64,000 nucleotides of DNA from contig NZ_MKIN01000022.1 of the NCBI RefSeq assembly GCF_001938985.1, forward strand, positions 248,001 to 312,000, read 5' to 3'. Position numbers and translations under genes: made by a program. Position 1 is the stretch's first letter. The number at the start of each line of letters is the position of its first letter. This stretch comes from Gillisella taibaishanensis (GTDB taxonomy: Bacteria > Pseudomonadota > Alphaproteobacteria > Rhizobiales > Rhizobiaceae). The notes below the pieces were generated by a model. The model had not been told where the DNA came from. It was given only the letters and a program-made list of their open reading frames with translations, and ran no database searches. Below, piece by piece: positions 1 to 64,000 of this stretch.

Positions 1-162
1 GATTCCATCGGAGATCATGCCTTGCCAGCGATCTAGCCGACGAGCCTTGCGTGAGTTTGGAGCGGGCGCGGCTAGCTCATTTTCTAACCGGTCCGACCAA
101 AAAGACGACCCGGGTATTTCATAGGGAGAGCGATGGGAGCGCCAGCTTTTCGAGAGCCTACG
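1..162. other. Left edge, no gene seen
   Basis: I see no convincing coding region in this stretch, which lies downstream of the minus-strand synthase gene. It may contain the 3' flank of that operon. Confidence 0.4.
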
Positions 163-1026
163 CTAGAAGCGGCCTGTGAGACTGGCGCGCAGCAGCGTCA
201 ACTGGCGGCGCCATTGCGGACGGCGCAGAGGGCCATCGAGAACGTCGGCGCCGCGCTTGCGAGCATCGCGCAGCACAGGCTCTGCAAGCGCCACCGGCAG
301 GTAAGCAGCGTTCAGCGAGGCCGGAACCTTGCCGGCCGCACGGGCCTTGGCCAAGTGATCGAGACCGAGCCCGGAAAAGGCCTCGATAGCGCCATCGATT
401 CGCAGTCTGTCCCCACCCGCCAGGAAACTGTCGCGGTCGAGACCGGTGGCTGCGAGAACCTCGTCGGGAATATAAAGCTGCCCGCGCGCCCGATGCTGCG
501 GCATCAGCGCCAGAAGCCCCGCAATGCACTGTGCAACGCCGGCATGACCCGCGGTCTCAGCCATCGTCGCTGCCGCATCCGCATCGAGCACAAGGCTTGC
601 GAGCTGGATCAGTGCTGAAGCCGTTTCGCCGGCATAGCCTTCCAGCGCCGAACGCGGACCGATCGGATCGTCATAGAGATCGGCAATGCGGGCGTCGATC
701 ATGTCGAGCAATGGCTGCACCGGCAGGCGATAAGTCTCGACTGCCGAGGTCAGTCCAGCCGCCAGCGGATTGGCAGAGGTTTCGCCATGCCCCTTGCCGG
801 ACAGCAGGTCGCGCCAATATTGCAGCCGTATTTCGCCAGGCAGCGGCTCGCGCACGAGATCGCGTATTCGGGCGAGCTCGGCGTTGAAAGCATAAAGCGC
901 GGCCAGAGCCGGCTGCTTGTCGGACGGAGACAGAAGACAGGCGAGATAGCGGTCCCGATCGGTCTCCCTGAGGGTCGAAAGGCAGATGTCGCTGCCGGGT
1001 ACCGAAGATGCGGACAGTTCCGTCAT
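163..1026 (-). CDS. Phytoene/squalene synthase family protein
   Basis: A 287-residue protein of the trans-isoprenyl diphosphate synthase (head-to-head) family, which condenses two prenyl diphosphates. The N-terminal part carries a family-like stretch (RDRYLACLLSP, then ALYAFNAELARIRD at about residues 43-56), and LRLQYWRDLL-type residues follow near 65-75. The canonical DxxxD aspartate motifs are weak: I see DLYDD near residue 115 but no clear second one, so catalysis is not assured. It is the last gene of a minus-strand run after secDF and the Mth938-like gene, starting 3 bp after the latter's stop. Rhizobial genomes commonly keep this gene here. It may be the family's divergent member related to NDUFAF6 rather than a carotenoid or hopanoid enzyme. 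Confidence 0.75.
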   Translation of the reverse strand: MTELSASSVPGSDICLSTLRETDRDRYLACLLSPSDKQPALAALYAFNAELARIRDLVREPLPGEIRLQYWRDLLSGKGHGETSANPLAAGLTSAVETYRLPVQPLLDMIDARIADLYDDPIGPRSALEGYAGETASALIQLASLVLDADAAATMAETAGHAGVAQCIAGLLALMPQHRARGQLYIPDEVLAATGLDRDSFLAGGDRLRIDGAIEAFSGLGLDHLAKARAAGKVPASLNAAYLPVALAEPVLRDARKRGADVLDGPLRRPQWRRQLTLLRASLTGRF

Positions 1027-1029
1027 GGC

Positions 1030-1416
1030 TTAGACGGCGATCAAGGCGGCGGCAACCGGCCGGTCTTCGGCCAGCATGACGTTATAGGTTCGCACCGCCG
1101 CTCCGGTGCTCATCGGGTCGGAGCCGATGCCGGCCGCCAATAGCGCCGCCTTCACGTCGGCGGGAATGCGCTTCAGGTCCACCCCCGTACCGACCAGCAA
1201 AAATTCCACCTTGTCGGCCTCGTCTAGCAGGCGCTGCAGCGAGGCGATGGTCAGGGTGTCGCCCTCCCGCATGTCCCAGCCGTAAATGCCCGAGGGAAGC
1301 AGCAGAAGGGAGCCGCGATGCGACATATCCGCAAACCGGAACCCACCATTGCCATAGGCATCGATGGGCGAACGGCCAGGAAAATGCGCCTCGCGGATGA
1401 TGATTCCCTTTGCCAA
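1030..1416 (-). CDS. Mth938-like domain protein
   Basis: A 128-residue protein of the Mth938/NDUFAF3 (DUF498) family. Family features are the GGFRFADMSHRGSLLLLPSG segment around residues 24-43 and FLLVGTGVD near 72-80, the latter typical of the small alpha/beta fold. The biochemical role in bacteria is unknown; the mitochondrial relative assists complex I assembly. The start is a TTG codon lying 3 bp after the secDF stop, with a GGAG upstream, so it is almost certainly cotranslated with secDF. The next gene resembles NDUFAF6 relatives, which makes the pairing suggestive of a shared respiratory-assembly role, but this is inference. Confidence 0.85.
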   Translation of the reverse strand: MAKGIIIREAHFPGRSPIDAYGNGGFRFADMSHRGSLLLLPSGIYGWDMREGDTLTIASLQRLLDEADKVEFLLVGTGVDLKRIPADVKAALLAAGIGSDPMSTGAAVRTYNVMLAEDRPVAAALIAV

Positions 1417-1419
1417 ACC

Positions 1420-3996
1420 TCAAGCTCCTGCTTTGCCCGCCGATCCGGGCTTACCAGCCTTAGCCGGCTTCTCCGACGTGTCGTCACCCTGATTCTGACC
1501 TTCCGGCCGCAGGCGGAAGGCGATGAGAACAGGCGCTGCCATATAAATAGAGGAGAAGGTGCCGACGAGAACCCCGAACAGCATTGCGAACGTAAACGAA
1601 CGAATGACTTCGCCACCGAACAGGAACAGGGCAAGCAGCGCCAGCAGTGTCGTCACCGAGGTCAGGATGGTGCGCGACAGGGTCTGGTTGATCGAGGTAT
1701 CGATCAGCACGTCGAGCGGCATTTTCTTATAGCGCCGCAGGTTTTCACGCATTCGGTCATAGACCACGACCGTATCGTTCAGCGAATAGCCGACGATGGT
1801 CAGGATTGCCGCGATACTGCTGAGATCGAACTCCACCCCGGTCACCACGTAAAGACCGAGCGTCAGGATGACGTCATGCAGCGTCGCGATGATCGCACCG
1901 GCAGCAAACTGCCACTCGAACCGGATCCAGATATAGACCAGGATCGCCATCAGCGAGATCAGCACGCCTATGGTGGCCGACTTGGTCAGCTCGCCCGAGA
2001 CCGAAGGACCGACCACTTCCGTACGGCGGAATTCATAGGACTGCTCGAGCTCGTCACGCACCTTGGCAACAGCCGATTGCTCGCCATTCTCGCCTTCCTG
2101 CTGCGCCTGCAGACGCACCAGAACGCTGCTCGGATCGCCGAAGCCCTGAACCTGCACATCGCCGAGATTAAGGCTGCTCAGCTGCTCGCGTATTGCGGCG
2201 GGATCGGCATTGCCTTGACGGGCCTTCAGCTCGATGATCGAACCACCGGTAAAGTCGATGCCGAGCTTCATTCCAACCGTGCCAAAGCCAAGCAGAGCAG
2301 CAATGGACAGCGTTGCCGATAGAATGAAGGTGTAACGGCGAATGCCCATGAAGGGAATGTTGGTGCCGTCGAAGATGCCCGTACGGACGCCCTTCGGCAA
2401 AAATTTCGGGCGGCGCTTGTTGACCCAGATGGTAAACATCCAGCGAGTCAGCGCGAAGGCGGTGAAGACCGTGGTGATGATACCGATGGCAAGCGTAACG
2501 GAGAAGCCGCGCACGGGGCCGGAACCGAGGAAGAACAGCACGCCGGCCGCAATCAGTGTCGTCACGTTGGCGTCGACGATGGTGGCCAACGCCTTGTTGA
2601 AGCCGATATCGATCGACTGGATCAGCGATCGCCCGGTTTTATACTCTTCGCGGATACGCTCGTAGATCAGCACGTTGGAATCGACCGCCATGCCGATGGT
2701 CAAAACGATACCAGCGATACCCGGCAGCGTCAGCGTCGAGCCGAGCAGCGTCAGCACAGCCAGGATCATCACGATATTGGCAAACAGCGCCAATACGGCG
2801 AGCACGCCGAAGAAGCCGTAGAGCCCGATCATCAGCACGACGACCAGCGCCGCGCCGATGAAGCCGGCAGAAATACCGGCGCGGATCGAGTCTGCACCCA
2901 GGCTCGGGCCGACGGTGCGCTCTTCGACCACGGTCAAAGTCGCGGGCAGTGCGCCAGCGCGCAGCAGCACGGCAAGGTCATTAGCGCCCTGAACCGAGAA
3001 ATTACCGGAAATCTGCCCGGAACCGCCGATGATCGGCTCACGGATCACAGGAGCCGAGATCACCTGGTTGTCGAGCACGATGGCAAAAGGACGGCCAACA
3101 TTCTGCTGGGTCGCCTGAGCAAAGCGCTGGGCACCGCGGCTGTCGAAACGGAAGCTGACGACCGGCTCATTGTTCTGCTGGTTGAAGCTCGCCTGCGCAT
3201 CGACCAGCTCTTCGCCCGAAACGAGAACCCGCTTTTCAACGAGATAGGGAACAGCCGGATCATCCTGGCTGTAAAGCACTTCAGAGGTTGCCGGCGGACG
3301 GCCGCTGATCGCCTCGGTGGCCGGCATGCTGGTATCGACCATACGGAAGGACAGCTTGGCGGTCTGGTTCAACAGGTTCTTCAGGCGCTGCGGATCGCTG
3401 AGACCCGGGACCTGCACGATAATCCGGTCAGAACCCTGACGCTGGATCAACGGCTCGGTATTGCCAAGCTCGTCGACGCGGCGGCGCACGACTTCGATCG
3501 ACTGGGTGAGCGCCGAAGACATACGGTAATCGATGCCGGCATCGGTGAGGTTGAATTTCAGCAGCCCGTCGCCGCTATCGTCAAGCGTCGCTTCCTGGAT
3601 GCTGCTGGAGCCGAAACCGCCGGTGCTGACCGGCTGGGTGATGTTCACCAACGCCTTGCGGGCGGCATCGAGCTGGGTCGGATCAGTGATGCGCACCTGC
3701 ACGGTCTGGCCGGTACCGTTCAAGCCGGTATAGCGGATATTGGCATCGCGCAGGCTGCTTCTGATATCGCCGACGACGGCATCGAGCCGTTCCTTGACGA
3801 TGTCGTTGCGCTCGATCTTCAGCATGATGTGCGAGCCACCCTGCAGGTCGAGGCCAAGCGTCATCTGCTTGTTCGGCAGCCAGGACGGCAGATGCGACAG
3901 CTGCTCCTTGCTGAACAGGTTGGGCAGAGCGATCAGAACGCTCGCCACGACAGCAAGCCAGAGAAGAGCGGTTTTCCAGCGGGAGAAATGCAGCAT
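1420..3996 (-). CDS. secDF: Protein translocase SecD/SecF fusion
   Basis: Inner-membrane SecDF, which uses the proton gradient to pull secreted proteins through SecYEG. The SecD half has an N-terminal membrane segment, the LGLDLQGG motif at about residues 47-54, a large periplasmic domain and five C-terminal helices. The SecF half begins near residue 560 and carries GIDFTGG near residue 580 followed by its own helices. The two are fused in one 858-residue chain, as in many alphaproteobacteria and Bacillus, instead of two genes as in E. coli. I chose the ATG at 3996 (MLHFSRWK) because the membrane helix follows directly; the frame is open to 4038. yajC lies upstream, separated by a terminator and a leader hairpin. 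Confidence 0.96.
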   Translation of the reverse strand: MLHFSRWKTALLWLAVVASVLIALPNLFSKEQLSHLPSWLPNKQMTLGLDLQGGSHIMLKIERNDIVKERLDAVVGDIRSSLRDANIRYTGLNGTGQTVQVRITDPTQLDAARKALVNITQPVSTGGFGSSSIQEATLDDSGDGLLKFNLTDAGIDYRMSSALTQSIEVVRRRVDELGNTEPLIQRQGSDRIIVQVPGLSDPQRLKNLLNQTAKLSFRMVDTSMPATEAISGRPPATSEVLYSQDDPAVPYLVEKRVLVSGEELVDAQASFNQQNNEPVVSFRFDSRGAQRFAQATQQNVGRPFAIVLDNQVISAPVIREPIIGGSGQISGNFSVQGANDLAVLLRAGALPATLTVVEERTVGPSLGADSIRAGISAGFIGAALVVVLMIGLYGFFGVLAVLALFANIVMILAVLTLLGSTLTLPGIAGIVLTIGMAVDSNVLIYERIREEYKTGRSLIQSIDIGFNKALATIVDANVTTLIAAGVLFFLGSGPVRGFSVTLAIGIITTVFTAFALTRWMFTIWVNKRRPKFLPKGVRTGIFDGTNIPFMGIRRYTFILSATLSIAALLGFGTVGMKLGIDFTGGSIIELKARQGNADPAAIREQLSSLNLGDVQVQGFGDPSSVLVRLQAQQEGENGEQSAVAKVRDELEQSYEFRRTEVVGPSVSGELTKSATIGVLISLMAILVYIWIRFEWQFAAGAIIATLHDVILTLGLYVVTGVEFDLSSIAAILTIVGYSLNDTVVVYDRMRENLRRYKKMPLDVLIDTSINQTLSRTILTSVTTLLALLALFLFGGEVIRSFTFAMLFGVLVGTFSSIYMAAPVLIAFRLRPEGQNQGDDTSEKPAKAGKPGSAGKAGA

Positions 3997-4064
3997 CGAC
4001 ATCTCGAAGGTAAGGTCTGTGAAACAGGCGGCGCCCAATCAGCGAAATGGCTGCTTGATAGGCC

Positions 4065-4097
4065 GAGCCAGATTTACAGCGGGGTAAATCCGGGCTC
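4065..4097 (-). promoter_or_regulatory. secDF leader hairpin
   Basis: Inverted repeat GAGCC-GATTTAC with GTAAATC-GGCTC, total 12 paired bases with a small internal loop, lies 70-100 bases upstream of the secDF start. There is no U-run, so it is not a simple terminator; a leader structure is the likeliest reading. Confidence 0.45.
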
Positions 4098-4152
4098 AAC
4101 CTACAAAGCGGCCATTTCAGGCAGGCAAGACGGCTTTTCAGCAGACGGCAGG

Positions 4153-4187
4153 TAAAAAATCAGGCCGCCCTTTAAAAAGGACGGCCC
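4153..4187 (-). terminator. Terminator after yajC
   Basis: On the minus strand a GCCGtCCTT/AAGGgCGGC stem with one mismatch is followed by CTGATTTTTT. It sits 16 bases beyond the yajC stop and would partly separate yajC from secDF. Confidence 0.7.
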
Positions 4188-4202
4188 GGTGTTCTGATAG
4201 GA

Positions 4203-4577
4203 TCAGGCGTCTGTCTTGGCGCCGTCGGTCTTAACGACGTCGCCCTTGACCGGCTCACCCTTCACACGCACTTCGGCAATCAGGCTGCGCAGGGCCTTGA
4301 CCTTGACGCCATCAGCGATCTCGACTTCCAGTTCCTTGTCGTCGATCACCTTGGTGACCTTGCCGATCAGGCCGCCACCCAAAACAACCTGGTCGCCGCG
4401 ACGAATTGCCGACAGCGTCGCTTCCCGCTTCTTCAGCTGGTTACGCTGCGGACGGATCAGCAGGAAATACCAGATCACCATCAGCGGCGCGAACAGCAGC
4501 AGCATTTCGAAGCTGGAACCCATGCCACCAGCGGCGGCCGGGGCTGCATCCTGGGCGAATGCCTGTGTTATGAACAT
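4203..4577 (-). CDS. yajC: Preprotein translocase subunit YajC
   Basis: A 124-residue single-span inner-membrane protein associated with SecDF. It has an N-terminal MFITQAFAQDAAPAAAGG stretch, one hydrophobic helix (about residues 23-41, LLLFAPLMVIWYFLLIRP) and the family motif RPQRNQLKKRE just after the helix, followed by the RGDQVVLGGGLIGKV beta domain. The start is set at the ATG with AAGGAG seven bases upstream; the reading frame continues to 4652 but that extension is not needed. Neighbouring secDF fits the known complex. Confidence 0.95.
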   Translation of the reverse strand: MFITQAFAQDAAPAAAGGMGSSFEMLLLFAPLMVIWYFLLIRPQRNQLKKREATLSAIRRGDQVVLGGGLIGKVTKVIDDKELEVEIADGVKVKALRSLIAEVRVKGEPVKGDVVKTDGAKTDA

Positions 4578-4795
4578 GAAAAACTCCTTGGGAACCGGGG
4601 CAGCAAGGATCTGTCCCCCCTGTTTTGCCGCCGGAATATAGGAATACCCCAAGGGAATGCAACAGAAACAGCGGCTTTGCGTACCGAATCCACGCTCATT
4701 ACACTTTCGAAGCCGGGATAGCCATGGTAGCGCCGCAGAAGAGACGGCGGGAACGCGATTTTTACCACCCGATCGTCAGACAAAAGGAGGCCAGC

Positions 4796-5662
4796 ATGAC
4801 CGATGTTCTCGCGCAGCTGTTGCAGGAAGTATCCCGTCTCGCCGACGCCGTGGAGCGCCTGGCCGGCCCTGCCCCCGCCATCAACGACTGGAGCACCGCC
4901 GATTGCTTCGTCTGGCACCCGACAGATAAGCGCCTGCAGCCCATCCCGCAGCCCAACCGCGTCGAGCTCGGCCTGATCAGGGGCGTCGACCGGGTGCGCG
5001 ACATCCTTCACGACAATACCGAGCGTTTCGCGCTCGGCTTTCCCGCCAACAACGTGCTGCTCTGGGGCGCGCGCGGCATGGGCAAGTCTTCTCTGGTCAA
5101 GGCCGTGCATGCCGACATCATCCGCGCCACCGGTATCCGACTGAAGCTGGTCGAAGTGCATCGTGAGGACATCGCCTCCCTGCCCGCGCTGATGGAGCTT
5201 CTGAAAGTCTCAAGCGAACGCGTCCTGCTGTTTTGCGACGACCTGTCCTTCGACCATGACGACACCGCCTATAAGTCGCTGAAGGCGGCACTCGATGGCG
5301 GTATCGAAGGTCGGCCGGATAATGTGCTGTTCTACGCCACCTCCAACCGTCGCCATCTGCTGCCGCGCCATATGATGGAAAACGAGCAGTCGACCGCGAT
5401 CAATCCATCGGAAGCCGTGGAGGAGAAAGTCTCCCTGTCGGACCGCTTCGGCCTGTGGCTCGGCTTTCACAAATGCAGCCAGGACGACTATCTCGCGATG
5501 ATCGACGGCTATGCCGCCCATTTCGCCCTGCCGCTGGCGCCGGAGCAATTGCATGCCGAGGCACTGGAATGGGCCACTACCCGCGGCGCCCGCTCCGGCC
5601 GTGTAGCCTGGCAATATATCCAGGACCTCGCCGGGCGTCTGCGTGTTGATCTGAGACGGTGA
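4796..5662 (+). CDS. DUF815 family AAA-type ATPase
   Basis: A 288-residue P-loop ATPase of the DUF815 (YhcM/ZapE-unrelated) family of unknown function. Walker A is GARGMGKSS near residues 91-99 and Walker B is VLLFCDDLSFD near 142-152; a sensor-like YATSNRRHL follows near 181-189. The start is the ATG preceded by a near-perfect AGGAGG Shine-Dalgarno; the longer frame back to 4625 lacks one. The gene stands alone, divergent from yajC and convergent with the LysM lipoprotein, sharing a bidirectional terminator. The substrate is unknown; family membership is clear. Confidence 0.88.
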   Translation: MTDVLAQLLQEVSRLADAVERLAGPAPAINDWSTADCFVWHPTDKRLQPIPQPNRVELGLIRGVDRVRDILHDNTERFALGFPANNVLLWGARGMGKSSLVKAVHADIIRATGIRLKLVEVHREDIASLPALMELLKVSSERVLLFCDDLSFDHDDTAYKSLKAALDGGIEGRPDNVLFYATSNRRHLLPRHMMENEQSTAINPSEAVEEKVSLSDRFGLWLGFHKCSQDDYLAMIDGYAAHFALPLAPEQLHAEALEWATTRGARSGRVAWQYIQDLAGRLRVDLRR

Positions 5663-5705
5663 CAGAACCGCGAAATACGGGCCGCCAGAACTGAAAAAGA
5701 ACTGA

Positions 5706-5735
5706 AAAAGGCTCGGGTTGCCCCGAGCCTTCTTA
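5706..5735. terminator. Bidirectional terminator
   Basis: GGCTCGGG/CCCGAGCC hairpin with TTCTTATATTT on the plus side and CTTTTTC on the minus side, between the convergent DUF815 ATPase and LysM lipoprotein genes. Confidence 0.85.
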
Positions 5736-5787
5736 TATTTCCTGAAACGCACTACCTTATTCAAGAAAAAGCCTTGCGCCGAAGCGC

Positions 5788-7428
5788 CTATTCCAGGAAG
5801 CCCATCGGGTTGACGGGTGTTGCGTCCTTGCGCACTTCGAAATGCAGGGTCGGCTGGGTGGCGTTGCCGCTCATGCCTGACGTTGCGACCTGCTGGCCGC
5901 GCTGAACCTTCTGGCCCCGCTGAACCGAAATTGCATCGGCGTGGCCGTATACGGTGACCGTGCCGTCGTCGTGGCGCACGAGAACTGTGTTGCCGAGTTC
6001 CTTCAACCCGTTGCCAGCATAGATAACCACACCGTTTTCGGCCGCCTTGACCGGGGTGCCAGCCGGCACCGAGATGTCGATACCGTCATTGCGCTTGCCG
6101 GCGACATTGGCGCCGAAGGGTGCAACGACTGCGCCGCGCACGGGCCAGCGGTATTTGCCGATGCCGGTTGCATCGGGAGCCTTGTCGCCCGGATCTGCCG
6201 AGGCAACATCGGTGACCGACTTGGTCGGAGCGGCAGCTGCAGGAGCAGCAGCGGTGACCGGAGCAGACTTCGCAACTTCTGCCTTGGCAGCAGCTGGCGA
6301 GGCGCTGACCGGCGTTGCGGCCAGCTTCTGATCAGCCTGCGGCAGTTCCAGCGTCTGGCCAACCCGCACGCCCTGAGCGCCGAGATGATTGGCCTGTTTC
6401 AGGGCTGCAACCGAAACATTGTTTTCGCGAGCAATCTTGGCAAGCGAATCGCCTGGCTTGACGACATAGGAGCCAGCCGGCGGCGGGGTTTTGCCGGAGC
6501 CTGCGGCATTCGTCGCATTGTTGGCGGCGATATCAGTCTTGACCTTGTCGCGCAGCTTCGGATTGGTCGGGAGGACCGCGAGCTTCTCTTCCTGATGCGG
6601 GCCGGGGCCTGGCTGCTGACCTGGCGGCAGCAGCGTACCTTCCGCAGCAGCGGCACGGGTCGGCGTGCTGCGCGATCCGAAGGTCGGGATCAGGATCGAC
6701 TGGCCGGGACGCGCAGCCCCTGCCGTCGACAAGCCGTTGGCCTTGACGATTTCTTTTTCCGGCACGCCGTAGCGCTGGGACAGCGTTGCAATGCTTTCGC
6801 CTGGCTTCAGCACGACGCGCGGTGCGTTGACCGTGCTCCAACCATTCGCGCCCTGACCGTTGGCACCTGGAGCACCTTGGCTTGCCAACGCCGGCTTTGT
6901 CGGCGCGGCAATGGTGTTGGTGGACATGCTGTCTCCGTCCTCAACCGCAGCGGCGGCCTGATGACCAGCGGACGGGAAAGGTGCAGCTGAGGCCATCTGG
7001 CGGCGTGACGAGATCGGACCTGACGACGCCGTCGAACCAGACGGCGGAGCAAGTTCAGACTTCTGCACCGAAGATGCACGCCGGGCTGGCGAATAGGTCT
7101 GCGCCGGATAGGGCTGCGTCATCGCCTGCTGGCGATTGTTGTAACCGCCGCCCGTCGAACCACCGCCCATCGAACCGCCGCCCATCGAACCGCCGGACGA
7201 AGCATAGCCGCCCCCTGCGCCATCGACATCAGCCTGGGGAACAGGCGCAGCATTCAAACCGGTGATCTGACCGCCAGTAGAGGCTGTCGTCATCGAATCG
7301 GTTTTGGAAAAGACACCTGCAAAACGGCTGGAGTCGGAACTGCAACCAGTCGCGACGCTTGCCATCAGGCCAACCCAGACGATCTGGGCAACAGGCATGC
7401 CGGATTTAGAAGACTGACTCTGACGCAT
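5788..7428 (-). CDS. LysM-LysM-LytM lipoprotein, degenerate M23 (DipM/NlpD-like)
   Basis: A 546-residue envelope protein. The N-terminal signal ends at a lipobox-like SVATGC, so it is probably lipid-anchored. A Gly/Ser/Pro/Ala-rich linker with GGSMGGG-type repeats follows, then LysM 1 (about residues 204-246), LysM 2 (about 318-361, YVVKPGDSLAKIA) and a C-terminal M23/LytM domain (about 421-546). The zinc site is broken: the usual HxGxD is NDGID and the usual HxH is TLH. This is the state seen in NlpD, EnvC and some DipM proteins, which activate amidases rather than cut peptidoglycan. I therefore infer a division-linked amidase activator that binds septal glycan. The start at ATG 7428 is preferred over an upstream start at 7455. 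It is a monocistron ended by the 5706-5735 hairpin. Confidence 0.88.
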   Translation of the reverse strand: MRQSQSSKSGMPVAQIVWVGLMASVATGCSSDSSRFAGVFSKTDSMTTASTGGQITGLNAAPVPQADVDGAGGGYASSGGSMGGGSMGGGSTGGGYNNRQQAMTQPYPAQTYSPARRASSVQKSELAPPSGSTASSGPISSRRQMASAAPFPSAGHQAAAAVEDGDSMSTNTIAAPTKPALASQGAPGANGQGANGWSTVNAPRVVLKPGESIATLSQRYGVPEKEIVKANGLSTAGAARPGQSILIPTFGSRSTPTRAAAAEGTLLPPGQQPGPGPHQEEKLAVLPTNPKLRDKVKTDIAANNATNAAGSGKTPPPAGSYVVKPGDSLAKIARENNVSVAALKQANHLGAQGVRVGQTLELPQADQKLAATPVSASPAAAKAEVAKSAPVTAAAPAAAAPTKSVTDVASADPGDKAPDATGIGKYRWPVRGAVVAPFGANVAGKRNDGIDISVPAGTPVKAAENGVVIYAGNGLKELGNTVLVRHDDGTVTVYGHADAISVQRGQKVQRGQQVATSGMSGNATQPTLHFEVRKDATPVNPMGFLE

Positions 7429-7709
7429 GATACAACCCACTGACGACGCAACCATTTTCGTGAGTTTATTAAAGCGCGTTAGTGTTACCGGGCGGTTAAC
7501 CGGGCGGAATCCTTATGAAGATTTCGCAAAAATCTGCCGGGAAATCAGCGCATGCGTCCCCGGAACGCCTATGGCTTCAAGGTTTTGCAGCAAAGTTGTT
7601 AACCATAAAAATTAAGGGGCATCCCGCGCGCAGCGGTTAAACCATCCCATTTTGGCAATTTTAGCCTGTGCAAACCTTCCAAATATGGGAAGTCACGGTA
7701 GTTGCTTTC
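7429..7709. other. Gap upstream of the LysM lipoprotein
   Basis: This 281-bp stretch holds the promoter region of the lipoprotein. It contains several TTAA tetramers, including GTTAACC at 7494-7500 and again near 7598, but none with the 7-base spacing of a full CtrA site. No gene seen. Confidence 0.5.
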
Positions 7710-8363
7710 TCAGAGGAAGGCAGCAACGTTCGGAGTTAGCGGAAGATAGGGAACCTCAAAAAGATCTTCCCGCTCGAACCGGCTGCCGGTGCGCGTCAGG
7801 CGCACCATGACGCAACGGTTCTCATCCACCATGATTGGCGCCATCAGCACGCCATTATGCACCAATTGCTCGGTAAACACCTTGGGCATCGAGGGAAACG
7901 CCGCGGTGGCGATGATTCGGTCGAAGGTCCCCTCGCCTGGTAGCCCAAGACTGCCATCCCCATGGCGGATAATCACATTGCGGATCGACAGCTGTTCCAG
8001 TCGTGCCTGGGCATCGTTCACCAGCGTCCGGTAACGCTCCACCGACACGACGCGCTCAGACAGCCGCGCCAGCACTGCCGTCATGAAACCACTGCCGGTA
8101 CCGACTTCCATCACCCGCTGCCCCGCCCCGACCCTGAGCCGGTCGATCAAACGCACGGCCAGATCCGCGCCCTCCATGAACGCCCCACATTCGAGCGGGA
8201 GCGTCTGGCGGGAATAGGCATGTTCAGCCATATGATGCGCAACGAAGCGGGCGCGCGGCGTCTGCTCCACTGCCGTCAGCAGGTTGATGTTGGAAATGCC
8301 TTCGGCCCGCAAGCGCAAAACAAGCGCGGCAAAGCCTTCTCTCTCCAGCATCGCCGTCTTCAT
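7710..8363 (-). CDS. pcm: PCMT-family protein (L-isoaspartate O-methyltransferase), paralog 1
   Basis: A 217-residue SAM-dependent methyltransferase of the protein-repair PCMT family, which methylates L-isoaspartyl residues. SAM motif I is VMEVGTGSG near residues 84-92, preceded by the family lead-in RARFV...AY. The substrate motif normally reading GQTISQP is here GAFMEGA (residues 60-66), so the specificity is in doubt. The start codon overlaps the surE stop by four bases (ATGA), which gives translational coupling; the surE-pcm pairing is widespread in proteobacteria. Confidence 0.85.
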
Positions 8364-9130
8364 GATGCGTCCTCACCGGCGAGAGCGGCCGCAAGAGCAT
8401 CCTGAACCGCATAGTCAGTCATATCGAGCTTTAAGGGGGTGACGGAAATCCTATTGTCGCGCAGCGCGCGGATATCGGTTCCCGGCCGGAAATTCCCCTG
8501 ACGGTCGCCGAATCGCAGCCAGAAATACGGAAGACCGCGCCCATCGGCCCGCTCTTCGACGCTAAGGCCAAAATCGAGCTTGCCCTGCGCGGTGACGTCG
8601 ACACCGGTCACTGCCTCTGGCTCGCAATTGGGGAAATTCAAGTTGAGCAATGTCCCGGGCGGCAGCTCAACGCCCATAAGTTTACGGATAAGGTCAGGCG
8701 CCAAAGTCTCCGTCACATGCCAAGGGATCGTATGACCGGCGACATAGCTATAGGCCTGGCTGAGCGCGAAAGAACGCACGCCATGCACCGTGCCCTCGAT
8801 GGCGCCGGCTACCGTGCCGGAATAGGTGACATCGTCGGCCAGATTTGCCCCGGCATTGACACCTGACAAAACCAGATCCGGCTTGCCCGGCAGCACCTTG
8901 CGGATAGCCATGATCACGCAGTCGGTCGGTGTCCCGCGCAGCGCAAAGCGCTTTTCACCCAGTTGTCGCAGCCGCAGCGGCTCCGACAGTGTCAGCGAAT
9001 GGGCAAGGCCGCTCTGGTCGGTTTCCGGCGCCACGATCCACACATCGTCGGACAGCGTGCGGGCAACCTTTTCCAGCACGGCCAGGCCGTCTGCGTGGAT
9101 ACCATCGTCGTTGGTCAGCAGAATCCGCAT
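8360..9130 (-). CDS. surE: 5'/3'-nucleotidase SurE
   Basis: A 256-residue metal-dependent nucleoside monophosphate phosphatase. The N-terminal [15 protein letters not shown] carries the paired aspartates that bind the divalent metal, and [19 protein letters not shown] near residues 89-107 is the family's metal and substrate loop. Length is normal. It lies 33 bp after serS and overlaps pcm by 4 bp, within the serS-surE-pcm run. Confidence 0.95.
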
Positions 9131-9163
9131 CGGTCCTCGTCAAGACGCATCTGAAACCTGCAA

Positions 9164-10447
9164 TCAGCTGGCTTTTTCGATCCGCGTCATCCCGCCCATA
9201 TAGGGCTGGAGCACGTCAGGCACAGTGATCGAACCATCTTCGTTGAGATAGTTTTCCATCACGGCGATCAGGCAGCGGCCAACCGCCGTGCCAGACCCGT
9301 TCAGCGTGTGCACGAAACTCGTGCCCTTGCCGTCCTTGTTGCGATAGCGGGCATTCATCCGCCGACCCTGGAAATCGCCACAGACAGAGCAGGACGAAAT
9401 TTCTCGGAACGTATTCTGCCCCGGCAGCCAGACTTCCAGATCGTAGGTCTTTCGCGCACCAAACCCCATGTCGCCGGTGCAAAGCGTCATGGTGCGGAAA
9501 TGCAGCCCAAGCCGCTTCAGCACTTCCTCGGCGCAAGCGGTCATCCGCTCATGCTCGGCAAGAGCGCTGTCGGCATCGGTGATCGACACGAGTTCGCACT
9601 TCCAGAACTGGTGCTGACGCAGCATGCCGCGCGTGTCGCGACCGGCAGAACCGGCTTCCGAGCGGAAAGATGGCGTCAGTGCCGTAAAGCGCAGCGGCAA
9701 CTTCTCCTGGTCAAGAATTTCGCCTGATACCAGGTTGGTCAGCGTCACCTCGGCCGTCGGAATCAGCCAGCGGCCATCCGTGGTCTTGAACAGGTCTTCG
9801 GCAAATTTCGGCAACTGACCGGTGCCATACATCGCCTCGTCGCGCACCATCAGCGGCGAGGAGACTTCCGTATAGCCGTGTTCCGTCGTGTGCAGGTCGA
9901 TCATGAACTGGCCAAGCGCCCGTTCCAGGCGCGCCAGAGGCCCCGTCAAAACGGTAAAGCGGGCACCCGAGAGCTTGGCGGCCCGGTCGAAATCCATATA
10001 GCCGAGCGCTTCACCAATCTCGGGATGCTCCATCGGCGTGTGATTCCAGCCCGGCTTCTGGCCGACAACGCGAGCCACGACATTGTCATGCTCGTCCTTG
10101 CCAACGGGCACATCGTCCAGCGGAATATTGGGAATGCTCGACAGAGCCTCAGTCAGCTCGGCGCTGAGACGGCGCTCTTCTTCTTCCGCCGCAGGCAACG
10201 TGTCCTTCAGCGAGGCGACCTCGGCCTTCAGCTTGTCGGCCAGCGCCATATCCTTCTGCGCCATGGCGGCGCCGATTTCCTTGGAGGCGGCATTGCGACG
10301 CGACTGCATGTCCTGCATCGCCTGGACCACGGAGCGGCGCTTCTCATCCAGCGCAATCAGGCCGGATGCCAACGGCTCTGCACCGCGCTTGGCCAGCGCC
10401 TGATCGAGAAGCTCAGGGTTTTCACGGATCCATTTGATATCAAGCAT
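9164..10447 (-). CDS. serS: Seryl-tRNA synthetase
   Basis: A 427-residue class II aminoacyl-tRNA synthetase charging tRNA-Ser. It has the N-terminal tRNA-binding coiled coil (about residues 30-110, rich in K/E/L), motif 2 [21 protein letters not shown] near 260-280 and motif 3 [15 protein letters not shown] near 381-395. Length matches bacterial SerRS. It lies 109 bp downstream of tatC, and surE follows. Confidence 0.97.
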
Positions 10448-10556
10448 CGTCGTTCCAAAGTGTTGCGCAGGCCAAAATGTTTACATGGGCCAGAATGTTT
10501 GTCCGGCGGATCGCTGCCGCCTTTGCCGACCTCGGCAATGCCGAAACAGCAGCAGC

Positions 10557-11363
10557 TTATTCCAGCTCGGTGGACGAACTCGCCTCGGCCTTCTTGGACC
10601 GTTCCTTCTCCACCAGCTTGGCAGCAAAGATCGAGACTTCGTAGAGAAGGATGGTAGGCAGTGCAAGACCGATCTGCGACATCGGATCGGGCGGCGTCAG
10701 GATGGCAGCAGCGATAAAAGCGATAACGATGAAGTACTTGCGCTTTTGCGCCAGCCATTTGCTGTCGATGATCCCGACCCTGGCGAGAAGCGTGGTCACG
10801 ACCGGCAGCTGGAACACCAGGCCGAAGGCAAACACCAGCGACATGATCAGGCTCAGATATTCCGACACCTTCGGCATCAGCGAGATCGCCACGTCACCCT
10901 CACCCGGCGCCTGCTGCATGGCCAGGAAGAACCACATCACCATCGGCGTGAAGAAGAAATAGACCAGCGCCGCCCCCATCAGGAACAGGATCGGCGAGGC
11001 TATCAGGAACGGCAGGAAGGCCTGACGCTCGTTCTTGTAGAGACCCGGGGCTACGAATTTATAGATCTGCGCAGCAATGACCGGGAAGGAAATCACCATG
11101 GCCGAGAACATCGCCACCTTCACCTGGGTGAAGAAAAATTCCTGCGGCGCCGTGTAGATCAGCTCTGCCTTGGCGACATCAAGATGCGCCCAGATCACCG
11201 CCCATTTGTAGGGAATGACCAACAGATTGAACAAATGCTTGGCAAAGAAAAAGCAGACGATGAAAGCCACGAAAAAGGCGGCCAGCGACCAGATCAACCG
11301 CGACCTGAGCTCGATCAGATGCTCGATCAGTGGCTGCGGCTTGTCCTCGATATCATCGCTCAT
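10557..11363 (-). CDS. tatC: Twin-arginine translocase subunit TatC
   Basis: A 268-residue inner-membrane protein with six predicted helices, the receptor of the Tat pathway for folded proteins. The N-terminal PLIEHLIELRSRL motif and the later FGLVFQLPVV segment are hallmark TatC sequences. Its ATG overlaps the tatB stop by four bases, so tatB and tatC are coupled. The C-terminal tail is short, charged and Ser/Glu-rich. Confidence 0.97.
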   Translation of the reverse strand: MSDDIEDKPQPLIEHLIELRSRLIWSLAAFFVAFIVCFFFAKHLFNLLVIPYKWAVIWAHLDVAKAELIYTAPQEFFFTQVKVAMFSAMVISFPVIAAQIYKFVAPGLYKNERQAFLPFLIASPILFLMGAALVYFFFTPMVMWFFLAMQQAPGEGDVAISLMPKVSEYLSLIMSLVFAFGLVFQLPVVTTLLARVGIIDSKWLAQKRKYFIVIAFIAAAILTPPDPMSQIGLALPTILLYEVSIFAAKLVEKERSKKAEASSSTELE

Positions 11364-12235
11364 GCTTCACCCTTGCTGGTGTCATCCGTAGTGGCGCCGG
11401 GCGTCTGGCCCTCGCCGCTCTTGGCCTTAGTCTGGCCAGTCTTGGTCTGGCGGGCAGCCGTCTTTTCGCTCACGACCTTCTTGATGGCAGGCTTTTTCGT
11501 CGGCGCTGCTGCGGCGACCACGACCGCGTCATCCTTGGCCACTGCCTTTGTTCTGGTCTTCGCCTTGGGCTTGGCGACCGGCGGGTTGGCGACAGCGAGA
11601 GCCTCGGCCATCGGCTGAACGGCTTCCACTGGAGTAGCCTTTTCCTTTACGGATTTGGCTTTGACGGTCTTGCTCTTCGCAGCAGGCTTGACCGGCTCCG
11701 CCTCTGCAGCGGCATCCTTGGCTTTGCGGGTCCGCTTCGGCTTCTCGCCCGCAACGGTATTCTCCGACGCTGCAGCTGCCATAGGGGCCGCGGCAGCCGA
11801 TCCCGGCAGCTGCGGCTTGGCAAGCGTATCGCCAAGCGGCGCGAGCGGCGGCAGGTCCTCCGCCGTCATCGGCCGGGCTGGAGCATCGGGCAGCGGCAGG
11901 CGGCTGCTGTCGTCTTCGGGGAAATGGTCGATCTGGGTCGAACGCTGCAGATCTGCCTTGATATCGGCGCCCATCTGCCGGAGCGGATTGATCGCTTCGC
12001 GCAGCGCATTGGCAGGATTGAGCCGTTGCGCATCGTCGATAGTGCGGCGCAGGTCGTCCATGTCGGCCTCGCGCAGCGCCTCATCAAACTGGGCGCGGAA
12101 CTCACCCGCCGTCTTGCGCAGCCGCGTCGTCATCTTACCGAAGGCGCGCAGCATGGGCGGCAAGTCTTTCGGACCGACCACGACGATCAGCACGACCGCG
12201 ATGACCAGCAATTCGCTCCAGCCAATGTCAAGCAT
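11360..12235 (-). CDS. tatB: Sec-independent translocase subunit TatB
   Basis: The N-terminus MLDIGWSELLVIAVVLIVVV is the single TatB membrane helix with the family's conserved E, followed by the GPKDLPPMLRAFGK amphipathic region. At 291 residues it is much longer than E. coli TatB (about 171). The extra C-terminus (about residues 120-291) is a low-complexity Ala/Lys/Pro tail common in rhizobia. It forms the substrate-binding complex with TatC. tatA lies 121 bp upstream. Confidence 0.93.
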   Translation of the reverse strand: MLDIGWSELLVIAVVLIVVVGPKDLPPMLRAFGKMTTRLRKTAGEFRAQFDEALREADMDDLRRTIDDAQRLNPANALREAINPLRQMGADIKADLQRSTQIDHFPEDDSSRLPLPDAPARPMTAEDLPPLAPLGDTLAKPQLPGSAAAAPMAAAASENTVAGEKPKRTRKAKDAAAEAEPVKPAAKSKTVKAKSVKEKATPVEAVQPMAEALAVANPPVAKPKAKTRTKAVAKDDAVVVAAAAPTKKPAIKKVVSEKTAARQTKTGQTKAKSGEGQTPGATTDDTSKGEA

Positions 12236-12356
12236 TCTTCAGGCTCCCGAAACCGTCGACCGAGCAACGGTTCATTCCGGAAAAGGCCAGCACAAGCTGG
12301 CCGGCACGAGGCGGGCCGGCGCAACCTGCACCGGCCTCATTGACGTCAGACCAAGA

Positions 12357-12566
12357 TCACTTGCCGTCGTCGGCGCGGTGATCCACGGTCTTTGATCCGT
12401 CAGGCCGCGAAGCGCTGTCAGACGCATCCTCGTCGGACATGCCCTTCTTGAAATTCTTGATGCCCTTGGCAACGTCGCCCATCAATTCTGGGATCTTGCC
12501 GCGGCCGAACAACAACAGCACGATCGCCAGAACGATCAGCCAATGCCACATACTGAAAGAACCCAT
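12357..12566 (-). CDS. tatA: Sec-independent translocase subunit TatA
   Basis: A 69-residue protein with one N-terminal helix ([20 protein letters not shown]), the glycine hinge FGRGK and an amphipathic helix, ending in a charged tail. It forms the pore of the Tat pathway. I start at ATG 12566, eight bases after AAGGAG; a GTG three codons upstream (12575) is the alternative. First gene of the tatABC set. Confidence 0.95.
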
Positions 12567-12757
12567 GGTCCCCACTCCTTATTGGTCGGTCTTACCGATT
12601 GATGGTTCCACCGATGTAAGATGTTTGTCCATCTTTTTCAAATTACAAAGTCTTTTCCTTGATTGGCATGGGAATAGCCAAGAGGCAAGCCGCTGCAGCC
12701 CCGCCATCAACAGTCATGCCCATTTTCACGGCAATGTCAGGGAAGAGGCAGATAAAC

Positions 12758-13465
12758 CTATTCATCGTCCCCGCCGCCGCCAGTCGGTGCCAGCAGGCCG
12801 AGTTCTTCCAGATCGAGCTGGGTGATCGGGTCTTCGTCTTCGGACAGAGCGTCGGCATCGCTTGGCATGGGAACATGAAAATTCGGCGGAATGCGGCCGG
12901 TCAGCAGGCCAGCGCCCTTCAATTCCTCGATGCCCGGCAGGTCGCGCAGCTCCTCAAGGCCGAAATGATCGAGGAAATCTCGGGTCGTGCCGAAGGTGAC
13001 CGGCCGGCCCGGCGTGCGCCGGCGGCCGCGAAACCGCACCCAGCCGGCTTCCAGCAGCACGTCGATCGTCCCCTTGGATGTCTGAACGCCTCTGATATCC
13101 TCGATTTCCGCCCGGGTGACCGGCTGGTGATAGGCAATGATCGCCAGAACCTCCAATGCGGCCCGCGACAATTTGCGCACCTCATTGTCTTCACGGCGAA
13201 TGGCGAAGGCCAGATCGGCGGCGGTCCGAAAGGCCCAGTGTCCATCAATCCGCACAAGATTGACGCCGCGCGGCGCGTAATCCGCCTGCAACGTCCGCAT
13301 CAGGCCAGCGACATCGGTGTCACGCGGTAACCGCTCAGCCAGAAAGCTTTCAGAGACAGGCTCGGCGGAGGCAAACACCAGCGCCTCGACGATCCTCAGT
13401 GCTTCCCGCTCGCGAATTTCGTCAAGCCTCGCTGCCTCGTTCATCACCTCTGTTTCATCGCTCAC
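12758..13465 (-). CDS. scpB: Segregation and condensation protein ScpB
   Basis: A 235-residue winged-helix kleisin partner of SMC. The RIVEALVFASAEPVSE start and the AYHQPVTRAEIEDIRGVQ segment (about residues 127-144) are characteristic, followed by GWVRFRGRRRTPGRPVTFGTT. The C-terminus is acidic. The ATG overlaps the scpA stop by four bases. It dimerises and binds ScpA in the condensin complex. Confidence 0.95.
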   Translation of the reverse strand: MSDETEVMNEAARLDEIREREALRIVEALVFASAEPVSESFLAERLPRDTDVAGLMRTLQADYAPRGVNLVRIDGHWAFRTAADLAFAIRREDNEVRKLSRAALEVLAIIAYHQPVTRAEIEDIRGVQTSKGTIDVLLEAGWVRFRGRRRTPGRPVTFGTTRDFLDHFGLEELRDLPGIEELKGAGLLTGRIPPNFHVPMPSDADALSEDEDPITQLDLEELGLLAPTGGGGDDE

Positions 13466-14346
13466 GATGCAATTCCCTCACCCGCTGCCGCCGGAACCGC
13501 CTGATCTGCGCGGCCCTGGCCGGCGCGCATGAAAATCGGCTGGAAAGCGCCATGCTGGCGGATTTCGAGCTTGCCTTCGCGCACCAGTTCCAGCGAGGCC
13601 GCAAAGGCGCTCGCCAGCGCCGTCACCCGCTCAGTGGGATCGGCGAGGTAATTCCCGAGATAACCGTCCAGCGCCGTCCAGTCGCTGATGTCGCCGATCA
13701 TTCGGGTCAGCAATTCACGCGCCTCGACCAGCGACCAAACCGTTCGCCGGGCGATCGTCACCTGGGTAAACGCCTGGCGCTGGCGCAGATTGGCATAGGC
13801 CGAGAGCAGATCGTAGAGGCTAGCCTCGAAGGCCGAATTCACCCGATCCGGCACATGCTCCGGCGCGCCGCGCTGGAAGACATCGCGGCCAAGCCTGTTG
13901 CGGTTGATGAGCTTGCCGGCCACATCGCGCATAGCCTCCAGCCGCTTAAGCCGAAAGGCAAGCGCTGCCGCCATTTCCTCACCGGACGGCTCGTCGTCCT
14001 TGGGCTGCTGCGGGATCAGCAGCCGCGATTTGAGATAGGCAAGCCAGGCGGCCATGACGAGATAATCGGCCGCGAGTTCGATGCGGATGCTGCGCGCCTG
14101 CTCGACAAACAGCAAATACTGCTCGGCCAGCGCCAGAACCGAGATCCGCGACAGGTCGACCTTCTGATTGCGGGCCAGAAACAGCAGCAGATCGAGCGGT
14201 CCTTCGAAGCCCGCGACATCGATTACCAACGCCGGATCGCCACTCGCCCGTTCCTCCGCATCGCCCTGCCACAGCCGGTCCATCGGCGCGCCAACGGCAG
14301 GCTTGCCGCTGACAACAGACGTCGGGGCGGCAGGGTTGGCCGCCAT
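13462..14346 (-). CDS. scpA: Segregation and condensation protein ScpA
   Basis: A 294-residue kleisin bridging the SMC heads. The family motif FEGPLDLLLFLARNQKVDL begins near residue 48, preceded by a variable N-terminal extension of about 40 residues. The start A overlaps the nagZ stop (TGATG), so nagZ, scpA and scpB form one translationally coupled run. Confidence 0.95.
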   Translation of the reverse strand: MAANPAAPTSVVSGKPAVGAPMDRLWQGDAEERASGDPALVIDVAGFEGPLDLLLFLARNQKVDLSRISVLALAEQYLLFVEQARSIRIELAADYLVMAAWLAYLKSRLLIPQQPKDDEPSGEEMAAALAFRLKRLEAMRDVAGKLINRNRLGRDVFQRGAPEHVPDRVNSAFEASLYDLLSAYANLRQRQAFTQVTIARRTVWSLVEARELLTRMIGDISDWTALDGYLGNYLADPTERVTALASAFAASLELVREGKLEIRQHGAFQPIFMRAGQGRADQAVPAAAGEGIAS

Positions 14347-15362
14347 CAGACCAACGCCGTCAGCGCGGCAAATTCGGCGCGCAGGGCCTGCTCGTCGGAG
14401 GTGTCGACGCTGCCAAAGGCTGATTCCACCGCCTTTACCCGCTCAAGTGCCGCACCGGAAAGCACGGGCGCATGTGCGGCGACCTGGATCATTTCTTCCA
14501 TGATGCCATGGCAATGCAACAACACATCATTGCCGGCGGCAACGATGGCGGCGGCCCGCTCGGCGATCGTGCCCTTCAACGCATTCATCGAGATATCGTC
14601 GTTCATCAGCAGGCCGTTAAAGCCGATCAGTCCTCTGATAACCTCATCGATGACGATGGCCGAAGTTGAAGCCGTGTAGTCAGGGTCGAAGGCGGTGTAG
14701 ACGACATGGGCGGTCATCGCCATCAACTCGCCGTTCAGACGCTTGAAGGGCGGGAAATCATGCGCTTCCAGCTCCGCGCGCGACGCGGACACGACAGGTA
14801 GCTCGTGGTGCGAGTCGGCCATGCCGCGGCCGTGGCCGGGAATATGCTTGATGGTCGGCAGCACTCCGCCCGCCTTCAGCCCGAGGGCCGCCGCCTCGCC
14901 CAAGGCACCGACCGTATCAGGATCGAAACCATAAGCGCGGGTGCCGATGACATTGCTCGCCCCTTCCACCGGCACGTCGAGCACCGGCAGGCAATCGACA
15001 TTGATCCCGTAGCGGCTGAGATCGAAAGCATGCAGCCGTGACATGAGCCAAGCAGCGCGCAAGCCCTTTTCCGGGTCGGCGCGGTAGATCGCGCCGATAT
15101 CGGAGCCGGAGGGGTAGCGCGGGCACATCGGCTCGCGGATACGCTGCACACGTCCGCCTTCCTGGTCGATCAACACAGGCGCATTGCGGCCGCCGACAGT
15201 TTCGCGCATCGAAGCGACGAGATCAGTGATCTGCGACGCGGAAATGCAGTTGCGGCCAAACAGGATAAAGCCCCAGGGCTGCTGTTCGCGAAAGAACGCC
15301 TGCTCGTCAGGGGTCAAAACCGGGCCTGAGCAGCCCAAAATCATTGCTTTTGCGTAGGTCAT
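14346..15362 (-). CDS. nagZ: Beta-N-acetylhexosaminidase NagZ
   Basis: A 338-residue family GH3 enzyme that removes N-acetylglucosamine from anhydromuropeptides during cell-wall recycling in the cytosol. The signature loop KHIPGHGRGMADSHHELP near residues 166-183 carries the catalytic Asp-His pair; IDQEGGRVQRI near 67-77 and MNDDISMNAL near 251-260 (nucleophile Asp) are also present. No signal peptide. It leads the nagZ-scpA-scpB unit. Confidence 0.96.
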   Translation of the reverse strand: MTYAKAMILGCSGPVLTPDEQAFFREQQPWGFILFGRNCISASQITDLVASMRETVGGRNAPVLIDQEGGRVQRIREPMCPRYPSGSDIGAIYRADPEKGLRAAWLMSRLHAFDLSRYGINVDCLPVLDVPVEGASNVIGTRAYGFDPDTVGALGEAAALGLKAGGVLPTIKHIPGHGRGMADSHHELPVVSASRAELEAHDFPPFKRLNGELMAMTAHVVYTAFDPDYTASTSAIVIDEVIRGLIGFNGLLMNDDISMNALKGTIAERAAAIVAAGNDVLLHCHGIMEEMIQVAAHAPVLSGAALERVKAVESAFGSVDTSDEQALRAEFAALTALV

Positions 15363-15445
15363 AACAAGACAATAGTCGAGCCAGCCGAAAAGCCGAGAAG
15401 AAAGCGCCGATCATGCACAGGAATCAGCACTGAAGACATGAACAA

Positions 15446-15475
15446 GGCCGCGCTGTGATGACAGCGCAGCCCTAT
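15446..15475 (-). terminator. Hairpin after the SPOR gene
   Basis: GCTGCGCTGT/ACAGCGCGGC stem on the minus strand, about 45 bases past the SPOR stop, followed by only a broken T-run (CTTGTTC). Probable weak terminator. Confidence 0.5.
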
Positions 15476-15520
15476 TCTCTTCGACGTGCCCCGATCGCGA
15501 GGCAACCTGTCTTTCAAAGC

Positions 15521-18364
15521 TTAGCGGACAACCATGCAGGTGCCACCGGCGCCGCGATAGCGTTCGCAAAGCGATACAGCTTCATCCTTGCTGCCGGCCG
15601 GGATGCGGACACGGTAGTAGGTGCCCTTGCCCGGAATGTCGGCAGCCTTGATGTCGACGCCGCGGCCACCGATGACGCTACCGAACTTGGCCGAGAGGCT
15701 CTTATAGCTCTTCTGGGCGTCGGCCTCTGACGGCAGCGACGAGATCTGAACCAGGTAACCGCCGGCACCACCAGCCGAAGCAGTCTGAGTTGCAGCAGGT
15801 GCTGTCGGCGCTGGCTTGGCAGGTGCGGCCAACTGGGTGGGCGCGGCGGCAGCCGTCTGAGTCGGCGCAGACGATGGCGTCGGACGATTGCGCGGAACCG
15901 GCATATTGGGTGCAGGAACTCCTGCATTGTCCTGGGCAGGAGCGGCGGCTGCGGTATCAGCAGCAGCCGGAGCCGTATTGTTCGCTGCCATGGCCTGCTC
16001 TACCGTCTGCGGAGCCGCGGCAGGTTGACCAGCCAACGCCGGCTTTGCGCCCTGCGGCGGCTGAGCCGGCTGGCTATTGGTCTGCGGCGAGGTGCCGGCA
16101 GGCACATCCTGCGCCACCAGCGATCCGTCCGGCCGAACGATCATCGTCTTGACCTTACGCGGCGTCATATTCTGCTGGTCGCCGGTCTTGGCACCGTCCG
16201 TCTGGCCCGGCTGCCCGTTGCCTGCACCATCCTGACCATCGCCGTCCATGCCGGCCGTGTCGGCGGCAGACTCCTGGTCGAGCGGCAGATTGTCGGGGCC
16301 GAGCGTACGCTGGGCGACATCCATCGGCTCTTCCTGAGAAGAGATCAGGTTCTTTTGCTGCGGCTGGTCAGGCGTGGAACCGGACACTCGGTCATAAACG
16401 GCCTTGTTCTGGTTCGGTACGGACTTGCCGCCCGGATCGGCCGGCACGACTTTCACCGGACCCTTGTCAGCCATCACGATCTTCGGCTCGCCAGAGCCAA
16501 TACCGTCGACAGAGCCGGTCTTTATCCAGGCGAATACACCGCCGCCGGCCACCAGCACGACGGCAGCCGCAGCAGCAACCGCCATCCAGCGACGTGAACG
16601 ACCAGGAGCCTCTTCGTCATCGTATTCCTCGGCTTCGAGCGGCACGGGGACTGGACCTACCGGCTTGGTTCCGAAGCTGTGGGGACCGTCGAGGCTCCTG
16701 CGGAAATCCTCCTCGAGCGCCTTCTCGAAAACGTCGAAATCGTCGCTCGGCATGTTTTTGACCTGCTCGGCCAGCGGCGGCATGGCTGCAGCCGCCGCGA
16801 CGGGAGCAGCCACTGCTGCTGCCGCCATCACAGGCGTTGCCCGCGACGGCGCAGGCGCCCCTCGCGGCTCGACCGTCTGATCGAGCAGCGTCGCAAGCTC
16901 GGCGTCGATGTCGAAATCATAGTCAGGCGTATAGGCAACAGGAGCCGCGTCTTCGACCGGCGGCAGATCAGGCACATCGAGATGCGCGAGAGCCTCCAGA
17001 TGCTCATCCTGATCGGAAATTTCGGCCGCATCGAAGGGCAACGGTGCCGCCTCCAAGGGCGGGTGAGCAACAGGCTCGCTGACAGGCGCATGGGCCGCAG
17101 GAGCGTGGTGTTCACGAGGCGACGAGACATGACTTGCCGGGGCATAGTCTACAGCAGCAGGCGCAGCGACGGGTGCTTCGACTTCAGCGACAGGCCGATG
17201 ATGCTCGACGGCAGCAGCCTCGGCTTCCAGTTCAGACAGGTCGAGTTCGATATCTTCGAGCTCGAAATCGAAGTCCGCACCAAGGAGATCGCTCTCCGGC
17301 TCGACAACGTCCGGCTCGTGATGGGATTGGGGCTGCGTCTCAACAGCAACGTACTGGGGCTCAGGAGCCTGATGCGCGTATGCTTGCGGCGCGTGACTAT
17401 AATCCGTCCGACCGTAGTTAGAGTGATCAGAAGCGACCGGCGCCGGCATATGCTCTTCGCTGCGGGCCAGGGCGTCGAAGAAGCTAGAAACGTCCTGCTG
17501 TGCTGGAGCAAGGGGTGCGGCCGCAAAATAAGGATCGGTCGCGGGTTGCAGCAGCGGCTCATGACGAGGCTGAGGGGCATCGAATTCAGGCTCGCGGCGC
17601 GCCGTCGAGACCGACACCGTCGGCTCGGGGCTGAACCCAAAATCGAAATCCGCTTCCGGCTCGTGTTGCAAAGGCGCGGCATGGGCCTGAACCTGCTCGG
17701 AGCGAACCGGTTCCAGATGCACGGGAGTCGGCTCGACTGCCGGCGCCATATCGGGTTCATGGGCCATGACCGGTTCGTGGCGCTGGCCATAGCCATCGTC
17801 CTGACGCGATGGAGCAGCGCGTGCCGTTCCTGCGGTTACGGCATTGAAATTGGCAAGCGGCAACCTGTGACGGCCGTAACCATCCCTCGGATCGGCACCG
17901 CCGGAGCGCACCGCCGGCGGCTCTGGCGTCACGTCGCTAACCGACCATTCGAGCTCGTCGGCAAGCGATAGCTCCTCATCCACATGACGAGACGGCTCAT
18001 GATAACCTGATGCGGCACCGCCGAATGAGACCGGCTCTGCTGCCGCCAGTGGGGCGGAGAGAGGCTCATGCGCATGGTGATGATGCGTCGCAGGTGCGGC
18101 GGCAAAAGCGGAGTCGTCGACATAGCCGTCGAGATCACGCAGCAATTCGTCCTGCAGGTCGACGTCAGCGGGCGGGGCGGCATGACCCTGCCCGTTTGCT
18201 GGTCGATAGGGTTCGGTTGGAGCGACCGAGGCGCCGAGCGGCGGATCGCGGCGCACGGCCGGCGCATCGTAGCCGACGAGACGGGCAAGTTCCGCCAACG
18301 GATCATCGTCAGCGAACGCATTGCCTGCTGTATCCCTGCTGTATGCAGCCTGTTTTTGCACCAT
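15521..18364 (-). CDS. Large SPOR-domain protein
   Basis: A 947-residue bitopic inner-membrane protein. Residues 1 to about 580 are cytoplasmic, acidic and low-complexity, rich in Ala, Pro, Glu and His. A basic RSRRW then a helix near residues 590-612 (MAVAAAAAVVLVAGGGVFAWI) cross the membrane. A Pro/Ala/Gln-rich linker leads to a SPOR domain at about 868-947 (YLVQISSLPSEADAQ...TYYRVRIPAG). SPOR domains bind denuded septal peptidoglycan, so a division or envelope role is likely. A FtsN-like function is possible but unproven. It lies between argS and nagZ, a conserved rhizobial order. Confidence 0.88.
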   Translation of the reverse strand: MVQKQAAYSRDTAGNAFADDDPLAELARLVGYDAPAVRRDPPLGASVAPTEPYRPANGQGHAAPPADVDLQDELLRDLDGYVDDSAFAAAPATHHHHAHEPLSAPLAAAEPVSFGGAASGYHEPSRHVDEELSLADELEWSVSDVTPEPPAVRSGGADPRDGYGRHRLPLANFNAVTAGTARAAPSRQDDGYGQRHEPVMAHEPDMAPAVEPTPVHLEPVRSEQVQAHAAPLQHEPEADFDFGFSPEPTVSVSTARREPEFDAPQPRHEPLLQPATDPYFAAAPLAPAQQDVSSFFDALARSEEHMPAPVASDHSNYGRTDYSHAPQAYAHQAPEPQYVAVETQPQSHHEPDVVEPESDLLGADFDFELEDIELDLSELEAEAAAVEHHRPVAEVEAPVAAPAAVDYAPASHVSSPREHHAPAAHAPVSEPVAHPPLEAAPLPFDAAEISDQDEHLEALAHLDVPDLPPVEDAAPVAYTPDYDFDIDAELATLLDQTVEPRGAPAPSRATPVMAAAAVAAPVAAAAAMPPLAEQVKNMPSDDFDVFEKALEEDFRRSLDGPHSFGTKPVGPVPVPLEAEEYDDEEAPGRSRRWMAVAAAAAVVLVAGGGVFAWIKTGSVDGIGSGEPKIVMADKGPVKVVPADPGGKSVPNQNKAVYDRVSGSTPDQPQQKNLISSQEEPMDVAQRTLGPDNLPLDQESAADTAGMDGDGQDGAGNGQPGQTDGAKTGDQQNMTPRKVKTMIVRPDGSLVAQDVPAGTSPQTNSQPAQPPQGAKPALAGQPAAAPQTVEQAMAANNTAPAAADTAAAAPAQDNAGVPAPNMPVPRNRPTPSSAPTQTAAAAPTQLAAPAKPAPTAPAATQTASAGGAGGYLVQISSLPSEADAQKSYKSLSAKFGSVIGGRGVDIKAADIPGKGTYYRVRIPAGSKDEAVSLCERYRGAGGTCMVVR

Positions 18365-18432
18365 AACCCTACACTTCCACTCGCTACGCGACTATCGGCC
18401 TGCCAGTGCAATGTGGGGAATTAGTGACAATG

Positions 18433-20190
18433 TTATCGCATTTCCTGTGGGGCATCCGTACCGGTAATAGCCAATCCGGACTTCAACACAGAAGCGACAG
18501 CATGCACCAGCCCAAGCCTGGCAAGACTTGATTGTCGGTTTTTATCGTTAACAAATCGTAATTCCGGCTGATCCTTGCCCTTGTTCCAGTGAGCATGGAA
18601 CGAACTTGCCAGATCGTAAAGATAAAATGCGATGCGATGCGGCTCCATCGACTGCGCCGAAGCTTCGACGATTCGCGGATATTCTGCAAGTTTGGCAATC
18701 AGCTGCACTTCGCTCGGATCGGTAATGCCGGCGACTTCCGCCTTCAGCACATCAGGCGACAAATCGATATCACCAAAGGTTTCGCGCGCCTGCCGAAAGA
18801 TCGACATGCAGCGGGCATGGGCATATTGCACGTAAAAGACCGGGTTGTCCTTCGACTGTTCTGTCACCTTGGCAAAGTCGAAATCCAGCGGCTCGCTGCT
18901 CTTGCGGTACAGCATCATGAAGCGCACCGAATCGCGGCCGACTTCTTCGACAACATCACGCAGCGTCACGAAATCGCCCGAGCGCTTCGACATCTTCACC
19001 GGCTCGCCATCGCGGTAGAGCTTCACGAGCTGGCACAACAGCACCGTCAGCTTCGACTTGCCTTCGGAAACAGCCTTGGCCACTGCTTCCAGCCGCTTGA
19101 CGTAGCCGCCATGGTCGGCGCCCAACACATAGATCATCCGGCCGAAACCACGATCAAACTTGTCCTTGAAATAGGCAACGTCGGCGGCGAAATAGGTGTA
19201 GCTGCCGTCCGACTTGATCAGCGGCCGGTCGATGTCGTCACCGACCTCAGTGGAGCGGAACAGCGTCTGCTCGCGGTCTTCCCAATCCTCAGGCAACTGC
19301 CCCTTCGGTGGCGGCAGCGTACCGCGATAGACGTGGCCCTTGAAGGTCAGGTCGTTAATCGCCGTGCGGATCGCCGCCGCGCCATTGGCATGCAACTGGC
19401 GCTCGGAATAAAACAAGTCGTGATGCACGTTGAGGGCCGCCAGATCCTCGCGGATCATCACCATCATGGCATCGATGGCGCGGTCCTTGACGATCTCCAT
19501 CCACTGCTCTTCCGGCATGTTGTGCAGCCGTACGCCATACTCTTGCGCCAGCGCCTCGCCGACAGGCTTCAGATAATCGCCCGGGTAAAGCCCCGGCGGG
19601 ATCTCTCCAACGCTCTCGCCAAGGGCTTCGCGGTAGCGCAGAAACACAGAGCGGGCCAGCACATCGATCTGGGAACCGGCATCATTGATGTAATATTCCT
19701 TGGTCACATCATAGCCGGCAAAGGTCAGTAGATTGGCAAGCGTATCGCCAACGACAGCGCCCCGGCAATGACCGACATGCATCGGTCCGGTCGGATTGGC
19801 CGAGACATATTCGACATTGACCTTCTGGCCAGCGCCAGTCTCAGAGCGTCCGAAATCTGTTCCAGCCGTGATCACGGAGGACAGGAGCCGCTGCCAGTAG
19901 CCGGCCGAAAGACGAACATTGATGAAGCCTGGGCCAGCCACCGACACTTCGGAAATGTCGGCGTCTTCGCGCAACTTTTCCCCGATCAGATCGGCCAGCG
20001 CCCGTGGGCTGATGCCAAGCGGCTTGGCAAGAACCATGGCCGCATTGGTGGCGGCATCGCCGTGGCTTGCATCGCGCGGCGGCTCGACAACAATGCGCTC
20101 AAATGACAGTTCGCTTCGCTTTTCCTTTACAAGATCAAGGGTTTCAAGCGCTTGTTTGATTCGATTTTCGAAGTCGGCGAACAGGTTCAT
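18433..20190 (-). CDS. argS: Arginyl-tRNA synthetase
   Basis: A 585-residue class I synthetase charging tRNA-Arg. It shows the Arg-specific N-terminal domain, the HIGH-type motif [12 protein letters not shown] near residues 131-142 and [14 protein letters not shown] near 376-389. The DALR anticodon-binding domain ends the protein. I start at MNLFADFE (20190), not at the frame's upstream limit 20307, because the family begins there. The SPOR gene follows 68 bp downstream. Confidence 0.96.
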
Positions 20191-20213
20191 TTGGGTCAAT
20201 CCAGACAGATTCA

Positions 20214-20246
20214 GGTCGAAACCGCCCGCAAGGGGGCGGGTTTTCG
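20214..20246 (-). terminator. Hairpin between dgt and argS
   Basis: CCGCCC/GGGCGG hairpin with a short TTTC on the minus strand, just after the dgt stop and 25-55 bases before the argS start. It could end dgt or shape the argS leader. Confidence 0.4.
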
Positions 20247-20254
20247 CCCGCTGC

Positions 20255-21472
20255 CTAGCGCAAATCCGGAGTATGGTCAAACAGCTGCCTGTGCACCCGC
20301 ACAGCATAGGTATCGGTCATCCCCGCCAGAAAATCGCCGACATGCCGAGCCTTGGCAGGCGTTTCGAGCCCGGCGGTATGCTCGACCCAATAGTCGCTGC
20401 GCATCAGGGTGGGATCGGCCATATAGGCGTTGAACAGGTCGGTGACGATCTGGGCCGCACCTGCGCGGATGCGCATGATGTCGGGATGGCGGTAAATCTT
20501 CGAAAACAGCAGTTTCTTGATCTGCCTGTCGGTCTCGGCCATGGACTCCGAGAAGGTAATAATCGTCTCGCCCGCCTGACGGATGTCGTCCGCCGACATA
20601 GGGCGGATGCGTGTCAGCCGATCCTGCGCCATCGCAATCACGTCCTCGACCATCCGAGTGATCTGCCTGCGCATGATTTCATGGGTGAAGCGGTCGGCTT
20701 CGAGGTTGGGGTAGCGGTCGCGCACTTCGCGCATCAATCCAGCCAGAAACGGCACGTCCTCCAGCATATCGAACGTGAGGTAGCCGGAGCGTAGGCCGTC
20801 ATCGATATCATGGGTATTGTAGGCGATGTCGTCGGCCACGGCGGCGGCCTGGGCCTCCAGGCTGGCGTGGCTGGCAATATCGAGGTCCTGTAGCTCGCAG
20901 TATTCGATGATCGGCAGAGGAACGGGGCCTCGGGTGCCCTCGCCGGCCGCAGTCATCAGTGGTCCATTGTGCTTGACCAGACCTTCGAGCGTTTCCCAGG
21001 TGAGGTTCAGCCCGTCGAATTCGGCGTAGCGCCGCTCCAGCTTGGTGACGATCCTGAGCGACTGGGCATTGTGATCGAAGCCACCATAGGGCTCCAGCAA
21101 TTCATGCAGCGCGTCCTCGCCGGTATGACCGAAGGGCGTATGACCGAAATCATGCACCAGCGCCACGCCCTCAGCCAGATCCTCGTCGATGCGAAAGGCG
21201 CGCGCCAAGGCGCGGGCAATCTGGGCCACCTCGATCGTGTGGGTCAGCCGGGTGCGGTAATGGTCACTGTCGGGGCCGATGAACACCTGCGTCTTGTGCT
21301 TCAGGCGGCGAAAAGCTGTCGTATGGACGATCCGGTCCCGGTCTCGCTGGAAATCCGAGCGCGTCAGGCTGTTGCCCTCGGGATAGAGCCGGCCTCGCGA
21401 CGCCCAGGGATCGGCGGCGAAAATCGCCCGCTCACCCACACCAAATCCCAATGCATTTCTATCGATCGTCAT
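20255..21472 (-). CDS. dgt: Deoxyguanosinetriphosphate triphosphohydrolase-like protein
   Basis: A 405-residue HD-domain dNTP triphosphohydrolase. HD-domain residues appear as [13 protein letters not shown] near residues 75-87 and [17 protein letters not shown] near 109-125; [14 protein letters not shown] near 212-225 gives a further metal ligand. It belongs to the shorter bacterial Dgt-like group and probably regulates dNTP pools. It lies upstream of argS and divergent from the erpA-like gene. Confidence 0.93.
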
Positions 21473-21666
21473 GCCTGCCCTATCCTGCCCATTGACGCCT
21501 TGGCTTCCTGTTCATACCTATAGGAAATCACCGTGCAAGACACGGGGCCGATCTATATAATCCAGTTTTCGCTCGGCAATTTTCGCTCTATTTCGGCGGG
21601 TTTGCCAGGTAAACACAGCATAACCCCTGGTTTCTACGGGCCTTGAACCCGTTTGGAGGCAAAGAC

Positions 21667-21999
21667 ATGACGAATCAGACAGTGACAGTTTCAGAACGGG
21701 CGGCGAAACGCATCGCCAAGATCGTTGCCGCCGAGAGCGATAAGTCGGCGCTGCGCGTCTCGGTCGAAGGCGGTGGCTGTTCCGGCTTCTCCTACAAGTT
21801 CGATCTCGACCAGGGCCCACAGGACGGCGACCTGGTGATCGAACGCGACGGCGCGACCCTGTTGATCGACTCCATGTCGCTGGTCTACATGGCCGGCTCG
21901 GAAATCGACTTCGTCGACAATCTACTCGGCCAGTCCTTCCAGATCACCAATCCCAATGCGGTGGCCAGCTGTGGCTGCGGCACCAGCTTTGCGATGTGA
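21667..21999 (+). CDS. erpA: Iron-sulfur cluster insertion protein (ErpA/HesB type)
   Basis: A 110-residue A-type carrier that hands Fe-S clusters to target enzymes. The three conserved cysteines are in GGGCSGF (near residue 38) and the C-terminal SCGCG. The start at ATG 21667 follows GGAGG; the frame extends to 21643 without need. It could be the IscA, ErpA or SufA subtype; motif alone does not settle this. xth follows 33 bp downstream. Confidence 0.9.
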   Translation: MTNQTVTVSERAAKRIAKIVAAESDKSALRVSVEGGGCSGFSYKFDLDQGPQDGDLVIERDGATLLIDSMSLVYMAGSEIDFVDNLLGQSFQITNPNAVASCGCGTSFAM

Positions 22000-22032
22000 G
22001 CCATCCTGGCTGAAGGACAAAGAAAGCGCGCC

Positions 22033-22827
22033 ATGAAAATTGCCACCTGGAACATCAACGGCGTCAAGGCGCGCATCGTCAATCTGTGCCAGTGGCTGGA
22101 AAGTGCTTCACCAGACATCGTCTGCCTGCAGGAAATCAAATCCGTCGATGAGGGCTTCCCACGCGCCGACATCGAGGCGCTTGGCTATCATGTCGAAACC
22201 CATGGCCAAAAGGGCTTCAATGGTGTCGCACTGCTATCGAAGCAGAAGCCTGATGAAGTCAACCGGGGCCTGCCCGGCGACGACGCAGACGAGCAGGCGC
22301 GCTTTATTGAAGGTGTGTTTTCCGTCGCTGATGGCGTGCTGCGGGTCTGCTCGCTGTACCTACCGAACGGCAATCCCTCCGACGATCCGGTGAAATATCC
22401 CTATAAACTCGCCTGGATGGCGCGCCTGCATCGCTTTGCCGCCGAGCGTCTTGCGCTGGAAGAGCCGCTGATTCTGGCCGGCGACTATAACGTGATTCCG
22501 CAGCCGCATGACTGTTACGATCCGGCAGCCTGGGCCACTGACGCGCTGTTCCTGCCGCAAACCCGTGCGGCTTTTCATGCCCTGACCAATCTCGGCCTGA
22601 CCGATGCGGTGCGCGCCACCAGCGACGCGGTCAAACTCTATTCCTTCTGGGATTATCAGGCAGGCGCCTGGCAGAAAAACAGCGGCATCCGCATCGACCA
22701 TCTGCTGCTATCGCCAGAGGCGACGGACCGACTGGTGTCGACGGAAATAGACAAGCATGTGCGCAGCTGGGAAAAGCCGTCCGACCACGTACCGGTCATT
22801 GGACATTTCAATTTCGCCGCAGCGTAA
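22033..22827 (+). CDS. xth: Exodeoxyribonuclease III
   Basis: A 264-residue apurinic/apyrimidinic endonuclease and 3' exonuclease of DNA base-excision repair. The motifs NINGVKAR (residues 7-14), CLQEIKS, AGDYNVIPQ and the terminal SDHVPVIGHF give the EEP catalytic residues. Length is typical. Probably cotranscribed with the Fe-S carrier gene and convergent with exoR. Confidence 0.95.
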   Translation: MKIATWNINGVKARIVNLCQWLESASPDIVCLQEIKSVDEGFPRADIEALGYHVETHGQKGFNGVALLSKQKPDEVNRGLPGDDADEQARFIEGVFSVADGVLRVCSLYLPNGNPSDDPVKYPYKLAWMARLHRFAAERLALEEPLILAGDYNVIPQPHDCYDPAAWATDALFLPQTRAAFHALTNLGLTDAVRATSDAVKLYSFWDYQAGAWQKNSGIRIDHLLLSPEATDRLVSTEIDKHVRSWEKPSDHVPVIGHFNFAAA

Positions 22828-22913
22828 AACGACCAGTGCCGTTAACGGTAGAGCTTTGCTGAAATTTGGAACTGTAGAGGAAGGCTGGTTTAAAGCCTCT
22901 TAGGCGCAATCGA

Positions 22914-23741
22914 TCAGGGATCGGCGTCCGGGCTGTTTTGCACCTGCGGCACGAGCGCCACGGCGACGCGCCGATCCTTTTCCTCCGCCAAGGAAAATGC
23001 CCGTTCCTGCAAATCCTCGATCCAGGTGCAGTCCTTCGGCGCGCATTTGTCGAGCGCTGCCGTCAAGAAGGCGAGACCGCGCGCAGCTTGGCCCTCTTCA
23101 AAAATTACGTCGCCAAACAGCGCCATGGCGCCGGCATGGCCGTTCTTGCGAGCAAGGTTGAGCCACTTCTTGGCCTGCTGCACATTGCGCTTACCGCCTT
23201 CGCCGGCCAGAAGCATCTTGGCGAGTTCAAACTGCGCTTCCGGAAACCCAAAGGTCGAGGCTGCCTGAAAGTAGAGCTGGCGCGCCTGGGCAAGGTCCGT
23301 CTTGACGGGGCTGCCGGCAATGCCCTCGTGATAGTAGTTGGCAAGAGAAATCAGCGCATTGACGAAATAGACCGTGTCTTCCGATCCAGGCTCGACACCT
23401 TGATTGGCGATTTCGGAATAGATCTTGAAAGCTTCATAATCGTTTTTGACGACGCCATCACCATCGGCATACATGTTGGCAAGCGCCCAGCGAGAACCGG
23501 TATGGCCCTTTTCGGCGGCATAACGATAGGCTTCGACGGCATCTTCCGTCTTGCCGCTCTTTTGAGCATTAAAGCCAAACTTGAACAGATCGAAAGGGCC
23601 AGATTCCTTCGAAACGCCCGACTTGATGTCAAAGGCATGGGCACATTGCGCGCAAAACAGGTTGCCGACAGCCAGCGACATCAGCACGAAAACTGAAGAT
23701 CGCCAGAACACCCGCCCCTGATTACCGTACACCTTAAACAT
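22914..23741 (-). CDS. exoR: Exopolysaccharide regulator ExoR
   Basis: A 275-residue periplasmic protein with a signal peptide (about residues 1-37, ending AHAF) and Sel1-like helical repeats: YRYAAEKGHTGSRWALANMYADG, ARQLYFQAASTFGFPEAQFELAKML, and AKKWLNLARKNGHAGAM. In Sinorhizobium and Agrobacterium, ExoR binds the sensor ExoS (ChvG) and keeps the ExoS/ChvI system off, repressing succinoglycan and favouring motility; acid proteolysis releases it. The sequence matches that protein well in my memory. I start at ATG 23741 (MFKVYGNQGR); a GTG at 23771 would add ten residues. It is convergent with xth. Confidence 0.92.
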   Translation of the reverse strand: MFKVYGNQGRVFWRSSVFVLMSLAVGNLFCAQCAHAFDIKSGVSKESGPFDLFKFGFNAQKSGKTEDAVEAYRYAAEKGHTGSRWALANMYADGDGVVKNDYEAFKIYSEIANQGVEPGSEDTVYFVNALISLANYYHEGIAGSPVKTDLAQARQLYFQAASTFGFPEAQFELAKMLLAGEGGKRNVQQAKKWLNLARKNGHAGAMALFGDVIFEEGQAARGLAFLTAALDKCAPKDCTWIEDLQERAFSLAEEKDRRVAVALVPQVQNSPDADP

Positions 23742-24253
23742 TTCCACGACCAAAGGCCCTTCTACGCACAAGCGAAGGATTTACGACCGAGGCACAAACA
23801 ACAACGTCCGCAACCGGCACCAGATCCAAGTCCCATAAAGAACGCAACCGGATTGAAATCCGGTAAATTATTCTTGGCGCTCCGTCTATTTCCCCAGCAT
23901 ATAATAGCTTTCGGGCAAGAAAGCGGCCTTGAAGTTGAAACTGCTGCCCGGAATACTCGCTCACCGCCCTCACATCGCCAGAACGCCCAAGACCCACTTG
24001 AAAATGCGGCTTTTTCAGCGCCGCAGGAGCCGTGACCGTTCTGGGTAAGCGCGGAGATTGCACACCCAGAACTTCGCACACCAACTTTGCTGCGCTCCAT
24101 TTGTGGCGGGAAATAGACATTTTAGCGTGTCGAGGATTACCGTGATGACGATATAGGCCGTGTTGCAGATTCAGCACAAATGTTGTCGCAAACGACAAAA
24201 ACCGACATAGGCTGAGTTAACGAATTGTTCACAGCTCCATCATCGAACCAGCC
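23742..24253. other. exoR upstream region
   Basis: A 510-bp stretch before the FadL-type gene terminator. Two minus-strand frames (23734-24198 and 23762-24100) run into it but have unusual composition and no start signal. I regard it as the exoR promoter and leader region; no gene seen. Confidence 0.5.
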
Positions 24254-24300
24254 GTAAAAAAGAAGGCTCGGTTGCTTTTGAAAACAACCGAGCCCTTTTT
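24254..24300. terminator. Terminator after the FadL-like gene
   Basis: GGCTCGGTTG/CAACCGAGCC perfect ten-pair stem with T-runs on both sides (CTTTTT on plus, TTCTTTTTT on minus). It ends the minus-strand porin gene. Confidence 0.9.
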
Positions 24301-24341
24301 ACAAATTCGTCAAAAACCTACCGAGACAACTGCTGCCAGGA

Positions 24342-25556
24342 TTAGAATTTGACCTTCAGGTTGGCATTCAATGCCGTGACCACATCATTACCGAAGGAAT
24401 AGGTCGCATCGTCGCCATACGTCTTACCGTCAATTACAACGGTACCGGATTTGCCGCTGGTCAGAAGGCCGACCAAACCGGCGAGCCGGAATTCGACATT
24501 CTTGGTCGGCGCATAGGACACCGCTGCACCGACAGCCCAGGTATCCGTCTGTGCGCCGTAACCCTGAGACGTGCCACGATCCCAGCTCAGGCTGACGGCA
24601 CCGCTCCACTGATCGGTGAATTTGTGGCCGACGCCTGCTACGACCGTAACGCCGTCCCGGTAACCGAGATCCAACTGCGTGATCGCGATGTTCGTACCCT
24701 TGATGTAGAAGGGAATCTGCTGGAACTGGCTCCAGTCGACCCACTTGACGGAACCAAAGGCGAGCCAATCCGGTGCGATGCCGCTTTGAACCTTAAGCTC
24801 AACTGAATCAGGCATGGCCTGAGAGCCGTAGACGTTGTAATTGGCGCCATTGACCTGGCTGAGGTCCAGCTTGCCGGTAATATTGTCGAGCTTGACTTCG
24901 CTGTTGTAGACCAGGCTGGCGCGGAAAGCATATTCGGGAATTTCATAGGCGAGACCAGCGCGCCAACCCCAACCGTCACCCTTCAGTTCAAGATGTCCGA
25001 CGCCGTTGCCGAACGGCGTCAACGCATCCGGCACGACCAGACGATCCTTGAAACCGCTGACTTCCTGATAGAAGCCGCCGCCGATCACCCTGATCTGACC
25101 CGGACCAGCATCGAAACGATAGGAACAGGTCAGACCATAGTTTTCGCTCTTGATCTTGGTTTCGATGTTGCTTTGAGCGCCGACCCAATTTGCACCCGGC
25201 TTGCTGTGAGCGCCCCAGGGCTGCGAATAATCGACAAGGCAGTCCGCCTCGCTGCCGATTGCCGCTTTGATCCCAACGCGCGAATTCCAGTAATTCTCGG
25301 TATCTTTTGCGGTGGTCGTGCCGCCACCAAAGCCGTTTGACCCCAAACCATCGGAGGGATCCACATCCTTGGCGTTCTTAAGTTTTCGATCCGGCATCAC
25401 GTAGACAGTGGAACCTTCGGCTGTCACAGCGGAAGGATCGAACAGGAGGTCGATGTTATAGCCGCCGCGCTCCAGACCGCCCGCCATTGCCTCAGTGCCA
25501 ACCAGGCCTGTCGCAAGCAAGGCGAGAGCCGCGCTAGAAATATGTCTTTTTATCAT
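24342..25556 (-). CDS. FadL/TodX/OmpP1 outer-membrane transporter
   Basis: A 404-residue beta-barrel. A signal peptide (MIKRHISSAALALLATGLV...AMA) is followed by GGLERGGYNIDLLFDPSAVT, similar to the FadL hatch region, and by many alternating aromatic strands. It ends in NLKVKF with a C-terminal Phe, a BAM recognition mark. FadL proteins admit long-chain fatty acids and other hydrophobic compounds. I start at ATG 25556 because of GGAGGGG upstream; the frame extends to 25631. The exact substrate is unknown. Confidence 0.85.
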   Translation of the reverse strand: MIKRHISSAALALLATGLVGTEAMAGGLERGGYNIDLLFDPSAVTAEGSTVYVMPDRKLKNAKDVDPSDGLGSNGFGGGTTTAKDTENYWNSRVGIKAAIGSEADCLVDYSQPWGAHSKPGANWVGAQSNIETKIKSENYGLTCSYRFDAGPGQIRVIGGGFYQEVSGFKDRLVVPDALTPFGNGVGHLELKGDGWGWRAGLAYEIPEYAFRASLVYNSEVKLDNITGKLDLSQVNGANYNVYGSQAMPDSVELKVQSGIAPDWLAFGSVKWVDWSQFQQIPFYIKGTNIAITQLDLGYRDGVTVVAGVGHKFTDQWSGAVSLSWDRGTSQGYGAQTDTWAVGAAVSYAPTKNVEFRLAGLVGLLTSGKSGTVVIDGKTYGDDATYSFGNDVVTALNANLKVKF

Positions 25557-25871
25557 GTCCCCTCCGCATATAGAAAATTTCATAGGCAAGCCTAACCTAT
25601 TCAAAACAAATGACAACTTTACGAATTGCAAGTGCAGCGCAGCATGACAGGCGTCAAATTTACGTAAGATCTCATTAGCGCCGCAATTTCGCCAAATTGG
25701 AAGGAGGGTTTTGCTTAATAGAAGACTTATCCCGCCATTTTCAGAATATTTTTTTACGTTTCACCGCATCCGTTGCAGAACGACAACAGCGACGTCGTTC
25801 GTGGTGATCGTGTCTTTTCGGCACATGTATTGCATCGCACAATTAATCGCGCACACGTTGCAACCATCAGC
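25557..25871. other. Upstream region of the FadL-like gene
   Basis: About 315 bp of AT-richer DNA between the porin start and the valS terminator. I see no gene; the short plus-strand frames here have no ribosome binding site. Confidence 0.5.
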
Positions 25872-25907
25872 AAAAGGCCCGGAGGCGGTCACGCCTCCGG
25901 GCTTTTA
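25872..25907. terminator. Terminator after valS
   Basis: GCCCGGAGGCG/CGCCTCCGGGC eleven-pair stem with a GTCA loop and TTTT on both sides, about 30 bases beyond the valS stop. Confidence 0.9.
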
Positions 25908-25933
25908 AAAATGCAATCGATCCTCAGCAGATG

Positions 25934-28777
25934 TCAGCCGGCTTCATTGACCCTTTGCAGGGCCACAGCCAGTACGCCGCGCTGTTCTTCGAGTTCAGCC
26001 AGACGCTGGCGCTCAGCAGCGACGACTTCGGGATCGGCATTGGCGACAAACTTCTCGTTGCCGAGCTTCTTGCGACCCTTTTCGATATCCTGGTCGACCT
26101 TGCCGATCGCCTTTTCAAGCCGCGCCCGCTCCGCGCCCAGGTCAATCAGGCTGCCGAGCGGCAGGCAGGCCGTTGCTTCGCCGATGATCACCTGAGCAGA
26201 GCCCTTCGGCGCTTCGGCCGCGTGGCTGATATCGCCAACCCGCGCCAGGCGCTTGATGGCGGCTTCGTGATGCTCAAGCCTGGAGCGGGTGACGCCATTG
26301 GCCCCGACCACGACCAGCGGCGCCACGGCCGATGGCGGCACATTCATTTCGGCGCGGGCCGAGCGAATGCCGCTGACCAGATCGATCAACCAGTTGATGT
26401 CGGCGGCGGCATGCTCGTCACTGAACGACAGAACCGGCCAATCGGCATGGCAAAGCAAGGTTTCGCGCGCAGCGCCCTCGCCGGCCGTATGCGCCCAAAG
26501 TTCCTCCGTCATGAACGGCATGAAGGGATGCAACAGCTTGTAGATCTCTTCCAGCACGTAAGCCGCACAAGCCTGCGCCTCGGCCTTGGCGGCTTCGTTA
26601 TCACCGGCAAAGATGGGCTTAAGCAGTTCCAGATACCAATCGCAGAACTGATTCCAGACAAAGCGATAGAGCGCCGTTGCCGCATCATTGAAGCGGAAGT
26701 GTTCAACAGCCTCGGTCACCTCGCTCTGGGCGCGGGTCAGCTCGGTCAGGATCCAACGGTTGATCGCCAGCGACGTCGTTTCCGGTAAGAAGGACGGATC
26801 GCTCTTCACACCGTTCATCTCGGCAAAGCGCGTCGCGTTCCAAAGCTTGGTGCCGAAATTGCGATAGCCGGCAACACGGGCCGTATCCAGCTTCACGTCG
26901 CGCCCCTGGGCGGCCATGATCGCCAACGTGAAGCGCAGGGCATCGGCACCGTATTCGTCGATCAGTTCCAGCGGATTGATGACATTGCCCTTGGACTTCG
27001 ACATCTTCTGACCGTTCTTGTCACGCACCAGGGCGTGGACATAGACGGTCTCGAACGGCTCGACCGGATTGCCGGCCTCGTCCTTCATGAAATGCAAGCT
27101 CATCATCATCATCCGGGCGACCCAGAAGAAGATGATGTCGAAGCCGGTAACCAGGACATTGGTCGGATAATAGCGCGCCACCTCAGGCGCATTTTCCGGC
27201 CAGCCCAGTGTGGAGAAAGGCCAGAGTGCCGAAGAGAACCAGGTATCCAGCACGTCCTCGTCGCGGGTGAGGATCTCGCCCGGCTTGAAGTTCTCGATCT
27301 TGTCTTCGACAAACGCCTTCATCGGGCCTTCATGAGACAGGTAATGCTGGATGGCGGCGTGCAGCGCCTCTTCCTCGGTCTTTTCGACAAAAACCTGACC
27401 ATCCGGGCCGTACCAGGCCGGAATCTGATGGCCCCACCACAACTGACGCGACACGCACCAGGGCTGGATGTTTTCCATCCACTCGTAATAGGTCTTGTCC
27501 CAGTTTTTAGGGACAAATTTGGTGCGGCCTTCGCGCACGCTCTCGATCGCGGGCTTGGCCAGCGTCTTGGCGTCGACATACCACTGCTCGGTCAGGCGCG
27601 GCTCGATCGGCACGCCGCCACGGTCGCCATGTGGCACCATATGCTTGTGCGGCACGATCTGGTCGAGCAGACCTTCGGCTTCAAAGATCTCGACGATCTT
27701 CTTGCGCACGAAGAAACGGTCCTGGCCTTCCAGCTCACCCCAGACCATTTCCTGCTCGCGGCTAGGCGTCAGCCCCTCCAGGAAATCGTCATTGTCGACA
27801 AGCGTGACGGTCGCGTCGATATTGAGGATATTGATCATCCTGAGGCCAGCGCGCTTACCGACGTCGAAGTCGTTGAAGTCATGCGCAGGCGTCATCTTGA
27901 CGGCGCCGGTACCGGCCGTCGGATCTGGATACTCGTCGGCGACGATTGGAATGCGGCGGCCGACGATCGGCAAGATCACATGCTTGCCGACGATGTCCTT
28001 GTAGCGCTCGTCATCAGGGTGAACCGCAATGCCGGTATCGCCGAGCATGGTCTCGGGCCTTGTGGTCGCGACGACCAGATAATCGCGTACCTCCCATTCC
28101 GTCGGCTTGCCCTCGTCATCGAAGGCAACAGGGTGGCGATAAGTGACGCCCTCTTCGAGCGGATAGCGCAGGTGCCAGAGATTGCCGTTGATCTCGTGCT
28201 GCTCGACTTCAAGATCGGAAATCGCAGTCAAGAGCTTCGGGTCCCAGTTGACCAGCCGCTTGTCCTTGTAGATCAGGCCCTGCTTGTAGAGCGTGACGAA
28301 GACTTCCAGAACGGCCTCGGACAGGCCTTCGTCCATGGTGAACCGCTCACGCGACCAATCGCAGGAGGCTCCGAGGCGCTTCAGCTGATTGAAGATCAGC
28401 CCGCCCGATTCGTCCTTCCACTCCCAGACCTTGTCGATGAAGGCGTCGCGCCCCATGGCGCGCCGGCCGGGCAGTTGCTTTTCCATCAACTGACGCTCGA
28501 CAACCATCTGCGTGGCGATGCCGGCATGGTCCATGCCCGGCTGCCACAGCACATCCTTGCCGCGCATGCGCTGGAAGCGGATCATGATGTCCTGCAGCGT
28601 ATTGTTGAGTGCGTGACCCATGTGCAGCGACCCGGTCACGTTCGGCGGCGGGATCACGATGGTGAAGCTTTCCGCACCCGGCTTGGCGTTGGCGCCAGCG
28701 CGGAAGGCGTCTGCCTCATCCCAGGCCTTGGCGATCTTCGGTTCTACGAGAGCGGAATCATAGGTCTTGTCGAGCAT
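25934..28777 (-). CDS. valS: Valyl-tRNA synthetase
   Basis: A 947-residue class I synthetase charging tRNA-Val. The HIGH motif lies in PPNVTGSLHMGHALNNTLQD near residues 43-62 and KMSKS in KNGQKMSKSKGNVINP near 593-608, with a large editing domain between them. The C-terminus is the ValRS coiled-coil arm (about 880-947). I start at MLDKTYDS (28777); a TTG at 28810 would add 11 residues. It has its own terminator, and popZ is upstream. Confidence 0.97.
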   Translation of the reverse strand: MLDKTYDSALVEPKIAKAWDEADAFRAGANAKPGAESFTIVIPPPNVTGSLHMGHALNNTLQDIMIRFQRMRGKDVLWQPGMDHAGIATQMVVERQLMEKQLPGRRAMGRDAFIDKVWEWKDESGGLIFNQLKRLGASCDWSRERFTMDEGLSEAVLEVFVTLYKQGLIYKDKRLVNWDPKLLTAISDLEVEQHEINGNLWHLRYPLEEGVTYRHPVAFDDEGKPTEWEVRDYLVVATTRPETMLGDTGIAVHPDDERYKDIVGKHVILPIVGRRIPIVADEYPDPTAGTGAVKMTPAHDFNDFDVGKRAGLRMINILNIDATVTLVDNDDFLEGLTPSREQEMVWGELEGQDRFFVRKKIVEIFEAEGLLDQIVPHKHMVPHGDRGGVPIEPRLTEQWYVDAKTLAKPAIESVREGRTKFVPKNWDKTYYEWMENIQPWCVSRQLWWGHQIPAWYGPDGQVFVEKTEEEALHAAIQHYLSHEGPMKAFVEDKIENFKPGEILTRDEDVLDTWFSSALWPFSTLGWPENAPEVARYYPTNVLVTGFDIIFFWVARMMMMSLHFMKDEAGNPVEPFETVYVHALVRDKNGQKMSKSKGNVINPLELIDEYGADALRFTLAIMAAQGRDVKLDTARVAGYRNFGTKLWNATRFAEMNGVKSDPSFLPETTSLAINRWILTELTRAQSEVTEAVEHFRFNDAATALYRFVWNQFCDWYLELLKPIFAGDNEAAKAEAQACAAYVLEEIYKLLHPFMPFMTEELWAHTAGEGAARETLLCHADWPVLSFSDEHAAADINWLIDLVSGIRSARAEMNVPPSAVAPLVVVGANGVTRSRLEHHEAAIKRLARVGDISHAAEAPKGSAQVIIGEATACLPLGSLIDLGAERARLEKAIGKVDQDIEKGRKKLGNEKFVANADPEVVAAERQRLAELEEQRGVLAVALQRVNEAG

Positions 28778-28904
28778 GTTCTGACCGGATTTTGGGTCCT
28801 TCTGCTTCAATGCGAACCAGATGGACCGGGGGATTTCGGTAAAGTCACTGGCAAAGCCAGGGTTTGTGTAAACCGGAGAGGCTGCGCAGTGTCAAGGAAG
28901 GAAA

Positions 28905-28935
28905 GCAAAAAGCCGCCCGTCATCCGGGCGGCTCC
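28905..28935 (-). terminator. Terminator after popZ
   Basis: GCCGCCCG/CGGGCGGC stem with TTTTTGCTTT on the minus strand, 50 bases past the popZ stop. Confidence 0.85.
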
Positions 28936-28981
28936 AAGCCTATAAGCTTCGTCTGGATTCACGCCTGCCTGACGATCTTCA

Positions 28982-29851
28982 TCAGCGGCGCGGGCCGCGG
29001 GCGATGCGCTCGATCTCTTCGCGCACCAGTCGTTCGACCAATGTCGGAAGATTGTCGTCCAGCCAGTCCTGCAGCATGGGCCGCAGCATGTCCTGAGCGA
29101 TCTCATCCAACGAGCGCCGCTGCTGGCCATCGACCACGGCGGCAAGCTCTTCGAACGACTTTGCAACTTGGGCGCCTGCCTGCATCGACAGAAGACCGTT
29201 GCGATCACTGTCCTGATGATCCTGGCGCACCTGCTGCTGCTCCTCTTCGCGGCGCTCGATCGTTGCCGGCTGTTCAGCAGGCAAGGATGCCGCGACGCTT
29301 GCCGGCGACATCGGCTCGGACTGCAACAAGGCTTCGATATGGCGCTGGCTGGCGCTCATCGCCTCAGGCTCCGCAATCCGGGCCCTCGCCATGGGCATAT
29401 CGCTGAAACCACCCGCAACGGGAGAGCCAAAAGATGCGATGGCACCGGCATCCCGCTGCTGCGGCTGGCTTTCATGGGCAAATTCAGGAACAGGCGGCTC
29501 ATCGCGTCGCTCGGCCGTCGCGCGCACCCGGGCAGCCAAATCGGCCAGCGACACCGGCTTCTGAACCGACCTGCCGGCATCCTCCATAGGCTGGGAATTG
29601 ATGTGACCACGATCGGCTGCATTGCCCTGATCTGAAACTGGGCCTGGTTGATTGGCTGCAACCGGCAGTTCCATCGGCAAGGCCTCTACTGAAAATGCGT
29701 CGCCGGGAATATCCAGTTCATCGACTTCGTTGTCATAGCCATAGTTGTTGAAGCTGCGGCCGGGGGCTGGCTCGTTGCTTTCAATGATCCGGCGAATGGA
29801 TGCCAGGATTTCTTCCATGGATGGTTCACGCGATACATTCGGCTGCGCCAT
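28982..29851 (-). CDS. popZ: DUF2497 / PopZ-type polar organising protein
   Basis: A 289-residue acidic protein. The N-terminus EPSMEEILASIRRIIESNE (residues 10-28) and the C-terminal helices SLDEIAQDMLRPMLQDWLDDNLPTLVERLVREEIERI are the two conserved PopZ regions; the middle is a long Pro/Gln/Glu-rich linker. PopZ self-assembles at the pole and anchors ParB-bound origins and signalling proteins in Caulobacter and at the growth pole in Agrobacterium. The linker is longer than that of Caulobacter PopZ (177 residues total). It sits between valS and the TolC-family gene. Confidence 0.88.
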   Translation of the reverse strand: MAQPNVSREPSMEEILASIRRIIESNEPAPGRSFNNYGYDNEVDELDIPGDAFSVEALPMELPVAANQPGPVSDQGNAADRGHINSQPMEDAGRSVQKPVSLADLAARVRATAERRDEPPVPEFAHESQPQQRDAGAIASFGSPVAGGFSDMPMARARIAEPEAMSASQRHIEALLQSEPMSPASVAASLPAEQPATIERREEEQQQVRQDHQDSDRNGLLSMQAGAQVAKSFEELAAVVDGQQRRSLDEIAQDMLRPMLQDWLDDNLPTLVERLVREEIERIARGPRR

Positions 29852-30071
29852 TACAATCCCCGTTGGCTTTGAACCCTACCGGCCTGCCCCATATGATTCG
29901 GTTGACCTTAGGATACGCCTTCGCGCGAGGAAATCTCCCTGAAATGCAGAAGCGACTCAATACACAGCTTTATGACCGCAATCGAGAATTGCCGCGGGCC
30001 ACAATGATTGGGTGACCGACCCGAAAAGCCTCAGAGAGAGATTTTGCGCCGAGGCCTCAGGCGAGCAACAG
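29852..30071. other. popZ upstream region
   Basis: A 220-bp gap between popZ and the TolC-family gene stop. The small plus-strand frames here look like chance; no clear feature. Confidence 0.4.
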
Positions 30072-31475
30072 TTACTTGCCGTTAGCGGCCCGCATGCCGA
30101 ACCACTGGTCCTTGACCGCCTCGTAATGCTCTTCCGGCTTGTATTCGGCCACTTTCAAGCCCTGGCTCTGCACGGTCAACGCACCGGTCGAAGCAAGCAG
30201 CGAATAGCTTGCTACAACTTCGTTGCGCTGCGCCGTGACCAGGCTTTCCTCGGCGTCGAGGACGGTCTGCTGCGAATTCAACACGTCGAGCGTGATCTTC
30301 TGGCCGACATTCCGCTCTTCGATCACGCCCTGCAGGGCGAGCTTAGCCGCCGCAACCTGCTTGCGTCCCGATGCGATCGCAGCGGTTGCCGCCTGCATCT
30401 GAGCATAGGCCGTCATCACCTGCTTGCGCACCGACAAGCGGGCATAGTCGACCTTTAATTCCTGAGACCCAACGGTTTCCTTGGCCTTGCGGATCTGCCC
30501 GTATTCCGAACCGCCCTGATAAAGCGGAATTTTCACCTGCGCTGTGATCGAGGCGCCGGAATAGTCGCGGTCGCTGGATTCGCTGGGATTGTCGGTGTTG
30601 TGACGATCGAACGCGCCCTGAATGCTGACACCGGGCAGCAGGCTGCCTTCGGCATATTTCACCTGATACTGCGCCGCCGACACAGCATGCAATGCGGCAA
30701 GCACATTGGGATGCTCGCGAATACCGACCGCCACGGCAGCATCAAGATTGGCCGGCATCGCCTTGCTCGCGCGTACCGGCTGCCGCACGTCCTTCGGCAT
30801 TTCACCGACGACCGCCACGTAGGAAGCCTCGCTTTGCCGCAACTGCGAGATCGCCGAGGCAAGCAGGCTTTCAGCCGCAGCCAGCTGCGCTTCCGCCTGA
30901 GCGACATCCGTCTTGGTGCCCTCGCCGACATCGAGCCGCGCATTGGCAGACTTCAACTGCTCTTTGAGAAAGTTCAGGTTCTGGCGTCGAATGGCCACCA
31001 ATTGCTGGTCTCGAGCCACATCGGCATAGGCCTGAGCCGCGCCAAGCAAAATCTGGATTTCATCCGCTTTCATGCTCTCACGGCTGGAGCGAACGCTGGC
31101 CTCGGAATAACGGACATTGTTCAACGTCTGGAAGCCATCGAAGATCTGCTGGGTCAGCGTTATCTGCACATCTGTCTTGTAATAGTCTTCGGAAAACTTG
31201 TCCGCCGGCCGGGCACCAATCGCACCACCGTTGAAATTTGCCAGCGACGACTGGGTGGCGGACATCGAAATACCGAGCTGCGGCCTGTATCCAGCCTTGG
31301 CGATTGTCACGCTCTCGTCTGTCGCACGCAAGGCGGCGCGCACGGAATTCAAATCCGGATTGTTCTTGTAGGCCTTTTCCATGGCTCCGAAAATCGTTTC
31401 GGCGCGCAGGACACAAGGCTGAAACAGGAGAGGAAGGACAGCTGCGGCTAAGGCCACTTTACGAAGGCTCGACAA
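30072..31475 (-). CDS. tolC: TolC family outer-membrane channel
   Basis: A 467-residue type I secretion/efflux outer-membrane protein. A signal peptide (about residues 1-25, ending LRAET) is followed by the paired alpha-helical barrel repeats: AMEKAYKNNPDLNSVRAAL early in each half, then repeated helices with beta strands such as VQITLTQQIFDG and AQVKIPLYQGG. I set the start at TTG 31475 because GGGAGATG lies just upstream; a TTG at 31496 is also possible. It forms a trimeric tunnel with an inner-membrane partner, which is not encoded here. A PCMT-family gene is upstream. Confidence 0.92.
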   Translation of the reverse strand: MSSLRKVALAAAVLPLLFQPCVLRAETIFGAMEKAYKNNPDLNSVRAALRATDESVTIAKAGYRPQLGISMSATQSSLANFNGGAIGARPADKFSEDYYKTDVQITLTQQIFDGFQTLNNVRYSEASVRSSRESMKADEIQILLGAAQAYADVARDQQLVAIRRQNLNFLKEQLKSANARLDVGEGTKTDVAQAEAQLAAAESLLASAISQLRQSEASYVAVVGEMPKDVRQPVRASKAMPANLDAAVAVGIREHPNVLAALHAVSAAQYQVKYAEGSLLPGVSIQGAFDRHNTDNPSESSDRDYSGASITAQVKIPLYQGGSEYGQIRKAKETVGSQELKVDYARLSVRKQVMTAYAQMQAATAAIASGRKQVAAAKLALQGVIEERNVGQKITLDVLNSQQTVLDAEESLVTAQRNEVVASYSLLASTGALTVQSQGLKVAEYKPEEHYEAVKDQWFGMRAANGK

Positions 31476-31871
31476 GGATACATCTCCCAAATTCAATTAA
31501 GCCAAGACCCCTTCCATCATGAAGGAGCCGGCCCCGCAGGACCGCCTGATTTGCATTGACTGTCCCACCGCATCGCGATTCTGACAATCTTGTCCCATTC
31601 CCCTCGGAACAATTCCAACTACGCGCCATGGCTGTGAACATTGCAGCGGATTCGCGAAGGCTCTGTGACATCGGCCATTGTAGAGCGCTAGATTGCGTGA
31701 AGCTGACCAGAAATCACCCAGGGGAAATTCCGGGGGCAAACAGGAATTCTGTTGGGGAATTCCTTGTTATGGTGGCGGCAAAGGTCGCTAGAGCAACAGT
31801 TACGCTACGCATTTAATGCTCGAGCAACGGCACAACCAAAGCGAGCTGTCTGGCGTCGACGCCTATAACGA
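31476..31871. other. Gap upstream of the TolC-family gene
   Basis: About 395 bp. It includes a cluster of AATTCC/GAATTC words at 31725-31765 but no recognisable gene. The tolC promoter must lie here. Confidence 0.45.
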
Positions 31872-31910
31872 AAAAAAGACCGGATCGGCGCCGCGGCCGA
31901 TCCGGTCTTC
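31872..31910 (-). terminator. Terminator after the second PCMT gene
   Basis: GACCGGATCGGC/GCCGATCCGGTC twelve-pair stem with TTTTTTT on the minus strand, 55 bases beyond the PCMT-family stop. Confidence 0.9.
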
Positions 31911-31966
31911 AACAGTTAAAAAATATTTCACGCGAGCGGTGATACAGACGAAGCTCGTCTAAAGCC

Positions 31967-32620
31967 TCAGAAAACGAATTCACGCGCCTTTTCGAAGCCG
32001 GGAAGCAGCTTGATCGAGGCGTTGAAGACAGAGCTGGTCGACACCGAGCCGGTGGCCTTGACGAAGACATGAGCTCGGGCCGAGTGACCGCGACCGACGA
32101 CGGCGATCACGCGTCCACCTTCGTGAAGCTGATCGAACAGCGCTTCCGGCACATTTTCGACGGCGCCGCTGAAGAAGATCAGGTTATAGGGCGCATCCTT
32201 GGCATGGCCAGCTTCGAGCGGCCCGTGCATGACCTTCACATTCGCTGCACCAACCTTGGCGAGATTGGCTTGCGCCGTCGCAGCGAGTTGTTCGTCGCTT
32301 TCAACCGCAACCACAGAACCGGCAAGGCGAGCAAGCAGTGCCGACACATAGCCGGTGCCTGCACCGATCTCCAGAACGACATCTTCCCGACCGATCTCCG
32401 CCAGCTGCAACAGCTTGGCGAGCGGCGACGGATCCATCAGATAACGGCCAGGGGCGACCTGCAAATCCTCATCGATATAGGCAAGCGCCTTCATGCTGTC
32501 CGGCACAAAGGTTTCGCGCGGCACGGACAGAAATGCCGAAAGCACGGAATGGGAAGTTACATCCGTCGTGCGAATCTGGCCATCCACCATTTTCGCTCGC
32601 GCTGCTTCAAAGTCGATCAT
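31967..32620 (-). CDS. PCMT-family protein, paralog 2
   Basis: A 217-residue SAM methyltransferase of the protein-L-isoaspartate methyltransferase family. SAM motif I is LEIGAGTGYVSALLARL near residues 97-113, and the N-terminal MIDFEAARAKMVDGQIR is typical of the rhizobial PCMT near tolC. The substrate motif GQTISQP is replaced by GRYLMDP (residues 58-64). I start at ATG 32620; an in-frame ATG at 32632 is the alternative. It differs from paralog 1 in most positions, so it is an old duplicate. Its target is uncertain. Confidence 0.85.
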   Translation of the reverse strand: MIDFEAARAKMVDGQIRTTDVTSHSVLSAFLSVPRETFVPDSMKALAYIDEDLQVAPGRYLMDPSPLAKLLQLAEIGREDVVLEIGAGTGYVSALLARLAGSVVAVESDEQLAATAQANLAKVGAANVKVMHGPLEAGHAKDAPYNLIFFSGAVENVPEALFDQLHEGGRVIAVVGRGHSARAHVFVKATGSVSTSSVFNASIKLLPGFEKAREFVF

Positions 32621-33139
32621 ATCGTTGCCCATCTCACACCGGGTTCAGGTCCGCCGCCGTTATGCGGCACACCATCGAACTGCCATTACGGGCGCGCCAT
32701 CTGCAAAAAGATCGCACGTCTCCTCAGCGTGTTTAATCGGCGGCAACGCGGCTTTCAAGCCATGTCCAGCCTGGAGCGCCTAAAATCTCTGCCTGACAAG
32801 CACCAGTTCCGCCACGTCGGGTAGGGCAAAAGCGACAGTTGGTTAATGGAACGCCGCAACGCAGCATCGTTTCTTCGCAGAATAAACCCAATATTGGTCA
32901 CATCACCCACAACCAAATCAATGTATTTTTGAGGAAATCTGCCCTAGGACAAAGGAAATTAGAATCGGCTGTCGCGGAAACAACGCGTTTACAGTTCTTG
33001 CACAAAACGCTCGATAGCGATAAATCGAAAAAACAACCAAAAGACGCGAAAAACCGGCGTTAATACTGAAACGGACCTTTGGCTTAAAGGTTTGTCTGAG
33101 CTAACCAAGACCATCAATTAAAGTTGCAACGGCGACCAG
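32621..33139. other. AT-rich gap
   Basis: About 520 bp. A 74-codon plus-strand frame (32839-33063) is Lys/Gln-rich but has no convincing ribosome site. I take this as non-coding, with the PCMT promoter at the low end and the promoter of the 108-residue gene at the high end. Confidence 0.45.
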
Positions 33140-33466
33140 ATGATAAAACCAAAAGACATTATCGGCAGTTCGGTGAAGGATTTGGCTATCCGCGCCGATA
33201 CATTGCAGATCACATTTTCGAATCATTATAAATTGACTGCATCACTGGCCGCTGTGTCCGGCGAGGAGCTGAAAGAAAGATACCGCGATGATATCGTTCT
33301 CGCCGTCAATGATTCCGGTGAAGGCATCCTCATTCGCTTCCTGCGTCGCTGGCCGCTGCTGATCGGCGTTCCCGAAGAACCCAATGCAGGCCCGGCAATC
33401 ATGACATTGCGCCAAGGCGCGCAGGTCCTCACCTGGCATTTCGACCGCCAGGATGCCGGATTTTAA
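33140..33466 (+). CDS. Hypothetical protein (108 aa)
   Basis: A small cytoplasmic protein that I do not recognise. It has no signal or membrane segment. The middle is beta-rich (LQITFSNHYKLTASLAAVS) and the C-terminus reads GPAIMTLRQGAQVLTWHFDRQDAGF, rich in hydrophobics and aromatics. The start ATG has a weak upstream GGCGAC, so the gene is plausible but not secure. Confidence 0.45.
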   Translation: MIKPKDIIGSSVKDLAIRADTLQITFSNHYKLTASLAAVSGEELKERYRDDIVLAVNDSGEGILIRFLRRWPLLIGVPEEPNAGPAIMTLRQGAQVLTWHFDRQDAGF

Positions 33467-33495
33467 CTGCTAACCATCTGCTAGATAAGACGCCG

Positions 33496-33744
33496 TCAGC
33501 CAAACAACCGGCGCAGGAACGGAAAAAGCGATGGAGGCTCCTTGCCAATCGCACCATAGCCCGTCCGAGTAAGCGAAAAAAAAGTTTCCCCGCCCCTCTC
33601 CCTGCTTGTCATGTAAAGCATCGTCAAAGCCTGCAGGATCGCCGGCGTCATGCCTGACGACCAAGGCAAATCCCCCGCATGAACATCCCGTTCACCCGCA
33701 TCATAAAGCGTCTGCAAGACGTATTGAAGGTCATTATGAGACAT
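33496..33744 (-). CDS. Hypothetical protein (82 aa)
   Basis: A small protein not recognised by me. Its N-terminus (MSHNDLQYVLQTLYDAGERDVHAGDLPW) and middle helix PAILQALTMLYMTSR look like folded coding sequence with ordinary codon use. It is convergent with the 108-residue gene. No signal peptide or known motif. Coding status is moderate. Confidence 0.45.
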   Translation of the reverse strand: MSHNDLQYVLQTLYDAGERDVHAGDLPWSSGMTPAILQALTMLYMTSRERGGETFFSLTRTGYGAIGKEPPSLFPFLRRLFG

Positions 33745-34087
33745 TGCTTATTCTGACATGGCAGGAAGGCGTTGAATAGAGTGATCTATGGATCGGTTAA
33801 ATATAAACAATTGGCACTTTCAGACAGTCAGCCTGTCCACGTCATGAAGGCAGAAACTTTCCTAAGCGCAAACGACCTTGCCCGCGATACGGATCGTACT
33901 GTTACACCTTTTCCACAAGCGTTGCATGGGGCGGCATTGAGCTCGCTAACGCTTTTTGCGCGGTCGACAGTTGCAAGCCATCGCCTCCATCGGAAATAAG
34001 GAAAAGAGAGGACGTGTCGATCCACCGGCTTAATGTCGTGGTGCGAGGAAGCGCAATGCGTGTCGTGGCCGGTTAAGGAGCAAAACA
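33745..34087. other. Gap before the nucleotidyltransferase
   Basis: About 340 bp with short overlapping frames on both strands (33772-33999 plus, 33828-34088 minus), neither convincing. It holds the promoter for the nucleotidyltransferase pair. Confidence 0.45.
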
Positions 34088-35068
34088 ATGGACACCATCA
34101 TGCGCATCAAGTTCGGTAGCCATCTCTACGGCACCTCCACACCGGCGTCAGATATCGACTACAAAAGCATATTCATACCCCCGGCCCGGGAGATTGTGCT
34201 GCAGGACATTCGAGAGGTGATAACCAATCAACGCCCTAAACAAGTCGGGGAGAGAAATGTTGCCGGCGATATTGATGAGGAAGCGTTCAGCCTCCAGAAG
34301 TTCCTGAAGCTCGCGTCCGAAGGCCAGACCGTCGCGATGGATCTTCTTTTTGCGCCAGATTGGGCTCACATCATCCCGCCAGATCCTCTTTGGGCCGATA
34401 TTGCGGCCAACCGATCTCGACTGCTCACTCGGAAGTCGGCCTCGTTCGTGGGCTATGTCAAAGCTCAGGCGAACAAATACGGCATCCGCGGTTCGCGTGT
34501 TGCGTCTTCGCGGGCAGCGCTCTCATTGCTTACGAGGGCTATGGAGACAAGCGGTGCAGGCGCCAAGCTTGATCTGCATGCTCAAGAGATCCACAAGCTG
34601 GTAGCCTCTTATGATCATATGGCCATTCTCCAGGACAGAACGCCTAACGGCCAGGATATCGAGTTGTGGGAGGTATGTGATCGAAAGATGCCGCTGACCG
34701 CGACGATCAAGAATGCGCATGACATCATGCAGCGGTTGGTCGGCGAATACGGCAAGCGGGCTCTTATGGCCGAAAGTAACCAAGGTGTCGACTGGAAGGC
34801 GCTTTCCCACGCCGTTCGCATTGGACACCAGGCGGTCGAGCTTCTGAAAACCGGACAAATCACCTTTCCATTACCTGATGCAAAGCATGTGCTTGATATC
34901 AAGCTGGGCCGGTTGTCCTATAAAGATGTCGCTGACGAGATAGAAGGACTTCTGGAAACCGTCAATGCGGTCGCCGAGTGCTCCACTCTTCCAGAACAAC
35001 CCGATTATGACTGGATCAACAGCTTCGTCTATGAGGCCTATCGGACAGAGGTGGTGAAAAATGGATGA
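34088..35068 (+). CDS. RlaP-like predicted nucleotidyltransferase
   Basis: A 326-residue protein of the polymerase-beta-type nucleotidyltransferase superfamily. The N-terminus has the signature G10-S11, G15-T16 and S21-D22-x-D24 of the active site, in the context [19 protein letters not shown]. Such proteins add nucleotides to RNA or other targets; the RlaP group is linked to RNA repair in some genomes. The rest (about residues 60-326) is helical and unrecognised by me. A strong AAGGAG eight bases upstream sets the start. Its 3' end overlaps the next gene by eight bases, so the two are translationally coupled. The partner is an HD hydrolase of the SpoT type. Function unknown. Confidence 0.7.
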
Positions 35069-35594
35069 TCTTTTCAAGAAGAAGAGCGTGCAGCGCGCCA
35101 TAGCCTTCGCATCGGACGCCCACGCCAGCCAGGTCAGGAAATACACCGGCGAGCCATACGTCAATCACCCGATCGCGGTCGCACGGATCGTTGCGACCGT
35201 CGAACATACCGAAGAGATGATCATTGCGGCCATCCTCCACGACGTCGTCGAGGACACAGACGCCACGCTTGACGACATCAAGAAAACCTTCGGCCAAAAG
35301 GTGGCGACCTTGGTGGCCTGGCTCACGGATGTCTCGACGCCTTATCACGGCAATCGCGAGATCCGAAAGCGATTGGATCGAAAGCACCTTGCCATGGCCC
35401 CACCAGAGGTCCAGACGATCAAGATGGCCGACATGATCGACAACACAATCTCCATCAAGACACATGATCCCGGCTTCTGGAACGGCACCTATAAGAAGGA
35501 AAAGCTCCTGTTGCTCGAGGAGCTGACCGATGGCGATCAGCAGCTGCGGGACATCGCCTATAAGCAGGTCCTGGAGCGTACTGATGCAGGATGA
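35061..35594 (+). CDS. MESH1/SpoT-type HD hydrolase
   Basis: A 177-residue stand-alone HD-domain protein of the small alarmone hydrolase type. Metal-binding residues match the family: H36 (YVNHP), H60-D61 (ILHDVVEDT), and D124 (KMADMIDN). The family cleaves the 3' pyrophosphate of (p)ppGpp in SpoT, but MESH1-like enzymes also take NADPH or other nucleotides. There is no synthetase or TGS domain, so this cannot be a full RSH protein. It overlaps the nucleotidyltransferase by eight bases. The pair is separate from the main RSH gene, which is not in this window. Confidence 0.75.
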
Positions 35595-35731
35595 AGGCAA
35601 GGGCAGCTGCCAGGCCGAAATTCCAGACGCGACCGGCGAGCTGCCATTTTAATGCCCGCCCCTTTCCTTCTGAAATCATTGCATTAGTTACCACCACATA
35701 GCGCAATTCTGCGTCTTCAAGGAGTGGGGCT

Positions 35732-35899
35732 TTGGGTACTTCAATTCTCATCAGCATCCTGATCACCTTCCTGGTGATCGTGCTGGTTCTTTACCTCATC
35801 GGCATGTTGCCACTCGATGCGCGGGCAAAACAGATCGCCCGCATCATCGTCATTATCATCGGTATTGTTTCACTGCTGAAGTATATTGCAGTGTTCTAA
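35732..35899 (+). CDS. Small membrane protein (55 aa), Thivi_2564-like
   Basis: A 55-residue protein below common length cut-offs. The TTG start lies seven bases after AAGGAG at 35719-35724. The chain has two hydrophobic helices (residues 4-24, ILISILITFLVIVLVLYLIG, and about 38-53, IIVIIIGIVSLLKYI) joined by a short polar loop with DARAKQIA. It resembles the Thivi_2564 family of tiny membrane proteins, function unknown. A strong hairpin follows the stop. Confidence 0.72.
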   Translation: MGTSILISILITFLVIVLVLYLIGMLPLDARAKQIARIIVIIIGIVSLLKYIAVF

Positions 35900-35907
35900 G
35901 GTAACGA

Positions 35908-35937
35908 CACCCCGACAGGATACCGCTGTCGGGGTTC
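35908..35937 (+). terminator. Hairpin after the small membrane protein
   Basis: ACCCCGACAG/CTGTCGGGGT ten-pair stem with no U-run, ten bases past the stop; a Rho-independent role is uncertain. Confidence 0.5.
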
Positions 35938-36189
35938 CAGGCTGAAACACCCCATCGAGCCGCCCGGCGCAGCGCCACAGTCGGCGCTTCCCGGCCACAT
36001 GCGGACCAATATCCCTAGCCAGCCCCATCAGAAGGCACCGCAACGGCAGCGAGGTCCGCGACATTTATCAACAGCACGAGCGGCATGCGATCGTTGGGAC
36101 TAGCTCATCTGTACACGTTGACAGCTAGCATTCATTCACGCTGAACTCCTGGTCTTATTTCGACACATGTTCAACGGATTGAAGAGAAA

Positions 36190-36600
36190 ATGAAAATTGT
36201 GATCCTGGCGACGTCGATGCTCTTGGCTGTTACGGCACATGCACAAGCGGCATCCTGCGAGAATAATTTCCAAGTCACCGGTGTTCCCATGGTCACGGCA
36301 CTCAGTTATCGTTCGTGGCAGGAATACCCGAAAGCCAAGGCATCTGTCGTCTTGAAGCAGCTGGCGCAGGCCGTGGCGGCAGAAGGTTTTTCCGGTATAA
36401 AAATCAACAACGATCTGTCGTCAATTGATGCCTTTCAGGAGACGAGCGGCAGTGGCCGGATCCAGACTCTGCGCGTTGTCGCCCGTCAGAAAGGCGCAGC
36501 TGTCAGGGTCGACGCAGTGTTTGATATCCAGGCCGGTCAGCTTACCAGCAAGGACGCGGTGCGCTCGAGCATTTGCAAAATTATTGATTCAGGCCGCTGA
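36190..36600 (+). CDS. Secreted hypothetical protein (136 aa)
   Basis: A signal peptide (MKIVILATSMLLAVTAHAQA, cut near residue 20) and a mature part starting ASCENNFQVTG. Two cysteines (about residues 22 and 130) could form a disulfide. No known domain recognised. The ribosome site is weak (GAAGAG). It is probably periplasmic. It may be related in role to the next secreted gene. Confidence 0.6.
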   Translation: MKIVILATSMLLAVTAHAQAASCENNFQVTGVPMVTALSYRSWQEYPKAKASVVLKQLAQAVAAEGFSGIKINNDLSSIDAFQETSGSGRIQTLRVVARQKGAAVRVDAVFDIQAGQLTSKDAVRSSICKIIDSGR

Positions 36601-36703
36601 CGATTGGGGCCATTCGGCTCGCTGTCTTGCTCATGCCGGCTCTTCCTCTTCAGGCGTGGGAGCCTTCTATAGAACATGATCATTGGCCTGTGAGAAAGCC
36701 GCT

Positions 36704-37078
36704 ATGAAAGCCATGCTCTTTGCCGTTGTTACCTTAAGCAGTCTCGTCGGCCACAACGCTTTGTCTACCGAAGCCGGCAGCCAGCCGACCGATCCGGTCT
36801 GGCGCGCCTATACGCGACAGATCAACCTTCTCTGTCCAGAAAAGCACCTTGACCACCTGACACCGGCTGATCTGCGCGACGCGCTCGACGGCTATAAAGA
36901 GCGGCAGACAGCAAGCGATCAAGAACAAATGCTGAAAGCTGAAACCAGTTCCTGCAAAGGCGTCACGGCAGGTGCCAGTTGCGACAATGTCGGCGACATC
37001 AAATTCGCAAGTCACCGAGGCAAACTTACCCCTCTGGCTCGCGATATCTGCGCTCATGTAAACAAGCTGCCGCAATAG
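36704..37078 (+). CDS. Secreted hypothetical protein (124 aa)
   Basis: An N-terminal signal (MKAMLFAVVTLSSLVGHNALS) then a 100-residue cysteine-containing domain (four Cys in the mature part) with no recognised family. I start at ATG 36704; a TTG at 36683 would add seven residues. It follows the other secreted protein by about 100 bp on the same strand. Confidence 0.55.
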   Translation: MKAMLFAVVTLSSLVGHNALSTEAGSQPTDPVWRAYTRQINLLCPEKHLDHLTPADLRDALDGYKERQTASDQEQMLKAETSSCKGVTAGASCDNVGDIKFASHRGKLTPLARDICAHVNKLPQ

Positions 37079-37522
37079 AGCCTATCGATACCTGTTAGAC
37101 AATTTTCTGAAATGGATCTCGGCCAGTTCATAGCCGCACCGAGCGTATAGCCAGGACACATCACTGGTGGCGATTGCCGCCATCCCCGATGCGACACAGC
37201 CGATGGATTTGTCCAAGCCTCAGGCATTCATCGGCCAGTGCCATCTTGAACCGGCATGATGCCGACAGTTACAATTCATCGCAACCTTTTCTGACACTTT
37301 TAAGAAGCACGGCAGGCCGGCCGCCCTCGGCGTTTTAATCCAAACGTGTTTTTTTAACAAATTCGTTACGGCTAATATTATATGTCATGAAGGCAGAAAA
37401 GCCTGCAAAGTCGACAAGATATACAGATTCCCGGAAATCAAACTTGTGGCCTGCAGTTTGTCTACCTTCGACCGTTTCGCAGTCGAGGTCCGTCATCCTA
37501 GCTTGGCCAAAGGACCATCTCT
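37079..37522. other. Gap before the chemoreceptor gene
   Basis: About 440 bp of AT-richer DNA upstream of the chemoreceptor gene. It contains no frame of note. The chemoreceptor promoter should lie near 37340-37460, an AT-rich part. Confidence 0.45.
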
Positions 37523-39193
37523 ATGTTTGGGTTATCCGCTAATAATCGTGCACAGCTCGCATCGCTCGAAGTGATTACTGCGAACATCATGATCGCAGAT
37601 GCAAATCTCAACATCCGGTACATGAACGCAGCGACGAAGGAACTTCTTAAGGAAGCAGAAAGCGATCTGAAGAAGGAACTGCCACGCTTCGACTTCGACA
37701 AGCTTATCGGTAGCAACATAGATATTTTTCATAAAAATCCCAGTCACCAGCGCAACATGCTGGCAAGCCTAAAGACCCAGCACAAGGCGACCATCTGGGT
37801 CGGTCAAAGGGCCTTCGACCTGATTGTCACGCCATTGAGGGATGGAGCCAAGACCACCGGCTTCGTCGTCGAGTGGGCAAACGCCAAGGAGCGATTGCAG
37901 AATCAGGACTATCGCGGCCAGCTTATGGCCATTAGCCGGGCGCAAGCGGTTATCGAGTTTGATCCGAACGGCGTCATTGTTTCCGCAAACGAGAATTTCC
38001 TGAAGGCTACGGGGTATACGCTCACAGAGATCAAGGGAAAGAACCATAGGATTTTCCTGCAGTCCGGAGCGTCCGGGGACCAGGAATACGCTGCTCTATG
38101 GACAGATCTGAAGGCGAATAAGCCTAAGATCGGCGACATCACACGGTACGGAAAAAACAGCCATAAGATTTACCTGAACGCGTCCTACAATCCGATCACG
38201 GATGAACACGGCCAAATCATCAAGATCGTTAAGTTTGCCACTGATGTCAGCGAACGCCGTCATGCCGTGGAAACCATCGGCGATGCGCTTGGACGCCTAG
38301 CCAAGGGCGATGTCAGCTTTACTGTCGACAAGGCATTTGCTGCCGATTTTGAATCGCTCAGAACCAACCTGAACGAAGCCGTTGGTCAACTTGCCACGAC
38401 GCTCATTGCTGTGGCCGAGTCCACTGACCAGATCGATAACGGCAGCCGCGAGATCAGCTCGAGCGCCGAGAACCTGTCGAAGCGAACCGAACAACAAGCC
38501 GCATCTCTGGAAGAAACAGCCGCTGCCCTCGACCAGATCACCGTCAACGTGAACAACGCCTCCAAACGCGCTGATGAAGCCCGGCATGCGACGCAAGCTG
38601 CCGACACGAGTGCAACGCGCTCCGGCCAGATCGTCGCAGAGGCCGTCGGTGCCATGGCCCGCATCGAGCAGTCGTCGAACCAGATCTCCAACATCATCGG
38701 CGTCATCGACGAAATTGCCTTCCAGACAAACCTCCTCGCGCTCAATGCAGGCGTCGAAGCGGCACGCGCCGGTGAAGCCGGTAAAGGTTTCGCTGTTGTT
38801 GCCCAGGAAGTACGCGAGCTCGCGCAGCGTTCGGCACAGGCGGCAAAAGAGATCAAAGAGCTGATCCGCAATTCGTCCGAAGAGGTAAAGAACGGTGTCA
38901 AGCTGGTCAGCGAAACCGGTGAAGCATTGAAAACGATCCAGGACAATATCGTCGCGGTTAACGACCATATGCAAGCAATCGCCAGCTCGGCGCGCGAGCA
39001 GGCGACGGGTCTTTCAGAGGTGAACTCAGCTGTTAACCAGATGGATCAGGTGACCCAGCAGAACGCCGCGATGGTCGAAGAATCGAATGCGGCGAGCGCC
39101 ACACTCGCGACCGAAACACAACGCCTACGCCAGTTCATATCCCGCTTCACACTTGGCCGGGACCATAGCAGTCAGAAAAGACGCGCGGCGTAA
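37523..39193 (+). CDS. Soluble PAS-PAS methyl-accepting chemotaxis protein
   Basis: A 556-residue chemoreceptor without membrane helices. PAS 1 covers about residues 10-110 and PAS 2 about 125-245 ([28 protein letters not shown] is typical). A HAMP-like segment follows (about 255-300), then the signalling domain with the hairpin tip [33 protein letters not shown] at about 393-425 and methylation helices on each side. It signals to CheA/CheW in the cytosol and probably senses an internal cue such as redox state or a bound cofactor. The first PAS lacks a residue I can assign as heme ligand. A good AAAGGA precedes the start. Confidence 0.95.
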
Positions 39194-39603
39194 GCTAATC
39201 ACATGTAGAGAACGTCGTCCTGAAGCAGGATGAGTGGCAAGAGTTGAAATTCAATGCCGATGGTCAACATCACCGGCTGACAAACTCCCACAACTCATCC
39301 CGCTCCCTCTCAGCCGCTGCAGTCCCCTATTCCGGCACATCCGCCCTTATCTTGTAACCGTATGCATGCGCTGACCGTCCAGCAGCTCAAGAAGCTGCCG
39401 GCAGATCAGCGCATGGCCGCCGAGGACGCGAGCGGTCGATGCATTAGCTCCCTGCCCTGCCCCTGGAGCCCGCCAGCGACCGCCGCGCCTCGCGGGAAAA
39501 CTCTTGGAAATCACAGAGAATAGCACGCAACAACGTTGCAACGCGCGCCGTGGCGACATGCGCTCGGCTCGACTTAAGTACCTGAAATTACTATAAATTT
39601 GAA
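39194..39603. other. Gap between chemoreceptor gene and tRNA-Cys
   Basis: About 410 bp without a credible gene. The minus-strand frame 39347-39769 runs straight through the tRNA and is a shadow. I see no integrase remnant or second copy of the tRNA end. Confidence 0.5.
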
Positions 39604-39677
39604 TGGAGGCCTCGCCCGGAATCGAACCGGGATGCAAGGATTTGCAGTCCTCTGCGTAACCACTCCGCCACGAGGCC
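39604..39677 (-). tRNA. tRNA-Cys (GCA)
   Basis: A full cloverleaf on the minus strand: acceptor GGCCTCG/CGAGGCC, T-arm with GGTTCGATTCC, anticodon loop CTGCAAA with anticodon GCA, and an encoded 3' CCA. Length 74. Confidence 0.97.
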
Positions 39678-39806
39678 ATTCCATAACTTAAAAGCGTGTG
39701 GTGACGGGCATTTAGAACGGATCGAAACGAAGCGCAAGAGGAATTTCCGAAAAACCTGTCATTGGCCAATTTAGCTGGGCGGGGAGTACCGATCAGGGCG
39801 TTGTCA

Positions 39807-41105
39807 CTAGGTCGTCCAGTTGCGGACCGCCACGCTACCGCTGACCAAATCGTTCTTTTCGGCGGAGAACAGGCGGACTTTCCGCTTGCTACGCTGATGC
39901 TTTATCGTCAGCCGCACAGCGGCAAAAAACATCAGGAAAGAGCCGACCTGATAGGCAAAGATGATGTCGATTTCCACAAAGGAACGGATGACCAGCAGCA
40001 GCATCAGGCCAAACATCACGGACGAATCCACGTCCACGACCCGGGTCAAGAGTCGGCGCAGATGGCCGAACAGCGCCGTATAAAGGACAGCGCAGAGCGA
40101 CAGCACGCCAGCAACGCCATTTTCAACAGCGACTTCGATATAGGTATTATGGAAATGGAAGCCTTGGCGGGAATCGATGAAAAACTCCGCCCAGAGACGC
40201 TCCGGCTCAGAAGAGCCCTGCCGCCAATAGGCCTGATAGCCGACTCCGAAGATCGGATTGCGCGACCACACCGTCATCCCCTGCTGCCAGAGATAAGTGC
40301 GTCCGGTCAATGTCGAATCCTTACCGAACAGGCCGAGGATCAGATCGCTACCTCCGCCATAGACAAAAGCTGCGCCGGCAACGAGGAAAAACAGGCCGCC
40401 GCCGACAAACAGCACAACCCGGTTGCTTGGCATCAGCTTCATGCCCATCTGCAGCACGAGCGACACCATGATGACAGCTGCAATGGTTATGACTGACGTT
40501 GCCGACAGGGCCGCATATAGACAGTAGATAGCCAGCACCACGGTCATAGCCGCCGCCGCTAGCCAGATGCGCTCCCGTTCCTTGGCCAGAAACACCGCTG
40601 AGAAGGCGACGAACAGCCCAAGGGAAGCGTAGAGCCCAAGCTGGTTCTTCGACGAGAAAGCGCCGATAAATCCGACCGTGCCATCGAGCGGATCCAGCAG
40701 GTATTCGCCAAACAAAATAGAGTAGAGCAGCACGAGGACAGAGCCGATCAAGCCGCCACGCAGGAAAGTCTGTGTGTCGATGATCCGCGCTGCGACCAGG
40801 GCGCACGCGATATGGGACATGTACTGCGCGAAGGCGCGTGCCGAAGAAGATGGGTCATTCGACCAAAAAACCGACAGAAACGCGATAGCAAGAAAGGCCA
40901 TAAGCCAGGGATAACGATAGAACGGTCCAAGAACCCGGCGATAATCAACGAAGATCATCGACAGCCACAGGCCATAATAGCTCAGGATCGCGATCTGCCC
41001 CCAGCGGGCGGAATAGGCAAAAACCAGCCAGGAGAACGAAACGGCGGTAACGCCGTAAATGCTGTTTTCTCCCGGCTCGACGAGACTGACCCTGCTGATG
41101 CGCAT
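39807..41105 (-). CDS. O-antigen ligase/Wzy-family polymerase
   Basis: A 432-residue polytopic membrane protein with ten or more helices. The large periplasmic loop has the Wzy_C/WaaL features GRTYLWQQGMTVWSRNP and HNTYIEVAVENGVAG (about residues 320-334), which carry the conserved His. It acts in polymerising or ligating surface polysaccharide at the periplasmic face. It could be an ExoQ-like exopolysaccharide polymerase. No other polysaccharide genes adjoin it, so the substrate is unknown. tRNA-Cys is downstream. Confidence 0.88.
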   Translation of the reverse strand: MRISRVSLVEPGENSIYGVTAVSFSWLVFAYSARWGQIAILSYYGLWLSMIFVDYRRVLGPFYRYPWLMAFLAIAFLSVFWSNDPSSSARAFAQYMSHIACALVAARIIDTQTFLRGGLIGSVLVLLYSILFGEYLLDPLDGTVGFIGAFSSKNQLGLYASLGLFVAFSAVFLAKERERIWLAAAAMTVVLAIYCLYAALSATSVITIAAVIMVSLVLQMGMKLMPSNRVVLFVGGGLFFLVAGAAFVYGGGSDLILGLFGKDSTLTGRTYLWQQGMTVWSRNPIFGVGYQAYWRQGSSEPERLWAEFFIDSRQGFHFHNTYIEVAVENGVAGVLSLCAVLYTALFGHLRRLLTRVVDVDSSVMFGLMLLLVIRSFVEIDIIFAYQVGSFLMFFAAVRLTIKHQRSKRKVRLFSAEKNDLVSGSVAVRNWTT

Positions 41106-41524
41106 CTTTATCCCACAGAACCGGCTTTGTTCTTGTCGACAAGTAAAACCAGCTCGAAAATAGCCCCATAGACGGCGTTCTGCACGGATGCCGCCGGGTC
41201 CTTCTTAGCGCAACAGTCTTAATAATGACATCGCAGGATAATCGCCATTTTCGGCTGTATCTGGCGCTCAGTCTGATTTTTGAAGTAACGAGGCTTCTTC
41301 AGGGCTCTCATTGTGACATTTGCAACGGGTCGCAGCACCCTCCGGAGCAAATATCACACTATTTCAGACAAATACCCCTTTGTTTCTACTGGAAGAATTT
41401 GACAGTTGATCCTCGGGCGCGCGGCAAGTGGATAATAATGTCGAATTCGTTCCATTGGGGGAAACAGATCGCGCTTGCCCGATGGCAGCGCTGGGGCGTC
41501 TAGACCCGGATCAGCATATCGCCG
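41106..41524. other. Upstream region of the ligase gene
   Basis: About 420 bp between the ligase start and the 81-residue gene stop. No gene seen. The AT-rich middle (41370-41440) includes TTGACA but no properly spaced -10 box. Confidence 0.45.
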
Positions 41525-41770
41525 TCAGGAGCGCCATTTCTTGGGGTCTTCGGGGCTCTGGCAGCCGGCGGGCGGCAGCATCGTGCCGAAATTAGCCTGC
41601 AGTTTCGCGCAGCCCCACTTGTTGAAAGGGTCGGGAAGCCGGCTATTGATGTCGATGCCGACCTCCTGATACGGGCTTTCCGTATTGGTGACGTAGGAAT
41701 ACCAGCGCGAGCCGAATAGCACGATGGCAGCGATGATCATGACCAGGATCACACGTAGCAGGCGTTTCAT
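41525..41770 (-). CDS. Small membrane-anchored protein (81 aa)
   Basis: An N-terminal hydrophobic anchor (LLRVILVMIIAAIVLFGSRW, about residues 4-23) with a polar C-terminal domain of 55 residues holding two Cys (WGCAKLQANFG and PPAGCQSP). Not a family I recognise. It follows the diacylglycerol kinase gene by 24 bp on the same strand, so it is likely in the cobT-dgkA transcript. Confidence 0.6.
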   Translation of the reverse strand: MKRLLRVILVMIIAAIVLFGSRWYSYVTNTESPYQEVGIDINSRLPDPFNKWGCAKLQANFGTMLPPAGCQSPEDPKKWRS

Positions 41771-41794
41771 CAGTTTTGTTCTCTCTTTTGCGGC

Positions 41795-42205
41795 TCAGCC
41801 TGCAAACAGCATCACCCAGGCAACATATAGCGCATTGGCAACCAGCAGGCAGAACACGGCAAAAGAGCCGAGATCCTTGGCATTGCGGGCCACGACGGAA
41901 AACTCCGGCGAAATCCGATCGATCACGTCTTCGATCGCCGTATTCAGCGCCTCCACGGCAAACAACACCAGCATCAGCAGCAGAAAGCCGAGGTAATGCA
42001 AGGGTGCAGCACCGCGCAAGGTCAAAAGCACGAGGCCAGTTGCCAGGGCCAGCACTTCATGGCGAAAAGCCGCTTCTTTCCAAAGGCGGCGCAGGCCCTG
42101 CATGGAATAGCGGGTGGCCGCGAACAGATGCGCAAAGCCTGTCTTCTTTTCGAAGGGGGCGGCTTTGCGCTCAAAGGAGCCTGGCTCTTCGCCGTCGACG
42201 ATCAT
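41795..42205 (-). CDS. dgkA: Diacylglycerol kinase
   Basis: A 136-residue integral membrane kinase with three helices. The catalytic motif EALNTAIEDVID lies near residues 84-95, with FAATRYSMQGLRRLWKEAAFRHE before it. It phosphorylates diacylglycerol from membrane-derived oligosaccharide synthesis. I start at MIVDGEEPG (42205), 13 bp after the cobT stop; the frame runs to 42346 inside cobT. The N-terminal extension is longer than in E. coli. Confidence 0.9.
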   Translation of the reverse strand: MIVDGEEPGSFERKAAPFEKKTGFAHLFAATRYSMQGLRRLWKEAAFRHEVLALATGLVLLTLRGAAPLHYLGFLLLMLVLFAVEALNTAIEDVIDRISPEFSVVARNAKDLGSFAVFCLLVANALYVAWVMLFAG

Positions 42206-42218
42206 CGGCACCTGCGCA

Positions 42219-43241
42219 TCAATGGGTGCCGGCGTTGGTAACGCCGGCCTGTTCGAAGGTCGCCATGCCGGAATGACAAGCCGCGGCAGACTTGACGATG
42301 CTGGCCGCCAAGGCAGCACCCGTGCCTTCGCCAAGGCGCATGCCAAGCGCCAGAAGCGGCGTCTTGCCGAGCTTGTCGATGGCCCTCATATGCGCCGGTT
42401 CTGCCGAGACATGGCCGATCAGGCAATGATCGAGCGCCGACGGATTGGCGGCCTTCAACAGAGCCGCGGCCGCCGTCGCGACATAGCCGTCGATCAGAAC
42501 GGGAATACGCTCCACGCGGGCCGCCAGGATCGCGCCCGCCATGGCAGCGATTTCCCGCCCGCCCAAGCGCCGCATCACTTCCAGAGGATCGGAGAGATGC
42601 TCCCGATGGAACTCGACGGCCTGCTTGACCACGGCGATCTTGCGCGCCAGCATCTCGCCTTGCGAACCGGTGCCGGGGCCGACCCAGTCTTCGGCAGTGC
42701 CGCCGTACAGCGCTAGGTTAATGGCGGCCGCAATCGTGGTGTTGCCGATCCCCATTTCGCCAAGGCAGAGAAGATCGGTACCACCGGCAATCGCTTCCAT
42801 GCCAAAGGCCATAGTGGCAGCGCAGTCGCGTTCCGACAGCGCCGGCTCAATGGTGATGTCGCCGGTCGGGTAATCCAGCGCCAGATCGAAGATCTTCAGG
42901 CCAAGGTCGTTCGCCGCGCAGATCTGGTTGATCGCAGCGCCGCCAGCGGCGAAATTCTCCACCATCTGCTGGGTCACGGACGCCGGGAACGGGGTAATGC
43001 CATGGCGCGCCACGCCGTGATTGCCGGCGAAAATCGCCACCAGCGGCCGATTGACCGCAGGCGCGCGCCCCGTCCAGGCGGCAAGCCACATGGCGATTTC
43101 TTCGAGACGCCCAAGCGAGCCCGGCGGCTTGGTCAATTGCCGGTCACGGTCGCGCGCTGTAACCAGCGCCTGGCTGTCAGGCCCGGGCAGATCGCGCAGC
43201 AGCACTCGGAAATCGTCAAACGGCAGACCGGTCACACTCAT
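42219..43241 (-). CDS. cobT: Nicotinate-nucleotide--dimethylbenzimidazole phosphoribosyltransferase
   Basis: A 340-residue enzyme that makes alpha-ribazole phosphate for the lower ligand of cobalamin. The motifs KPPGSLGRLEEIA (about residues 40-52), AGNHGVA and GEMGIGNTTIAAA fit, the last being the phosphoribosyl site. I start at ATG 43241 (MSVTGLPFDD); the open frame to 43385 passes through a palindromic repeat and should not be added. cobS is divergent upstream. Confidence 0.94.
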   Translation of the reverse strand: MSVTGLPFDDFRVLLRDLPGPDSQALVTARDRDRQLTKPPGSLGRLEEIAMWLAAWTGRAPAVNRPLVAIFAGNHGVARHGITPFPASVTQQMVENFAAGGAAINQICAANDLGLKIFDLALDYPTGDITIEPALSERDCAATMAFGMEAIAGGTDLLCLGEMGIGNTTIAAAINLALYGGTAEDWVGPGTGSQGEMLARKIAVVKQAVEFHREHLSDPLEVMRRLGGREIAAMAGAILAARVERIPVLIDGYVATAAAALLKAANPSALDHCLIGHVSAEPAHMRAIDKLGKTPLLALGMRLGEGTGAALAASIVKSAAACHSGMATFEQAGVTNAGTH

Positions 43242-43264
43242 CAGGCAGGCTTTCTTGTCATAGA

Positions 43265-43360
43265 GCATCGGACCGGAAAACAGAATCGGACCGATGCCCC
43301 AAATTTTTGTTTGCGCATCGGATATGCTCGAAAACCGGTTCCCACTTTTCGGTCCGATGC
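43265..43360. repeat. Rhizobial palindromic repeat element (composite)
   Basis: Two adjoining palindromes: GCATCGG at 43265 with CCGATGC at 43297, and GCATCGGA at 43315 with TCCGATGC at 43360 around CGAAAACCGG. A related unit lies at 48983-49024. It is typical of intergenic palindromes in rhizobia. It lies in the cobT leader and extends the cobT reading frame artificially. Confidence 0.75.
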
Positions 43361-43606
43361 TTAAGGCATCACATCCTTCGCTCATGCGAAGACGGCGCCC
43401 TTCTTACTGCATAAATCCCCGCAGCGGAATCGATTCGGATCAAAAATTATTGGATTTAAAGTCCTGGCTCCTCTTGCACTCCTGCGACCAAGACAGGAGA
43501 TCCTTCCGGCTGGCAAATCGCACTATCGCAGCTATATAGTCAGTCAGGCGAGGCAGGTCGGCAGTCGTGGCCGGAGCTTGCAGAAATTCCGCAGTGGACC
43601 GATGTG
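43361..43606. other. cobT/cobS divergent promoter region
   Basis: About 245 bp of AT-rich DNA without a gene. I looked for a cobalamin riboswitch B12 box and did not find one. Confidence 0.4.
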
Positions 43607-44386
43607 ATGACCCTCAATGCGCTTGTCGACGATCTTGCCCGCTCGCTCGGCTTTCTCAGCCGGCTTCCGGTGTCCTCGCGCTTCTTTGCCGGTCATTCCG
43701 GTGAAATGAGCCGCACGCCACGCGCCTTTCCCCTGGCCGGTGCAGTCATCGCAGCGCCAGTCGGGCTGGCGCTGGCATTGCTCCTCAATCTAGGCGCCAG
43801 CAGCCTCATCGCGGCCTTCGTTGCGGTGGCGTTGCAGGTCATCCTGAGCGGCGCGCTGCACGAGGATGGTTTGGCCGACACGGCAGATGGTTTTGGCGGC
43901 GCCAGCCGTGAGCGAGCGCTTGAGATCATGAAGGACAGCCGTATCGGCGCCTATGGTGTACTCGCCCTGGTGCTCGGGGTTGGGCTGCGGGTGGCTGCAC
44001 TTGCAGCGCTCGCCAACCGGTTGGCACCCCTCGACGTCGCACTTGCCGTGATCGGCATCGCCGCCGTCAGCCGGGCGCTGATGGTCTGGCATTGGCATGC
44101 CCTTCCCCCGGCCCGGCCGGGTGGCGTCGCCGCCTCGCTCGGCAAACCCACTGACACGGCGCTTTATACGGCATTGTTTTTCGGACTGGCTGTGGCGGTG
44201 ATCACCATCACGCCCTTCGCCTCCTTCCATCCATTAGCCGTCACGCTTTTCATCTCGGCCACGGCTGCTTTTGGCTTCAACCAGTTGACGCGACGACGGC
44301 TTGGCGGCCAGACCGGCGATACGATCGGTGCCACACAGCAGATCTGTGAAATCGTCGCACTGGTCACTCTGTCGATGGCGGTATAG
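43607..44386 (+). CDS. cobS: Adenosylcobinamide-GDP ribazoletransferase
   Basis: A 259-residue integral membrane enzyme (also called CobV) that joins adenosylcobinamide-GDP and alpha-ribazole in the last steps of cobalamin synthesis. The motif ALHEDGLADTADGFGG (about residues 84-99) carries the metal-binding acidic residues, and DSRIGAYG follows. Several hydrophobic helices. GTG at 43604 is an equally possible start, one codon before ATG. Divergent from cobT. Confidence 0.94.
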   Translation: MTLNALVDDLARSLGFLSRLPVSSRFFAGHSGEMSRTPRAFPLAGAVIAAPVGLALALLLNLGASSLIAAFVAVALQVILSGALHEDGLADTADGFGGASRERALEIMKDSRIGAYGVLALVLGVGLRVAALAALANRLAPLDVALAVIGIAAVSRALMVWHWHALPPARPGGVAASLGKPTDTALYTALFFGLAVAVITITPFASFHPLAVTLFISATAAFGFNQLTRRRLGGQTGDTIGATQQICEIVALVTLSMAV

Positions 44387-44394
44387 CAAAGGCC

Positions 44395-44601
44395 ATGACC
44401 ACAGCATCCGCCACCCCCGCCGACCCCATTTCCTCGCCCTGCACCCGCGTTTGCACGCTGGATGAACACCGATCGGTCTGTATCGGCTGCGGCCGAACGC
44501 TGGAGGAGATCATGAACTGGTCGTATTACAGCCATGACCAGCGCCAGACGATCATGGCGCGTCTTTCCTCGTTGCCCAAACCGAACTGGACCAGCCCATG
44601 A
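44395..44601 (+). CDS. DUF1289 protein
   Basis: A 68-residue protein with the DUF1289 cysteine pattern SPCTRVC...CIGCGRTLEEI, probably binding a metal. Function unknown. It starts 8 bp after cobS, and its TGA overlaps the ATG of the protease gene. Confidence 0.9.
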   Translation: MTTASATPADPISSPCTRVCTLDEHRSVCIGCGRTLEEIMNWSYYSHDQRQTIMARLSSLPKPNWTSP

Positions 44602-45305
44602 AGATCGACGGATTCGTTGTTGTTATCGCTATCCTTTCCGTCGGCCTGATGATCCTGATCGCAAACAACAATAGCGGCCAAACCTTCGGCATGGACAATG
44701 ACGATTTCGCCCAGGCGTTGGTTCTGCTGCCGTTCATCATGGTTCTTTCGGCAAGCATGCTTGCCAGCCAGCACAATCTCAGCCGCAACCTGCGCTATGC
44801 CGCCGCCTGGCTTTTGATCGCGCTCGTTCTGGTGACAGGCTATGTCTATCGACAGGATGCAACCACTGTTGCCGACCGCGTGCTGGGCGGCCTGATCCCG
44901 GGCCGGGCCGTCGTCACGACCACCAGCGACGGCGAAAGCCAGATCGTACTACAGCGTGGCCGCTCCGGGCATTTTTCCGCCAAGGTCGAGATAGAAGGCG
45001 TTACCATGCCGATGATGGTCGACACCGGCGCAAGTTCTGTGGTGCTAAGCACCGAAGACGCCGAGAAACTGGGCATCGATACCAATAAGCTGAACTTCGG
45101 CGTCACGGTCAGCACGGCCAATGGCGATGCCCTCGCCGCACCGACCGTACTGCGTCAGGTGGCGATTGGCCCTATCGTGCGCAACAATGTGCGGGCGCTC
45201 GTCACGCAGAAAGGCCGCATGGATGGCAGCCTTCTGGGTATGAGCTTTCTATCGACACTCGACAGCGTCCAGATCCGCGGCGACGAATTGCGGCTGACGG
45301 ATTGA
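44598..45305 (+). CDS. Retropepsin-like aspartic protease (TIGR02281)
   Basis: A 235-residue protein with three N-terminal membrane segments (about residues 4-25, 34-54, 62-82) and a C-terminal periplasmic or cytoplasmic protease domain. The catalytic motif is MMVDTGASSVVLS near residues 137-149. Single-chain clan AA proteases of this type occur in alphaproteobacteria (Rickettsia APRc is related). The substrate is unknown. It overlaps the DUF1289 gene, so the two are coupled. Confidence 0.88.
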   Translation: MKIDGFVVVIAILSVGLMILIANNNSGQTFGMDNDDFAQALVLLPFIMVLSASMLASQHNLSRNLRYAAAWLLIALVLVTGYVYRQDATTVADRVLGGLIPGRAVVTTTSDGESQIVLQRGRSGHFSAKVEIEGVTMPMMVDTGASSVVLSTEDAEKLGIDTNKLNFGVTVSTANGDALAAPTVLRQVAIGPIVRNNVRALVTQKGRMDGSLLGMSFLSTLDSVQIRGDELRLTD

Positions 45306-45312
45306 TGGCTGA

Positions 45313-46074
45313 TCAAGCCTTCAGCTTGTAGCCGGTGCTGAACATCCGGGCGATCACGACGAGGCAAACGGCTAGAAACAGGCCGACCATGCCAAGGCTG
45401 ATGAGCGGATTGATGTCGGCCTCGCCGAAGAAGCTCCAACGGAAACCGCTGACGAGGTAGAAGACCGGGTTGAAATGGCTGACCACCTGCCAGGCGTGCG
45501 GCAGTGCGCTGATCGAATAGAAGGTGCCACCGAGGAACGTCAGCGGCGGCACGACCAGCGTCGGCACCATGCTCAACTGCTCGAAATTCTGCGCCCAGAC
45601 GCCGATAATGAAGCCCGCAATGCTGAAGGAAATAGCGGTCAGCAGCATGAAAGCCAGCATCAGCAGGGGATGGTCTATCCGCATATCCACAAACAGAGTG
45701 GAGGTTGCCAGAATGATCAGGCCGAGAATCATGCCCTTGGTGGTTGCGGCGCCAACATAGCCAATCAGCACTTCGGGCAACGCAATCGGTGCGGAGAGAA
45801 TTTCGTAAATCGTCCCGGTAAACTTCGGGAAGTAGATTCCGTTTGCACCATTGGCGATGCACTGGGTGATGAGCGCCAGCATGATGAGCCCCGGCGTGAT
45901 GAAGCCGCCATAGGCAACCGCATTGCCGGCCTGCATCCTGGAGCCGATCGCCGCCCCAAAGACGATAAAATAAAGCGCCGTCGACACGACGGGAGAAATC
46001 AGGCTCTGCAGCAGCGTGCGGCGCATGCGCTGCATTTCTGCTCGGTAAATCACCCAGATCGCCGTGTAATTCAT
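45313..46074 (-). CDS. ABC-2 type transporter permease
   Basis: A 253-residue membrane protein with six helices of the ABC-2 exporter group. [25 protein letters not shown] is the amphipathic start, and [15 protein letters not shown] and [17 protein letters not shown] are group marks. Its ATG overlaps the ATPase stop by four bases. Exports an unknown substrate, possibly a lipid or polysaccharide. Confidence 0.9.
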
Positions 46075-46997
46075 GATTTTTCCCCGATCAGCGAAACGAA
46101 AATATCCTCGAGCGAGGTCTGTCTGGTGGCAACGTCTGTTACCGCGATGCTGGAGGTCTCCAGCGCCGCCAGCAGCGCCATCATCGCGCCCGGCGTTGCC
46201 TGCGGTTCGTAATCGTAGACGATCTGGCGCCCTTCGCCGGCAAGGCTCAGGTTCCAATCGTCCAGCCGCCCTGGCAGGCTCTTCAACGGTTCGGCCAGAT
46301 CCAGAATCATCTGCTTGCGCCCAAGCTTTCGCATCAGCACGGCCTTGTCTTCGACCAGCAGCACCTCGCCCTTGTTGATGATGCCGATGCGATCGGCAAT
46401 CTCCTCGGCCTCCTCGATATAATGGGTGGTGAGAATGATGGTCACGCCACGCTTCTTGAGGTCGCTGACCAGCGCCCACATGTCGCGGCGTAGGGAAACG
46501 TCGACGCCGGCGGTAGGTTCGTCGAGGAACAGCACTCGCGGCTCATGCGACAGCGCCTTGGCGATCAGCACTCGCCGCTTCATGCCGCCCGAGAGTTCAC
46601 GCAGCACGGCATCGCGCTTTTCCCAGAGCGACAGCGATTTCAGCACCTGCTCGATATAGGCGGGGTCGGCCTTGCGCCCATGAAGGCCGCGCGAAAAGCA
46701 GACGGTGTTCCACACGGTTTCAAACTGGTCCGTCGTCAGTTCCTGCGGCACCAGGCCGATAGCGGCGCGGGTTTTGCGAAAGTCGCGCACGACGTCGAAG
46801 CCGTCGACCAGAACCGTCCCGGAGCTGGGATTGACGATGCCGCAGACGATAGAGATCAGGGTTGTCTTGCCGGCTCCATTCGGCCCGAGCAACGCCAGGA
46901 TCTCGCCCTCCTCTATATCAAGGGACACATTCTTCAGGGCCGAATACCCGGTGGAATAAGTCTTGGTCAGGGAGGTGATCGATATGATAGGCGCCAT
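46071..46997 (-). CDS. ABC transporter ATP-binding protein
   Basis: A 308-residue ATPase for the ABC-2 permease. Walker A is GPNGAGKTT (about residues 39-47), the signature is LSGGMKRR (about 140-147) and Walker B is [10 protein letters not shown] (about 159-168). The extra C-terminal 70 residues are typical for ABC-2 ATPases. I start at [12 protein letters not shown] (46997); the longer frame to 47159 is probably not translated. Confidence 0.92.
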
Positions 46998-47213
46998 GCT
47001 TGCAGACAATCCTGAATTTCCGCCTGACGGCTCCAAGTGTCGATCGGCAACACGGATTTTATCCACGCGCCTGACCGGCCTTGCCTCCCGCAGCGGACGA
47101 TGAGCGACAGAGGCGCCTATATAGCACGGCGACCGGAGGCGGCCACCGCCATCAGGCAAATCTTTTACCTGAAACCGAAAAAGAGCGGTGGACGGCGGTA
47201 ATTTCGCTGGAAA

Positions 47214-48569
47214 TCAAGCGTTTAACGCGACTGCAGTTAAAGAGTGATCGTTGAAGACCCGGTTGCGGCCATTCTGCTTGGCTAGATAGAGATACTGGTC
47301 GGCTGCATTCAGATAATTGTCGAATGTCTCGCGTCCGCCGACTTCCGCCACGCCAACGGAAACGGTCAGCCCCACCTCGCCGGCTGCGAGAACGACGCGC
47401 CCCTGGGCCAGATGCTCGCGCAGGCCGTCGCAAAACACCTGGGCTTGACCACTATCCATATCGGGCATCAGGATCCCGAATTCCTCGCCGCCAAGCCGCC
47501 CCAGCAGAACCGAAGTATTGCTGGCATAGGCCGTCATTCGGTCGGCTACGTGTTTAAGCACCCGGTCGCCGGCTTCGTGGCCATGGGTATCGTTAAGCCG
47601 CTTGAAGTGATCGACATCGACGATCGCTACGCTGCAGGCGCGGTTATGCAGCAGACATTGCTCGACCAATACAGGCCCTTGGCTGAAGAAATAGCGGCGG
47701 TTGTTCAATCCGGTCAGATAGTCCTTGAAGGCTGCCGAGCGCAGCTGCCGAATCTGCAGCAGCGCTTGCACATGCAAGTCGATGCGGCATTGCAACTCCT
47801 CGGTGACATAGGGCCGATAGACGAAATCGCTGGCACCGGCTTTCAGGAAACTTGCCGACAGCAGTCGGTCCGCAGAAGAGGAAATTCCGATAATGCGCAG
47901 ATCGGCATTGGCATAGAGCGAGCGGATCGTACGGGTCAGCTCATACCCGTTCATGTCGGGCATGTGGTAGTCGGTCAGGACGAGCGAAACTTCCTTTTCC
48001 TCCGCCAGAATTTCCAAGGCCTGACGCCCGGTTCGGGCTTGCAGCACCTGGAACCCCTGGAGAACAAGCATATCCACCAGCCCAAGCCGCGCCGAGACCA
48101 TATCGTCGACGACAAGCACCTTGAAAGCCCGGTTCGCCAAAAGCCGCTTCACCGAGGTAATGACGACATCCATCGCCCGGTCATTGTCCTTGACGATGTA
48201 ATCGGCAACGCCGCGCCCGATGATCTGTTCGCGAATATGGAGGTTGAACGTCCCGGTGAAGACCACGACAGGTATGCTCCGCGCGATAACCGCGTCCAGC
48301 ATTTCGCCATCCTCAGCCCCTGGTATCTGCAATCCCGCGATCGCTATGTCGAAATGGCAGTCCTCCCGCGACAGGACGGCACGGCACATATCGGCGCTCA
48401 TGCAACAGGTGACCTCGGCCCCGAGGCTGGTGCGCAGCCGGTGCTCGAGCAGACGGGAAATCGAACGAGAATCCTCGATCAGCAGGACCCTGAGCGGCGC
48501 ACCGGAAGACGGTCCGCCGCCCAGTCCGACAATGTCAAACAGTTCAGATAGTGGCACGTCCTTCTCCAT
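47214..48569 (-). CDS. Double-receiver GGDEF response regulator (PleD-like)
   Basis: A 451-residue response regulator and diguanylate cyclase. Receiver 1 (about residues 26-145) has its phosphoacceptor Asp replaced by Gly79 (AIAGLQIPG). Receiver 2 (about 149-270) keeps Asp200 (VLTDYHMPD). The GGDEF domain ends the chain with an intact GGEEF (360-364). The inhibitory RxxD I-site is absent: residues 351-354 are NTSV. It makes c-di-GMP, probably when receiver 2 is phosphorylated. It shares its receiver layout with the next gene upstream at 49031-49864. The arrangement is PleD-like, but the live and dead receivers are swapped in order. Confidence 0.9.
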   Translation of the reverse strand: MEKDVPLSELFDIVGLGGGPSSGAPLRVLLIEDSRSISRLLEHRLRTSLGAEVTCCMSADMCRAVLSREDCHFDIAIAGLQIPGAEDGEMLDAVIARSIPVVVFTGTFNLHIREQIIGRGVADYIVKDNDRAMDVVITSVKRLLANRAFKVLVVDDMVSARLGLVDMLVLQGFQVLQARTGRQALEILAEEKEVSLVLTDYHMPDMNGYELTRTIRSLYANADLRIIGISSSADRLLSASFLKAGASDFVYRPYVTEELQCRIDLHVQALLQIRQLRSAAFKDYLTGLNNRRYFFSQGPVLVEQCLLHNRACSVAIVDVDHFKRLNDTHGHEAGDRVLKHVADRMTAYASNTSVLLGRLGGEEFGILMPDMDSGQAQVFCDGLREHLAQGRVVLAAGEVGLTVSVGVAEVGGRETFDNYLNAADQYLYLAKQNGRNRVFNDHSLTAVALNA

Positions 48570-48913
48570 GGCCTCCCGGCGTCAGGCGTCAGGCAATACC
48601 TGCCCAATCACACCGCGCCATTGCTTCGGAAAAGCACCGCTGCGCCTTCAACGGCGGATCAGAGCATTCCCGCATAGTGCTGCTTCCAACGTGCAATCGC
48701 GAATACTCGTATTCATCGGAAGAAAAGGATGGGCCGCATCGCGGAAAATCAAATTAGCCGTCACGGCAGTCGGATTGAAAGCCGCATATTATAACTGCAC
48801 CAACCGGACTGCAGCGGCATATGCTCCATTGCATATCGCCAAGAGGCTTGTCCTCAGCGGCGCTGGCATCGTCTAACGCCGGTGTTCAGCCACCGATTAT
48901 GCCGATGTAGGGC

Positions 48914-48934
48914 GCTCCAGCTTTCAGCTGGAGC
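48914..48934. repeat. Short palindrome
   Basis: Perfect GCTCCAGC/GCTGGAGC with a five-base loop. A terminator for the 49031 gene is possible, but there is no U-run. Confidence 0.4.
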
Positions 48935-48982
48935 ATCGAACATAAAATTTGGAACCCGCGCAATTCTCGCGGCTGCTTTTCC

Positions 48983-49024
48983 GCATCGGATCTACTCGAA
49001 AACCGGCTCCCTTTTCGACCCGCG
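48983..49024. repeat. Rhizobial palindromic repeat, second copy
   Basis: Shares GCATCGGA and CTCGAAAACCGG with the 43315-43360 unit, but the right end is degenerate (CTTTTCGACCC). It lies at the 3' end of the response-regulator gene. Confidence 0.6.
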
Positions 49025-49030
49025 CCAAGG

Positions 49031-49864
49031 TCAGGCTGCGGCCTGATTGCGCTTGCGGCCCGCGCGGATCTGCACCAAAGTGTCAAGGTTCTGGTTGACG
49101 CGGCAGTAGAACTCCTCATCGATAAACGGCCGCAGCATAAAATCGTTGCCGCCAACCTTCAGGAAGCGAGCCGACAGCAACCGATCGGAGGAGGAGGAAA
49201 CGCCGATGATGCGCAATTCATGCGATCCGCGAACCGCACGTATGCGGCGGGTCAGTTCAAAGCCGTCAATGTCGGGCATGTTATAGTCGGTGACGACAAG
49301 ACCGATATCGGCGTTGCTCTTGAGAAGCTGGAGCGCATTGGCACCGTTATCTGCAGTGCTGACGCGGAAATTGTAGCGTTTCAGGCGGCTCGACAGCAAT
49401 GCACGCGCAGTCGGGCTATCGTCGACAATCAGGACGTGGTGATTGTGATTGGTCAGGAAGCGGCAAACAGACTCGATCAGCATTTCAACTGCGAAGATAT
49501 TGTCCTTGAGAATGTAATCGACAATATCCTTCGCCAAAAGCTTTTCACGGGTTTTCTCATGAAACGTGCTGGTAAAGACGATGGTCGGAATGCTCAGATC
49601 GGTTAAATATTCGAGCGCCTCACCGTTTTCAGCGCCTGGCAAGTTTATATTCGAGATTGCGAGTGTCACCGGCTCGTCAGAAAGCTCGTTGGCGGCCATC
49701 AGATCTTCGTAGGTACGGCAAATTTCCGCGTCTATATTGAATATTTCTTTCAAACGCTGCGATATCATTGATGTAAAAACGTTGGAGTCTTCCGCGACAA
49801 TAATACGTGCGTCCGGGAATTTTTCGCCCGAATATTGCATTCCTGAAACGCCAAGATAGGTCAT
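49031..49864 (-). CDS. Double-receiver response regulator
   Basis: A 277-residue protein made of two receiver domains and no output. Receiver 1 has Asn72 in place of the phosphoacceptor (AISNINLPG). Receiver 2 has Asp193 (VVTDYNMPD). The DDSPTARALL and SSSSDRLLSARFLK parts align closely with the GGDEF protein at 47214-48569, so the two arose from one another. It probably acts by protein contact, such as titrating the kinase of its sister. The start ATG has GAAGG six bases upstream. A short Lys/Arg tail ends it. Confidence 0.88.
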   Translation of the reverse strand: MTYLGVSGMQYSGEKFPDARIIVAEDSNVFTSMISQRLKEIFNIDAEICRTYEDLMAANELSDEPVTLAISNINLPGAENGEALEYLTDLSIPTIVFTSTFHEKTREKLLAKDIVDYILKDNIFAVEMLIESVCRFLTNHNHHVLIVDDSPTARALLSSRLKRYNFRVSTADNGANALQLLKSNADIGLVVTDYNMPDIDGFELTRRIRAVRGSHELRIIGVSSSSDRLLSARFLKVGGNDFMLRPFIDEEFYCRVNQNLDTLVQIRAGRKRNQAAA

Positions 49865-49964
49865 GACACGCCTTCGAAAAAATGATCTTGCCGTAACATA
49901 GACATGATCGATTGCTGAAATATTAATTGAAACCGCAAGTTATACCTTGTATGCTTAATAAACG

Positions 49965-49996
49965 AAAAAGGCGGCTCCCCATGGAGCCGCCTTTTT
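49965..49996 (-). terminator. Terminator after the dehydrogenase gene
   Basis: GGCGGCTCC/GGAGCCGCC stem with AAAAA before and TTTTT after, about 50 bases past the minus-strand stop at 50046. Confidence 0.9.
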
Positions 49997-50045
49997 CAGA
50001 AGAGTTGGTTTGTTAAGAGACGCGGGTAGTAAATCGTAGCGCCGA

Positions 50046-52565
50046 TCAGGCCCTGAGCGCTGCGTTATCAGGATCAAACGGGCTCTCACCTACAACCACC
50101 GCATCATAGAGGGTGCCAAGAATCTTGATCTTCAAACGCGTTCCCTCAGCCGCATAACCGGGTTGCAGCATGGCAAGCGCAATCGACTTGCCGATGCGCC
50201 AGCCATAGGTGCCGTTGGTGGCCCGGCCGACGAGTTCGCCGGCGCTGTTGTAGATCGCTTCCGAGCCGCGCGCGTCAACATCGGCGACGCCTTCGACAAT
50301 AATGGTTGCGAAATTCCATCTCAGTCCATTATCGCGATAGGCAACCAGCGCCTCCTTGCCGATAAAGTCCTTATCAAGCTTGATGAAGCGGTCGAGTGCG
50401 GATTCATAGGCATTGTATTCGATCGACATTTCGCGCGGGATCAGACGGTAGGATTTCTCCACCGACATCGACAGCATGGCGCGGATACCGAAAGGCTTGA
50501 TCGAAAACTCGGCACCGGCCTCCATCAAACGGTCGAAGATATAGTTCTGCATTTCGATCGGGTGATGCAGTTCCCAACCGAGTTCGCCAACGAAGTTGAC
50601 GCGCAGGGCATGGGCGGAGGCAACGCCAACCGAGATTTCCTTGCCGGTCAGCCAGGGGAAATCCTTGTTTTCAAGGCTGGTGCGGGTCAGCTTCTGCAGG
50701 ACCTGACGCGACTTCGGCCCGGCCAGCACGAGCACGCCGAGCTTCTGGGTGATCTGCTGCAGACGCACAGAGCCCTCGGTCGGCGCCAGCTTGCGCAGAT
50801 AATCATGGTCGTGAGCCTCATAGGCTCCGGCCGAGACGAGATAGAAGCGGCCGGGAGCCCATTCGTAGACAGTGAATTCAGCCCGCACGCCGCCATGCTT
50901 GGTGAGCATATGGCAAAGCGCGATGCGGCCGCGCTTTTTCGGGATCGCATTGGCAAAAATGCTGTCCAGCCAGGCGCGCGCGCCAGGGCCGGAGACTTCC
51001 ATCTTGGCAAAGGCTGACATGTCGAGCACGCCGACATGCTGATTGACGTGCTTTACCTCGTTGCCGACATGCTCGAAGTAGTTGGAGCGGCGGAACGACC
51101 ATTTTTCAACGACGCGGCCATCCTCGGTCGGCGGCGCGTAGTTATGGCTGGTGAGAACATCGACGCCGACGCCAAGCTCTTCCTTCGGCACTTCATAGCC
51201 TTCGGGCGCAAACCAGTTGGCGCGCTCCCAGCCATAGACGGAGCCGAACACCGCACCCATCGTCTTCAACCGGTCGTAGACTGGCGTGGTCTTCAACGGG
51301 CGAGCAGCAGCGCGCTCCTCGTCGGGATAATGCATGGTGAAGACATTGGCATAGGCTTCTTCGTTCTTCGCGATCAGATAGCCTTCCGTCGCATAGGGGC
51401 CGAAGCGGCGCGGATCGGCGCCCATCATGTCGAGCGTGGATTCGCCGTCGACAATCCATTCCGCCAATTGCCAGCCAGCACCGCCAGCGGCAGTGATGCC
51501 GAAGGAATGGCCTTCGTTCAGCCAGAAATTCTTGAGGCCCGGTGCCGGGCCGACAATCGGGTTGCCATCGGGCGTATAGGCGATGGCGCCGTTATAAACC
51601 TTCTTGATCCCGACTTCGCCGAAGGCCGGCACGCGCACCATCGCCGTTTCGATATGCGGCATCAGCCGGTCGAGTTCTTCCTGGAACAACTCGTATTCGC
51701 TCTCGTCGGAGGGACCATCGACATAACACACGGGCGCGCCATGTTCGTAAGGCCCGAGCAGCAGACCGCCGTTTTCCTCGCGCATATACCAGGCACTGTC
51801 GGATTCGCGCAGCACGCCCATTTCCGGCATGCCCTTGGCCTTGCGCTCGACGATGGCAGGATGCGGCTCGGTGACGATATACTGATGCTCGACCGGAATG
51901 ACGGGAATGTTGATGCCGACCATTTCACCGGTCTTGCGGGCAAAGTTGCCGGTGCAGGAAATCACGTGCTCGGCGGTGATTTCGCCCTTGTCGGTGGTGA
52001 TCTTCCACAAACCGTCCGGCTGACACTCGATGGCTGTCACCGTCGTGTTGCGATAGATAGTGGCGCCGCGATCACGCGCGCCCTTGGCCAGTGCCTGGGT
52101 CAGGTCTGCCGGCTGGATATAGCCATCGTCGGGATGCTGGATCGCGCCGAGCAGACCTTCGGTCTCACAGAGCGGCCAGATCTCCTTCACCTGTTCCGGC
52201 GTCAGGATATTGACATTGACGCCGATGGTTTCGGCAATGCCGGCATAATACATATATTCGTCCCAGCGGTCCTTGGTACGGGCGAGACGAATGTTGGAGA
52301 CCTTGCTGAAACCGACATTCATGCCGGTCTCTTCCTGGAGCTCCTGATAGAATTTCACCGAATATTTGTGGATCTGTCCAACCGAATAGCTCATGTTGAA
52401 CAGCGGCAGCAGGCCGGCGGCATGCCAGGTCGACCCCGAGGTAAGCTCCTTGCGTTCGATCAGGACGCTATCGCTCCAGCCTTTCTTTGCAAGGTGATAG
52501 AGCGTGGAAACGCCGACGACGCCGCCACCGATCACCACGGCCCGTGCATGAGATTTGATCGACAT
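50046..52565 (-). CDS. Dimethylglycine/sarcosine dehydrogenase-like flavoprotein
   Basis: An 839-residue cytoplasmic enzyme. The N-terminal DAO domain has the Rossmann motif GGGVVGVSTLYHLAKKGW (about residues 13-30) and HAAG near 47-50 for the FAD. The C-terminal half is a GcvT-type folate-binding domain (about 430-839) that takes up the one-carbon unit as methylene-THF. It demethylates dimethylglycine or sarcosine in betaine breakdown. I start at ATG 52565 because AGGGGAAAT precedes it. Which of the two substrates is used cannot be read from the sequence. Confidence 0.9.
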   Translation of the reverse strand: MSIKSHARAVVIGGGVVGVSTLYHLAKKGWSDSVLIERKELTSGSTWHAAGLLPLFNMSYSVGQIHKYSVKFYQELQEETGMNVGFSKVSNIRLARTKDRWDEYMYYAGIAETIGVNVNILTPEQVKEIWPLCETEGLLGAIQHPDDGYIQPADLTQALAKGARDRGATIYRNTTVTAIECQPDGLWKITTDKGEITAEHVISCTGNFARKTGEMVGINIPVIPVEHQYIVTEPHPAIVERKAKGMPEMGVLRESDSAWYMREENGGLLLGPYEHGAPVCYVDGPSDESEYELFQEELDRLMPHIETAMVRVPAFGEVGIKKVYNGAIAYTPDGNPIVGPAPGLKNFWLNEGHSFGITAAGGAGWQLAEWIVDGESTLDMMGADPRRFGPYATEGYLIAKNEEAYANVFTMHYPDEERAAARPLKTTPVYDRLKTMGAVFGSVYGWERANWFAPEGYEVPKEELGVGVDVLTSHNYAPPTEDGRVVEKWSFRRSNYFEHVGNEVKHVNQHVGVLDMSAFAKMEVSGPGARAWLDSIFANAIPKKRGRIALCHMLTKHGGVRAEFTVYEWAPGRFYLVSAGAYEAHDHDYLRKLAPTEGSVRLQQITQKLGVLVLAGPKSRQVLQKLTRTSLENKDFPWLTGKEISVGVASAHALRVNFVGELGWELHHPIEMQNYIFDRLMEAGAEFSIKPFGIRAMLSMSVEKSYRLIPREMSIEYNAYESALDRFIKLDKDFIGKEALVAYRDNGLRWNFATIIVEGVADVDARGSEAIYNSAGELVGRATNGTYGWRIGKSIALAMLQPGYAAEGTRLKIKILGTLYDAVVVGESPFDPDNAALRA

Positions 52566-52848
52566 GGATTTCCCCTGTTCTGCTGCTGGCCGACGTAGGT
52601 GGCCGGATGATGCCGCACGATTCATCCCGCGACTATGATAAAGACCCGCCCCCCTGTGCCGCCCGTTTGCGACATACGACGCCGCGCGTTTTACAAAACG
52701 CGCAAAGGACGCCGTAACTCTTTAAATCAGAGGCATGGGCCGCCGCGACATCAGTGGAAAAACTGCACCGGCTACGGCTCTTGATCAATCGCAAAATTTC
52801 AAACCCGTCGCAGCGAGGCAGAATCGGCTGGAGCGAGCAGACGGGATG

Positions 52849-53619
52849 CTATTGCGGCACGAGAAAAACCAGCTTGCAATCCGGCCGGTCGCAGGGCCGG
52901 TAGTTGAACTGGCGAAACCGCAACTGACCACGATCGGGCAGCGTAAACATTCGCTCTCCGCCTTGGCGTTCAAGCACCATCTGCTCCTGCCACCCTGCTG
53001 CAAACAGTGGGCTTTCCCGCTGCAATAGTTCCACCAGCGCCCGCATGGCGGGATCGCGCATCATATGGCTGAAATCTGCACGAAACTCCGCCAACAGACG
53101 CAGTGCCCTCAATTCCCAATCGACGATCAGCTCACGCGCTCGAGGATCGAGAAACACGTAGCACATTAGGTTCTTTTCCTCGCTGCGCTCGTCGAGCCAG
53201 TCGGCAAACAGTGAGGCGGCTGCGGAATTCCAGCAGCAGGCGTTCCAATTCCGGTCAAGGGCATAGGCGGGATGCTGGACCATGCTGACGGCCGCAACCA
53301 GCGAGGCTGGCACGTCCTCGATCGCATCGCCCTCCTCCTCGTCGGGATCACGCCGTGCTGCGAGCTCAAAGAGATAGGCCCGTTCGGCTCTGGTAAGCTC
53401 AAGCGCACGCGCCAGCCGTGCCAGCGCATGGGGAGAGGCCTGCACCTGGCGCCCCTGTTCGATCCAGGCGCACCATGTCGGGCTGATACCGGCGCGGTCA
53501 GCCAATTCCTCCCGCCTGAGCCCCGGCGTGCGTCGGCGGCCGATGCGCTCAGGCATCAGTTTTTCACGGTGAGTGCGAACGAATTCGCCGAGCAGTCGTC
53601 TCTGTTCAACATCCAGCAT
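52849..53619 (-). CDS. MmyB-type helix-turn-helix regulator
   Basis: A 256-residue XRE-family regulator. The HTH lies at about residues 29-70 (TPGLRREELADRAGISPTWCAWIEQGR). The rest is the MmyB-like ligand domain, with ALDRNWNACCWNSAAASLF and a C-terminal region near the chain end. Such regulators often act on the divergent gene. Here that is the methyltransferase at 53858. Two TAACAG repeats lie just upstream of its own start. Confidence 0.9.
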   Translation of the reverse strand: MLDVEQRRLLGEFVRTHREKLMPERIGRRRTPGLRREELADRAGISPTWCAWIEQGRQVQASPHALARLARALELTRAERAYLFELAARRDPDEEEGDAIEDVPASLVAAVSMVQHPAYALDRNWNACCWNSAAASLFADWLDERSEEKNLMCYVFLDPRARELIVDWELRALRLLAEFRADFSHMMRDPAMRALVELLQRESPLFAAGWQEQMVLERQGGERMFTLPDRGQLRFRQFNYRPCDRPDCKLVFLVPQ

Positions 53620-53628
53620 GGCAGCATT

Positions 53629-53663
53629 TATAACAGGATAACTGCTCCTCTTGTAACAGCATA
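53629..53663. promoter_or_regulatory. Candidate operator: paired TATAACAGGATA repeats
   Basis: TATAACAGGATA at 53629-53640 and TGTAACAGCATA at 53652-53663, 10 of 12 identical and 23 bases apart (about two helical turns), between the regulator start and the methyltransferase gene. Confidence 0.5.
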
Positions 53664-53857
53664 TTTTTCCGTCATGCTCTGGTCAGATCTTCGGCAAACA
53701 GTGGCCTATTTTCCGCAAGACGAGCGCCAGAATGCGATAACGTCCGCCCCCCAAACCCCGGGGAGCGGCGACAAGGTTTCGATCTTGTCGGGAGCCACGT
53801 CGTATTTGTCAGTTTAGCAGGATCGAACCCTTACCAACACCAACCATGAGAGCAGAT

Positions 53858-54625
53858 ATGACGAAAGACAGTCACGACCGAAACGTGCAGCAGAATTTCG
53901 GACCGAGAGCCGGGGCCTATGTGGAAAGCGCCGTTCACGCGACAGGCGCGGATCTGGCCCGGCTGGGCGAGCTGGCCCGCAACGCTGGCGCACGCCACGG
54001 CATTGACCTCGGCTGCGGCGGCGGCCATGTCTCCTATGCGATAGCACCGCATCTTGAGACTGTGACCGCGGTGGACCTGTCCAACGACATGCTGACGGCA
54101 GTCACTGAAGCCGCCAAGGCTCGTGGCCTTGCCAATATCACCACACTGCAGTCACCGGTCGAACACCTGCCCTGCGAAGACGGCCAGTTCGACTTCCTCG
54201 CCTGTCGCTTTACCGCGCACCACTGGCACGATGCCGAGGCAGGACTGCGCCAGGCGCGCCGGGTACTAAAGTCAGGCTCGCAAGCCGTATTCATCGATGT
54301 CGTTTCACCGCAACTGCCACTCGCCAATACCCATCTCCAGGCGGTCGAACTGCTGCGCGACACCTCGCACGTTCGCAATTACACGATTGCGGAATGGACC
54401 GAGGTGCTGGGACGGGCGGGCTTTGCCATCGAGGCCTTCCACACCAGCCGGCTGCGGATGGAGTTCAAGGTCTGGACAGACCGCATGGATACGCCGGAAA
54501 GCCTGCGGGCAGCCATCCGCCAACTGCAGCAAAGTGCCGCCTTTGACGTCAGGACGTATTTCGAGATCGAGGACGACGGCTCGTTTATGCTCGACGTCGC
54601 CATGTTCGAGACCCGCCGGGTCTAG
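53858..54625 (+). CDS. Class I SAM-dependent methyltransferase
   Basis: A 255-residue methyltransferase. Motif I is GIDLGCGGGHVSYAIA near residues 48-63, with an Asp at the end of strand 2 (VTAVDLS). The Methyltransf_11-type core continues to the FDFLACRFTAHHWHD segment. The chain starts THDR-like (TKDSHDRNVQQNFGPRAGAY), as in YafE-type proteins. ATG 53846, four codons earlier, is an alternative start. The substrate is unknown. Divergent from the MmyB regulator. Confidence 0.85.
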   Translation: MTKDSHDRNVQQNFGPRAGAYVESAVHATGADLARLGELARNAGARHGIDLGCGGGHVSYAIAPHLETVTAVDLSNDMLTAVTEAAKARGLANITTLQSPVEHLPCEDGQFDFLACRFTAHHWHDAEAGLRQARRVLKSGSQAVFIDVVSPQLPLANTHLQAVELLRDTSHVRNYTIAEWTEVLGRAGFAIEAFHTSRLRMEFKVWTDRMDTPESLRAAIRQLQQSAAFDVRTYFEIEDDGSFMLDVAMFETRRV

Positions 54626-54643
54626 CGCATCTCAGCAGATAAT

Positions 54644-54673
54644 GAGGACCGGATGTCGACAGATCCGGTCCTC
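54644..54673. terminator. Hairpin between convergent genes
   Basis: GAGGACCGGAT/ATCCGGTCCTC eleven-pair perfect stem, with no strong U-run, between the methyltransferase and mechanosensitive channel genes. Confidence 0.65.
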
Positions 54674-54681
54674 CATAACAA

Positions 54682-57090
54682 TCAGGCATCAAGCGCAGGC
54701 GCCGGTGGGTCTGCCGTTGCCGGCGCCTCTTCCTTGAGAATGATGCGCTCAGCCTTGAACCGTTCGAAAATACTCAGCCGCAACTCGTTGCGCACCGACA
54801 GCCCGTTCAGCACGTCGCCAACGAAGACGCGCACCTCGAATTCGAGGTCGCCGCCATCAAAATTCTTGAAGACAACGACAGGCTCCGGGGTGCGCAACAC
54901 GCCGGGGATCTCGCCAGCCACTTCCCTCAGGATCGCCATGACGTGACGCGCGTCATTGATCGCCTTGGCGCTGACCTGCATGTCGATCCGACCAAGCTTG
55001 TTGCGGTGGGTCCAGTTGCCAACCGAAGCGTTGATCAGCTGCGAATTCGGCACGATGATCGACTGGCGCTGGAAGGTCTCGATTTCCGTCGCGCGGACCG
55101 AGATACGCCGCACGAAGCCTTCGCTGGTCCCCGTTGCCACCCAGTCGCCAACCTTGAAGGGCCGCTCGAACAGCAGGATCAAGCCGGACACAAAGTTGGA
55201 AATGATGTTCTGTAGGCCGAAACCGATACCAACCGAGAGAGCACCAGCAACGAGCGCCAGGCTCGAGAGATTGATGCCGGCCGCTGACAGGCCCATGAAG
55301 CCCGCGACGATTGCTCCGAAATAGCCGACAGAGGTCTTGACTGAATTGCGCACGCCCGCATCGACCTGCGAGCGCGCCATGACATTGCCATCCAGCCATT
55401 TCTCGAACCAGCGGGTAATAACGACACCGATCAGGAAGATGGCGATGCCGCTAAAGATCCCGACGATGGAAATGCTGATGCCGCCGATATTGATCTGGAT
55501 GAAAAGATTGTAGAACCAGGTCTGGATGTCAGGCGGCTGGAAACCCCAGGAGACCAGCACCAGCGGCACGCCGATGATGAACACGAAGCCGTAGATCAGC
55601 AGCCCTGCAACGATACCGAACTGATCAAGGGCGACAGGCCCGAAATTGAAACGGCGCTGCATGAAACGACCGACCATGGTCTCCGCAAACCGGTCGCGCT
55701 CGGACACCGCCCTGCCCGACCGGATACCGATATACATGGTCGCGACCACGCCGCCGGTCAGGATCAACTGTGTTGCGACGAAGCGTGCCAATCCAACATA
55801 GCCGATCAAAGCGGTGAAGATCAGCCAGACGCCACAGACCCTCAAGGCCAGTGCCGTGCGCTTCGACCAGGGACGCCCGGCCTCGGCTTCCTCTTCGGTC
55901 TTCGGCAAAAAGGGGCGAGTGAACGACACGACCAGCAGAATCAGCCCGATCAGGCTTGAGGACATCATTCCCTTCAGAACCGTCAGTTCGATCGGCGATC
56001 CCAGCGTCTGGGCTATGCTGCCCATGGCATAGTCGAGACCATTGATCGTGGTCATTCCCACGAAGGCGGCAACCAACCGCCGGCTGCCGCGATCCGACAC
56101 GTGCACCAGCCGCCACTTCGGCGCCCAGGGATTGAAGACGGCAATTGCCAGGCGCGCGGCAAAGAACACGAGCCAGAACACACCAAAGAAGGAATTGATG
56201 ATCGGCTGGATATCCGGCCGCATCACATTGAAGTTGTCGAGGAAGAAAAAGGTCGAGATCAGGAAGAAGGCAAAGGCGAATGAGGGAATAATCGTCGACC
56301 AGAAGGCAACGGAAAACCGGCTCATATAAGAGGGATTTTCCTCCAGTTTGCCACGTTCGATCACAGGCCCGAGAAGGCGGTGCAAGGTAAAACGGATGCC
56401 TAGTGCAAGCGCCAGCGACAACACCAGGGCAGAGGCCAGCGAAATCTTCTTGAACCGCCAGGCGAAGCTGACCCAGCCATCGACCAGGTCGACGAATTTG
56501 CGCATTTCCGGACCGACCGACATGAGTGCCGCGCCCATGCTGTCAACCGAAACATCGGTATGAGCAAGCAATTGCCGGGTAAACAATTCTCTTCGCGTGG
56601 TGATGATCTTAATGGCAAGATCGTTTGCCGCCTTGCTGACATCGTCGATCCGGTTCAGGACCGAGGCAACCTGCCCTTTTTGCGCGTTGAGCTTGTTGCG
56701 CTGCTGCGTCACATCAGTTGCTTCGGGCGGCTGACCGTCCTTGGGTGGATCGCCGAGATCCTTGAGCCGCGCGGCAATATCGTCCTGGCGTGGCGCGATC
56801 TGCGCCTTCATCGCCAGCAACTGGCCGGTGATGTCATCCAGCGCAGACTTCGCAGCCATCAGCTCACGGTCGTTATTTCCTGATCTTGTCGGGACATCGG
56901 CAAGCGAATCGATCTTCTTCTGGATCTGATCGAGGGTCGACGGCGCCTTGGCGACCGGATCGTCGCCGGCAAAGGGGCTGTCCTGAGCCTGGGCCGGGCC
57001 GGTGAAGCCGTGCGGACCGAAACCTTCTGCCCCTAGCGCAAGCGCCAGGATCATCGAAAATAGCGCAAGAAATCTCTTCAAGCTCTTCAA
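54682..57090 (-). CDS. MscS-family mechanosensitive channel with DUF3772
   Basis: An 802-residue protein. A signal peptide (about 1-34) leads to a periplasmic DUF3772 region (about 35-180), then multiple helices, and a C-terminal MscS core. The core shows the pore helix GLSAAGINLSSLALVAGALSVGIGFGLQNIISNFVSGLILLFERP at about 605-650 and the beta domain GDWVATGTSEGFVRRISVRATEIETF. It protects against osmotic downshock. The start is a TTG at 57090, chosen for the signal peptide; the ribosome site is weak. The large N-terminal part resembles MscK/YbdG relatives. Confidence 0.9.
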   Translation of the reverse strand: MKSLKRFLALFSMILALALGAEGFGPHGFTGPAQAQDSPFAGDDPVAKAPSTLDQIQKKIDSLADVPTRSGNNDRELMAAKSALDDITGQLLAMKAQIAPRQDDIAARLKDLGDPPKDGQPPEATDVTQQRNKLNAQKGQVASVLNRIDDVSKAANDLAIKIITTRRELFTRQLLAHTDVSVDSMGAALMSVGPEMRKFVDLVDGWVSFAWRFKKISLASALVLSLALALGIRFTLHRLLGPVIERGKLEENPSYMSRFSVAFWSTIIPSFAFAFFLISTFFFLDNFNVMRPDIQPIINSFFGVFWLVFFAARLAIAVFNPWAPKWRLVHVSDRGSRRLVAAFVGMTTINGLDYAMGSIAQTLGSPIELTVLKGMMSSSLIGLILLVVSFTRPFLPKTEEEAEAGRPWSKRTALALRVCGVWLIFTALIGYVGLARFVATQLILTGGVVATMYIGIRSGRAVSERDRFAETMVGRFMQRRFNFGPVALDQFGIVAGLLIYGFVFIIGVPLVLVSWGFQPPDIQTWFYNLFIQINIGGISISIVGIFSGIAIFLIGVVITRWFEKWLDGNVMARSQVDAGVRNSVKTSVGYFGAIVAGFMGLSAAGINLSSLALVAGALSVGIGFGLQNIISNFVSGLILLFERPFKVGDWVATGTSEGFVRRISVRATEIETFQRQSIIVPNSQLINASVGNWTHRNKLGRIDMQVSAKAINDARHVMAILREVAGEIPGVLRTPEPVVVFKNFDGGDLEFEVRVFVGDVLNGLSVRNELRLSIFERFKAERIILKEEAPATADPPAPALDA

Positions 57091-57522
57091 CTCACTGTCC
57101 CTTTATCCCTGAAGCGCGTCGCCATCTCAGGCAAAAAGCGAACGCTCCGACTCACTGTCTCCGGCTTTTACCAAAGGAAAACTGCTTTACGCTTTCCTAT
57201 GGCAAGCACTCACGAAACATGCCGATGCGCAGGCCTGCCAGCCCTTTCCGGCTAATCCATGATCAAGCCAAACAAGGATAAGCCGGTCGCGCTCAGGCAA
57301 TGGCGCAATCGGTACACACGATGCTCTCGATATAGCACCGCCTGATGAAGGAGAAACCGGTTTTCGACAGGAAATTTAGGGATTGACGAAGATGGCGCGC
57401 AAGGGCGAGCGATGTCGCAGGAGCGGCGATAGAAAAGCAGGAGCGCGGTATTGATGCCGGCTCGCAATCAAGCAAAATGGCGTGGATCCACCAAGGCAGG
57501 ATGAACCCGCCGAGGGAAGAAA
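57091..57522. other. Gap between channel and hutX
   Basis: About 430 bp. Two short minus-strand frames (57252-57467, 57293-57526) have no ribosome site and atypical composition. I searched here for an HmuP-like activator and saw none. Confidence 0.45.
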
Positions 57523-58050
57523 TCAACGCGGCTGGCGATAACCAGCTCTGAGTATTTCAAACAGCGCCACCTGTTCGGCAATCAGCGCCTTTTCCGCGTC
57601 CCGGCGCACGAAGATTTTGAACATGGCGCCGCCATCCTCGTTCATGAACCAGATCGACAGCGAACGGCGGCCGTGGAACATGCGGTCGACGAAGGCGATG
57701 GAGCGGCAGCGCTCCATGCGGATATGGCCGCCAACAGGGCTGTCGCCGTGGATATTGAACCAGCCATGACCGATAGAGCCAGGTGGCAGGGCGCCGACCA
57801 CTTCCAGAACCACGTCCTTGGTATGGACAATGGTCAGCACATCGCCCCAGCCAGTCAGATGCGCCCAGATCGGCTCGAAAGCCTCGGATGGTGCCAGCGT
57901 CACGGCGTCGGCGGGCAGGAGTGCCAGTACCTCGGCGGGCGTCACACCGGCCTCGTCCGCAATCGCTTCCACCACGCCGTCGGGCTTGGCGGCCAGGGCC
58001 GCCTTCGCTCGATCGAGCGCAGACGATGGCGCATGATCAATGATGTCCAT
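57523..58050 (-). CDS. hutX: Heme utilisation cytosolic carrier HutX
   Basis: A 175-residue protein of the HutX/ChuX family. It has the helical start and the beta-rich core with IWAHLTGWGDVLTIVHTKDVVLEV and GHGWFNIHGDSPVGGHIRMERCRSIAFVDR (about residues 96-130). The family binds heme and hands it to a degrading enzyme. I chose ATG 58050 because GGAG lies six bases upstream; ATG 58056 is possible. It follows the hmuQ-like gene by 17 bp. Confidence 0.88.
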   Translation of the reverse strand: MDIIDHAPSSALDRAKAALAAKPDGVVEAIADEAGVTPAEVLALLPADAVTLAPSEAFEPIWAHLTGWGDVLTIVHTKDVVLEVVGALPPGSIGHGWFNIHGDSPVGGHIRMERCRSIAFVDRMFHGRRSLSIWFMNEDGGAMFKIFVRRDAEKALIAEQVALFEILRAGYRQPR

Positions 58051-58067
58051 GCTCATCTCCAGCAGGC

Positions 58068-58409
58068 TCAAGCCGCTTCGGAGCGGCGCGTGCCGGTGCT
58101 GTCTTCGTGAAGGATGACCTCGAAACCTTCGAAATGCGGACCGCTCAGATATTGCACCTTGCTCTTGCCGGCATTGGCATGGGCGGCGCGAAACTGCTCC
58201 GATTTCGTCCATGCGACAAAGGTCTCGTGATTTTCCCAGACGGTATGGGAGGCATACAGCGTGTGATCCTCGCTCTTGGGGCCCTTCAGCATGTGAAACT
58301 CGATGTAACCGGGCACTTCCGCCAAACGGCCCTGACGCTCGCGCCATTGCGCCTCGAAAGCCTCTTCAAAGCCGGGAACGACGCGAAAGCGGTTCATTGC
58401 GATATACAT
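58068..58409 (-). CDS. hmuQ: HmuQ-like heme-degrading monooxygenase (ABM fold)
   Basis: A 113-residue antibiotic-biosynthesis-monooxygenase-fold protein of the IsdG/HmuQ group. It has NRFRVVPGFEEAFEAQWRERQ at the start, the aromatic VPGYIEFHML and TLYASHTVWENHETFVAW in the middle. Family members open heme to release iron. A strong AAGGAG is upstream. The gene is divergent from hmuTUV and in an operon with hutX, which supports the heme role. Other ABM members have other substrates, so the activity is inferred. Confidence 0.85.
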   Translation of the reverse strand: MYIAMNRFRVVPGFEEAFEAQWRERQGRLAEVPGYIEFHMLKGPKSEDHTLYASHTVWENHETFVAWTKSEQFRAAHANAGKSKVQYLSGPHFEGFEVILHEDSTGTRRSEAA

Positions 58410-58458
58410 GCTCTGCTCCTTTGCGGCACCGCGCCGCCAATGTCCTGTTGCACCATTA

Positions 58459-58489
58459 TTTAAACTTGTGCATTATAGTCAAGTTAAAA
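58459..58489. promoter_or_regulatory. Candidate iron/heme operator between hmuQ and hmuT
   Basis: Inverted repeat TTTAAACTTG (58459-58468) and CAAGTTAAAA (58480-58489), nine of ten matching with 11 bases between, in the divergent promoter region. It could bind RirA or Irr, although it fits neither consensus exactly. Confidence 0.55.
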
Positions 58490-58620
58490 CCCGGCCCATC
58501 GCGACCAGTCCGACACCTGCTCTGTTAGAGTGTACCAAAGGGCGCATGACCATCACCAGTTATTGCTTTGAACCATGCGCGCAACCGCGCTTGTCGAGCA
58601 AGATCCAGGACGATTTTTCG

Positions 58621-59529
58621 ATGAGACTCTCTTCTCGCCTCGCCTGCCCCGACCGCTCCGGCCTGCCCCGCCTGGTGCTGGCCTTCGTCGGCTTTGCCCT
58701 TTTATCTTCGACAGTCGTGCGGGCAGCGGACAGTCAACCAGAAGCACACCGAATCGTCTCTGTCGGCGGCACCGTCACCGAAATCCTCTATGATCTCGGC
58801 GCTGGCGACCGCATCGTGGCAGTCGATTCGACCAGTTTCTATCCATCCGAAGCTACCAAGAAGCCCAATGTTGGCTATATGCGCCGCCTCTCGGCCGAAG
58901 GTATTCTGGCGCAGACGCCAGACCTCATCCTGACGGAGGCTGGCTCAGGCCCGCCGGACGCTCTTGCGGTGCTGGCGCAAAGCGGCATCCGCCTCATCAA
59001 CATTGCAGAACCGCCGGCTGCCGAAACCGTTGGCGCCCGCATTCGTGCCATTGGTGCCGCCATCGGCAAGACCAGCGAAGCGGACGCGCTGGCCGGAAAG
59101 GCAGACGCCGACCTGGCAAAGCTGAAGGCCGATCTTGCCCATCTGCCGCCGGAACGAAAGCGGGTGATGTTCGTGCTCTCCATCGCCAATGGCCGGATCA
59201 TGGCCGCGGGCAAGGACACTGCGGCGGACGCAATGATCAGGCTTGCGGGCGCCACCAACGCGCTCGCAGATAGCACCGGATATAAACCGCTGAGCGACGA
59301 GGCAGTGATTGCCGCCGCACCTGACGTAATCCTCACCATGGACCAGGGTGCTGCCCCTGTTAAAGCCGAGGATGTGTTTGCCCTGCCCGCGCTTGCTGCA
59401 AGCCCGGCGGCCAAGCAAAAGGCCTTTGTGAGCATGGACAGCCTCTATCTCTTAGGCTTTGGCCCGCGCACCGCGGACGCCGCCCGTGAGCTGGCAAGCC
59501 GGCTTTATCCCGGGGCGGCCATCCGGTGA
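58621..59529 (+). CDS. hmuT: Heme ABC transporter substrate-binding protein HmuT
   Basis: A 302-residue periplasmic heme binder. The signal peptide (about residues 1-38) ends near VVRAADSQ. The fold is of the cluster A-II (BtuF/HmuT) type: HRIVSVGGTVTEILYDLGAGDRIVAVDSTSFYP and the later YLLGFGPRTADAARELA. It takes heme to HmuUV. I start at ATG 58621, just before the signal peptide; ATG 58546 would give an odd leader. It overlaps hmuU by four bases. Confidence 0.92.
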   Translation: MRLSSRLACPDRSGLPRLVLAFVGFALLSSTVVRAADSQPEAHRIVSVGGTVTEILYDLGAGDRIVAVDSTSFYPSEATKKPNVGYMRRLSAEGILAQTPDLILTEAGSGPPDALAVLAQSGIRLINIAEPPAAETVGARIRAIGAAIGKTSEADALAGKADADLAKLKADLAHLPPERKRVMFVLSIANGRIMAAGKDTAADAMIRLAGATNALADSTGYKPLSDEAVIAAAPDVILTMDQGAAPVKAEDVFALPALAASPAAKQKAFVSMDSLYLLGFGPRTADAARELASRLYPGAAIR

Positions 59530-60620
59530 GCATCGCCATCGACATCGCGCAGCAGCAGCCCGCGCGCGGAGATCGGTCGCAGCAGGGCGCTTTGGCACTG
59601 GCCTTGCTAAGCGCCCTTCTCGTAGCCGCCTGCCTTATCTCTTTGACCAGTGGCCCAACCGGCGTCGGGCTCCGCGATCTGATGTCTTATCTGGCCGGCA
59701 GCCTCCTCTCGGGCCACCAGACACTGTCCAAGCAGGATCTGATCGTGCTGGAAGCGGTGCGCCTGCCGCGCACCCTGCTTGGCTTGCTGGTCGGCGCCGG
59801 GCTCGGTCTGTCAGGCGCGATGATGCAGGGCCTGTTTCGCAATCCGCTTGCCGATCCCGGCATCGTCGGCGTCACCTCAGGCGCGAGCCTTGCCGCCGTC
59901 GCGGCCATCGTGCTTGGCCCTACCCTGCTGCTGCCCTTGCAGACCGCACTCGGGGCGCAGTTCCTACCGCTGATGGCTTTTGCCGGCGCACTGATCAATA
60001 CCGGCATGCTCTACCGGATTGCCACGCGCGGCGGCCAGACATCCACCGTGGCGCTGGTGCTCTCCGGCATTGCCATCGGCGCGTTGACCATGGCAGCAAC
60101 CGGATTGCTGATCTTCCTTGCCGATGACCGCGCGCTACGCGACATCACCTTCTGGAGCCTCGGCTCGCTCGGTGGCGCCACCTATGGCAAGGCGCTGTCG
60201 ATTGCCCCCTTTATTCTCGCAGCACTCGCCCTGCTGCCCTTTCTCGCCCGTGGACTGGACGCGCTGGTGCTCGGCGACGCCGCAGCCTTTCATATGGGCA
60301 TCCCGGTGGAACGACTGAAGCGCATCAGCGTGCTGGTTGTCGCGGGCGCCTGCGGCGCATCCGTGGCCGTGGCCGGCTCGATTGCCTTTGTCGGCATCAT
60401 CGTGCCGCATCTTCTGCGGCTGGCGATCGGTCCGTCGCACCGTTTCCTGCTGCCGGGCGCAGCACTTGGCGGCGCAAGCCTGCTGCTGCTTGCCGACAGC
60501 ATCGCCCGCACCGTTGCAGCACCCGCAGAATTGCCAATCGGCATCATTACCGCGCTGATCGGTGCGCCTGTATTTCTGCTTCTGCTGCTTGGCCGCGGCG
60601 GGCGCGGCCTCATCGACTGA
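59526..60620 (+). CDS. hmuU: Heme ABC transporter permease HmuU
   Basis: A 364-residue FecCD-type inner-membrane permease with about ten helices. The family motif LRLPRTLLGLLVGAGLGLSGAMMQGLFRNPLADPGIVGVTSGA begins near residue 78. The GTG start overlaps the hmuT TGA (GTGA). The N-terminal 25 residues are polar and variable. Works with HmuT and HmuV. Confidence 0.95.
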   Translation: MSIAIDIAQQQPARGDRSQQGALALALLSALLVAACLISLTSGPTGVGLRDLMSYLAGSLLSGHQTLSKQDLIVLEAVRLPRTLLGLLVGAGLGLSGAMMQGLFRNPLADPGIVGVTSGASLAAVAAIVLGPTLLLPLQTALGAQFLPLMAFAGALINTGMLYRIATRGGQTSTVALVLSGIAIGALTMAATGLLIFLADDRALRDITFWSLGSLGGATYGKALSIAPFILAALALLPFLARGLDALVLGDAAAFHMGIPVERLKRISVLVVAGACGASVAVAGSIAFVGIIVPHLLRLAIGPSHRFLLPGAALGGASLLLLADSIARTVAAPAELPIGIITALIGAPVFLLLLLGRGGRGLID

Positions 60621-60639
60621 CATTGGTGGAGGAATAGCA

Positions 60640-61437
60640 ATGATCATTGCCGACCATTTGGTCCTCACACGCCAGGGCCGCCCTATTCTGGAAAAGGTCA
60701 GCTTACGCCTTGTGCCCGGCCGCTTCACCGTTGTCATCGGCCCGAACGGCGCTGGAAAATCGACGCTGCTAAAGCTGATAAGCGGCGACATCAAGCCGGA
60801 CAGCGGTCATATCCTGTATGGCGACGAGGATATCAGCCGGCTAAAGCCCCGGCAGTTGGCGGAAAGACGCGCCGTTCTGCCGCAAAGCACCAGCCTCTCC
60901 TTTCCCTTCACGGCTCTTGAAGTGGTGCGTATGGGCGCAATCGCCGCCGGCAGTCTAAAGCCCTGCGAGGATGCTCGGAGGGCACTTGCAAGGGTCGGGC
61001 TTGCAGCACTTGAGGCACGCGCTTACCAGGCGCTTTCCGGAGGCGAGCAGCAGAGGGTGCAATTTGCGCGAGTTCTCGCGCAGCTGCCAACACCAGTCAA
61101 CGAGGCGGGCCCGCGTGCCCTGTTTCTCGACGAACCCACCTCTAGCCTTGACCTCACCCATCAAATATCAGTGCTGGAAATCGCGCGGGAATTCGCCGCC
61201 GCAGGCGGCATGGTGATGGCAGTGCTGCACGACCTCAATCTGGCTGCCGAATTTGCCGACAGCCTGCTGATCCTCAAGGGCGGTAGAGCAATCGCTGAAG
61301 GACCACCGCAAACCGTCATCCGAGACGACATCATCACCTCAGTCTATGGCCTCAGCGGCACTGTAGGCCGCACCCCGGAAACAACACCTTTCGTGCTACC
61401 TCAATCGCGCCACCCTGCGTTCGCATCGGCGATCTGA
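60640..61437 (+). CDS. hmuV: Heme ABC transporter ATP-binding protein HmuV
   Basis: A 265-residue ATPase. Walker A is GPNGAGKST near residues 35-43, the signature LSGGEQQRVQFARVLAQL near 132-149, and Walker B ALFLDEPTSSLDLTHQ near 163-178, with the switch His VLHDLN. The start is ATG 60640 with GGAGGA upstream; the longer frame to 60562 lies inside hmuU. Last gene of hmuTUV. Confidence 0.96.
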   Translation: MIIADHLVLTRQGRPILEKVSLRLVPGRFTVVIGPNGAGKSTLLKLISGDIKPDSGHILYGDEDISRLKPRQLAERRAVLPQSTSLSFPFTALEVVRMGAIAAGSLKPCEDARRALARVGLAALEARAYQALSGGEQQRVQFARVLAQLPTPVNEAGPRALFLDEPTSSLDLTHQISVLEIAREFAAAGGMVMAVLHDLNLAAEFADSLLILKGGRAIAEGPPQTVIRDDIITSVYGLSGTVGRTPETTPFVLPQSRHPAFASAI

Positions 61438-61627
61438 AGCCGGCGAATCATCTCCATAGGCGGCAAACGGCTAACCAAAGTTATCCACAGGAATCCACAG
61501 CCATTTTTGGATGAAGTTTCAGAAATAACGTGAACAAAGAGGGAAAAACCCGACCTCTTCACTGAACAAAAAAAGAACGACCTTAAGCAGACGTCTGACT
61601 ATCCACAGCGTCCACTCCATCAGCTCT
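61438..61627. promoter_or_regulatory. Gap with DnaA-box-like sequences
   Basis: A 190-bp gap holding a perfect DnaA box TTATCCACA at 61481-61489, a near copy GAATCCACA at 61491, and CTATCCACA at 61599. The middle is AT-rich, and an AAGAGG/CCTCTT hairpin may end hmuV. An origin is unlikely; the cluster may bind DnaA. Confidence 0.4.
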
Positions 61628-62575
61628 TTACGATCGCCGCTTGGACACCATCTGTAAAAGATAAGCCCGCACGAGATGCAGGTCACAAAACATAGCGTGA
61701 CATCGCAATGAGCCTATCAACCGTTGCATCGATGATGGCCAGCCAAGAAGGCCGCCCGACGAGCGCTTCTCAAGAACGATCAAAAACTCAAATCCGTCCG
61801 GCGATAGCAATCCGTCGACATAGCGCAAGCCAGATGAACTCGCCTCGGCTGCCAGAGACACGACGTCGCGGACCGACTGCACGTCGTAAACGTGGTAATG
61901 CTGCCTGAGGTCAGCGTCGACCCATTCCTGCGCCTGGCGGTCGAGTTCGACCGGATCGGTTATTTGGTAGAGAGTGCGGCAGATATCGACATAGTGCTGG
62001 AAATTACGCGCTGGCCGGCCCTCCGCGTCTCGGTGATCGAGGTCCAGATGATCCCGCCGCACCGGAGGGCGCTCGAAATCGTAGCAATTCCCACGAAAAT
62101 TCGGCAGGGTGATAAACAAATAGCCCCCGTCTTTGACAATCCGCATCCACTCACGCAGGCCGCCAACCGGATCGTCGAAATGCTCAAGCACATGGTTGGC
62201 AATGACGAAATCCAACGCGCCGTCTGCGTAGACCGATAGATCGTTTCCATCGATGACATGGGCCAGCGGTACGAGTTCGTCCACCGGCAGCCCATAAAGC
62301 GCGACAAGGGTCTCGTTGGAAACGACATCGACATATTCGACCCGGCAGCCCTGTCCCACATTCGTCGGAACCTGCTGTGCGCCAAGCTCTATGCCCCGTC
62401 CACGCAGATGTTTTCGCGCGAACCAGTCCCTGATTTCGAGCCGGTTCTTTAAGGCAGAACACAGTGTCGCTTTACTCAACCAGGATCGCGCTTCAGCTTG
62501 ATCAAGAAAACGGCGCACCCAAAGCAGCATTCCATCATCAGGCGCTGGCCAGACATAATCACGGATATTGATCAC
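61628..62575 (-). CDS. SAM-dependent methyltransferase (315 aa)
   Basis: A 315-residue protein with a class I methyltransferase domain. Motif I is GRGIELGAQQVPT near residues 59-71, and VIANHVLEHFDDPVGGLREWMRIVKDGGYLFITLP (about 122-156) covers motifs II and III. The C-terminal 120 residues hold a DHRDAEGRPARNFQHY segment that I do not recognise. Starts at GTG 62575 with GAGGGG two bases before it. Its role is unknown; a surface-sugar or lipid methyltransferase is one possibility. Confidence 0.8.
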   Translation of the reverse strand: MINIRDYVWPAPDDGMLLWVRRFLDQAEARSWLSKATLCSALKNRLEIRDWFARKHLRGRGIELGAQQVPTNVGQGCRVEYVDVVSNETLVALYGLPVDELVPLAHVIDGNDLSVYADGALDFVIANHVLEHFDDPVGGLREWMRIVKDGGYLFITLPNFRGNCYDFERPPVRRDHLDLDHRDAEGRPARNFQHYVDICRTLYQITDPVELDRQAQEWVDADLRQHYHVYDVQSVRDVVSLAAEASSSGLRYVDGLLSPDGFEFLIVLEKRSSGGLLGWPSSMQRLIGSLRCHAMFCDLHLVRAYLLQMVSKRRS

Positions 62576-63036
62576 TGCCCCTCACTCACTTTACGCTACG
62601 GTCCAGACAAAGCTGGATAATATCTTCTCAACCGGCCACACCCGAGGGCCACCTAACCAGGTCGGCACCACGCAGGTCCTCTCCTTAAAAGGCTCAATCG
62701 CACAGCGCCCGCAAGGTTGGCAATTAAAGATAATCTTTTCATGGCAACCCAACGCCCCTCAACATACGGCGCAACCTCAGCCCGGGCGGGAAGCAAAAAG
62801 GAAAAAGCCGTATGAATCGGCTCTCGCGAGCCGCCTGCCACAGGCAAGACGGTATAAAAATTCCGCTTCTTGCTAGGACAGCATAGACTTATCGAGAAAC
62901 TGGAAGAGCTGCATTATCCACAGCGATCGGCGCACAGACCGCTCACCAGCTAAGCTCATGACAATTTTTATATTCTGAGGAAGAATAACCAGGGTAAACC
63001 CTGTCAAACTCAACCTTAAACACGGTTGGAAAAGAA
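62576..63036. other. Gap between methyltransferase and tRNA-Lys
   Basis: About 460 bp without a gene. It contains a second perfect DnaA box TTATCCACA at 62914-62922 and small hairpins at 62805-62836 (AGCCG/CGGCT, GGCTC/GAGCC). Confidence 0.5.
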
Positions 63037-63112
<76 letters not shown>

Positions 63113-63251
63113 GCCTGCAGAGCTTGGTAAGTGCCTCGCCGCTGCCGTGAGCGGGGATATAAAGGGGTTCCCCGCCCTTGTCCAGCGCCCTTTGAAAAAA
63201 ACATTGAAGGAAAGGGCAAAAAACCGCTAACCCACGAAAAAGTCAGCAAAA

Positions 63252-64000
63252 TCAAATGTCGAGTTGGCCGGAGGCTATGCGCACGGCATTGCCGCCGATG
63301 CGGGCGCGGAAAACTTTGGCGTCCTTGGTATCGATGTGAAGGTGGATGAAAGAGGGTCGGCCCATCTCTAAGCCCTGCTCGATCAGCAAGGGGTGATGCC
63401 CATCAGGCAAGGCGTCGAAATGCTGGATTGCACCGGAAAGTGCGGCGACAGCCGAACCTGTCGCCGGGTCCTCGGCAATCCCCATATCGGGTGAAAACAT
63501 CCGCGCGTGGAAATGGGCAGCATGGTGCACGCCGCCCCGGCAATAGACATAGGCGGAGGTCAAAGCACCGTCGCAAAAGGGCGCGGCACGCTCCCAGAGC
63601 TGCGGATCGAACTCGATGCTCTCGACCTCACCCAGGTTGTTGACCGGCACCAACAGGAAGGGCACACCGGCCGACCAGATCGACGGCACATGATTTTCGA
63701 AGAACAGCTGGCTGGGCTTCAGCGCCAGCGCATCGGCAATACCCTGCCGGTCGAGCGGCAGTTGGATCTGTGTCGAAGTTTTCGGCAGGTCAAATTCGGC
63801 AAAGCTTACCTCACCCGGCCGCAGGCTCACTGCACAACGCACCGGACCAATCTTTTCGTCGATCACGGAAACGAGGTCGATAGGCCCCGAGCGATCCTGA
63901 TGCGCCTTCTCCGCCAGCGCAATGGCGGTTCCAACCGTTGGATGGCCTGCAAAGGGTAATTCCCGGCCAGGCGTGAAGATCCGGATACGCGCTACATGCG
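63252..64000 (-). CDS. PhzF family protein (5' part beyond the window)
   Basis: The minus-strand gene continues past position 64000, so its start is missing; about 248 residues are visible. The first visible part has FTPGRELPFAGHPTVGTAIA, which is the PhzF signature region, and MFSPDMGIAEDPATGSAVAAL is the second family motif near 63440-63500. These are isomerases/epimerases of the diaminopimelate epimerase fold (as in phenazine synthesis), but most family members have unknown substrates. Confidence 0.9.
   Translation of the reverse strand, partial: HVARIRIFTPGRELPFAGHPTVGTAIALAEKAHQDRSGPIDLVSVIDEKIGPVRCAVSLRPGEVSFAEFDLPKTSTQIQLPLDRQGIADALALKPSQLFFENHVPSIWSAGVPFLLVPVNNLGEVESIEFDPQLWERAAPFCDGALTSAYVYCRGGVHHAAHFHARMFSPDMGIAEDPATGSAVAALSGAIQHFDALPDGHHPLLIEQGLEMGRPSFIHLHIDTKDAKVFRARIGGNAVRIASGQLDI

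Follow-up and report, generated by a model that had tools for sequence, protein, structure and literature searches.

Two neighbouring genes of Gillisella taibaishanensis encode proteins with two receivers in tandem, and in both proteins the phospho-acceptor of receiver 1 is missing. We asked whether these two losses are of the same kind, and what receivers altered in this way may still do. A preliminary description had presented the pair as sister regulators, each with a dead first receiver and a live second one, an arrangement that would reverse that of PleD. Its basic readings were confirmed: both open reading frames lie on the minus strand where it had placed them, and the phospho-positions are Gly79 and Asp200 in the 451-residue protein (A) and Asn72 and Asp193 in the 277-residue protein (B). 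The features considered here, located in the 64,000-nucleotide stretch of DNA that was analysed (the window), are collected in Table 1.

Table 1. Features of the B-A locus, with their positions in the window
Feature	Position	Strand	Basis or remark
Gene B, receiver-only double receiver, 277 aa (P0002)	49031..49864	-	ORF reading, Pfam, AlphaFold2 model
Domain limits of B: receiver 1, residues ~18-137; receiver 2, ~138-268; long C-terminal helix, 245-276			
Ser71-Asn72 of B, Asn at the receiver 1 phospho-position, Ser before it	49649..49654	-	Asn in 151/151 distinct B
Asp193 of B, receiver 2 phospho-acceptor position	49286..49288	-	Asp in 151/151 distinct B
Arg245 of B, replacing the receiver 2 active-site Lys	49130..49132	-	Arg in 151/151 distinct B
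Gene A, receiver-receiver-GGDEF protein, 451 aa (P0001)	47214..48569	-	ORF reading, Pfam; GGEEF active-site motif present
Gly79 of A, receiver 1 phospho-acceptor lost	48333..48335	-	Window sequence and A alignment
Asp200 of A, receiver 2 phospho-position	47970..47972	-	Window sequence
Arg252 of A, where the receiver 2 active-site Lys belongs	47814..47816	-	Window sequence
Terminator-like hairpin upstream of B	49963..49998	-	16-bp stem and T-rich tail

Two Pfam Response_reg stretches are found in each protein, which confirms the receiver fold in A and B alike. A GGDEF domain is present only in A, as had been claimed (Pfam 122.7 bits, cut-off 23.8), and it includes the GG(D/E)EF motif, here GGEEF, that is, the sequence hallmark of a diguanylate cyclase. 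Judged by sequence, A and B are paralogs, and the likeness previously noted extends over both receivers (107/267 residues identical, 40%; BLASTP E 7e-68). On the minus strand B precedes A, with a gap of 461 bases. This gap (window 48570-49030) is unusually long and contains a perfect palindromic stem near 48940. The hairpin upstream of B makes it likely that B is transcribed from its own start, the hairpin scan being weak when taken alone (3 such sites, 2.3 expected in shuffles). The conserved Cys49 is a thinkable site of redox control. None of the 41 HATPase_c matches of the genome lies inside the window, and a regular expression of untried sensitivity detected a kinase-like open reading frame at one of 99 loci of relatives (L121). 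A literature search that reached few subscription papers returned nothing on the B/A pair in Rhizobiaceae.

Residue counts refer to distinct sequences after strict duplicate removal, namely 151 of B, 105 of A and 29 outside relatives from elsewhere in the phylum, the latter drawn from the top matches of a longer list, where 6-8 candidates per genome were scored at first. The active-site positions of B read E25, D26, N72, T98 and K120 in receiver 1 and D148, D149, D193, S223 and R245 in receiver 2, and this pattern (EDNT.K / DDDS.R) is present in all 151 B sequences, at identities down to 69%. The pocket of receiver 1 around the Asn (E25, D26, T98, K120) is invariant, and in receiver 2 the aromatic residue F242 is kept, as are D148, D149, D193 and S223. 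Asn72 is preceded by Ser in 148 of the B sequences and by Thr in the other 3; a hydroxyl residue occupies the corresponding position in 13/105 A (all Thr) and in 1/29 outside relatives. Invariance of Asn and Arg throughout B, while A keeps the receiver 1 Asp in 92/105 sequences, argues that they were not fixed by chance. According to the accessible text of PMC12632262, pseudo-receivers have lost at least one of five active-site residues, and protein contacts are one proposed mode of their action; the same text states that substitutions at the receiver Lys need not abolish phosphorylation. Receiver 1 (Asn) and receiver 2 (Arg) of B are both altered in this sense in 151/151 sequences and, on its residues, B has no complete receiver. 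Of the proposed dead first receiver, the loss of the Asp is borne out for B, where it is universal. As to the live second receivers, the Asp-Asp-Asp-Ser set is indeed kept in both proteins, but neither is plainly live, as the Lys is Arg in A and in B. In Sinorhizobium meliloti Ak57 (L240, 7938-8830) two reading frames share the B gene, whereas that of Sinorhizobium sp. M103 (L241) is whole.

The situation of A is different in kind. In the window, its receivers read E32, D33, G79, T105 and K127, and D155, D156, D200, S230 and R252, so that both are of the pseudo-receiver type by their residues (Gly in receiver 1, Arg in receiver 2). Among the 105 distinct A sequences, however, the receiver 1 phospho-position is Asp in 92, Gly in 11 and Ala in 2, and a complete receiver 2 is found in none; the combination of a complete receiver 1 with an incomplete receiver 2 occurs in 92, and neither is complete in 13. 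A dead receiver 1 as a trait shared by the pair is thus ruled out, since most homologs of A, but not those of B, keep the Asp, and the reversal of PleD cannot be upheld as the norm. In the outside relatives both receivers are complete in 26/29, only receiver 1 in 2 and only receiver 2 in 1; receiver 2 is complete in 27/29, and its Lys is present in 28/29 (27 with Asp and 1 with Gly at the phospho-position). The closest relative of window A, in A. vitis (L087), has Asp, and Gly79 is accordingly a derived loss. Two of the 13 Asp-less A adjoin B, that of the window and that of Rhizobium oryzicola (L103). The other 11 are not beside B (G003, G007, G009, G042, G123, G136, G209, G228, two in G262, and L242, a copy on a plasmid of Allorhizobium pseudoryzae); L301, among the 13, matches receiver 1 only partly. 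Where genomes have A without B, Asp is kept (9/9), and GGEEF is retained in 33/33 named loci with a full A sister. Dispersed receiver-receiver-GGDEF copies from genomes or records where no A adjoins B (L242, L250-L258, L301) lack the receiver 1 Asp in 11/11 cases.

In a tree of 98 sequences, all B group together with support 100/100; their stem is long, at 1.18 changes per column, and the branches after it are short. Six dispersed Gly copies also form a clade (100/99), and window A is sister to the A of G011. The receiver 1 Asp is lost four times on this tree: in B, in the dispersed clade, in window A and in L103. L176, a sequence whose source belongs to a different family of this order, groups within A, and a joint clade of A plus B is rejected (p-AU 0.0101). 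A duplication confined to the family is thus unsupported as the origin of the pair; either the split was not a simple in-family duplication or the genes have moved.

The distribution of the two genes was analysed in 297 genomes of the family, 79 of which have a B match at E 1e-30 or better in a first scan that scored 6-8 candidates for each genome. B (identity 66% or higher) was found in 70 genomes, A in 59 and both in 50; in 42 of the latter, A comes directly after B and shares its strand. When the 20 genomes with B only were searched with A, G201 and G315 yielded a more divergent adjacent A and the other 18 none; a form of A without receivers, used as query on these 20, gave nothing beyond the two. 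With both added, 52 genomes have the two genes, adjacent on the same strand in 44; B occurs without A in 18/70 genomes and A alone in 9. The possibility that the genes are never adjacent elsewhere is thereby ruled out, and adjacency is frequent. Within the genus (24 genomes), B is present in 23 (the exception being a genome 66% complete) and A in 20, with the two adjacent in 17. The named loci are the best 80 of 361 and consequently lie close to the query. Among them, B is followed by a full A in 33, by a receiver-less GGDEF-like gene in 15 and by no GGDEF gene within 3 kb in 31, and one locus ends early. The A sister lacks GGDEF, being receiver-only as well, in G177 and G295, and A is absent from L088, L089, G014 and G023. 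In L088 and L089 (A. vitis) it is missing between conserved flanks; B is 98-99% identical to window B there, as in the nearest named loci as a whole (L087-L089), which suggest that the genome of the window belongs to the Allorhizobium/Agrobacterium vitis group.

The receiver-less genes lie right after B (L131, L132, L135, L137, L144-L150, L152, L154, L158 and L165, at ~5850-6500). In 13/15 loci they start 15-20 nt past the stop of B; of the other two, L165 has a distance of 69 nt and L144 gave no start. The second Gly of their GG(D/E)EF motif is replaced in 15/15, which makes it unlikely that this form produces c-di-GMP. A conserved C-terminal stretch, ETFDNYLNAA, is common to these genes and window A.

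The two genes evolve under very different constraint. Between the window and A. vitis L087, B is 98.9% identical (1.1% of residues differ; omega 0.009), A is 71.7% identical (28% differ; omega 0.15) and the neighbouring genes have omega 0.044-0.091, all these values being rough, as they come from simple pairwise counting at dS ~0.7-1.6, near or above 1. When compared with the A-less strain L088, B has omega 0.011, and is thus as conserved as where A is present. For the receiver-less relatives of A, omega is 0.11-0.47, against 0.005-0.074 for B in the part of the locus pairs compared. Judged from these values, B is nearly frozen, A is fast-evolving, and the receiver-less genes are under purifying selection.

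An AlphaFold2 model of B (mean pLDDT 88) consists of two (beta-alpha)5 units and superimposes on 3luf with Z 28.1 and rmsd 2.9 over 245 residues at 34% identity; 3mf4 is likewise matched over both receivers. Invariant positions are unevenly distributed. In receiver 2 they make up 8/9 of alpha4 and 14/16 of the start of alpha5; in receiver 1, 1/9 of alpha4 and 9/10 of the beta3-alpha3 loop. Alpha1, the usual kinase-facing helix of receivers, has 8/13 invariant positions in receiver 2 versus 4/15 in receiver 1. This pattern suggests that receiver 1 retains its pocket and that receiver 2 offers a face for contacts, although the invariant alpha4/alpha5 side could instead be an internal contact between the two receivers.

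Several characterised proteins resemble A or B in part. The structural genomics entries 3luf and 3mf4, which we take to be the receiver pair of an Aeromonas response regulator/GGDEF protein, have the same two-receiver layout and match both proteins over the full length of the receiver pair (E 4.5e-43 for B, 1.4e-42 for A). 3luf keeps Asp in both receivers, whereas in B the first is Asn and GGDEF is missing; receiver 2 of 3luf also lacks the Lys, so that the Lys change is not special to the B/A family. The best NCBIfam match of both A and B is CbrR of Campylobacter jejuni (NF050064), with scores of 226.3 bits for A and 143.2 for B that are far below the cut-off of 600, and neither is a CbrR equivalog. 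CbrR is described in the accessible text of PMC8779298 as a receiver-receiver-GGDEF orphan regulator without a linked kinase, with two predicted phospho-Asp residues (D53 and D174) and the divergent active site SAEKI. PleD of Caulobacter has a functional receiver 1 and a degenerate receiver 2 in the account that PMC12632262 makes accessible, followed by GGDEF, the same pattern as 92/105 A. As receiver 1 is intact and receiver 2 never complete, the typical A resembles PleD rather than reversing it; window A departs from it in lacking the receiver 1 phospho-Asp. Neither protein is a PleD equivalog (PRK09581: A 197.5 and B 68.9 bits, against 474), and PleD aligns poorly with the B model as a unit (rmsd 12.0, TM 0.43). 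B differs from the reviewed pseudo-receivers in having two in tandem and no output domain, with both altered alike throughout the family; the accessible part of PMC12632262 describes no protein like B, and the word 'tandem' is absent from that text. For a ShkA-type pseudo-receiver, the portion of PMC7010744 at hand places a c-di-GMP site on the beta5-alpha5 surface, with Tyr338.

Taking these results together, we give a probability of about one half to the reading that takes B for an adaptor made of two pseudo-receivers, with a putative conserved partner of its own, and A for a dispensable, fast-evolving diguanylate cyclase that is normally switchable through receiver 1. From the sequences, their conservation, the tree and the gene distribution we infer a contact mechanism, a partner and an activity along the following lines. 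The common ancestor of A and B would have been a receiver-receiver-GGDEF protein of the 3luf/CbrR type with both receivers complete. In the B lineage GGDEF would have been lost, Asn fixed for Asp in receiver 1 and Arg for Lys in receiver 2. As its sites are altered alike in all relatives examined, B probably works by touching proteins and not as the usual phosphate switch; the contacts would be made chiefly by the alpha4/alpha5 side of receiver 2, which hardly varies, and the conserved partner of B need not be A. Receiver 1, with its pocket kept and unphosphorylatable on Asp, may set the conformation. Receiver 2 may yet be phosphorylated on Asp193, with signalling altered by the Arg. In most relatives A would be a cyclase that receiver 1 can switch and, as in PleD, its receiver 2 would act as a degenerate adaptor. 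Window A lacks this switch because of Gly79; probably it is no longer coupled to phosphorylation, takes its input from receiver 2, or is nearing loss. Against B as an adaptor, its invariant receiver 2 Asp-Asp-Asp-Ser is more readily explained by a phosphorylated receiver than by a purely structural one, the frequent B-A order and the 15 receiver-less followers point to a B-A partnership, and neither a partner nor a kinase or phenotype came to light.

In another reading, B is an ordinary one-site receiver, Asp193 being phosphorylated by an unlinked kinase despite the Arg while receiver 1 serves as a passive adaptor, the PleD order reversed as in the preliminary description. Conservation of D148, D149, D193, S223 and F242, the more invariant alpha1 of receiver 2, and 3luf, where Gln replaces the Lys and Asp is kept, speak for it; yet the Lys is Arg in 151/151 B when 28/29 outside relatives have Lys, and the near-absence of kinase genes from the window and neighbouring loci (0/41 matches; 1/99 by the regular expression of untried sensitivity) offers it little, so that we consider it unlikely. 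That B is a dedicated regulator of A, as a receiver heterodimer holding or releasing GGDEF or as a competitor for its kinase, follows the preliminary description and is rather improbable. Such a role would account for A directly downstream of B in 44/52 genomes, for the constrained receiver-less genes at 15 of the best 80 named loci, and for receiver-only sisters in G177 and G295, and it may apply where both genes are present. As the main role it is weakened by the 18/70 genomes with B and no A, with B equally conserved and not relaxed after the loss of A (L088); A without B in 9 genomes, 31 of the best 80 named loci without a downstream GGDEF gene, and the loss of the motif Gly in 15/15 receiver-less genes argue against it further. 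As for A, it is a tentative but real possibility that the window copy is a decaying gene in which Gly79 is one decay step with no special link to B: it is 72% identical to its L087 counterpart versus 99% for B, the gene is gone from four relatives, and Asp was lost four times on the tree, but the frame is intact with GGEEF and omega, at 0.15, is still below 1. A very improbable variant, by analogy, would make B receiver 1 a natural counterpart of CheY D57N, taking a phosphoryl group on Ser71 in a two-site switch with the Asp beside Arg in receiver 2. That laboratory mutant (Appleby and Bourret) is reportedly phosphorylated on Ser56; like B receiver 1, it has Ser-Asn at the phospho-site and an otherwise unaltered active site, whereas the Asn of B is natural and fixed.

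By sequence, then, the locus holds a real and well-conserved feature, and the two losses differ in kind: a fixed double alteration in B and a local loss in A. How pseudo-receivers switch is given as an open question in the accessible text of PMC12632262. B is a clean natural case of it, with two pseudo-receivers standing alone, the same two substitutions throughout and strong constraint, and its neighbour A is a paralog in which most species retain the ancestral phospho-site and whose deletion leaves B unchanged. Comparing the residues of B and A would bear on the in vivo effect of the Asp to Asn and Lys to Arg changes. The case also cautions that a receiver should not be declared live on the strength of its Asp only. 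The host bacterium is plant-associated, and c-di-GMP is the signal made by enzymes of the kind of A.
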